Shown: positions 1 to 34,449 of the stretch, piece by piece | How positions within the stretch are numbered: position 1 is the first letter of the stretch | Layout of the letters: every line of letters begins with the position of its first letter | The notes under the pieces: model-generated | What the model saw: only the letters and a program-made list of their open reading frames with translations | Databases searched by the model: none | Told to the model about the DNA's origin: nothing | Source: an uncultured beta proteobacterium | Lineage (GTDB): Bacteria > Pseudomonadota > Gammaproteobacteria > Burkholderiales > Burkholderiaceae | Direction of reading: 5' to 3' | Length of the DNA: 34,449 bases | Assembly (NCBI GenBank): GCA_903837335.1 | Contig: CAILUH010000218.1 | Location: forward strand, 1 to 34,449 | Made by a program: the position numbers and the translations under genes

Positions 1-173
1 CCTGGAGCATCGCCAGCACAAAAATAGCCATCAACATCGTTTAAGCTTAAGCCTGCATCTAATAGCGCGCCACGGGCTACTTCAGCATGTAATTGCGCCA
101 CCGTATGATGGGGCGCTACTCGCAGCGGGTGCTCATAAATTCCGGCAATACAGGCATTTGATTTGGCTGACAT
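1..173 (-). CDS. thiolase / acetyl-CoA acetyltransferase family protein, N-terminal part (partial, runs off left edge)
   Basis: Reverse-strand translation from CAT at 171-173: MSAKSNACIAGIYEHPLRVAPHHTVAQLHAEVARGALLDAGLSLNDVDGYFCAGDAPG, resembling the N-terminus of thiolase-like proteins; not in the ORF track. Confidence 0.75.
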   Translation of the reverse strand, partial: MSAKSNACIAGIYEHPLRVAPHHTVAQLHAEVARGALLDAGLSLNDVDGYFCAGDAP

Positions 174-233
174 TCATGATTCCTAAAGCATATATTAAAG
201 CATGCTGACTTTGAAGCCTTGATTTAATTGTAT

Positions 234-1256
234 TTATTCAAGCGTGATTTTCGATTGCGCAATTAGCTTCCGCCAGCGTTCGACTTCACTCGTAATAAAT
301 CGTGCAAACTGTTCCGGAGTTCCCGGCATTGGGTCAGCCCCTTGCGCAATTAATTTATCTTTAAATTTAGGATCAGCCAAAATCAGTTGTAACTCTTTAT
401 TCAAACGGTTGCGAATCTCTACTGGTAACCCTGCTGGACCCACTAAGCCATACCATGTGCCCATGTCATACCCAGGTACACCAGCCTCTGCAATGGTCGG
501 AATATTCGGTGCGGCAGCAGAGCGCTTAGCGGTGGTTACGCCTAAGGCCCGCAAATTTCCAGCTTTCACTTGGGGTAATGCACTGGGTAAGTTAGGAAAA
601 GCCATATCTACTTGTCCGGAAATAATATCAGCCATTGCACTGCCCGTCCCTTTATAGGGAATGTGGACTAGATCAATATTGGCCATTTTCATGAAAAGCT
701 CAGCCGATAAATGGACTGAGGTGCCATTACCGCTAGAAGCAAAAGTCAGTTTGCCTGGGCTGGCTTTGGCTGCGGCAATTAGCTCACCCACTGTCTTATA
801 AGGCGAACTCATCGGTACCACGAACATATTAGGTGCTGAAAAAACACTACCAATTGCCGTAAAGTCTTTAATCGGATCGTAATTGAGATTCTTATATAGC
901 GAAGCATTGACTGCTTGGCCAATCGAAGGAAAATATAAAACATAGCCATCAGGTGCTGAACGCGCGACCAATTCAGCAGCGATATTGCCATTGGCTCCCG
1001 CACGGTTTTCGACAATGACCGATTGCCCTAAGCGAGACGACAAACTTTCTGCCAAGGAACGGCCCACTGAATCAGCTGCTCCACCAGGTGAAAAACCAAC
1101 AATTAGGCGAATCGTTTTAGAGGGATAGGTCGTGCTATCTGCTGCAGCGAAGGCTGTAGCACTCAATAAAAAAAATAAGGTAGCGATTCTTTTAGCAAGG
1201 ATGCATATAAAACGATTTTCAAGTGTCATGATGTAATCTGCTGCGTTATTCTGCAC
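234..1256 (-). CDS. Bug/TctC family tripartite tricarboxylate transporter substrate-binding protein
   Basis: YPSKTIRLIVGFSPGGAADSVGRSLAESLSSRLGQSVIVENRAGANGNIAAELVARSAPDGY is the Bug family signature; signal peptide. Start may be the internal Met at about 1229. Confidence 0.93.
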   Translation of the reverse strand: MQNNAADYIMTLENRFICILAKRIATLFFLLSATAFAAADSTTYPSKTIRLIVGFSPGGAADSVGRSLAESLSSRLGQSVIVENRAGANGNIAAELVARSAPDGYVLYFPSIGQAVNASLYKNLNYDPIKDFTAIGSVFSAPNMFVVPMSSPYKTVGELIAAAKASPGKLTFASSGNGTSVHLSAELFMKMANIDLVHIPYKGTGSAMADIISGQVDMAFPNLPSALPQVKAGNLRALGVTTAKRSAAAPNIPTIAEAGVPGYDMGTWYGLVGPAGLPVEIRNRLNKELQLILADPKFKDKLIAQGADPMPGTPEQFARFITSEVERWRKLIAQSKITLE

Positions 1257-1265
1257 TGCATCAGC

Positions 1266-1982
1266 TTAATTCTTTTTGCCATTTTGTATCTCTACTCCAC
1301 TCAGTTCACGCAACTGCTTAAAGCTTAAACCGTCCACCCAATCGAGTGCAACAAGCCCACTTGGGGTAACTAAAATTGTTGCTAAATCGGTATAAATACA
1401 ATCAACCACAGCTAGCCCTGTAATAGGATAGGTACAAGTTTTAACAATTTTAGATATGCCGGATTTTGTCAGATGCTCCATCATCACAAATAATTTTTTT
1501 GCCCCTAAAGCTAAATCCATCGCACCACCAACTGCTGGAATGGCCTTAGGATCGCCAGTACGCCAATTCGCTAAATCACCTGCTACTGAAACCTGAAAGC
1601 CCCCGAGGACACAAATATCAATATGTCCCCCGCGAATCATCGCGAAAGAATCAGCATGATGAAATAGCGATGCACCAGGTAACATCGTTACAGGTTGTTT
1701 GCCCGCATTCACAACTTCATGATCTATTTGGTCGCCAACTGCTAAAGGCCCCATACCTAGCAAGCCATTCTCGCTATGCAAAATAATTTCTCGATCGGGT
1801 GGTAAATAATTGGAAATAGTCATTGGCTGACCAATACCTAAGTTCACCGTTGCGCCATCGGGTATGTCTTCGACGATACGTTGAGCAATCTCTGCAGTAC
1901 TACGCTTTTTAAGTTGACTTAGATCCATGCTAAGACCCACCTTGAATTTATTCTGAGCGTCATTATTTATCCCCTCCATCAA
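1266..1982 (-). CDS. 3-oxoacid CoA-transferase family, subunit B
   Basis: VNLGIGQPMTISNYLP, ILHSENGLLGMGP motifs typical of the CoA-transferase B subunit; overlaps the upstream A subunit gene. Confidence 0.92.
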   Translation of the reverse strand: MMEGINNDAQNKFKVGLSMDLSQLKKRSTAEIAQRIVEDIPDGATVNLGIGQPMTISNYLPPDREIILHSENGLLGMGPLAVGDQIDHEVVNAGKQPVTMLPGASLFHHADSFAMIRGGHIDICVLGGFQVSVAGDLANWRTGDPKAIPAVGGAMDLALGAKKLFVMMEHLTKSGISKIVKTCTYPITGLAVVDCIYTDLATILVTPSGLVALDWVDGLSFKQLRELSGVEIQNGKKN

Positions 1983-2637
1983 TACAGACCACGCGCTTCA
2001 CAAAAATACCGGGGGTAATAATCGTCTCAGGATTTAACTCTCCTAATTCCACTAGCCGATTTACTTGGGCAATCGTGCACGTTGCAGCAGTAGCCATGAC
2101 AGGGCCAAAATTTCGGCCCGTACCGTGATACGTTAAATTCCCCCAGCGATCGCCTAGGTCGGCTTTAATTAACGCGAAATCGGCTTGAATGGCCATTTCT
2201 AAGATTTGCTGAACACCATTGATCGCTTTAATCTCTTTGCCGACTGCAAGCTCAGTGCCATAAGCAGTGGGGGTAAAAAAAGCCCCAATACCTGCGCCAC
2301 CTGCACGGATTCGCTCGGCTAGGGTGCCTTGCGGCACTAATTCCAATTCAATTTTTCCTGCGCGAAACAAATCATCAAATGCCCCTGATTCAGGTTGGCG
2401 GGGAAAAGAACAAATCATTTTGCGCACTCGACCCCCAGAAATTAATTTGGCAATACCCAAGCCCGCATTGCCAGCATTGTTACTCACAATAGTCAGGTCT
2501 TTGGCGCCTTGTTCGAGTAAGGCATCTAAAAGTTGAAATGGTAGGCCTGCGCCCCCAAATCCTGAAACAAGAATGGTAGCGCCATCAAATATATTGCTGA
2601 CTGCTTCATTTATATTGGCAACGATTTTTTGGATCAC
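1963..2637 (-). CDS. 3-oxoacid CoA-transferase family, subunit A
   Basis: GATILVSGFGGAGLPFQLLDALLEQGAKDLTIVSNNAG and GGAGIGAFFTPTAYGTE are CoA-transferase A subunit motifs. Confidence 0.92.
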   Translation of the reverse strand: MIQKIVANINEAVSNIFDGATILVSGFGGAGLPFQLLDALLEQGAKDLTIVSNNAGNAGLGIAKLISGGRVRKMICSFPRQPESGAFDDLFRAGKIELELVPQGTLAERIRAGGAGIGAFFTPTAYGTELAVGKEIKAINGVQQILEMAIQADFALIKADLGDRWGNLTYHGTGRNFGPVMATAATCTIAQVNRLVELGELNPETIITPGIFVKRVVCIDGGDK

Positions 2638-2690
2638 CCTTGCTCCCCATTTTTATACATGGACATAGCTTATTCCTTTTTTTCTATCCG

Positions 2691-2696
2691 TATAAT
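2691..2696 (+). promoter_or_regulatory. candidate sigma70 -10 element (TATAAT)
   Basis: Perfect TATAAT hexamer in the divergent intergenic region upstream of the 2780 gene; no convincing -35. Confidence 0.4.
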
Positions 2697-2712
2697 CCCA
2701 CAATTATGTAGT

Positions 2713-2727
2713 TGATAATTGTTCTCA
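2713..2727 (+). promoter_or_regulatory. putative Fur box (TGATAATTGTTCTCA)
   Basis: Matches 12 of 15 positions of the 7-1-7 Fur model TGATAATnATTATCA (spacer ignored it is 12 of 14); lies just downstream of the TATAAT and upstream of the flavinylation operon. Confidence 0.55.
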
Positions 2728-2779
2728 TTTAGAATTTCTCCTGACGCAACAACGCTATTTCAGCTTTAACAAAGGAGAA

Positions 2780-3697
2780 ATGATGGCGGTAAGGGACCAA
2801 TTTAATGCATTGCACCCAAGAAAGTGTCTATTTATGGGTCTGCTTGTGCTGAGTAGTTTAGTAAACGCAGGTGAAGGCTTATTTGGGTGGATTTATACCC
2901 TCGATTTACAGCCCAAAGGCAGCCTTGAATTTGAGCAACGACTCCAACTCACTTCAGGTCAGGCTAATGGTAAATACGATTTTTGGTATTCGCGTTCTGA
3001 GCTTGAATACGGCCTAAGGGATGATATTCAAGTTGCAGCTTATCTCAACGCCTATTCAGTTGACGCTGCACAAAATTATATTAATCCAGAGGTTTGCAGT
3101 GCTCCTTCATGTACCTCTGGTTATGGCGTGCCAGATAGCGCCAATGAATTCGATGGCTATAGAAAAATGGGTTTAGACGGAGGTTCGCTAGAAGGTATTT
3201 GGCGTATTACTAACCCAGTTACCGAGCCCATTGGCATCGGTATTTATTTGGAGCCTACTTTAGGTAAATTAAAAAATGCTTTCGAGTCGCGCCTGTTAGT
3301 CCAATCTAATTTTATTGATGATCGATTAATTTTGGCAGGTAATCTCGTCTTAGAAAATGAGCAACTGAAATCGACTGGCGCAACCATTCCAGAATCCCTG
3401 ATTGATATTTTGCTGGGCGCTAGTTATCGTTTTGCCCCAAAATGGTCTGGTGGCATCGAGTATCGTTATCACACCGACTACAACAGTTATTTTTGGCAAA
3501 ACCAAGTACAAACCGCCAACTTTATTGGCCCTAATTTGCACTATGCCGATCAGCATTGGTGGGCAACGCTCGCGTGGCGCTACCAACTAGATGGGCAATG
3601 CATGGGCGAAGGTACTGCTGAGTGTTCGGGAGGTAATGTCTGGGATAGCCATGGCAAAAATGAAATAATCGCCAAAATTGGTTTTCCTTTCGGCTAA
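2780..3697 (+). CDS. predicted exported outer-membrane beta-barrel-like protein (DUF6662-like)
   Basis: Signal-peptide-like N-terminus, alternating amphipathic segments rich in aromatics (YDFWYSRSELEYGL, GGIEYRYHTDYNSYFW); SD AAAGGAG just upstream. Confidence 0.65.
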   Translation: MMAVRDQFNALHPRKCLFMGLLVLSSLVNAGEGLFGWIYTLDLQPKGSLEFEQRLQLTSGQANGKYDFWYSRSELEYGLRDDIQVAAYLNAYSVDAAQNYINPEVCSAPSCTSGYGVPDSANEFDGYRKMGLDGGSLEGIWRITNPVTEPIGIGIYLEPTLGKLKNAFESRLLVQSNFIDDRLILAGNLVLENEQLKSTGATIPESLIDILLGASYRFAPKWSGGIEYRYHTDYNSYFWQNQVQTANFIGPNLHYADQHWWATLAWRYQLDGQCMGEGTAECSGGNVWDSHGKNEIIAKIGFPFG

Positions 3698-3705
3698 AAA
3701 ACCAG

Positions 3706-4245
3706 ATGCTTTGGAAACCGAGTTCAATTGTATTTTTAGCGGGAGCTAGTGCTATCAGTAGCTCTTGCCTCGCCCATGCCAGGATCTATATTTCCGTAGA
3801 CCAGGCGCAAAAAATATTATTTCCGGGTAGCCAATTTACTTTGCAGCCAACATTAATTGATCAAGCCTTACAGGCTAGCTTGAAAAAAGTCTCCGGTGTT
3901 CATTACCCCTTTCGGGGTGAGTATATATGGCGCGATCAAGCCGGTAACTACCTCGTCATTGATGAAGTCGTAGGTAAACATGAAATGATTCGCTACGCCG
4001 TTGGTATTGCTGCTGCTGGCACGATTCAAGGGATTGAAATTTTAGAATATCGTGAATCCTACGGCTATGAGGTGGCTGAGCAGCAGTGGCGTCAACAATT
4101 TGTTGGTAAAACCGCGCATGATCCACTCAAACTGAATCGCGATATCCAAAATATATCTGGGGCCACCCTTTCAAGCAAGCACATTACCGATGGTGTTAAA
4201 CGGGTCATGCACTTTTATCAAGTTGCCTTAAAGAACGCCAAGTAA
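3706..4245 (+). CDS. exported FMN-binding domain protein with covalent flavinylation motif
   Basis: Signal peptide; C-terminal NISGATLSSKHITDGV matches the [S/T]GAT flavinylation core of NqrC/RnfG-type FMN_bind domains; directly followed by apbE. Confidence 0.85.
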   Translation: MLWKPSSIVFLAGASAISSSCLAHARIYISVDQAQKILFPGSQFTLQPTLIDQALQASLKKVSGVHYPFRGEYIWRDQAGNYLVIDEVVGKHEMIRYAVGIAAAGTIQGIEILEYRESYGYEVAEQQWRQQFVGKTAHDPLKLNRDIQNISGATLSSKHITDGVKRVMHFYQVALKNAK

Positions 4246-5136
4246 ATGCAGGTAAATCAATGGCGCAGCTTAATGCGTTGCAAACCATTACTTGGTACCT
4301 ATGTGGAAATCACTGCACATACCGATGGTGACTATCCATTAGCGTACCGGGATCTTACATATTGCATTGAAAAGGCCTTCTCTACTATTCAAGATCTGCA
4401 CCATAGATTTAATTTCTACGCTGAAAATAGTGAGTTATCTCATCTGAACCGTTTGGCGCATTTGGGTCCATTGGCAATTTCACCCCAATTAAAAGCAATT
4501 TTATTGATTGCCAGCGAAATGCATTGCCACTCAGAAGGATTATTTAATTGTGGTATTGGTCAGTGCACTCTGAGGCTAGCAAAAGATCAGGTTCGCTTTG
4601 GGGATCTAGCCGACCTACAATTTCTAGCGGACGATCATGTCTATGCAATCCGCCCTTTATGTCTCAATCTCGGCGGCATAGCCAAAGGTTATGCGGTTGA
4701 TTGTGCAGTAGACATACTACTTAAACAGGGTGTAGCCGCAGGATGCGTTAATGCTGGTGGAGATCTGCGCGTATTTGGGCATCAAACTCAAAAAATTCAT
4801 CTGCGTATGCCACATCAATGTCACACCCTCATCGAGTTGGGCGTATTACAAAATGGGGCAGTTGCTAGCTCAGCCAATTATTTTTATAGCCCTACTTCTA
4901 CCGCCAACTTAGGTCAGAGAATCATTCATCCTCAACAACAGTTACCTAGCAACTCTCCGCACTCGTACTCGGTCATTGCGCCTCAATGTGTACATGCTGA
5001 TGCCTTAACTAAAGTTTTGGCCCTTTCACAGCAAATTGTTCATCCTTGCTTTGAGCGTTATGGCGCTAAACCATTTATTTTTTATCACGACGCAAATGAC
5101 ATCACTAACGCCACCCTCAAGAAGATCCGGCACTAA
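4246..5136 (+). CDS. apbE: FAD:protein FMN transferase
   Basis: MRCKPLLGTYVEITAHT, NLGGIAKGYAVDCAVDILLKQGVAAGCVNAGGDLRVFG and HADALTKVLAL motifs of ApbE; ATG follows the previous stop directly. Confidence 0.93.
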   Translation: MQVNQWRSLMRCKPLLGTYVEITAHTDGDYPLAYRDLTYCIEKAFSTIQDLHHRFNFYAENSELSHLNRLAHLGPLAISPQLKAILLIASEMHCHSEGLFNCGIGQCTLRLAKDQVRFGDLADLQFLADDHVYAIRPLCLNLGGIAKGYAVDCAVDILLKQGVAAGCVNAGGDLRVFGHQTQKIHLRMPHQCHTLIELGVLQNGAVASSANYFYSPTSTANLGQRIIHPQQQLPSNSPHSYSVIAPQCVHADALTKVLALSQQIVHPCFERYGAKPFIFYHDANDITNATLKKIRH

Positions 5137-5140
5137 GGTC

Positions 5141-5572
5141 ATGCCAACTTGGCAAAGGTACCTCAGTTATCCGAGCTTTTGTATTTGTATGGGTAGCGGT
5201 CTTCTCTACCTCGTTATTCAAGAATGGGCCAATGAGTTCAATTTTTTAGTCAATCGCTGGATATTGGTGATGCATGGCGTATCTGCGATGGTTATCGCCA
5301 TCATTTTCGGTGCTGCACTTCCCATCCATATCCGTATTGGACTGCATTTAAATAAAAATATTCTCAGCGGCCTTAGCCTTACCGCTGTCTTACTCGTTTT
5401 AATGATCTCAGGGCAATTACTGTATTACGGCAGTGGTGATAGCCGTGAATGGATTATTACGGCGCATTGGGTGGTCGGCGTTTTAAGCATTACCATCGCC
5501 TACTGTCATATTGTGCTGCGATCAGACCGAAAAATGGCCCTCTTTAAGCAGGCGGATGATCCTCGGGATTAA
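5141..5572 (+). CDS. four-TM membrane protein, probable diheme cytochrome b-like electron carrier
   Basis: MPTWQRYLSYPSFCICMGSGLLYLV...; His pairs in TM2 (MHG...PIH) and TM4 (AHW...YCH). Start at 5141 (4 nt after the apbE stop) preferred over the track start at 5036, which overlaps apbE. Confidence 0.65.
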   Translation: MPTWQRYLSYPSFCICMGSGLLYLVIQEWANEFNFLVNRWILVMHGVSAMVIAIIFGAALPIHIRIGLHLNKNILSGLSLTAVLLVLMISGQLLYYGSGDSREWIITAHWVVGVLSITIAYCHIVLRSDRKMALFKQADDPRD

Positions 5573-6095
5573 TATCAAGCGCAATGAGAAAGCGTGACAC
5601 CATATTATAGGCAGCGATTACGCTCACTAATTCAACTACTGCAGTATTGCCCAAGGCTTTTTGTAAATGATTCATTACGGATTTATCCACCACAATATTG
5701 CGCGTCATTTGCAAAGTGAGATTGACTGTATCAAGTTCCACCGCATTAAAGCGCTCTTGTGGAAATGTAGGCTCACCAATATGCCGTAGTGCCTCGACTT
5801 GCTCTGCAGTTCCGCCGGCCTTACGAAATGGTGGAGCATGATGAAAAAATTCATACTCAGCGCCATTCAAAACTGCTACACCACACATCGCTAGTTCACG
5901 TAGCTTTGGATCAAGCGATAAATTCTCCCGAATTTCGCCAATAAATGCGTTCCAACCCCGTGCTACTGGAATGCTGTGCAATAGCATGCGATCTAAATTA
6001 ATGAACTGTCCACCACGACGTTTACGAATTGCCGCTACTAATTCGGCTGGCTCTGCTAAATCAAGGGGTTGATAGTCAATGCAGCGAGGTGACAT
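5544..6095 (-). CDS. carboxymuconolactone decarboxylase family protein
   Basis: RGWNAFIGEIRENLSLDPKLRELAMCGVAVLNGAEYEFFHHAPPFRKAG resembles CMD/AhpD-fold proteins. Confidence 0.82.
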   Translation of the reverse strand: MSPRCIDYQPLDLAEPAELVAAIRKRRGGQFINLDRMLLHSIPVARGWNAFIGEIRENLSLDPKLRELAMCGVAVLNGAEYEFFHHAPPFRKAGGTAEQVEALRHIGEPTFPQERFNAVELDTVNLTLQMTRNIVVDKSVMNHLQKALGNTAVVELVSVIAAYNMVSRFLIALDINPEDHPPA

Positions 6096-6141
6096 AAGCT
6101 AACTTTCTACTTAAAAGGATCAGAAGGGTCGATTGATTAAA

Positions 6142-7158
6142 TTACGGTGCATCTTTGATGCCATTTTCGATCACAAACTTACCCCATAGCGCAATCTGTT
6201 TACCAATCCAATCTTTAGTGGCTTCGGGTCCGCCAGACACAATATCAATACCTTGAGCGCGCAATTTATCAGCGACTGCCGGGCTTTTCAGCGCTTTAGT
6301 AATAGCTTGATTCATTGCATTCACAATCGCGGGTGGCGTTTTGGCCGGTGCCAATACCGCCCACCAAGCAGGCGCATTAAATCCAGGGAAGCCACTTTCT
6401 GCAATCGTGGGGACTTTCGGTAATTCGGCGGTACGTTTCGTAGTAGTCACTGCCAAAGGAATAACGCCGCCACTATCGATATGCGGCTTGACTAAGAACA
6501 CCGAACCTATCGCGAGGGGAACTTGTCCACCCAGAATATCTTGCATCAAAGGTCCGCCGCCCCGATAAGGCACATGAACCCAATCAAAGCCAGCAGTTTT
6601 AGCCAAACGCGCAATCGCTAAGTGCCCTAAGCTACCCACACCAATTGAGCCATAGCTAAATTTTTTCTTGGCTTTCGATTCTTCCACTAATTGCTGAAAA
6701 GTTTTAATGCCTGAGTTTTTACTAGCCACTAAGACCATAGCTGAAGTACCGATTAAAGTAACCGGTGCAATATCAGTGATCGTGTCATAGGGCAATTTAT
6801 CTTTGATACTTGGATTTACGCCATGGGTATCAAAAACAACCGCAAAGGTATATCCATCAGGGTCTGAACGCACCATCGCGCCAGTACCAATTACGCCCGA
6901 AGCGCCACCAATATTTTCCACGATCACATTTTGTTTGAGTTCGGCCTGAATCGCTGGCGCCAAAATACGGGCTACTTGGTCAACCGACCCTCCCGGAGGA
7001 AAAACTGCAATTAAGCGTACCGGTTTTTGCGTCGGCCAAGATCCTAAGCCAGCAGCATTAGGTCTAGTCTGCCCATAGGCGTTAAGTCCTAATAAACTGG
7101 CTGCAAGGCCAAAAATAAAGCTCAAAAGGTAAGTTTTTGATTTGCTTCGGTAGCTCAT
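6142..7158 (-). CDS. Bug/TctC family substrate-binding protein
   Basis: WPTQKPVRLIAVFPPGGSVDQVARILAPAIQAELKQNVIVENIGGASGVIGTGAMVRSDPDGYT. Confidence 0.93.
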   Translation of the reverse strand: MSYRSKSKTYLLSFIFGLAASLLGLNAYGQTRPNAAGLGSWPTQKPVRLIAVFPPGGSVDQVARILAPAIQAELKQNVIVENIGGASGVIGTGAMVRSDPDGYTFAVVFDTHGVNPSIKDKLPYDTITDIAPVTLIGTSAMVLVASKNSGIKTFQQLVEESKAKKKFSYGSIGVGSLGHLAIARLAKTAGFDWVHVPYRGGGPLMQDILGGQVPLAIGSVFLVKPHIDSGGVIPLAVTTTKRTAELPKVPTIAESGFPGFNAPAWWAVLAPAKTPPAIVNAMNQAITKALKSPAVADKLRAQGIDIVSGGPEATKDWIGKQIALWGKFVIENGIKDAP

Positions 7159-7316
7159 GCTGATCTCCTAAATACGGCGTTTTGAGGTTCTTTTTACGCT
7201 TTGTTTGCTGCTTCTGGTGGCTCGATATTTCCAGTGGGATGCCTAGTTTAACCCTCCTCCGTGCTCTAGCGCAGGCAGTCCTCCAGAAGTGCAGCCATCT
7301 TGTTTGATAATAGGGT

Positions 7317-8093
7317 ATGCCTCCTATCTTAAATATTGCCAGCTATCAATTTGTTGAGATTGAAAATCCCAGCGAATTACGCCAAAGCGCTTTGACTGAA
7401 TGTAATCGCCTCCAATTGAAAGGCACGATTTTGCTTGCGCCTGAGGGTATTAATTTATTTTTAGCTGGCGCTGAAAATGCAGTGCGTACCTTTCTTGCTT
7501 GGTTACGTAACGACCCACGTTTTGCGCAAATGGAAGCCAAAGAAAGTTGGTCTGAGGCACAGCCCTTTAGTCGCATGCTAATCAAAATTAAAGCCGAAAT
7601 TATTCGCATGAATCATCCTACTATTCAACCTAAAAAAGGTCGCGCGCAATTTATTTCCCCCAAGCAATTATGTGCATGGTTAGATCGTGGCACCGATGAT
7701 CTGGGTCGGCCGGTAGTCATGCTCGATACCCGTAATGCTTTTGAGATCGAATACGGCACCTTTGCAAATGCCTTGAACTTGCAAATTGATAAATTCAGCG
7801 ACTTTCCCGCCGCCATTCAGCCGCACTTCGCTGAATTGCAAGATAAAACTATTGTCAGTTTTTGTACTGGCGGCATTCGCTGTGAAAAGTCTGGCTTATA
7901 TCTACGTGAACTAGGTGCCCAACACAGCTATCAATTAGAGGGTGGCATCTTGAAGTATTTTGAAGAAGTCGGTGCAAATCATTATCAGGGTACCTGTTTT
8001 GTTTTCGATGACCGTGAAGCCCTCGAGCCCAGCCTTGAAACCATCGGCCTGGATCAGTCGATCCGCAAAAACCCGAGTAAAATAGAGGATTGA
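7317..8093 (+). CDS. trhO: tRNA uridine(34) hydroxylase, rhodanese-related (TrhO / UPF0176)
   Basis: LKGTILLAPEGINLFLAG, VMLDTRNAFEIEYGTFANAL and the active-site loop SFCTGGIRCEKSGLYL are TrhO/YceA hallmarks. Confidence 0.92.
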   Translation: MPPILNIASYQFVEIENPSELRQSALTECNRLQLKGTILLAPEGINLFLAGAENAVRTFLAWLRNDPRFAQMEAKESWSEAQPFSRMLIKIKAEIIRMNHPTIQPKKGRAQFISPKQLCAWLDRGTDDLGRPVVMLDTRNAFEIEYGTFANALNLQIDKFSDFPAAIQPHFAELQDKTIVSFCTGGIRCEKSGLYLRELGAQHSYQLEGGILKYFEEVGANHYQGTCFVFDDREALEPSLETIGLDQSIRKNPSKIED

Positions 8094-8118
8094 TTATTAG
8101 AGCAATCTCTAATAATCA
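8091..8118. repeat. perfect 12-bp inverted repeat with 4-nt loop (TGATTATTAGAG-CAAT-CTCTAATAATCA)
   Basis: Read directly; left arm begins with the trhO stop codon TGA. Confidence 0.85.
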
Positions 8119-8171
8119 TCAATGCCTTAAGAATTAGCGCTAGTAATACTATTAAAATAATAAGCATCCGA

Positions 8172-9191
8172 TTGAGGGATAAATTGATGAACAAATTGAC
8201 TAATCGGCTTGCGCCGATTTTTTTATCCATACAAATAGGTGTGCTGGGCTGTTTTACTTTAGGTTGGTCCCTGACTGGACTAGCGCAGCCCGCCCCCTAC
8301 CCCAATAAATCCATTCGCTTATTAGCGCCAGTAGCTGCCGGTGGTGGCCTTGATAAAATTGCCCGCACTGTTGCAGAGCGTTTAGGGCATGCCTTAGGAC
8401 AAACCATCATTGTAGAAAATCTCACTGGTGGAGGCGGCATTATTGCCTCGCAAGCTACTGCTAAAGCTACTCCTGATGGCTATACCCTCATGATTGGGTA
8501 TGTCGGCACCCACGGAACTAACCCCGCAATACGTAAGCTACCTTATGATGCAATTAAAGATTTCACGCCAATTGGCATGATTGGTGCAACACCAAATGTG
8601 CTCGTCTTAAATATGGCGCTACCCGTCAAAAATGTCAAAGAATTTATTGCCTATGCTAAAAAAAATCCTGCTAAATTAAGTTATGGCTCATCTGGTCCTG
8701 GAACGCTCACACATTTATCCATGGAACAATTTAAAAATGAGTCGGGTATTTTTTTAGTGCACATTCCCTACCGCGGTATTGCACCTGCCTTTACTGATTT
8801 AATGGGCGGGCAAACCCAAGCGATGTTCCCCGCGCTTTTTGCCGCGCTGCCCTATATTGAAACCGATAAAATTCGTCCGCTTGCTGTAACCGGGCCAAAC
8901 CGTAATCCAGCTATTCCTAATGTACCCACTTTCAAAGAGCTCGGTTACCCAGGCTTTGATGGCCAGCAATGGTATGGCATTGTGGGGCCCGCCAAAATGC
9001 CCGAAGCGCTTGTCAGTAAATTAAATACGGAATTGAACAAGGTTTTAAGTAATCCCGACTTTGCGGCCAAGTTAACCAGCGAAGCATTGGTCGTCATGCC
9101 CATGTCGCCCAGCCAATTTGGACGTTATATGGCGGACGATATCGCCCGCTGGACTAAAGTTGTCAAAGACCGAAAAATCGAAATCGAATAA
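8172..9191 (+). CDS. Bug/TctC family substrate-binding protein
   Basis: YPNKSIRLLAPVAAGGGLDKIARTVAERLGHALGQTIIVENLTGGGG...; track start is TTG, ATG at 8187 is equally plausible. Confidence 0.93.
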   Translation: MRDKLMNKLTNRLAPIFLSIQIGVLGCFTLGWSLTGLAQPAPYPNKSIRLLAPVAAGGGLDKIARTVAERLGHALGQTIIVENLTGGGGIIASQATAKATPDGYTLMIGYVGTHGTNPAIRKLPYDAIKDFTPIGMIGATPNVLVLNMALPVKNVKEFIAYAKKNPAKLSYGSSGPGTLTHLSMEQFKNESGIFLVHIPYRGIAPAFTDLMGGQTQAMFPALFAALPYIETDKIRPLAVTGPNRNPAIPNVPTFKELGYPGFDGQQWYGIVGPAKMPEALVSKLNTELNKVLSNPDFAAKLTSEALVVMPMSPSQFGRYMADDIARWTKVVKDRKIEIE

Positions 9192-9207
9192 TCCACAGGA
9201 ATCTAGT

Positions 9208-10581
9208 ATGTCAAAAATCATTCAAGCCGCAGCCGATCTTAATGCCCCACCCGTTACCCAAATTCTGGCTGATTTTGTCGCCCAACATCCTAGTCGTGGC
9301 TGGACTCCTGAAGTCGAACATGAGGCGCATCGCACTTTTTTAAACTGGCTCGGCTGTGCGATTGGCGCAGCTCAACACGAAAGCGTCGCCACTTCTTTGG
9401 CAGCGATTCAAGAATTTCAACCTGCTCCCCAAGCTACTATTCTAGGTCGCAAAGAACGTGTTGATATGGCAGGAGCAGCGCTAATTAATGGAATTAGTTC
9501 GCATACGTTTGACTTTGATGACACCCATTTAAAAACGGTAATTCATCCTGCCGGTCCGGTAGCTTCTGCTATTTTGGCGCTAGGCGAACATATTAATACC
9601 AATGGGCGCAAGCTGATTGATGCGCTGGTTTTAGGAATTGATGTGGAATGTCGAATTGGTAATTGCATGTATCCTGATCACTACCATCGTGGTTGGCACA
9701 TCACGAGCTCAACTGGCATGTTAGGCGCAGCCGCAGCGAGTGCTCGCTTAATGGGCCTCAATGCCCAGCAAACTGCTATGGCACTAGGCATTGCTGCTTC
9801 GCAACCCATTGGCATGCGCGAACAATTTGGCACCATGACCAAACCGTTTCACCCCGGTGGAGCTGCGCGCGCAGGGCAACTCTCAGCCTTACTTGCAAAA
9901 CATGGCTTTACTGCTAGCAGCAAAGCGCTTGAGGCTGGTCGGGGTTATGTCCAGACCGTTTCAACGAAAGCCGATTGGTCTGAAATTGAGCGGGGTCTAG
10001 GCAAGGTATTTGAAATTTCCCTTAACACCTATAAACCCTTTGCATGCGGAATTGTGATTCATCCGAGCATCGATGCCTGTGTGCAACTCAAGGCACAAGG
10101 TGTGAAGCCAGAGGATGTAGAGCGCATTGAATTAAAAGTGCATCCCTTGGTCTTAGAGCTTACCGGCAAGAAAACCCCACAGCTCGGTCTCGAAGGTAAA
10201 TTTAGTGTCTATCATGGTTGCGCAGTTGGACTCATTTTTGGTCAAGCTGCTGAAAGTGAATATGCTGATGACATCGTTACCCGTGCCGATGTCGTAGCTT
10301 TGCGCGATAAAGTGCATGCCACCATCGATGCTACGATCAATGAGGCCGCTGTAGACGTTACTGCTTTCTTAAAAAATGGCCAACAAGTGCATGTATTTGT
10401 TGGGCATGCAATTGGTTCCGTTGAAAATCCTATGAGCGATGCTCAACTCGAAGCTAAATTTACTAGTTTGACCGAGCCAATTATTGGCAAAGAAAAAACC
10501 CAGCAATTGATTGCTGCGTTGTGGAGTCTAGGTAAAGCACCCGATTTAAACACCATCTTGCGCTTAAGTATTCCCGCGTAA
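9208..10581 (+). CDS. MmgE/PrpD family protein
   Basis: INGISSHTFDFDDTHLKTVIHPAGPVASAILALGE and FHPGGAARAGQLSALLAKHGFTA motifs; ATG at 9208 preferred over the 9118 extension into the Bug gene. Confidence 0.92.
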   Translation: MSKIIQAAADLNAPPVTQILADFVAQHPSRGWTPEVEHEAHRTFLNWLGCAIGAAQHESVATSLAAIQEFQPAPQATILGRKERVDMAGAALINGISSHTFDFDDTHLKTVIHPAGPVASAILALGEHINTNGRKLIDALVLGIDVECRIGNCMYPDHYHRGWHITSSTGMLGAAAASARLMGLNAQQTAMALGIAASQPIGMREQFGTMTKPFHPGGAARAGQLSALLAKHGFTASSKALEAGRGYVQTVSTKADWSEIERGLGKVFEISLNTYKPFACGIVIHPSIDACVQLKAQGVKPEDVERIELKVHPLVLELTGKKTPQLGLEGKFSVYHGCAVGLIFGQAAESEYADDIVTRADVVALRDKVHATIDATINEAAVDVTAFLKNGQQVHVFVGHAIGSVENPMSDAQLEAKFTSLTEPIIGKEKTQQLIAALWSLGKAPDLNTILRLSIPA

Positions 10582-10594
10582 TGCTAGACCAAAC

Positions 10595-11575
10595 ATGCAG
10601 ATGAAAACGCGCCCTAATATCGTCATTCTTGGCGACTATGAACAAGCCATTCGCCGATTCTCAAATTGGGATGCCCTCGAACAACGTGCAAATCTCAGCT
10701 TCCATCATCAACCGCTGCGCGATGAGGCGCTCTTTGAGGTCATTAAAGATGCTGATGCAATTGCGATTGTGCGTGACCGTGCACCCTTAAATAAAGACCT
10801 CCTCAACCGCTTAAATAAACTCAAATTTTTGATGTTTACTGGCGAACGTAATGGCACTCTCGAAGCTGCTGCGCTAGTCGAGCGCAATATTCCCATGGCT
10901 TGCTCACCTGGTGGACCATCTAAAGAAACCACGACGGAATTAACTTGGACTTTAATTTTGGGCGCCGCCAAGCGTCTGCTGGAACAAAATCAGTTAATGG
11001 CGCAAGGCGGCTGGCGGGATCCACTATCGGTATTGCCGATGCTCAGTGGTGAGCGCCTCGGTATTATTGGTTTAGGTGCAATTGGCAGTCGGGTGGCTCG
11101 CGTCGGGAAAGCCTTTGGAATGGAGCTTGTAACCTGGAGTCCAAATATGAATGGAGCGCGCGCGGCAGCTGAAGATGCAAAATCTGTCAGTCTTGATGAG
11201 CTCCTCAGTACAGCCAAAGTTGTTAGCCTCCATTTAGTCGCATCACCTGCGACCAAGGGTTTAATTAATGCAGAAAAATTAGCGCTGATGCGTACCGATG
11301 CCATTCTTGTAAACACGTCGCGCTCCAGCTTAATTCAAATGCAAGCCTTACCTGCAGCTCTAGCCGCAGGTCATCCTGGTCAAGCAGCCATTGATGTATT
11401 TGATCTTGAGCCCTTACCTGCAGACGATCTTTTGCGTAAAACCCCGAACTTATTAGTTACCCCCCACTTAGGATTTATTGCCGAACCTATATTTGCCGCT
11501 TTTGCCGACGGCATCACGCAAACCTTAATGGCATGGCTCGATAACAAACCCCTACCGCATCCATTTAAGCCTTAA
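10595..11575 (+). CDS. D-2-hydroxyacid dehydrogenase family protein
   Basis: LGIIGLGAIGSRVARVGKAFGMELVTWSP nucleotide-binding motif; VVSLHLVASPATKGLINAEKLALMRTDAILVNTSRSSLI. Confidence 0.92.
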   Translation: MQMKTRPNIVILGDYEQAIRRFSNWDALEQRANLSFHHQPLRDEALFEVIKDADAIAIVRDRAPLNKDLLNRLNKLKFLMFTGERNGTLEAAALVERNIPMACSPGGPSKETTTELTWTLILGAAKRLLEQNQLMAQGGWRDPLSVLPMLSGERLGIIGLGAIGSRVARVGKAFGMELVTWSPNMNGARAAAEDAKSVSLDELLSTAKVVSLHLVASPATKGLINAEKLALMRTDAILVNTSRSSLIQMQALPAALAAGHPGQAAIDVFDLEPLPADDLLRKTPNLLVTPHLGFIAEPIFAAFADGITQTLMAWLDNKPLPHPFKP

Positions 11576-11576
11576 C

Positions 11577-12116
11577 TTGAAATCAGTCAGCCCCAAACAA
11601 CTATTTATTGGCTTTACCAAAATTGGCTTATCGGGCTTTGGGGGCGTTCTTCCATGGGCGCGACGGACCGTTGTTGAAAAAAATAAATGGTTAACTGCGC
11701 ATGAGTTCAATGCAATTTTAGGTATTTGTCAAATTGTGCCTGGGCCCAATATTATGAATTTAGCCGTCTGCATTGGCTCACGCTTTGCTGGTGTCAAGGG
11801 CGCATTTGCTGCAGTAGCAGGTTTAATGCTGGGCCCAATTAGTTTGGTACTGGTGTTAGCTGTCCTCTATGATCAATACAGCAGCCTCGCTGCAGTACAA
11901 GGGGTCTTGCGGGGAGTCTCTGCAGTTGGCGTCGGCTTAATAGCTGCAACTGGCTTCAAAATGATGCGTGATGAATTTCGCTATCCCCTAATGTTTATTG
12001 TGGTCGCATTCACGTTTGTCGCGGCAACGGTATTTCACTTAGCGCTTGGCTGGGTAGTAGTGATCGCCCTACCGCTGGGCTTGTGGCTCGCATGGCGCAA
12101 GGTGAAGCAACCATGA
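11577..12116 (+). CDS. chromate transporter family protein, first half-size subunit
   Basis: FIGFTKIGLSGFGGVLPWARR...WLTAHEFNAILGICQIVPGPNIMNLAVCIG, CHR domain; TTG start. Confidence 0.88.
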   Translation: MKSVSPKQLFIGFTKIGLSGFGGVLPWARRTVVEKNKWLTAHEFNAILGICQIVPGPNIMNLAVCIGSRFAGVKGAFAAVAGLMLGPISLVLVLAVLYDQYSSLAAVQGVLRGVSAVGVGLIAATGFKMMRDEFRYPLMFIVVAFTFVAATVFHLALGWVVVIALPLGLWLAWRKVKQP

Positions 12117-12634
12117 GCGCCCTTCTCGGCCTATTTCTTAAATTCTCGGCTTTTTCTTTAATCGCCTTTGGTGGTGTCAATGCGTTACTGCCGGTGCTCT
12201 ACGATATCTCAGTCAACCAAGAGCGTTGGATTGATGCCCAAACCTTTGCTAACTATTTTGCCATTGTGCAAGCGGCGCCGGGGCCTAACTTTATGACGGT
12301 GACCTTAATTGGTTGGCATGTCTATGGCGTATTGGGGGCCTTAGTAGCAACACTCGCTATTGCTTGGCCCTCTTCCATTCTCATTTTTTGGTTGCAACGC
12401 TATATTCTCAGCATGAAAAATGTGCAGCATCAACAAGCGATTCAGTATGCGGCGGCTGCCCTCGCAATTGGTTTAGTGCTTGCTTCTGCATGGCAAATAT
12501 CCTGGCAAATTAATCATGGGGTGATGGCTTATACAATTACCCTTGGGACGATTATCATCATGCTGCTAACTCGCTGGCACCCCTTATGGCTGATTTTGCT
12601 AGGCGCTCTTTGCGGTTTATTCGGTATTATTTAA
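12113..12634 (+). CDS. chromate transporter family protein, second half-size subunit
   Basis: LFLKFSAFSLIAFGGVNALLPVLY...FANYFAIVQAAPGPNFMTVTLIGW; ATG at 12113 overlaps the previous TGA (ATGA). Confidence 0.88.
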   Translation: MSALLGLFLKFSAFSLIAFGGVNALLPVLYDISVNQERWIDAQTFANYFAIVQAAPGPNFMTVTLIGWHVYGVLGALVATLAIAWPSSILIFWLQRYILSMKNVQHQQAIQYAAAALAIGLVLASAWQISWQINHGVMAYTITLGTIIIMLLTRWHPLWLILLGALCGLFGII

Positions 12635-12695
12635 TCTATTCTTATTTTTACCTGCAAGCAATTGCGCTTCCTACCTTCAAAACGCGGAGCATTAA

Positions 12696-13694
12696 ATGTC
12701 TCGACTAAAAAATTGGCTTTGGATTCGATTTGCCTTCATCGCGCTGGGCCTGATGAGTGCTGGCTTCAATATCACCCTCAGTCATGCGCAAGGAAGCTAC
12801 CCCAGTAAACCTATCAACTTCATCGTGCCTTATGGTGCAGGTGGTGGCGCAGATTCCCGTAGTCGTCAAATTGCCCTCCGCATGAGTGCAATTTTGAAGC
12901 AAAGCATCATCGTTGAAAATAAAGCTGGGGCAGGCGGTAATATTGGCACCGAATTTATTGCGCGTGCGGCCCCCGATGGTTACACCATTGGGATGGGCAA
13001 TTTTGCTCCGCTTGCAGTCAATAAAATGTTATTTGGTAATTTACGCTACGATCCTGAGACAGATCTCGTGCCGATTGTTTTAATCGAAAAAGGACCTTTG
13101 GTTTTAGTAGTTAATCCTAAATCATCTTATAAAACGGTACAAGATATTGTGACAGCTGCAAAAGCAAAGCCCGATACTTTGACATTTTCTTCTGGCGGTA
13201 TTGGTGGAAGTCATCAACTGTCGGCCGAAGTATTTATGGATAGCGCTGGCATTACGATGGTTCATGTGCCCTATAAAAGTGGCTCCGCTGGTCTGACCGA
13301 TTTAATGGCAGGCAATGTTGACATGATGTTTGATCAAATGTATTCAGCGATGCCAAGTATTAAAGGCGATAAATTACGCCCCTTAGCTATTACCAGTAAA
13401 AAACGCTCTCCGCTCTTGCCCAATATCCCGAGCTTTACTGAGCTTGGTTACCCTAAAGTTGAAGTACTTAATTGGCAGGGTTTAGTTGCTCCTAAAGGTA
13501 CGCCTAAAGCGATCATTGATAAACTCAATGCAGCTGCAAATGAAGCTTTAAAGGATCCCCAATTTCGGGAACTCATGCTCTCTCAAGGTAACGAAATTGG
13601 CGGCGGCACACCTGCAGATTTTGCTGCGCTGATTAAATCTGAAGCAGCTAAGTGGAGTGCAGTTGTGAGGGCCCACAACATCAAGCCTGAATAA
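12696..13694 (+). CDS. Bug/TctC family substrate-binding protein
   Basis: YPSKPINFIVPYGAGGGADSRSRQIALRMSAILKQSIIVENKAGAGGNIGTEFIARAAPDGYT. Confidence 0.93.
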   Translation: MSRLKNWLWIRFAFIALGLMSAGFNITLSHAQGSYPSKPINFIVPYGAGGGADSRSRQIALRMSAILKQSIIVENKAGAGGNIGTEFIARAAPDGYTIGMGNFAPLAVNKMLFGNLRYDPETDLVPIVLIEKGPLVLVVNPKSSYKTVQDIVTAAKAKPDTLTFSSGGIGGSHQLSAEVFMDSAGITMVHVPYKSGSAGLTDLMAGNVDMMFDQMYSAMPSIKGDKLRPLAITSKKRSPLLPNIPSFTELGYPKVEVLNWQGLVAPKGTPKAIIDKLNAAANEALKDPQFRELMLSQGNEIGGGTPADFAALIKSEAAKWSAVVRAHNIKPE

Positions 13695-13728
13695 CTTGAT
13701 AACTTACTTGGGCCAAGAATGGCAAGCC

Positions 13729-14508
13729 CTATTGAATCATGAAGCTCAACATACTAATTGAGCTCATTTCAATGCCATCGGTAATGACGCTAACTGTTTC
13801 ACCTGGCTGCTGTAAAGCTAGCGGATAAAGTGCCGGCCAATAATGCTCAGGCGTAGGAACTGCTAAGTGGGCAACCTCACCAAGACTCTCGTAGTCAATT
13901 AACGTCTGATGTTGGTTTGATTGCATCGCCTGCAAAAAGAAATCATTAAACTCCAGCGCCCAAGCATAGGGGGTGGCGTCTTCCTGCCAATGAATGCGAC
14001 GTAAGTTATGCACCACATTGCCACTTGCCAGAATTAAGATATTTTCTGCCCGCAAAGGTGCTAATTGACGCGCCAAATCATAATGTCCTTGGGCATCTAA
14101 GCTGCCATTTAAACTCATTTGTACAACTGGTACATCTGCAGCAGGATAGAGATAGCGTAGCACCGACCAAGCACCATGATCGATGCCCCATTCATTTTCT
14201 TCTAAAACGACTTCTGTCTCTGGTGCTAATAAGGTTTTTACCCGCTGTGCCAATTGAGGGCTACCTGGTGCCGGATATTGCAGTGAAAATAAGGTTTCTG
14301 GAAAACCCCCAAAATCATGAATTGTTTGAGGTATTTGCATTGCCGTAGCCCAAACCCCGCGGGTTAACCAATGGGCTGAAATAACTAAAATAGCAGTGGG
14401 TCGTTTGAGGTTTTTGCCTAAGTCTGCCCAGGCCGCAGTGTATCGATTAGCCTCAAGCGCATACATGGGGCTGCCATGGCCAAGAAAAACGAGTGGTTGT
14501 AACTGAAT
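13729..14508 (-). CDS. class III extradiol ring-cleavage dioxygenase (4,5-DOPA dioxygenase/YgiD-like); start codon uncertain
   Basis: VISAHWLTRG, HDFGGFPETLFSLQYPAPGSPQLA, EWGIDHGAWSVLRYLYP, LASGNVVHNLR. In-frame codons upstream of the first ATG (14466) encode QLQPLVFLGHGSPM, the conserved family N-terminus; 14508 assumes an ATT start. Confidence 0.85.
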   Translation of the reverse strand: MQLQPLVFLGHGSPMYALEANRYTAAWADLGKNLKRPTAILVISAHWLTRGVWATAMQIPQTIHDFGGFPETLFSLQYPAPGSPQLAQRVKTLLAPETEVVLEENEWGIDHGAWSVLRYLYPAADVPVVQMSLNGSLDAQGHYDLARQLAPLRAENILILASGNVVHNLRRIHWQEDATPYAWALEFNDFFLQAMQSNQHQTLIDYESLGEVAHLAVPTPEHYWPALYPLALQQPGETVSVITDGIEMSSISMLSFMIQ

Positions 14509-14519
14509 ACGGCTGACGT

Positions 14520-14657
14520 TTATCTAAAAACGTACCCAATATGTGCAGCAGTAACCGCAAATAAAATTGCCAAACTCGTTGCCACCGCTAACATTACGAC
14601 TAAAACAATAATCTTGCGATTGATTACCGATTTTTCTTCACCATGCCATTCATTCAT
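14520..14657 (-). CDS. 45-aa small single-TM protein
   Basis: MNEWHGEEKSVINRKIIVLVVMLAVATSLAILFAVTAAHIGYVFR*; SD-like AGGGG about 6 nt before the ATG; one strong TM segment. Not in the ORF track. Confidence 0.6.
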   Translation of the reverse strand: MNEWHGEEKSVINRKIIVLVVMLAVATSLAILFAVTAAHIGYVFR

Positions 14658-14752
14658 TGAATTCCCCTACTTTTTCTGCGTTAGCTTGAATTATCCACTA
14701 TATAAGTGGTCAGGCTCTGAGTTTGACTACTCAGGAGAGCGCTGAAGGCCCG

Positions 14753-14917
14753 TTAGCGACCACGGCCGGCCTTGCGCATCATGCCCTTGCCGCCGCCAAA
14801 GCCCGCTTGTGGTCGCCCACCTAAGCTCTGGGGGCCTTTAGCTACTGGCCGTGCTGGGGGCTTGCCCACAGCTGGCTTAGCTGGATTCTTGCTTTCTGGT
14901 TTCTTTTCTTCCGTCAC
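14753..14917 (-). CDS. 54-aa basic Pro/Gly-rich small protein
   Basis: (GTG)TEEKKPESKNPAKPAVGKPPARPVAKGPQSLGGRPQAGFGGGKGMMRKAGRGR*; GTG start preceded by strong SD AGGAG. Not in the ORF track. Confidence 0.65.
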   Translation of the reverse strand: MTEEKKPESKNPAKPAVGKPPARPVAKGPQSLGGRPQAGFGGGKGMMRKAGRGR

Positions 14918-14945
14918 AATTTGCTCCTATCGATATCATATTGTC

Positions 14946-15614
14946 ATGATTACTGACTATTCTATCCAAGCTGTCGCCATTAATGCAATTCCGCTCATTT
15001 TTGCCATCACCATTCATGAGGCAGCCCATGGTTATGCGGCTAAGCGTTTTGGCGATAACACGGCATATGTTCTGGGTCGCGTTACCCTAAATCCCGCTAA
15101 ACACATCGACTTGGTTGGTACCATCTTAATCCCCTTAGCCCTTATTTTAATGGGATCAGCGTTTTTAATTGGTTACGCCAAACCGGTACCGGTTCGTTTT
15201 GACCATTTACGCAACCCCAAAATCGATATGATTTGGGTTGCTTTAGCTGGCCCTGGCTCGAATTTTATCCAAGCCATTATTTGGGCTGCCCTATGGATTG
15301 CGTTGCAAGGATTTGGCATCGACGAGCCTTTTTTTATTTCAATGGCTAAAGCAGGAGTGCTATGGAATATTGGCTTGCTGGTGTTTAATTTATTTCCTTT
15401 GCCGCCATTAGATGGTGGTCGTATTTTGTCCGGCCTCTTGCCAGTTCGCCAATCACTGGCCTTGGGAAAACTAGAGCCATGGGGATTTTTTATTGTGCTT
15501 GGTTTAGCTTTAACGGGTTTCATCACCACCTGGTGGATGCAGCCGCTCAGTGCATTTTTTATTTGGCTGCTCACGCTGATTACAACGCCCCTGCGGCTCC
15601 TATTTGGGGCATAA
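14946..15614 (+). CDS. M50 family site-2 protease-like membrane protein
   Basis: ITIHEAAHGYAAKRFGD (HExxH) and NLFPLPPLDGGRIL; ATG at 14946 preferred, because the 14772-14945 extension is antisense to the 54-aa ORF. Confidence 0.92.
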   Translation: MITDYSIQAVAINAIPLIFAITIHEAAHGYAAKRFGDNTAYVLGRVTLNPAKHIDLVGTILIPLALILMGSAFLIGYAKPVPVRFDHLRNPKIDMIWVALAGPGSNFIQAIIWAALWIALQGFGIDEPFFISMAKAGVLWNIGLLVFNLFPLPPLDGGRILSGLLPVRQSLALGKLEPWGFFIVLGLALTGFITTWWMQPLSAFFIWLLTLITTPLRLLFGA

Positions 15615-15621
15615 ACTCGAG

Positions 15622-16827
15622 ATGTCTACTCGCAAAGCTTTTCAAACGCTTTTAATCTACCGCATTGGTGTCACACTCAACTACCAAATTATTATGGTTG
15701 CGGTGGGTTGGCATATTTATGAACTAACCAATAGTGTGGTTTCTCTTGGCTTGGTAGGCTTGGCCGAGTTAGTACCTTATTTTGCCTTCGCACTCTACTC
15801 CGGTCATGCGGTTGATACCTACTCGCGCCGTTTGATTGCGGCTATCGCCTGCTCAATTCATATTGCTGTAGCGTTTTTCCTCGCCGCCATTGCCCTCAAT
15901 TTAATTAGTCCGCCAGTGCCACTTATTTATACGGCAGTGGCTTTTCTAGGGGTCGGCAGAGCGCTAATGCGCCCCTCCTATACAGCCATCTTTGGACAAA
16001 TTATTCCCCGCGCCGAACTTACTCGCTATACCGCACTCGCTTCTTCGGTATTTCAAATTTGTGTAGTCGCAGGACCTGGTATCGGCGGGCTTCTCATTGG
16101 CTTGGCTGGTTTATCGTGGACTTATTCTCTAGCCGGGCTCTGCGCTGCTGTGGGCTTATATGGTTCTTGGCTTATTCCAGCACAAAAAACGCCGCTCAGC
16201 ACCGTGCCCAGTCATTTCTTTACGAGTTTTTTAGAAGGCTTTAATTATGTGCGTAAGCATGAGTTAATTTTAGCGACGATGGCGCTGGATATGTTTGCAG
16301 TTTTACTGGGAGGCGCAGTATCGATCTTGCCTGCCTTTGTTAAGGAAATACTGCATGCAGGGCCAGAAACCCTGGGCATTTTACGGGCCTCACCCGCACT
16401 CGCTGCAGTCATTACAGGCATTATCTTGGCTCGAAAACCCATGCTATATAACTCGGGACGTTATTTATTAATGTCAGTTGCGGGCTTTGGCTTAGCCATT
16501 GTGGGCTTTGGTCTCTCTACCGAATTATGGGTAGCGGCAACTTTCTTAATGCTGTCGGGATGTTGTGATTCAGTATCAGTGGTCATTCGGGGTTCGATCA
16601 TGCAATTAACCACTCCCGATCATATGCGCGGCAGAGTTAGTGCCATCAACGGTATTTTTATTGGCTCTTCGAATGAACTTGGCGCACTCGAATCCGGTCT
16701 TGCTGCGAGCTTAATGGGTCTAGTGCCCTCAATTATCTTTGGCGGCATTGCCACTATTGCAGTAGTAACCTGTACTTACTATCTAGCACCGCAATTACGC
16801 CGCTTACATATTGCCGATTTATCTTAA
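15622..16827 (+). CDS. MFS transporter (enterobactin-exporter-like family)
   Basis: About 400 aa, many TMs; FALYSGHAVDTYSRR loop and MRGRVSAINGIFIGSSNELGALESG motif typical of EntS-like MFS. Confidence 0.88.
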   Translation: MSTRKAFQTLLIYRIGVTLNYQIIMVAVGWHIYELTNSVVSLGLVGLAELVPYFAFALYSGHAVDTYSRRLIAAIACSIHIAVAFFLAAIALNLISPPVPLIYTAVAFLGVGRALMRPSYTAIFGQIIPRAELTRYTALASSVFQICVVAGPGIGGLLIGLAGLSWTYSLAGLCAAVGLYGSWLIPAQKTPLSTVPSHFFTSFLEGFNYVRKHELILATMALDMFAVLLGGAVSILPAFVKEILHAGPETLGILRASPALAAVITGIILARKPMLYNSGRYLLMSVAGFGLAIVGFGLSTELWVAATFLMLSGCCDSVSVVIRGSIMQLTTPDHMRGRVSAINGIFIGSSNELGALESGLAASLMGLVPSIIFGGIATIAVVTCTYYLAPQLRRLHIADLS

Positions 16828-16836
16828 AAAAATAAT

Positions 16837-17778
16837 TTATTTAATTTCGGGTAATTCTTTTTGAATTAATTGCAAGCTAGCCCGTAAGAGACTGTTATAA
16901 CGCTCGCGTTCAGCTTGAATCGTTTCTGGAGTCCATTGAAAAAAACCCTCACCCGTTTTCATACCTAATTTGCCCTGACTAGCAGGCTCTGCTAAGCATT
17001 GTGCAATTTCTGCGGAATTATTGAGTGATGGATAAATACTCGCGCCTGCTGCAGCATGAATGTCAAGCCCTGCATGGTCACGCTGTAAGACTGGACCAGC
17101 TGCTAAATAACGAAAGCCAAAGCCAAAGCGCACGGCCTTATCAATATCTTCCAAGCTAGCAATGCCTTCATCAACCATCCAAAAAGCCTCGCGTGATAGC
17201 GCGTGCTGTAAACGGTTAGCTAAAAACCCGGGTAGATCTTTTTTTACAGTTACTGGCACCATGCCACATGCCGTCATGAGGCGTGACAGACTTTCGCCGA
17301 CAAGTGGCGACGTTTTTGGGCCATAAACAACTTCGACACATGGCACTAAATGCGCTGGCATAAAAAAATGTAGTCCAATCATCCGGGCTTGTGTTTTTAA
17401 ATCTCTGCAGATCGCGCTAATCGGAAAACTTGAGCTATTACTCGCTAAAACTGTTTCAGCTTTAGCGCGTTTTTCTAATTCAATAAATAAAGACTGTTTG
17501 ATATCTAAACGTTCGGGAATGCACTCAACCACCAAATCTACTTCAGACCAGTCGATCTCATCTAACGAACCTGCCGTAGTTAGCAAATGAATGCGCTCTT
17601 CATAACCCAGCTCGGCCATTTGATTGGCAAAGTAGGTCGGCAAAGCTACCCGCCGCTCAGTAGTCAATTCGCAAACTTGCGTAGCACAGCCGCCGCGGGC
17701 ATAAACAGTAGCCACATCAGCGCCCATTGTGCCTCCACCGATAATCAGTACTTTGGTTTCTGCTGGCGTAAATAACAT
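16837..17778 (-). CDS. 3-hydroxyacyl-CoA dehydrogenase family protein (possibly hydroxyacid/sugar-acid dehydrogenase)
   Basis: VLIIGGGTMGADVATVYARGG Rossmann motif, VVECIPERLDIKQSLF, ASNSSSFPIS, GLHFFMPAHLVPCVEVV; start at 17778 rather than inside the upstream gene. Confidence 0.88.
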   Translation of the reverse strand: MLFTPAETKVLIIGGGTMGADVATVYARGGCATQVCELTTERRVALPTYFANQMAELGYEERIHLLTTAGSLDEIDWSEVDLVVECIPERLDIKQSLFIELEKRAKAETVLASNSSSFPISAICRDLKTQARMIGLHFFMPAHLVPCVEVVYGPKTSPLVGESLSRLMTACGMVPVTVKKDLPGFLANRLQHALSREAFWMVDEGIASLEDIDKAVRFGFGFRYLAAGPVLQRDHAGLDIHAAAGASIYPSLNNSAEIAQCLAEPASQGKLGMKTGEGFFQWTPETIQAERERYNSLLRASLQLIQKELPEIK

Positions 17779-17779
17779 C

Positions 17780-19561
17780 TTAGTATTCCTTAATGATCGG
17801 TGCAGAACGGTTAGCAACTGGCACCATAAAATCAAAATCACACCCCACATCGGCTTGTGTCACTGTTGTTTGGTAAAGCCGCCGATACCCTGTCGCTGGG
17901 ATTTCTAAGCGTGCCTCAGGGGCACCTAACTCCGCTAAACGTTGGGCAATTTCTGCCTCATCGACTAGCAGTGTGATACTGCGCTTAGCAACATCTAATT
18001 CAATTATGTCGCCATCACGAACTACGGCAAGTGGGCCATTTTCTGCAGACTCTGGCGTGATATGTAAAACAATGGTGCCAAATGCTGTCCCACTCATGCG
18101 CGCATCAGAAATACGCACCATATCTTTCACGCCAGCTTGGGCTAATTTTTTTGGAATCGGCAAGTATCCTGCCTCAGGCATACCCGGAGCGCCTTTAGGT
18201 CCAGCATTTTGTAAAACCAAAATATCGTCCGCCCGCACATCTAAATCATCACGATCAATGCGCAAAGCTAAATCTTCTAAGGAAGTGAAAACCACGGCAC
18301 GTCCCCGATGTTGTAATAAGGCTGGGGTTGCAGCAGAATGTTTAATCACTGCCCCGCGTGGCGCTAAATTTCCTTTTAATACTGCTAAACCGCCAACAGG
18401 AAAAATGGGTTCAGTCGCGATTCGAATTACTTTTTTATCACGTGTCGTACTTTTTTTATTATTAGCAAATTCAATTTCCTCACCCAGGGTACGTCCACTA
18501 ATCGTCATGCAATCTAAATAAAGGTGGGGTTTTAATTCTTGCAGGATCGCCATTAAGCCACCATCTTCGTATAAATGTTCCATGTAATGGCTACCGCTCG
18601 GTTTTAAATCAACTAGCACTGGCACATGACGACCTAAGCGGTCAATGGCTTCTAGATCAATCTGTATCCCCAGTCGCGCGGCAATTGCAGTGAAGTGAAT
18701 CAAGGCATTCGTTGAGCCACCAATGGCATGTAATACCGTAAAGGCATTCGTCAAAGACTGTGGCGTCAAAATGGCTTGACTAGAAAAATGACTCGGATTA
18801 GGCAATTGCGCTAACTCGACTGCGCGTCGACCAGTAAACTCGGCTAGACGAAAGCGTTCGGCCATCACTGCGGGTACCGCTGCCGTGCCAGCTAAGCTCA
18901 TGCCTGCAGCTTCAACCATGCAAGCAATCGTGCTGGCCGTACCCATCACCATACAGGTACCAGTAGTAGGGGCTAATTTTTCATTGACGGCATCAATTTC
19001 AGATTGATCGATTTCATGGGCGCGAAACTTAGCCCAGTAGCGCCGACAATCGGTGCAAGCGCCTAAGCGATCGCCCTGATAAGTCGTTGTCAGCATCGGT
19101 CCCGTGGGAATTGAAATAACCGGTACAGTGACGCTTGCAGCGGCCATTAATTGCGCCGGAATTGTTTTATCGCAGCCACCAATTAACACCACAGCATCAA
19201 CCGGTTGCGCGCGAATCATTTCTTCTGTATCTAAGGCCATCAAGTTCCGCAAATACATACTGGTCGGAAAGGCAAACGACTCATGAATCGAAATGGTTGG
19301 GAAAACCATTGGCATCCCACCGGCTTGCATCACGCCGCGCTTAACCGCCTCGATCATTTGCGGCACATTGCCATGACAAGGATTAAAGTCGCTAAAGGTA
19401 TTGGTAATACCGATAATTGGCCGGTCCAGGGCACTATCGCTATAGCCCATCGCTTTAATAAAGGCTTTGCGCAAAAATAGCGAAAATCCTGCGTCGCCAT
19501 AACGTGTTAGCCCCTTTAGCATGCCTCGCGGTGACGTCTTGGATGGATCAGAATTGCTCAA
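17780..19561 (-). CDS. IlvD/Edd family dehydratase (sugar-acid dehydratase type)
   Basis: NPCHGNVPQMIEAVKRGV, VLIGGCDKTIPAQLMAA, GACTDCRRYW, AIGGSTNALIHFTAIA; three Fe-S cysteine motifs. Confidence 0.92.
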   Translation of the reverse strand: MSNSDPSKTSPRGMLKGLTRYGDAGFSLFLRKAFIKAMGYSDSALDRPIIGITNTFSDFNPCHGNVPQMIEAVKRGVMQAGGMPMVFPTISIHESFAFPTSMYLRNLMALDTEEMIRAQPVDAVVLIGGCDKTIPAQLMAAASVTVPVISIPTGPMLTTTYQGDRLGACTDCRRYWAKFRAHEIDQSEIDAVNEKLAPTTGTCMVMGTASTIACMVEAAGMSLAGTAAVPAVMAERFRLAEFTGRRAVELAQLPNPSHFSSQAILTPQSLTNAFTVLHAIGGSTNALIHFTAIAARLGIQIDLEAIDRLGRHVPVLVDLKPSGSHYMEHLYEDGGLMAILQELKPHLYLDCMTISGRTLGEEIEFANNKKSTTRDKKVIRIATEPIFPVGGLAVLKGNLAPRGAVIKHSAATPALLQHRGRAVVFTSLEDLALRIDRDDLDVRADDILVLQNAGPKGAPGMPEAGYLPIPKKLAQAGVKDMVRISDARMSGTAFGTIVLHITPESAENGPLAVVRDGDIIELDVAKRSITLLVDEAEIAQRLAELGAPEARLEIPATGYRRLYQTTVTQADVGCDFDFMVPVANRSAPIIKEY

Positions 19562-19652
19562 TGGTTTATCCCAAAAGTTATTAAAGAATCAGGGTAGCAG
19601 GATTAAGAAAACACTTACAATGTGCCATTATTTCAAGAAAACATAAAGAGAC

Positions 19653-20606
19653 ATGATTCCCGCTAACACGGTACTCCAAGTTGGCCCTTTTTCAGGCCCA
19701 ATGCAGGCTGAAATCGACCGTCGCCTACCGCAGGGTAGCTATGGCAAGCTCCTCAATGCTCAAGATAACCCCCCGGCTGGCACTTATAGGGCAATCCTTA
19801 CCCGCTCGCCCACCATTATTCCCATTAGCCTGTTAGAAAAATTAGGCAACTTAGAAGTCATTGCCAATTGTGGTGTTGGTTACGACAATTTACCGCTCGC
19901 CTACTTACAGCAACACAATATCGTTGCTACCAATACGCCGGGCGTGCTAAATGATGCGGTGTGCGAACTAACCATGGGCCTACTGCTATCTTTAATGCGC
20001 CAAATACCGGCGGCAGAACAGTATTTACGCTCAGGGATGTGGGCCCAGGGACCCTTTACCTTAACTAGTAGCTTGGCCGGAAAACGCGTGGGCATCGTCG
20101 GTTTAGGTCGGATTGCCCTCGACCTAGTTGAGCGTCTTACGCCATTTAAAGTCCAGATTAGCTACACCGGACCGAATAAAAAAAATGTGCCCTATACCCA
20201 CTATAGCAATATTGTCAGCTTAGCGGCTAATAGTGATATTTTGATCATGCTCTGTCCCGCTGGGCCAAGCACCGCAAAAATTGCCAATGCTGCCGTTTTT
20301 AAGGCCTTAGGACCCACCGGTTATTTTATTAATATTGCGCGCGGCAGCGTGCTTGATGAGGCAGCACTGTTACATGCACTTAAAAATAAACTGATTGCTG
20401 GAGCCGCCTTAGATGTTTTTGAAAATGAGCCCAATCCTAATCCTGAATTTCTTAAATTGAGCAATGTTTTGCTTACACCGCATATGGGCAGCGGCACAAA
20501 TGAAACCCGCATTGCCATGACTAACTTAACCCTTGATAATCTCGACGCTTTTTTTCAACAGCAACCTCTTCTTACCCCAATCCCTTTTGATCTGGAGACC
20601 TTATGA
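19653..20606 (+). CDS. D-isomer-specific 2-hydroxyacid dehydrogenase (hydroxypyruvate/glyoxylate reductase-like)
   Basis: VIANCGVGYDNLPLAYLQQHNIVATNTPGVLNDAVCELTMGLLLSLMRQI, VGIVGLGRIA, FINIARGSVLDEAAL. Confidence 0.92.
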   Translation: MIPANTVLQVGPFSGPMQAEIDRRLPQGSYGKLLNAQDNPPAGTYRAILTRSPTIIPISLLEKLGNLEVIANCGVGYDNLPLAYLQQHNIVATNTPGVLNDAVCELTMGLLLSLMRQIPAAEQYLRSGMWAQGPFTLTSSLAGKRVGIVGLGRIALDLVERLTPFKVQISYTGPNKKNVPYTHYSNIVSLAANSDILIMLCPAGPSTAKIANAAVFKALGPTGYFINIARGSVLDEAALLHALKNKLIAGAALDVFENEPNPNPEFLKLSNVLLTPHMGSGTNETRIAMTNLTLDNLDAFFQQQPLLTPIPFDLETL

Positions 20607-21523
20607 AACCCATTGCCTCAACCCTACCTACCATTCTTTCGCCGGTATTAACCCCCTTTAATGCAGATGGGAGTCCTAATTCCAAGGTCTTGCTAAAACA
20701 ATGTCAATGGTTATCTAAAAATGGTGTTGGTCATGCCGTTTTTGGCACCAATTCGGAAGCAAACTCCATGTCGGCCTCGCAAAAATTACGGGTGCTAGAT
20801 GATTTATTAAGCGGCGGCCTCGATCCAAGTCACATGATGCCAGGCACCGGGGCTTGCTCGGTAGATGATGCTGTCACCATGACTAAAGCCGCAGTCAAGG
20901 CCAAATGTGCTGGTGTTTTAATGTTGCCGCCCTTTTACTATAAGGATGTTTCGGACGATGGCTTGTTTGCCTACTTTGCTGAAGTGATTGAAAAAGTCGG
21001 TGATAGCGCGTTACAAATTTATGTTTATAACATTCCGCCTGTGAGCAAAATCGGTTTGAGCTTAGATTTACTCGAACGCTTAGTCGAGGCCTTTCCTAAA
21101 ACTGTTGTCGGCATTAAAGATAGCTCAGGCGACTGGGATTACACTGAGTCGGTGATTAAAGTATTAGCCCCCACTGGCTTTCGCGTCTATGCGGGCAGTG
21201 AAATATTTTTACTACGTACCATGCGTGCTGGCGGAGTTGGCTGTATATCTGCCACCGCTAATATCAACCCAAAAGCGATTGCTGATTTAGGCGCCCATTG
21301 GGAAGATGCTTATGCAGATGAAAGTCAGGCAGCTTTAGACAAGGTTCGTGCAATATTTATGCAGTACCCGCCGATGGCAGCTATGAAAGCAGTAGTTGCG
21401 CATTTTAGTAAAGATCCGGGTTGGTTACGGATGCGCCCACCCCTGATCACTTTGCCAGTTGAGCAGCAGAAAAAATTAATTACTGAATTAGCAGCCATTA
21501 ATTTCACCATGCCTGGTCTTTGA
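20603..21523 (+). CDS. dihydrodipicolinate synthase (DapA) family aldolase/dehydratase
   Basis: GHAVFGTNSEANSMS, VLMLPPFYYK, YVYNIPPVSKIGLS, VVGIKDSSGDW (Schiff-base Lys); ATG overlaps upstream stop. Confidence 0.92.
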   Translation: MKPIASTLPTILSPVLTPFNADGSPNSKVLLKQCQWLSKNGVGHAVFGTNSEANSMSASQKLRVLDDLLSGGLDPSHMMPGTGACSVDDAVTMTKAAVKAKCAGVLMLPPFYYKDVSDDGLFAYFAEVIEKVGDSALQIYVYNIPPVSKIGLSLDLLERLVEAFPKTVVGIKDSSGDWDYTESVIKVLAPTGFRVYAGSEIFLLRTMRAGGVGCISATANINPKAIADLGAHWEDAYADESQAALDKVRAIFMQYPPMAAMKAVVAHFSKDPGWLRMRPPLITLPVEQQKKLITELAAINFTMPGL

Positions 21524-21560
21524 TTTAAAACCGCTTATTTTTCCGCTTAGGAGATGCCTC

Positions 21561-22511
21561 ATGAAACTATCAAAATTACTTTTTGTACTTACTGCATTCT
21601 GTGTTTCAAGTGTTCAAGCTGAAAATTTATCGATAGCCACTGGCGGTACTGGTGGCGTTTATTACCCCATGGGCGGTGGTCTTGCGGCAGTACTTTCTAA
21701 ATATATTCCGAATATGTCGGCTACTGCAGAAGTTACCGGCGGCTCGGTTGATAACTTAAACCTCATTGGTACCGGTAAACCCTATGTCGGTTTTTCAATG
21801 GCGGATGCGGCTAAAGAAGCGCAGATGGGCGAAGGCAAATTTGTTAATAAAAAAGTTGACTTGCGTACACTCTTAGTGCTCTATCCCAATTTAATGCATG
21901 TGGTGACAGTTGAATCGACCGGCATTAAAACCATGAAAGACTTAAAAGGTAAGCGCGTAAGTACTGGCGCCCCTGGCAGCGCTACCGAGATTATGGCTTT
22001 TCGTGAACTTGAGGCAGCTGGGCTCGATAAAGATAAAGATGTGAAACGTGAGCGCTTAAGCGTCGCTGAATCGGTCAATGCGATCAAGGACCGTAAAATT
22101 GATGCCTTTTTTTGGGTTGGCGGCTTACCAACCGCAGCCGTCACTGATTTAGCTAATAGCCCCGGCATGAAAATTGTGATGATCGATAATGCGGATGAAA
22201 TTATCGCAATGAATAAAAAGTACGGTAATTTATATTTTCCTACCATCATTCCAAAAACCATTTATAGCGGCATGGCTAAAGACAATAAAGTGGCAGCAGT
22301 GGCTAATATTTTGGTCGTGAATGCTAATATGTCCGATGCCGAAGCCTACCAAATTGTGAAAACCATTTTTGATCGTAAACTCGATTTAGTGCGTACCCAT
22401 CAGGAATACATTAATGTAACCTTAGAAAATCAAAAAACCAAATCAACGCCTGTTGCTTTTCATCCAGGGGCTTTAAAGTACTTTAAAGAAAAGAAATTAA
22501 ATTTGAATTGA
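21561..22511 (+). CDS. TAXI family TRAP transporter solute-binding protein
   Basis: LSIATGGTGGVYYPMGGGLAAVLSKYIPNMSATAEVTGGSVDNLNLIGTGKPYVGFSMADAAKEA; signal peptide; next to the TRAP permease. Confidence 0.93.
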   Translation: MKLSKLLFVLTAFCVSSVQAENLSIATGGTGGVYYPMGGGLAAVLSKYIPNMSATAEVTGGSVDNLNLIGTGKPYVGFSMADAAKEAQMGEGKFVNKKVDLRTLLVLYPNLMHVVTVESTGIKTMKDLKGKRVSTGAPGSATEIMAFRELEAAGLDKDKDVKRERLSVAESVNAIKDRKIDAFFWVGGLPTAAVTDLANSPGMKIVMIDNADEIIAMNKKYGNLYFPTIIPKTIYSGMAKDNKVAAVANILVVNANMSDAEAYQIVKTIFDRKLDLVRTHQEYINVTLENQKTKSTPVAFHPGALKYFKEKKLNLN

Positions 22512-22539
22512 TCACCCGCTTCATTAAATTAGGTTAATC

Positions 22540-24555
22540 ATGGAACAAGTACCGGTTGATAGCATTACTCAAGCCAAACTTGAGTCATTTATCAAGCAAG
22601 AAGAAGGTGATGCGAATGATTACCGAGGGTGGTTAGCAACCTTCATTACTTTGGCGGCAGTTGGAATGTCCCTATTCCACCTGTATGCAGCCTATGCCAT
22701 CGTGCCCACCCAGGTGCTCCGTACGGTACACGTGGGAATTGTCTTGTTTTTGGTCTTCCTCAGCTTTCCGTTTATCAACCGCTTTAAAAATCGCTTGATG
22801 TGGTGGGATGTCCTCTTGGCAATTGGCTCCATTGCGATTGCCTATTACATCTTAAGTAGTGGTGATGAATTTGCCGATCGCAATACAGCCCCAAATCCAA
22901 CTGACGTCATGTATGGCATTGCCTTGATATTGATGATCTTAGAGGCAGTGCGTCGCACCAATGGTTTGGTCTTGGTAAGCGTCACTGTCTGCTTCTTACT
23001 CTACGCCCTCTTTGGTAATCATTTACCCGCGCCCTGGACCCATAAAGGCTATGACTTAGATCGCCTAGTCGGCTATATGTACATGACGCTGGAAGGTATT
23101 TATGGTACGGCAGTGGATGTCTCTGCAACGTTAATTATTCTCTTCACGATTTTTGGGGCTTTTTTACAGTTCACTGGCGCAGGTAAATTTTTTATCGATT
23201 TTTCATTTGCCGCCATGGGCGGTAAATCATCGGGTGTGGGTCGTACCATTGTCTTATCGTCATTTTTACTTGGGGGCCCATCAGGTTCGGGTGTTGCTAC
23301 CACCGTTACGGTTGGCTCGGTGGCAGCGCCAATGCTGGAAAAAGTCGGCTATGAACGTAATGCGGCTGGCGGCCTCTTAGCTGCGGGTGGACTGGGGGCA
23401 ATTATCTCGCCACCTGTACTAGGGGCGGCAGCTTTTTTAATTGCCGACTTCTTAAAAATTTCTTATCTTGATGTGTTGCTGATGGCCAGTATTCCTACCA
23501 TATTGTTTTATCTTGGTCTTTTTGTGATGGTTGAGATCGATGTGCGCAAATATGGCATGAAAGATATTCATTTTGAAACCATTGAAAGTGCTTGGTCTTT
23601 AACCAAAAAATACTGGTACCACTTCTTTTCTTTAATTTCTATTGTGGTCTTCATGATGTATGGTTTTTCTCCCATCATGTCAGTCTTCTGGGCCACGGTG
23701 GTATCAGCTGCTTCAAGCATGCTAAGACGTGATACTGCAATCATTCCCTATGCCTGGTTTACCGGCAAAATGCCTTTGTTGTCAGGCTTATATAACTCCA
23801 ATTTAACGAAAGCGTTGGCGGCTGGCTCAACTGGTGTATTAGCAATTGCAGTTACTTGCGCTGGCGCAGGTTTAATTGTTGGTACAGTCACCCTCACTGG
23901 CTTGGGTCTTAAATTTAGCACTATTGTTATTCAATACGCTGGCGGCTCTTTATTACTCACCACTATTTTTACAGCGCTGGTAGTTTGGGTAGTTGGGCTA
24001 GCTGTTCCAGTAACCGCCTCCTATATTATTTGCGCAGTCATTGCCGCGCCAGCACTGATTAATTTGGGCGTCCCCGCTTTTGCTGCCCACATGTTTATTT
24101 TTTATTACGCCGTATTGTCAGAAGTATCTCCGCCCACAGCGCTTTCGCCTTTTGCTGCGGCAGCGATTTGCAAAGGTAATCCTTACAAAACCACTATGCA
24201 AACCTGGAAATATGTTGCGCCCGCTATTTTGGTGCCATTTATGTTTACTCTTGATCAATCGGGTACAGCCTTACTGCTCATGGGCTCTATGGAGGCCTTA
24301 AGTAAAGCGAATTGGGCTGATATTGCTTGGGTCTCATTTACCGCCGCAATTGGGGTTGTCTGTTTGGCTGGCGGCTTGCAAGGCTGGTTTATTGAAAAGA
24401 CTAAATGGCTCGAGCGCTCAATAATGGTGGTCTCGGGTGTCGCTTTAGCTTACCCCTCAGCCGCAGCTGATTTAATTGGATTCATCGGCTTTGCTGTGGT
24501 TTTAGCCACCCAAGTACTAAGGCATTTCCGCCTCAAGCGACTTGGTCCTACTTAA
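22540..24555 (+). CDS. TRAP transporter fused permease subunit (small + large membrane domains)
   Basis: 671 aa, multi-TM; FGAFLQFTGAGKFFIDFSFAAMGGKSSGVGRTIVLSSFLLGGPSGSGVATTVTVGSVAAPMLEKVGYERNAAGGLLAAGGLGAIISPPVLGAAAFLIAD. Confidence 0.93.
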   Translation: MEQVPVDSITQAKLESFIKQEEGDANDYRGWLATFITLAAVGMSLFHLYAAYAIVPTQVLRTVHVGIVLFLVFLSFPFINRFKNRLMWWDVLLAIGSIAIAYYILSSGDEFADRNTAPNPTDVMYGIALILMILEAVRRTNGLVLVSVTVCFLLYALFGNHLPAPWTHKGYDLDRLVGYMYMTLEGIYGTAVDVSATLIILFTIFGAFLQFTGAGKFFIDFSFAAMGGKSSGVGRTIVLSSFLLGGPSGSGVATTVTVGSVAAPMLEKVGYERNAAGGLLAAGGLGAIISPPVLGAAAFLIADFLKISYLDVLLMASIPTILFYLGLFVMVEIDVRKYGMKDIHFETIESAWSLTKKYWYHFFSLISIVVFMMYGFSPIMSVFWATVVSAASSMLRRDTAIIPYAWFTGKMPLLSGLYNSNLTKALAAGSTGVLAIAVTCAGAGLIVGTVTLTGLGLKFSTIVIQYAGGSLLLTTIFTALVVWVVGLAVPVTASYIICAVIAAPALINLGVPAFAAHMFIFYYAVLSEVSPPTALSPFAAAAICKGNPYKTTMQTWKYVAPAILVPFMFTLDQSGTALLLMGSMEALSKANWADIAWVSFTAAIGVVCLAGGLQGWFIEKTKWLERSIMVVSGVALAYPSAAADLIGFIGFAVVLATQVLRHFRLKRLGPT

Positions 24556-25685
24556 GTAATAGTGGTCCAGGCTAATTTACCAGCCAGTTTTTTAATTTCC
24601 ACTTCATTAAATTCAAAACCCAAGCCAGGAGTTTGGTGCAAAATTAAATCACCATTTTTAAATGTTAATTGCCGATTAATGAGGCGGCGAAAATTAAGTA
24701 CCTGATCGTCAGAAAAAAACTCCACAAACCGTGCATTTGGTGTAGCTGCTACTAGCGGTGCATGTAAATCATGAAACCAGTGCGGGCAAACAGTAATCCC
24801 TTTTGCATCCGCATAATTTGCAATTCGTCGCCACTCAGATATGCCGCCACAAACTGCAGCATCACTTTGCAAAATACCTGCCCCACCAGCATCTATCAGC
24901 TCACGAAAGCGCCAGCGGCCTGCCTCAATTTCCCCGGTAGCAACTGTAATCATCGTACTGCGGGCTAAAGCAGCATGTAAATCAATCGCATCCGGTGAAA
25001 AGGGTTCTTCAATCCAGTAGGGATCATAGGTCTCGAATCGCCGTACATAATCTAATGCAGTGGGTAAGTCGCGCCAAGCATTGTTGGCATCTAACATCAG
25101 CAAAATATCTGGGCCAATTGCCAAGCGCGCCGCTTTAACTCGTGCCTCTTCTTCGTGTGGCGAAAGACGACCCACTTTCATTTTTACTGCTTTAAAACCT
25201 AACTTCAGGTATGACTCCATTTCTTTACCTAATTTGGCAGGCGTCTTCCCGGCCAAATAGTAACCACCACTAGCATAGGCTGGTACGCGATCATTTACTA
25301 CTGCGCCCAAATATAAATGCAAAGGTAAGCCGGCTGAACGGGCATTGAGATCCCAAAGGGCATTATCTAAAATAGAAATACCTCGCATCACTGCACCAGT
25401 ACGCCCCTGTAAAACAGATTCGTTATACATTTCCAACCACAGGCCTTCACTGCGGTGGCTTTCTTGACCTAGCAATTTGGGGGCCAGTAATTGCGCTACG
25501 GCAATCTTGGCAATATCACCAGCCGCGCTGCCAACATAACAAAACCCAATGCCCTCTATACCTTCTTTGCTGCGCACTTTTACCAAACAATAATGGCGCT
25601 CAGAAACAGTGCGTGTTGAAAATGAGGTTACTTGATCTAAAGGAACTGCAATTGCAGCAACTTGAACCGACTGAATGATAGGCAT
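24552..25685 (-). CDS. mandelate racemase/muconate lactonizing enzyme family protein (enolase superfamily)
   Basis: GFKAVKMKVGRLSPHEEEARVKAARLAIGPDILLMLDANNAWRDLPTALDYVRRFETYDPYWIEEPF; VATGEIEAGRW. Confidence 0.92.
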   Translation of the reverse strand: MPIIQSVQVAAIAVPLDQVTSFSTRTVSERHYCLVKVRSKEGIEGIGFCYVGSAAGDIAKIAVAQLLAPKLLGQESHRSEGLWLEMYNESVLQGRTGAVMRGISILDNALWDLNARSAGLPLHLYLGAVVNDRVPAYASGGYYLAGKTPAKLGKEMESYLKLGFKAVKMKVGRLSPHEEEARVKAARLAIGPDILLMLDANNAWRDLPTALDYVRRFETYDPYWIEEPFSPDAIDLHAALARSTMITVATGEIEAGRWRFRELIDAGGAGILQSDAAVCGGISEWRRIANYADAKGITVCPHWFHDLHAPLVAATPNARFVEFFSDDQVLNFRRLINRQLTFKNGDLILHQTPGLGFEFNEVEIKKLAGKLAWTTIT

Positions 25686-25736
25686 AGGATGCTCTTAAAA
25701 AACCTATTGTAGCTACAACTAAATCGCAGATTGAAC

Positions 25737-25985
25737 TTAATAAGTGGAGGAATCTTTAACGCACTTCAGTACATGACTATTTCGTGCTCCGCCTGTTAAT
25801 TTTTTTTCATTGGCACTCGCTTCACAAGTCGCTTTAATGTCTTTTTCACATTTTTTCAAAAAGCTCGACTTCGCTGCCCCGGTTAACTTTTTTTCTGTTG
25901 CACTTGCGGCGCATGTTTTCGCTAAAACGCTTGGCAGATAACTCGAAGCGACTATCAGCACTACTAAACCGAGGTACTTGCGCAT
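25737..25985 (-). CDS. PsiF repeat-like small exported protein
   Basis: Signal peptide and two tandem C-x-A-S-A-x-E-K-K-L-T-G-[AG]-A-[KR]-x-S-x(2)-x-K-C repeats. Confidence 0.8.
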   Translation of the reverse strand: MRKYLGLVVLIVASSYLPSVLAKTCAASATEKKLTGAAKSSFLKKCEKDIKATCEASANEKKLTGGARNSHVLKCVKDSSTY

Positions 25986-26085
25986 TTAAAATCCTTTTCG
26001 CAACGACTGTACTAGGTAGAACTATGTAGGTAATTATGCTTACTATAGCGATAAAAAATGTTGCAGCACAGCATAAATAACTAGC

Positions 26086-27573
26086 GTGGGGCCAGCAATA
26101 TTAGATAATCTAGCGGTGATCGCTCTTCCTCATACCCTGCGCGTTTTTATTCTCAAGGCCTTACTGCTTGTTTTGTGTGGATTGATGGGCCCTGTGCTTG
26201 CCCAAACCGCCTCAAGCAATACTCCCTCAGTCGCGCCTAAGCAAAGTAACCCCACTCAAAAGAAGGCTTCTACGATCGTTGTCAGGGAAAGAAAGCCTAG
26301 CAAAGTCGCCAACCCCCAAAGTGGTGGTATCCAAGATCGCTCCAAAACCGGTCTGCAAGTGCTTCGACCTGCAAGTGCTCTGGTAGATTTAGATGCACAA
26401 GATGATGTGCTCATTGCTGGTGCGGGTAATTTAGATTACCGCGTTCAACGGGGTTGTGCTCGCCGCAACTTTTTGGATAACCAGTTACTTGAGCAAATTG
26501 GGGTTGATAATAAATTATTCAGCGCTTTTTTTGACGCCCAAGCCAATACTTTTTTTGCCCGCGCACGTGGCACTTGCATTCCCTATGCCTTAGCACTTGG
26601 GAAACGAAATCGCCTTGAATCCTTAAGTCTTCTAACGGGAAATATACGTGACGCTAAAACCGAGATTTGGACTTTTACACCCTCAGCGTTTGATGGTTTT
26701 TTATTGCAACAAGAACCTTTAGTAAATGCGTTGGGACGCTTAACAGAAATTGAAATTCCACTCAGAGCAGTGCTTTATGACCCAAATCAAGTTGAAAATA
26801 AATTACCAATTGAATTGGTCTGGGAATTAAACACCGTTGTGAAGCAAATTTATACTGAGGAAAGTAACGTAGCAGAGCAAACAAATAATATCGTACGGGT
26901 CATTGTTAATTATGGCGATCGCGAGCAGTGGGCACAAATTTGGGCAGTGGAAATTATTGCGCCACAAACAAAAGAAGTGTTGGCGAGTGCATTTTGGCTG
27001 AATCGTAATGATCTACCCGGTGGCTTTTACACTCCCAACGGCGAATCAATCGAGCGCGCGATGTGGACTAACCCCCTCAGTTATCGGCGCATCTCGCGCG
27101 GTGTGGGAATGGTGCCAGCAGGGCGGAAAAAAACGTCTGCCGTCACCAACAAAAATACGGTACAAGCACCCCCCACGAACTCGCGCTATCGAGCGCATAT
27201 GGGCATTGACTATTCCGCTCCCATTGGTACGCCTGTCTTTAGTGTGGCTACTGGCAAGGTGGTGGCGCGCGGCTATAACGGGGCTTTTGGTAACCTCATT
27301 ATTTTGGAACATCCAGGTGGATATCAAACGTATTATGCTCATCTAAGTAACTTCAATGCCGAGTTAGATGTGGGTAATGAAGTACGCCGCGGCTTTGAAA
27401 TTGGCTATGTAGGCAGCACGGGTCGCTCCACAGGTCCCCATTTGCACTTTGAACTGCGCAAAGATGGGGTTTATCTCAATCCCTACAATCCTAAGTTACA
27501 ACTTGATTTATGGACCATGTTAAATAGTGATAGTGGACAATTCACTAAGTTGCTATTACTTTTTGGCAGCTAA
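26086..27573 (+). CDS. M23 family metallopeptidase
   Basis: MGIDYSAPIGTPVFSVATGKVVARGYNGAFGNLIILEHPGGYQTYYAHL...GRSTGPHLHFELRKDG; GTG start, exact start uncertain. Confidence 0.92.
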   Translation: MGPAILDNLAVIALPHTLRVFILKALLLVLCGLMGPVLAQTASSNTPSVAPKQSNPTQKKASTIVVRERKPSKVANPQSGGIQDRSKTGLQVLRPASALVDLDAQDDVLIAGAGNLDYRVQRGCARRNFLDNQLLEQIGVDNKLFSAFFDAQANTFFARARGTCIPYALALGKRNRLESLSLLTGNIRDAKTEIWTFTPSAFDGFLLQQEPLVNALGRLTEIEIPLRAVLYDPNQVENKLPIELVWELNTVVKQIYTEESNVAEQTNNIVRVIVNYGDREQWAQIWAVEIIAPQTKEVLASAFWLNRNDLPGGFYTPNGESIERAMWTNPLSYRRISRGVGMVPAGRKKTSAVTNKNTVQAPPTNSRYRAHMGIDYSAPIGTPVFSVATGKVVARGYNGAFGNLIILEHPGGYQTYYAHLSNFNAELDVGNEVRRGFEIGYVGSTGRSTGPHLHFELRKDGVYLNPYNPKLQLDLWTMLNSDSGQFTKLLLLFGS

Positions 27574-27578
27574 CTAAT

Positions 27579-28238
27579 TTGATGATGTCCACTTCTTCTT
27601 CCGCCAATTATCTAGAGCAATCATTGCTGCTGGAGAATTTGACTTGTGCGCGTGGTGGCAAAGTACTTTTTTCGGGGTTAACCCAGTCGATTGTGCCCGG
27701 TCAGCTATTACATATAGTCGGGAAAAATGGTTCAGGTAAATCCAGTTTGCTACGCATTCTATGCGGACTCCTTAGTCCCATTAGCGGGCAAGTGAAATGG
27801 GCAGGGCAAGCCATTCGCACAAATCCCGAACAGTTTAATGCGCAATTAGTTTATCTTGGTCATGCACCAGCACTTAAGAGCGATCTTACGGCCGCAGAAA
27901 ATCTATTCAGTGCGGCACTCTGTCGCCAAGATACTTTATCAATAAAGGAAGTAGAAGTCGCTCTCGCACACGGCGGATTATTACCGCTAGCCAATAAAAT
28001 GGTGCGCACGCTGTCGCAAGGCCAAAAACAACGCATCGCCTTAGCGCAACTACGACTCCAGCCGCGTAAACAATTATGGCTATTAGATGAGCCTTTTAAT
28101 GCGCTTGATAGTGATGCCAGTTATGCCCTACAACAATCCATTCAACAGCACCTCCAGCTAGGTGGAATTGTAGCCTTAAGCAGTCATCAAGAAATTGAAC
28201 TCGATCAGCCTAGCGCAAAGGTGCGCATCGAATTATGA
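27579..28238 (+). CDS. ccmA: heme exporter ATP-binding protein CcmA
   Basis: VGKNGSGKSSLLRILCGLL Walker A, TLSQGQKQRIALAQL signature, LWLLDEPFNALD Walker B; first gene of the ccm cluster. Confidence 0.95.
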   Translation: MMMSTSSSANYLEQSLLLENLTCARGGKVLFSGLTQSIVPGQLLHIVGKNGSGKSSLLRILCGLLSPISGQVKWAGQAIRTNPEQFNAQLVYLGHAPALKSDLTAAENLFSAALCRQDTLSIKEVEVALAHGGLLPLANKMVRTLSQGQKQRIALAQLRLQPRKQLWLLDEPFNALDSDASYALQQSIQQHLQLGGIVALSSHQEIELDQPSAKVRIEL

Positions 28239-28921
28239 GCAATCTCTGGAAACTCTTTACCGCAATGGCCGCACTGATTCAGCGTGACTTAAGTCTAGTC
28301 CTAAGGCGAAAAAATGATAGCCTCGCAACACTTTTTTTCTTTGCCGTCGTCGCTAGTTTATTTCCCTTGGGGGTTGGGCCTGAGCCTAAATTACTTCAGC
28401 AGATTGCCCCGGGCATGTTATGGATAGCAGCATTACTTGCAGCCATGCTTTCTTTGAATCGTCTTTTTGCCGATGACTTACAAGATGGCACACTTGATCT
28501 GCTCTTATTGACTACGATTCCATTACCTTTAGCGGTACTTGCCAAAATGATTGCGCACTGGCTTAGCTCAGGCCTCTTGCTGAGCTTTGCTGCAGTTCTG
28601 CTGGCTTTGCAATTCAATCTCTCGGGTGAAAGTGTCTGGATACTTTTTCTCTCACTACTATTAGGCACTCCGATATTTAGCTTGATTGGCGCAATTGGTG
28701 CAGCCCTAACCTTGGGAACGCGGGGCGGAGGTGTTTTACTTTCACTCTTAGTCCTACCACTGTTAATCCCCGTCTTAATCTTTGGCGCCGGGGCAGTAGA
28801 CGCCTATCAAGCTGGGCTCCCCGTTGCCGGTCATTTCTATTTATTGGGAGCGCTTTTTGTACTCAGTCTATTTTTTGCCCCTTTAGCTACTGCGCTTAGC
28901 TTACGTATTGCCATTGAATAA
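28235..28921 (+). CDS. ccmB: heme exporter protein CcmB
   Basis: Multi-TM; RDLSLVLRRKNDSLATLFFFAVVASLFPLGVGPEP; ATGA overlap with ccmA. Confidence 0.95.
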   Translation: MSNLWKLFTAMAALIQRDLSLVLRRKNDSLATLFFFAVVASLFPLGVGPEPKLLQQIAPGMLWIAALLAAMLSLNRLFADDLQDGTLDLLLLTTIPLPLAVLAKMIAHWLSSGLLLSFAAVLLALQFNLSGESVWILFLSLLLGTPIFSLIGAIGAALTLGTRGGGVLLSLLVLPLLIPVLIFGAGAVDAYQAGLPVAGHFYLLGALFVLSLFFAPLATALSLRIAIE

Positions 28922-29003
28922 GCAGATCGGCTATTCGTTCTAAAATCCCCCAACGCCATTAAATCCTTACCCTCCATTCCCATCATTTAGAAAGCGCATT
29001 CTT

Positions 29004-29744
29004 TTGCCCCTCCGAAATATCAACTGGTTCAAATACGCTGCGCCCCAACCCTTTTATGGTTTGGCTGGCAAATTGATCCCTTGGTTTGCCGCAGGTGCAT
29101 TGATCCTAGGAGTTGCTGGATTGTATATGGGACTTTTGCTTGCGCCCACCGATGCGCAACAGGGTGATGCATACCGGATTATTTTTGTACATGTTCCCGC
29201 CGCGTGGATGTCCATGTTCATTTATCTCCTGGTCGCCTTCTGGGCAGCTATTGGTTTGATTTTTAATGCTCGCCTAGCAAGCATGTTGGCTTTATCTCTC
29301 GCACCAACTGGCGCCCTCATGACCTTTATTGCTTTATTTACTGGTGCACTATGGGGCAAGCCTACTTGGGGCACTTGGTGGGTTTGGGATGCACGCTTAA
29401 CTTCTGAGTTGATCTTATTATTTTTATATTTTGGTTTCTTATCTCTGCATGCTTCAATTGATGACCCGCGGCGGGCTGATCGCAGCGCGGCTGTATTAGC
29501 TTTGGTTGGGGTAATTAACGTGCCCATCATTTATTTTTCAGTGAAATGGTGGAACACCTTACATCAGGGTGCCACCATCAGCATGACTAAAGCACCCGCT
29601 ATGGCGAGTCAAATGTTACTGGGAATGTTATTGATGGTAGGCTCTTTTTGGCTTTATTCGATTGCTACTAGCCTGTACCGCTGTCGCACACTGGTGTTAG
29701 AGCGAGAAGAACATGCCGCTTGGGTGGTGGAGGGAATTCAATAA
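29004..29744 (+). CDS. ccmC: heme exporter protein CcmC
   Basis: RIIFVHVPAAWMSMFIYL, WGKPTWGTWWVWDARLTSELILLFLYFG (WWD domain); TTG start. Confidence 0.95.
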   Translation: MPLRNINWFKYAAPQPFYGLAGKLIPWFAAGALILGVAGLYMGLLLAPTDAQQGDAYRIIFVHVPAAWMSMFIYLLVAFWAAIGLIFNARLASMLALSLAPTGALMTFIALFTGALWGKPTWGTWWVWDARLTSELILLFLYFGFLSLHASIDDPRRADRSAAVLALVGVINVPIIYFSVKWWNTLHQGATISMTKAPAMASQMLLGMLLMVGSFWLYSIATSLYRCRTLVLEREEHAAWVVEGIQ

Positions 29745-29920
29745 TGCACTGGTCTAACCTTACCGATTTTCTTGCCATGGGTGGCTATGGTGCTTATGTT
29801 TGGTGGTCATTCGGAATATGTTACTTACTCTTTGTGGGTGAGGTAATTAGCCTGGTTCGCAATCGCCAAGCAACTTATAAAAAATTAGGCAAAATAAGGG
29901 GCTATGAAACCCCGCACTAA
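29744..29920 (+). CDS. ccmD: heme exporter protein CcmD
   Basis: [45 protein letters not shown] at 29744 overlaps the ccmC stop and is preferred over the 29720 track start. Confidence 0.92.
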
Positions 29921-30380
29921 ACGATTATTGGCAATTGTTATTGGCCTCATTTGCCTTGCCATTGCCACCTTCCTGGTTTTCAAAACCTTTCAAAGTAACT
30001 TGGTCTTCTTTTTTAGCCCAAGCCAAATTATTGCGCAAGAGGCGCCTGTCGATAAAGCCTTTCGTATTGGTGGCTTAGTGAAGGCGGGTAGCTTACAGCG
30101 CGACCCTGCCGGTCTCAAGGTTAATTTTATTGTGACCGACTTAATTAATGAAACACCAGTATCTTATGAGGGAATGTTGCCCGACCTTTTTAAAGAAGGT
30201 AAGGGAGTGGTAGCGCAAGGACGCCTCAATAATCAGGGCATCTTTGTCGCTGATCAAGTACTCGCGAAGCACGATGAAAATTATATGCCCCCAGAAGCAG
30301 CAGAGGCCCTGAAAAAAGCCCAAAGCCATCAAACCCAGTCAGCGCCAACCTTAAGTGCGCCTGCAGGAGGTTCACGCTAA
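29904..30380 (+). CDS. ccmE: cytochrome c-type biogenesis heme chaperone CcmE
   Basis: [33 protein letters not shown] (heme-binding His motif). Confidence 0.96.
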
Positions 30381-32314
30381 TGATCCCTGAATTAGGTCAG
30401 CTGGCGCTCATTCTGGCTTTATTATCAGCACTGATATTAGGCGTCTTGCCACTCGTCGGTGCGCAAACGAATCGCCCGGTTCTCACCCTCGTCGCTAGAC
30501 CCGCTGCTACCGCATTATTTATTTGGGTAGCAATGGCTTTTATTTGCCTGATGATTGCATTTATTCAAAATGATTTTTCAGTTTTATATGTTGCGCAAAA
30601 TTCTAATTCACTGCTGCCGACAATTTATCGGATTGGTGCAGTATGGGGTGGCCATGAGGGCTCCATTTTATTGTGGGCTTTAATGCTTGCTGGCTGGACT
30701 TTAGCAGTCGCGACTTTTTCAAAGCACCTACCCCAAAAAATGGTGGCACGAATTTTGGCAGTCTTGGGTTTACTCAGCGTCGGGGTGTTGCTATTTACTT
30801 TGTTAACCTCCAATCCGTTCATGCGCCTTTTGCCCGCAGCAGTAGAAGGTAAAGACCTTAATCCGTTATTGCAAGACCCTGGAATGATTGCGCATCCCCC
30901 ATTTTTATATATGGGTTATGTGGGTTCCTCAGTCGCCTTTGCTTTTGCTATCGCTGCCCTTTTATCAGGCCGGCTAGATGCAGCATGGGCCAGATGGTCT
31001 CGACCTTGGGTCACATCAGCATGGTGCTTCTTAACCATTGGTATTGCTTTGGGAAGTGCCTGGGCCTATTACGAATTAGGTTGGGGCGGCTGGTGGTTTT
31101 GGGACCCAGTAGAAAATGCTTCCTTTATGCCGTGGTTAGTTGGTACGGCACTCATTCACTCATTAGCAGTGACTGAAAAACGGGGTGGGTTCAAAATGTG
31201 GACTGCGCTCTTAGCAATTATTGCTTTCTCTTTATCCTTATTAGGAACTTTTTTAGTCCGCTCAGGTGTGCTCACCTCAGTGCATGCTTTTGCCACCGAT
31301 CCTAAACGCGGTATTTTTATTCTTGGCTTTCTGGCGGTGGTCATTGGTGGTTCTTTACTTCTCTTCGCTTGGCGTGCCCCCAAAGCCAATATCGGCGGCT
31401 CATTTGCGACTGTCTCGCGTGAAAGTATGTTACTGGCAAATAATGTTTTATTTTTAGTGGCGGCGGGCGCAGTATTACTAGGTACGTTATATCCCATGAT
31501 TCTAGATGCGCTTAACTTAGGAAAAATTTCGGTTGGTGTGCCGTATTTTGAAGCCGTTTTCTTGCCTTTGATGACCCCTGCCCTTTTTCTCATCGGCATT
31601 GGCCCAATGACGCGTTGGCGCCAATCGGCCCCGTTGGATATCGCCGAGAAACTGAAATGGGCAGCTGCAGTAAGCGCGATCACCGCCATCATTGCGCCAT
31701 TTGTTTTGCGCGACTGGACTCCACTCATTGGTTTTGGTTTATTTTTAGCTGCCTGGATTATCACCACCAGCATGACTCAACTCATTGACCGGGCACGCAG
31801 TAATCATGAACGCGCCTGGTGGGAAAATTTATTAGCGCAACCAGCGAGTTTTTATGGCATGGTAATGGCCCACCTTGGCGTCGCTTTTTTTATCATTGGT
31901 GTTACTGGTGTGCGGGGCTTTGAAAGCGAACAAGATTTACGCATGACTGTTGGTAGTTCTGCTCAACTCGGCGGTTATGACTTTGAGCTCCGCGCCTTAA
32001 ATCCCCTGCAAGGGCCAAACTACCAAGCTATGCAAGGCCAATTTATCGTCAAACAAAATGGCCAAGCCATTGCCATGATGGCGCCTGAAAAACGCCTCTA
32101 TGATTCTAGTCAAATGCCAATGACCGAAGCTGCAATTAGTGTTGGCTTAACGCGCGATCTCTATATTTCGCTAGGCGAGCAGCTCAATGAGCGCGACTGG
32201 AGTGTGCGCATTCATATCAAGCCCTTTGTTGACTGGATTTGGGGTGGCTGCTTCGTCATGGCCTTAGGAGGTTTATTGGCCATTACCGATCGCCGCTATC
32301 GCAAACGTCCATGA
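30380..32314 (+). CDS. ccmF: heme lyase subunit CcmF
   Basis: GGHEGSILLWALMLAGW, WAYYELGWGGWWFWDPVENASFMPWLVGTALIHSLAVTEKRGGFKMWT (WWD domain). Confidence 0.96.
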   Translation: MIPELGQLALILALLSALILGVLPLVGAQTNRPVLTLVARPAATALFIWVAMAFICLMIAFIQNDFSVLYVAQNSNSLLPTIYRIGAVWGGHEGSILLWALMLAGWTLAVATFSKHLPQKMVARILAVLGLLSVGVLLFTLLTSNPFMRLLPAAVEGKDLNPLLQDPGMIAHPPFLYMGYVGSSVAFAFAIAALLSGRLDAAWARWSRPWVTSAWCFLTIGIALGSAWAYYELGWGGWWFWDPVENASFMPWLVGTALIHSLAVTEKRGGFKMWTALLAIIAFSLSLLGTFLVRSGVLTSVHAFATDPKRGIFILGFLAVVIGGSLLLFAWRAPKANIGGSFATVSRESMLLANNVLFLVAAGAVLLGTLYPMILDALNLGKISVGVPYFEAVFLPLMTPALFLIGIGPMTRWRQSAPLDIAEKLKWAAAVSAITAIIAPFVLRDWTPLIGFGLFLAAWIITTSMTQLIDRARSNHERAWWENLLAQPASFYGMVMAHLGVAFFIIGVTGVRGFESEQDLRMTVGSSAQLGGYDFELRALNPLQGPNYQAMQGQFIVKQNGQAIAMMAPEKRLYDSSQMPMTEAAISVGLTRDLYISLGEQLNERDWSVRIHIKPFVDWIWGGCFVMALGGLLAITDRRYRKRP

Positions 32315-32324
32315 CCTCTAAATC

Positions 32325-32849
32325 ATGAAGCGATATCTTGTACCTCTAGCCATTTTTGTCCTGCTCTTGGGATTTTTAGGCTTGGGCTTGCAACTCAATC
32401 CCCGCGAAGTTCCATCGCCTTTCATTGATAAACCAGCGCCGCAATTTACTTTAGGTATTTTAGGGAACGATACCGCCAGCTTTTCCCCCGCACAAATGCG
32501 TGGACAAGTCTGGTTACTCAATGTCTGGGCTTCTTGGTGTGTGGCTTGTCGCGAAGAGCATGATTTATTAATGACGATTAGCCAGCAAAAAATAGTGCCC
32601 ATGATTGGTCTTGATTACAAAGACAAAGTAGCCGATGCAGAGTTATGGCTTAAAGAGCGTGGTAATCCCTATGCACTGTCGATTTCTGATAGTCAAGGAC
32701 AAGTTGGTATTGATTATGGTGTCTATGGCGTACCTGAAACCTTTGTTATCGATCGCAATGGCGTGATTCGCTATAAACAAATTGGTCCCTTAACCCCACA
32801 AATATTTCAAGACAAAATTTTGCCATTGATTCGGAAATTAAATGCGTAA
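32325..32849 (+). CDS. ccmG: thiol:disulfide interchange protein CcmG/DsbE
   Basis: GQVWLLNVWASWCVACREEHDLL thioredoxin-like WCxxC and YGVYGVPETFVIDRNG. Confidence 0.95.
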   Translation: MKRYLVPLAIFVLLLGFLGLGLQLNPREVPSPFIDKPAPQFTLGILGNDTASFSPAQMRGQVWLLNVWASWCVACREEHDLLMTISQQKIVPMIGLDYKDKVADAELWLKERGNPYALSISDSQGQVGIDYGVYGVPETFVIDRNGVIRYKQIGPLTPQIFQDKILPLIRKLNA

Positions 32850-33345
32850 AATTATTTCAGTCGCACTCTTGATTTATGTTTGGCAAGTCAGTTGTTTAGC
32901 CCAAGCGCCAAGTACTGCAGAACCCCTCAGCACGAATCCTGCCCTCGAAGTACAAGTCAATACCATTGCCAATGAGTTACGCTGTTTGGTTTGTCAAAAC
33001 CAAACGATTGCTGATTCTAATGCTGACTTAGCGGTTGATCTCAAAAATCAAATCCGCACCCAACTAAGCCAAGGCCGAACGCAAGCAGAAATTCTTGCCT
33101 ATATGGTGCAACGCTATGGCGATTTTGTGCTCTACAGGCCGCCATTAAAAGCCAGTACGTGGTTTTTATGGCTCGGGCCTTTTGTGATTTTATTGGTGGC
33201 ATTTTTCTTCTTATGGCGGCAAATTCAGGTGCGCAAAAAATTGCTTGGTGAACAACAATTTTCCCAGGCCGACCTCGCCAGAGCAACGGCATTATTAAAT
33301 AATGGTGCGCCCAATAATATAGCGCAGCCAAAGGATCGACCATGA
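32842..33345 (+). CDS. ccmH: cytochrome c-type biogenesis protein CcmH
   Basis: ELRCLVCQNQTIADSNADLAVDLKNQIRTQLSQGRTQAEILAYMVQRYGDFVLYRPP. Confidence 0.96.
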   Translation: MRKIISVALLIYVWQVSCLAQAPSTAEPLSTNPALEVQVNTIANELRCLVCQNQTIADSNADLAVDLKNQIRTQLSQGRTQAEILAYMVQRYGDFVLYRPPLKASTWFLWLGPFVILLVAFFFLWRQIQVRKKLLGEQQFSQADLARATALLNNGAPNNIAQPKDRP

Positions 33346-34187
33346 CTTGGTTATTTTTTGCGATCGCGGTAGGAATGGTAACGCTAGCGACTCTTGCGCT
33401 AGTCTTGCCCTTTAGAAAGCCGGCGACTTTTAACACGGGTGATCAAGCTGACAATCTGGCGATTTTGCGTGATCAATTGCAGCAGTTGACCATTGATTTT
33501 AGTAATGGGCGGATTGATCATGACCAGCTTGAACTGGCCCAAAATGATATTGCTAAACGTGTGCTCTTAGAAGAGCAGGCAATAGCGGCAGATTTACCGA
33601 GTCCGGCGACGAAAAAAATAAAGCGGCTGATACCTGTCTTACTCATCAGCATTGGCTTGCCTGTTCTTGCGGTTAGCCTTTATTTCATAGTGGGCAGCCC
33701 TTTCGCAATCGATGCTCCACAACGTACTACGCAAAATACGCCTAGCCAACAAGACATTGAAGCGATGGTTGCGCGTCTAGCGGAGAAATTGCAGGCCGAC
33801 CCTAATAATGCCCAAGGCTGGCAAATGCTAGCCCGCTCTTATTTGGCATTGCAACGTCTACCGGAAGCTGTTCAAGCTTATAGTAAGGCGGTGGCGCTAG
33901 CCCCCAATGATGCACAGCTCTTAATTGATTATGCTGATTTACTGGCCTTTCAAAATCGCAGCACTAAGGGCGAGCCGATGCAATTAATTCAAAAAGCGTT
34001 GGTCCTTGACCCAAAAAATCTGAAAGTGCTTGCCTTAGCTGGTACTGCCTATTTTGAGTTGGGTGATTATGCTAAAGCTGAAAAGTACTGGCAACAAGCT
34101 TATACCTTAGCGCCAGCAGAGAGTGACTTTGCTAAAGGCATGGCAGAAAATATTACGGCGGCAAAAAATGCCGCCGCTAAAAAATAA
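33342..34187 (+). CDS. ccmI: c-type cytochrome biogenesis protein CcmI (TPR)
   Basis: LRDQLQQLTIDFSNGRIDHDQLELAQNDIAKRVL plus TPR segments WQMLARSYLALQRLPEAVQAYSKAVALAPND; downstream of ccmH. Confidence 0.92.
   Translation: MTWLFFAIAVGMVTLATLALVLPFRKPATFNTGDQADNLAILRDQLQQLTIDFSNGRIDHDQLELAQNDIAKRVLLEEQAIAADLPSPATKKIKRLIPVLLISIGLPVLAVSLYFIVGSPFAIDAPQRTTQNTPSQQDIEAMVARLAEKLQADPNNAQGWQMLARSYLALQRLPEAVQAYSKAVALAPNDAQLLIDYADLLAFQNRSTKGEPMQLIQKALVLDPKNLKVLALAGTAYFELGDYAKAEKYWQQAYTLAPAESDFAKGMAENITAAKNAAAKK
34156..34176. repeat. 8-bp GC-rich perfect hairpin CGGCGGCA-AAAA(A)-TGCCGCCG within the ccmI 3' end
   Basis: Read directly from sequence. Confidence 0.75.
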
Positions 34188-34200
34188 AACCGCGCTACAA

Positions 34201-34449
34201 CTAGCCTAAAACTAAAACTGGCAAGGTCGCATGCACAATCACTTCTTGTGCTTCGCTACCTAACAACATGCCCTTAATTCCAGAACGTTTGTGAGAAGCC
34301 ATCACAACCACATCCGCTTTTGATTTTTTGGCCGCCTCTAAAATACCTTCGGCTAAATTCGGGTGATATAAGTGGAGTGTGCTCACTTTGAGTCCCATGC
34401 CTAATAAAGGTAAGGCTTTTTTGAAAAGCGCTTTTGCATAAGAATCGCA
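34201..34449 (-). CDS. universal stress protein (UspA family), C-terminal part (partial, runs off right edge)
   Basis: Frame stays open to the window end: CDSYAKALFKKALPLLGMGLKVSTLHLYHPNLAEGILEAAKKSKADVVVMASHKRSGIKGMLLGSEAQEVIVHATLPVLVLG. Confidence 0.92.
   Translation of the reverse strand, partial: CDSYAKALFKKALPLLGMGLKVSTLHLYHPNLAEGILEAAKKSKADVVVMASHKRSGIKGMLLGSEAQEVIVHATLPVLVLG

Follow-up and report, generated by a model that had tools for sequence, protein, structure and literature searches.

Relation to described flavinylation systems

Flavinylation motifs of the [S/T]GA[S/T]-like kind receive their FMN from the enzyme ApbE; flavinylation gene clusters have been tied to iron reduction, and in Shewanella and Caulobacter those of the PepSY type are under Fur repression (PMC8238504). 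A table of genes responding to iron limitation or to a fur mutation in Caulobacter lists DUF2271, DUF4198 and ApbE genes with changes of 17-51 fold (PMC3751524). These PepSY-like/DUF2271/DUF4198/ApbE clusters carry out ApbE-dependent electron transfer in the cell envelope, are repressed by Fur and are proposed to serve iron reduction or assimilation, and the operon described here appears, by its sequence, to be similar in all of these respects. The components differ, however, as the operon encodes a small FMN_bind carrier, a four-helix membrane component with four histidines and a DUF6662 barrel. No PepSY (PF03929/PF16357), DUF2271 or DUF4198 domain was found in the four operon proteins, which places them outside the PepSY system.

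Two further described systems share single components with the operon. The RnfG and NqrC subunits have in common with its FMN-binding protein an FMN_bind domain and a flavinylation motif, and a PDB match of this protein to RnfG was observed. However, it scores only 33.9 bits against RnfG, where the cut-off is 102, and is far under the curated cut-offs of both RnfG and NqrC; no further Rnf or Nqr subunit is encoded in the operon, and the protein was not assigned to either complex. The DUF4405 cytochromes linked to ApbE have four conserved histidines in membrane helices and are encoded beside apbE, as is the fourth protein of the operon, and a DUF4405 protein was found in other work to bind heme b (PMC11334425). 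These cytochromes are described with six helices whereas the operon protein has four, lies below the Pfam cut-off and is proposed to bind heme. In the literature searched, no report of the operon or of its response to iron was found, nor any paper on DUF6662. Repression of flavinylation genes by Fur is already known; the gene set found here is new as far as our searches show.

Organization of the locus

The window, i.e., the whole stretch of 34,449 nucleotides that was analyzed, is a contig (C218) of a 2.0-Mb assembly of 295 contigs that is 96.7% complete. Its relatives bear the names of Polynucleobacter species and of uncultured Burkholderiaceae; Polynucleobacter is a common freshwater genus. 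The four plus-strand genes of the operon are tightly packed in the order DUF6662, FMN-binding protein, apbE and four-helix protein (Table 1), with a spacing of 8 bp between the first two. An intergenic gap of 142 bp, which holds both the TATAAT hexamer and the Fur box, separates the operon from a divergent pair of CoA-transferase genes. No RNA matches were found with Rfam in the window and in seven orthologous loci. Elsewhere in the window, four solute-binding proteins judged by eye to be Bug/TctC-like are encoded at 234-1256 and 6142-7158 on the minus strand and at 8172-9191 and 12696-13694 on the plus strand, and an adjacent gene pair at 11577-12634 resembles, again by eye, both halves of a chromate transporter.

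Table 1. Features of the operon and its upstream region in the window.
Feature	Positions	Strand	Remarks
CoA-transferase gene pair	1266-2637	minus	Divergent neighbour of the operon
TATAAT, candidate -10 element	2691-2696	plus	Weakly supported
51-bp block	2692-2742		No differences between the window and two sister genomes; operator/promoter footprint by phylogenetic comparison
Fur box, 19-bp form GTTGATAATTGTTCTCATT	2711-2729		Core 15-mer TGATAATTGTTCTCA at 2713-2727
DUF6662 gene	2780-3697	plus	Pfam DUF6662, E 2.5e-11
FMN-binding (RnfG-like) periplasmic protein gene	3706-4245	plus	Pfam FMN_bind, E 7.5e-13
apbE, FAD:protein FMN transferase gene	4246-5136	plus	Pfam ApbE, E 2.8e-35
Four-helix membrane protein gene, four conserved histidines	5138-5572	plus	Alignment and AF2 model

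The Fur box and its scores

Both the 15-mer and the TATAAT hexamer that had been pointed out in the preliminary description were found in the window where it had placed them, and its count of five matches out of seven between the half-site GTTCTCA and ATTATCA is correct. Compared with ATTCTCA, which is the usual form of this half-site in the genus, six of the seven positions match. The site forms a 7-1-7 inverted repeat with two mismatches to TGATAATnATTATCA and likewise two to TGAGAATnATTCTCA. Taken alone, the match of the 15-mer is at the level of chance. Three sites with up to three mismatches to the Fur consensus TGATAATNATTATCA were found in the window where 2.1 are expected, and the enrichment in the genome is mild (21 sites with up to two mismatches against 14 for a reversed control pattern).

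A 19-bp Fur matrix was built from 46 sites upstream of Polynucleobacter operons; neither the window nor the two relatives nearest to it contributed a site. Scoring with a Fur matrix had been proposed earlier as a check, and with this one the window site reached 20.8 bits, while the runner-up in the 34 kb reached 4.4 bits and the best score in 40 shuffled windows was 17.3 bits. The 51-bp block around the site is unchanged in the sister genome G050 although the FMN-binding protein of that genome is just 81% identical.

A single Fur-family gene is present in the genome (one PF01475 match). Its product is identified as a true Fur by its score of 167.5 against the cut-off of 146 for the NCBIfam ferric iron uptake regulator and by its matches to solved Fur proteins. 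Tandem Fur boxes scoring 27.3 and 24.1 bits were found upstream of feoAB in the same genome and a further box (24.1 bits) upstream of an ABC solute-binding protein gene on contig C53. Among the retrieved pattern-matched sites, these three outscore the window site, an order that is not a full ranking of the genome because the pattern-matched sites alone were scored. The C53 gene was considered as a possible FbpA; this identity was not retained, NCBIfam giving it no firm name, and it is referred to as a solute-binding protein only. The tandem boxes (locus L086, C6:25602-25647) separate feoAB from a divergently oriented OprB-family porin gene, which may therefore be iron-regulated too.

Conservation upstream of orthologous operons

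The FMN-binding gene of the operon is present in 49 of the 61 genomes of the genus searched, and in nearly all copies of the operon DUF6662 is preceded by one or two sequences that closely match TGAGAATnATTCTCA. Cultured species such as P. yangtzensis and P. sphagniphilus are among those with the operon. With a fixed consensus and no trained matrix, a Fur box differing at one position at most was found in the 200 bp preceding the first gene in 84 of 110 non-redundant orthologous loci, compared with 2 of 4558 control windows taken from the same loci. The preliminary description had named absence of the motif in front of orthologous operons as evidence against its reading; the motif is conserved there.

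Homologous operons were retrieved with the FMN-binding protein from Betaproteobacteria, Acinetobacter, Alphaproteobacteria and Verrucomicrobia. Boxes were observed upstream of those in Perlucidibaca, Sheuella, Methylotenera, Aquabacterium, Polaromonas, two Acinetobacter and a Sterolibacteriaceae genome, and a box of 22.4 bits precedes a peroxidase-porin-FMN_bind-apbE-membrane protein cluster in Ideonella (L254). No box was found upstream of the operon in Variovorax (L184), in a Beijerinckiaceae genome (L182) and in most Verrucomicrobia loci, so that control by Fur appears to be common and not universal. A box is likewise absent upstream of the operon in an Azonexaceae genome (L170).

From these comparisons the window site (2711-2729) is very probably a Fur operator. 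As the box recurs in front of this group of genes in both related and distant bacteria, a lack of iron probably induces the little-described electron-transfer system that the operon encodes. The Fur box and the iron control claimed in the preliminary description are thus strongly backed by comparison, while the ferric reductase that it suggested is plausible and is what we, too, infer from the evidence below.

Proteins encoded by the operon

The FMN-binding protein carries the flavinylation motif SGAT, of which G, A and T are invariant in all 12 rows of the alignment. The operon therefore encodes both ApbE and, as its putative substrate, an FMN_bind protein whose motif is [S/T]GA[S/T]-like, which is the gene content of a flavinylation system. 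In the four-helix protein, H46, H64 and H110 are invariant and H124 nearly so, and four helices are predicted by AF2 (pLDDT 86). It shares with DUF4405 the four conserved histidines in membrane helices, but its Pfam score is 15.7 bits against a cut-off of 26.7. Weak matches to DUF4405 were found for seven of 13 members and matches to cytochrome b561 for four, and nothing significant emerged when the PDB was searched with the fold of this protein. We propose that this protein is a b-type cytochrome giving electrons to the flavoprotein.

The first protein of the operon scores 44 bits against the Pfam DUF6662 cut-off of 27 and has a signal peptide, as judged by eye. Its AF2 model (pLDDT 87.5) is a 12-strand outer-membrane beta barrel. 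Foldseek with this model gave FapF as the best match and a COG4313 channel as another (E 1e-9 to 1e-7). The predicted barrel is thus similar to these outer-membrane channels (PDB 5o65 and 4rl8), although sequence identity to them is only 8-10%. Translation of the DUF6662 gene more likely begins at its second ATG (2783) because the sister genome G050 has ATA at the first.

Iron-related genes in the genus and near homologous operons

The operon and feoB tend to occur together in the genus: 36 genomes have both, 13 the operon only, one feoB only and 11 neither (Fisher p 5e-5, uncorrected for phylogeny). Among genomes that are at least 90% complete, the corresponding numbers are 34, 8, 1 and 9. 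Another Fe(II) importer would be needed in the 13 members of the genus with no detected feoB beside their operon, eight of which belong to the more complete genomes.

In the Azonexaceae genome mentioned above, FeoB is encoded directly downstream of the operon. In locus L245, a cluster of imelysin, di-haem oxidoreductase (DHOR), imelysin and DUF1513 genes (9547-14425) with a Fur box of its own lies directly upstream of the DUF6662 flavinylation operon. Other gene clusters differ in content. A di-haem cytochrome c peroxidase gene precedes the FMN_bind, apbE and membrane protein genes in L248 (4732-7311) and L254 (3357-5938), and both clusters have a different porin-like gene in place of DUF6662. 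The occurrence of this peroxidase gene in the clusters of some relatives suggests other electron acceptors. Single iron-related neighbours were also noted, namely a gene for heme oxygenase close to the operon in Variovorax (L184, 8237-8842) and a VIT-family gene near the operon of Acinetobacter piscicola (L192, 2824-3525).

Proposed function and alternative explanations

The FMN motif, the four histidines and the barrel model together suggest a path of electrons from the membrane pool over heme b and the flavoprotein to a substrate able to cross the outer membrane. Iron is proposed as this substrate on the basis of the control by Fur, the co-occurrence with feoB, the FeoB gene downstream of the Azonexaceae operon and the imelysin cluster adjoining the operon in L245, and published parallels likewise support a ferric reductase (PMC8238504). 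When iron is plentiful, Fe2+-Fur would occupy the site at 2711-2729 and block transcription of the operon, and iron shortage would lift this block. The four-histidine membrane protein, with its proposed heme b, would then draw electrons from the membrane pool, and ApbE would put FMN onto the periplasmic FMN-binding protein. Fe(III) or weak Fe(III) complexes may come in through the DUF6662 outer-membrane channel and be reduced by the reduced flavoprotein, and the resulting Fe(II) would pass to FeoB or another importer.

As far as gene content and context can tell, the electron-transfer system of the operon probably helps the cell to take up iron. That it does so as a reductive iron-assimilation chain is reasonably likely, and we would give about the same credence to the full statement, in which a Fur operator controls an envelope chain reducing ferric iron so that it can be taken up. 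It is a more tentative suggestion, and one somewhat short of likely, that DUF6662, FMN_bind, ApbE and the four-histidine protein make up an undescribed and widespread Fur-controlled module for reductive iron uptake with a minimal b-cytochrome, a flavinylated reductase and a dedicated channel. If this is true, small freshwater bacteria could use ferric iron with FeoB and without siderophores, and DUF6662 would gain a role. In P. asymbioticus, the iron uptake reported is ferrous only, as by FeoAB, and ferric iron in the medium was said to be of no use to it; in RNA-seq of this species, feoAB rose about 4-fold with C. danica (PMC6629928). A reductase module controlled by Fur would either explain how ferric iron comes to be used or contradict the statement that it is of no use.

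Two alternatives concern the box itself. A motif that arose by chance in front of an operon that is not iron-regulated would agree with the chance-level match of the 15-mer alone, but this is strongly contradicted by the conservation across orthologues and by the invariant 51-bp block and has a probability close to nil. The position of the box in a shared intergenic region would also allow it to belong to the divergent CoA-transferase genes and not to the flavinylation operon. This is hardly credible, as that neighbour is present in the closest relatives only and the box elsewhere stays with DUF6662; the CoA-transferase genes were rejected as its target because they are not a conserved neighbour.

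Other alternatives concern what the chain does. With the same Fur operator, it might serve periplasmic di-haem peroxidases or another oxidoreductase in protection against iron-linked oxidative stress, and not ferric reduction. The gene before the porin, FMN_bind, apbE and 4TM genes in L248 encodes a CCP_MauG peroxidase, the one in the Ideonella cluster is annotated as cytochrome c peroxidase and DHOR is present in L245, whereas the window operon and those Polynucleobacter operons that were inspected have no peroxidase gene, and the co-occurrence with feoB and the FeoB and imelysin neighbours indicate iron; we consider this function unlikely. Replacement of an iron-containing periplasmic carrier by a flavin carrier in order to spare iron, as when flavodoxin takes over from ferredoxin, has been raised for flavinylation in general (PMC8238504) and is compatible with control by Fur. 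It appears quite unlikely here, for the membrane protein keeps four histidines like those of b-type cytochromes and would itself need heme iron, and the co-conserved outer-membrane barrel would be left unexplained. Lastly, the chain, again under the same operator, might reduce siderophore- or heme-bound iron imported through TonB-dependent receptors. One such receptor is encoded near the Ideonella cluster, and receptors are present in 59 of the 61 genomes of the genus, a survey that does not discriminate. They do not track the operon, however, and one genome (G017) has the operon and feoB with no receptor detected, which makes this route distinctly improbable. The reading that we prefer is thus the reduction of ferric iron for uptake.

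Candidate promoter elements and the DUF6662-FMN_bind gap

In the clade of the window, a single box lies 14 bp 3' of the TATAAT. The hexamer itself is present as the preliminary description had it, but its role as a promoter is less certain: no recognizable -35 element was found for it, and the sister genome G050 has AATAAT at this position. The box is for these reasons better supported than the adjacent promoter. A different arrangement was observed in other Polynucleobacter: of 50 unique upstream regions, 35 have two boxes spaced 27-30 bp. A -10 hexamer, which is TATATT in 25 cases, follows the TTGA.A of the first box by 17-18 bp in 26 of these 35 regions. This placement suggests that the promoter likely lies inside the double operator in the two-box regions.

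Many Polynucleobacter operons (L069, L070, L071, L072, L074, L075, L078 and L080) have a gap of about 200 bp between DUF6662 and FMN_bind. No Fur box was found in this gap; it contains a conserved small open frame of about 58 codons that starts with MEIQNLL or MESQNLL.

Follow-up and report, generated by a model that had tools for sequence, protein, structure and literature searches.

We analysed a 34,449-nucleotide stretch of DNA (the window) from a Polynucleobacter-like host genome. At 2780-5572 on the plus strand, four adjacent ORFs are all present with intergenic gaps of 8, 0, and 4 nt, and their coordinates agree with an earlier sequence-only reading that had described four tightly packed genes on one strand. 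The same reading had called the first three genes a beta-barrel-like protein, an exported FMN-binding protein with an SGAT core, and the transferase ApbE; Pfam matches, the acceptor motif, and the predicted structure bear these identities out. The operon also occurs in a Polynucleobacter isolate, with an FMN protein 81% identical to that of the window. Genes for TctC/Bug-type solute receptors flank it in the window at 234-1256 and 6142-7158 (by Pfam) and at 8172-9191 (by sequence resemblance).

Table 1 Features of the operon and its promoter region in the window.
Feature	Position	Strand	Length	Basis or remark
Predicted Fur box TGATAATTGTTCTCA	2713..2727	+		13/14 informative positions; ends 52 nt before first ATG
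Gene 1, DUF6662 protein with signal peptide and predicted 12-strand outer-membrane beta-barrel	2780..3697	+	305 aa	PF20367; AlphaFold2; Foldseek
Gene 2, FMN_bind protein with export signal and putative flavinylation site Thr154	3706..4245	+	179 aa	PF04205; SGAT; N-terminus
Gene 3, ApbE, an FAD:protein FMN transferase lacking both lipobox and signal peptide	4246..5136	+	296 aa	PF02424
Gene 4, 4-TM b-type cytochrome-like protein	5141..5572	+	143 aa	Predicted structure and conserved His

Gene 1 matches the DUF6662 profile at 44 bits (cut-off 27) over just 69 profile positions, and a homologue at locus L084 matches it over its full length with 364 bits. Structure prediction yielded a 12-strand barrel (pLDDT 83.8), and its closest PDB folds were the outer-membrane channels FapF (5o67, E 1.5e-9) and COG4313 (4rl8, E 1e-6). 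These share the 12-strand barrel fold with gene 1 (TM about 0.55-0.58), but the sequence identity is about 8-11%. A porin roughly 430-450 aa long stands at the position of the DUF6662 protein in loci L006, L057, and L145 (with a Porin_O_P match in L006 and L057), and locus L086 has DUF6662 plus a porin. We therefore rejected the barrel as a dedicated partner of the other proteins and infer from these swaps that it is a diffusion channel. Flavinylation of the barrel itself, as for DUF3570, was also rejected, as the TGAT of the window protein (residues 199-202) is found in no other barrel of the family and is attributed to chance. A DUF6662 match was present in 5 of 274 genomes of the class, the window genome included. 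Genes for the FMN protein, ApbE, and the cytochrome lie near DUF6662 in G146, G306, and G311; in G224 the DUF6662 match is under the cut-off, and the other three genes are not nearby. The operon supplies a context for this domain.

Gene 2 matches FMN_bind at 49.4 bits (cut-off 22) and begins with a Sec-type signal with an AHA cleavage site. Its SGAT (residues 151-154, context DIQNISGAT, Thr codon ACC at 4165-4167) agrees with the [S/T]GA[S/T] acceptor motif. The acceptor Thr is kept in 40/40 homologues; 23 of the 40 have GGAT rather than [S/T]GAT, so the motif reading calls for caution. Sec-type signals are found across the family, and two marine members have an RR motif. The nearest solved structure is RnfG (9eri), and RnfG and NqrC share with gene 2 an FMN_bind domain, which in those two proteins is flavinylated on Thr. 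Gene 2 differs from both in having a cleavable signal instead of a TM anchor and in standing in an operon without other Rnf/Nqr subunits. Membership in Rnf or Nqr was rejected, as the scores were far under the cut-offs (rnfG 33.9 versus 102 bits, nqrC 19.7 versus 144 bits), and a Pfam scan of neighbouring genes found no companion membrane subunits of these complexes. The motif and operon support the reading of the locus as a predicted flavinylation system, a type already described (Méheust 2021; Huang 2024).

Gene 3 is the sole ApbE of the genome (122.6 bits, cut-off 25.6). As judged by hydropathy and pattern rather than a trained predictor, a leader is missing from every one of the 37 family ApbEs whose N-terminus could be read (the L033 fragment was excluded), and in all 37 the catalytic domain begins no more than about 20 residues after the Met. 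The same approach found a hydrophobic leader in 30/30 canonical ApbE controls, a set biased toward the best matches, with a strict lipobox pattern in 23. A misplaced start was ruled out in the window, where the stop codon of the FMN gene closes the frame upstream.

We read gene 4 from the ATG at 5141, whereas the mechanical ORF list begins at the TTG at 5036. The sequence-only reading had proposed a 4-TM protein with paired His. Its four helices were recovered by AlphaFold2 (pLDDT 89.0); its histidines are better described as four conserved residues, His45, His63, His109, and His123 (codons 5273-5275, 5327-5329, 5465-5467, and 5507-5509). They are kept across 24-38 homologues and are invariant in one alignment (A2), the lone exception being His63 in one truncated row. 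In the 24-row alignment, the homologues are 20-81% identical to the window protein. Helices 2 (35-70) and 4 (99-138) each carry two of these residues, His45 and His109 at ten residues from the helix start and His63 and His123 farther along. The residues lie at equal depth in the two helices of the model, and their predicted pairing would suit two stacked b hemes. Gene 4 exceeds no Pfam cut-off, the DUF4405 match (PF14358) reaching E=0.022 and 15.7 of the 26.7 bits needed. The homologue at L054, whose gene neighbours are the same, matches cytochrome b561 (PF01292, E 1.3e-5) and DUF4405 (E 0.0016, 19.3 bits), both under the cut-off. A search of solved structures gave chance-level antenna-protein matches only, and the nearest meaningful PDB fold, superoxide oxidase 5oc0, was not significant (TMq 0.68, E 0.79). 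By analogy rather than membership, we regard gene 4 as a DUF4405/b561-like cytochrome. DUF4405 proteins, as described in the main text of Huang 2024 (PMC11334425), are apbE-linked membrane proteins with four conserved His, as in gene 4, and an Oscillospiraceae member binds heme b. Gene 4 differs from that description in having four helices rather than six and in falling under the DUF4405 cut-off; in the clusters described there, Flavodoxin_4 and a flavin transporter are frequent members, where the window operon has DUF6662.

The box upstream of gene 1, TGATAATTGTTCTCA, is the sole exact match to the degenerate Fur pattern TGAKAATNRTTMTCA in the 2.0 Mb genome, which has one FUR-family gene. Neither this box nor the lack of a leader on ApbE had been picked up in the sequence-only reading. 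Among the annotated one-mismatch sites, a pair is found ahead of feoAB and a third ahead of a gene for an FbpA-like iron-binding protein; one further site that we inspected had no evident iron link. Both feoAB sites fall within locus L088 (6105-9843 of contig C6 of the window genome), between feoAB and a divergent gene for a 485 aa porin-like protein, itself a candidate iron-regulated porin. In the genus, 32 of 33 barrel-type operons have an upstream box scoring 12/14 or better (30 directly, two after correction of a late start), and many congeners have two boxes spaced 28-30 nt. The background control, 1 Mb of first-order Markov sequence, contained no match of 13 or more. Farther afield, operons of marine Gammaproteobacteria have boxes of 13-14/14, those of G193, G306, G054, and G039 have boxes of 13/14, and G146 has one of 12/14. 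Outside the genus, the distance from box to operon can reach several hundred nt or a few genes, and no plausible box was found at the operons of G311 (L085), G059 (L057), or G052 (L055). On sequence grounds, a predicted box in the promoter region that is kept in relatives makes the operon a putative member of the Fur regulon. A weak Fur-like site in the window (7973-7987, 12/14), inside the ORF 7317-8093 and ahead of the TctC-like gene (8172-9191), is near chance level.

Conserved co-occurrence, on which the sequence-only reading had staked its proposal beforehand, was found: the gene set travels together, both within the genus and beyond it, in other families. The FMN gene is present in 35 of 61 relatives and in 30 of the 37 genomes of the Polynucleobacter-type genus. 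Most loci of the genus contain the complete set with gene order unchanged, and these loci occupy more than one position on the chromosome. The full set is also found in three further families. The operon of G017 (locus L051, 5926-8484), a genome of 1.55 Mb that resembles endosymbiotic Polynucleobacter, looks decayed, with apbE in three frames and a shortened barrel and cytochrome. It is the only barrel-type congener operon without a Fur box, and the G017 genome has no TonB receptor match.

Within the genus, FeoB was detected in 25 of the 30 genomes with the operon FMN gene and in none of the seven without it (Fisher p 8e-5); among other members of the order, the figures were 5/5 and 6/19 (Fisher p 0.011), and both p values ignore relatedness. 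The operon-free congeners covered by an rpoB tree fall on three separate branches, one of them the nearest relative of the window genome, and all lack FeoB. This tree is of one gene and includes four congeners with the operon but without FeoB. In total, five congeners with the operon FMN gene gave no FeoB match, one from a 78% complete genome. Class-wide, a close FMN homologue occurs in seven genomes, of which four (G193, G306, G311, and G146) lack FeoB; we reject a universal dependence on FeoB because of these carriers.

The regulatory and co-occurrence evidence points to iron assimilation, a purpose that the sequence-only reading had not named. We consider it probable, at roughly two chances in three, that the operon encodes a Fur-repressed, quinol-fed diheme cytochrome/flavoprotein system acting as an assimilatory ferric reductase that supplies Fe(II). 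The path proposed in the sequence-only reading, from quinol through a diheme b-type subunit to a periplasmic flavoprotein, is likewise suggested by family membership, the conserved His, topology, and synteny. Under scarce iron, Fur would leave its site at 2713-2727 and the four genes would be made together. Small ferric chelates may pass the outer membrane through the 12-strand barrel. The 4-TM cytochrome, to judge by its four His and topology, would move quinol electrons to the periplasmic face. FMN would be placed on Thr154 of the FMN_bind protein by the operon ApbE, as motif and operon suggest; the cytochrome would reduce this FMN, which in turn would convert Fe(III) to Fe(II). The Fe(II) would enter through FeoAB in most of the genus, and feoAB of the window genome lies behind a similar predicted Fur box. 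The flavinylation, the heme, the quinol donor, the Fe(III) acceptor, and the role of the barrel as a channel are all parts that we infer. Sequence cannot give the direction of electron flow, but a reverse flow, with the flavoprotein oxidising a periplasmic donor and passing electrons to the quinone pool, is very improbable: no result of our analysis favours it, and the induction in iron starvation predicted from the Fur box fits Fe(III) reduction better than Fe(II) oxidation.

According to one study, P. asymbioticus relies on ferrous uptake (FeoAB) only and is incapable of using Fe(III) (PMC6629928). The conversion of Fe(III) to Fe(II) that this picture lacks could, in the genus, be provided by a conserved reductase under Fur control, for which the window operon is a candidate. 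TonB-independence of the carriers was rejected, as TonB receptors occur in 60 of 61 genomes, G017 being the sole exception. Nearly all congeners have 2-8 receptors, so other iron routes exist. The same counts, the Fur boxes at the operons, and the decay of the operon in the only receptor-free genome would also fit a ferri-siderophore reductase, in which the module reduces Fe(III) in siderophores imported through TonB receptors, a role suggested for FoxB and HiuB, and the barrel is accessory. The hiuABC system of Caulobacter crescentus offers a precedent: it is Fur-regulated, and its predicted diheme membrane reductase HiuB is proposed to feed Fe(II) to FeoAB (PMC13001220), as we propose for the window operon. 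We nevertheless think this alternative unlikely, as the operon has its own barrel and no TonB receptor gene is among its annotated neighbours. hiuABC also differs in composition, consisting of a PepSY protein, a TonB receptor, and a small membrane protein, with no ApbE or FMN protein.

Related cores lie near genes for a sulfite-oxidase-like protein and cytochrome c (L006) and for SoxYZ and MauG (L056). Together with the non-significant fold likeness of gene 4 to superoxide oxidase, these neighbours would suit a periplasmic enzyme that reduces a different acceptor, such as sulfur compounds, peroxide, or superoxide, with the Fur link reflecting heme cost or oxidative stress. Such a role is quite improbable given that Fur boxes are kept across unrelated neighbourhoods and that the operon and FeoB are lost together. 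It also fits poorly with G146, where imelysin, DHOR, imelysin, DUF1513, DUF6662, FMN, ApbE, and cytochrome genes are in line on one strand (L084, 4669-12425) and the Fur box precedes the first gene of this run.

Among known flavinylation systems, the PepSY-like clusters (ApbE, DUF2271, DUF4198, and PepSY) described in Méheust 2021 (PMC8238504) are reported to be Fur-repressed in Shewanella and Caulobacter, and iron reduction has been proposed for them. As described there, they share with the window operon an ApbE, an exported flavinylated protein (predicted in our case), and a His-rich membrane protein. In the window operon and its relatives, FMN_bind replaces DUF2271, a barrel (DUF6662 or Porin_O_P) replaces DUF4198, the 4-TM cytochrome-like protein lacks PepSY, and ApbE is leaderless; Pfam found no PepSY or DUF2271 domain in the four genes of the window operon. 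Its four-gene arrangement is absent from the main texts of Méheust 2021 (PMC8238504) and Huang 2024 (PMC11334425). New here are the predicted Fur box, the co-loss with FeoB, and a leaderless ApbE beside an exported FMN protein. The operon would add a compact heme/flavin module, from a freshwater genus, to the iron-linked flavinylation systems.

Co-export of the transferase with its target, which is usual though not universal, is not seen here: the FMN protein has a signal and ApbE has none, which poses the question of the compartment in which the flavin is attached. ApbE is usually a periplasmic lipoprotein, but Klebsiella has a cytosolic ApbE for a cytosolic target (PMC12052999). We tentatively suggest, as a possibility rather than an expectation, that a leaderless cytosolic ApbE flavinylates its target before export in a Fur-controlled ferric reductase with interchangeable barrels and a 4-TM diheme cytochrome. 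The flavin-bearing chain would then cross the inner membrane mostly via Sec, perhaps via Tat in the marine RR forms. At 4243-4248, the TAA of the FMN gene abuts the ATG of apbE without a change of frame, and reading through this stop would therefore yield a fused FMN_bind-ApbE protein that is exported. Many congeners instead have overlapping FMN and apbE genes, in a different frame.
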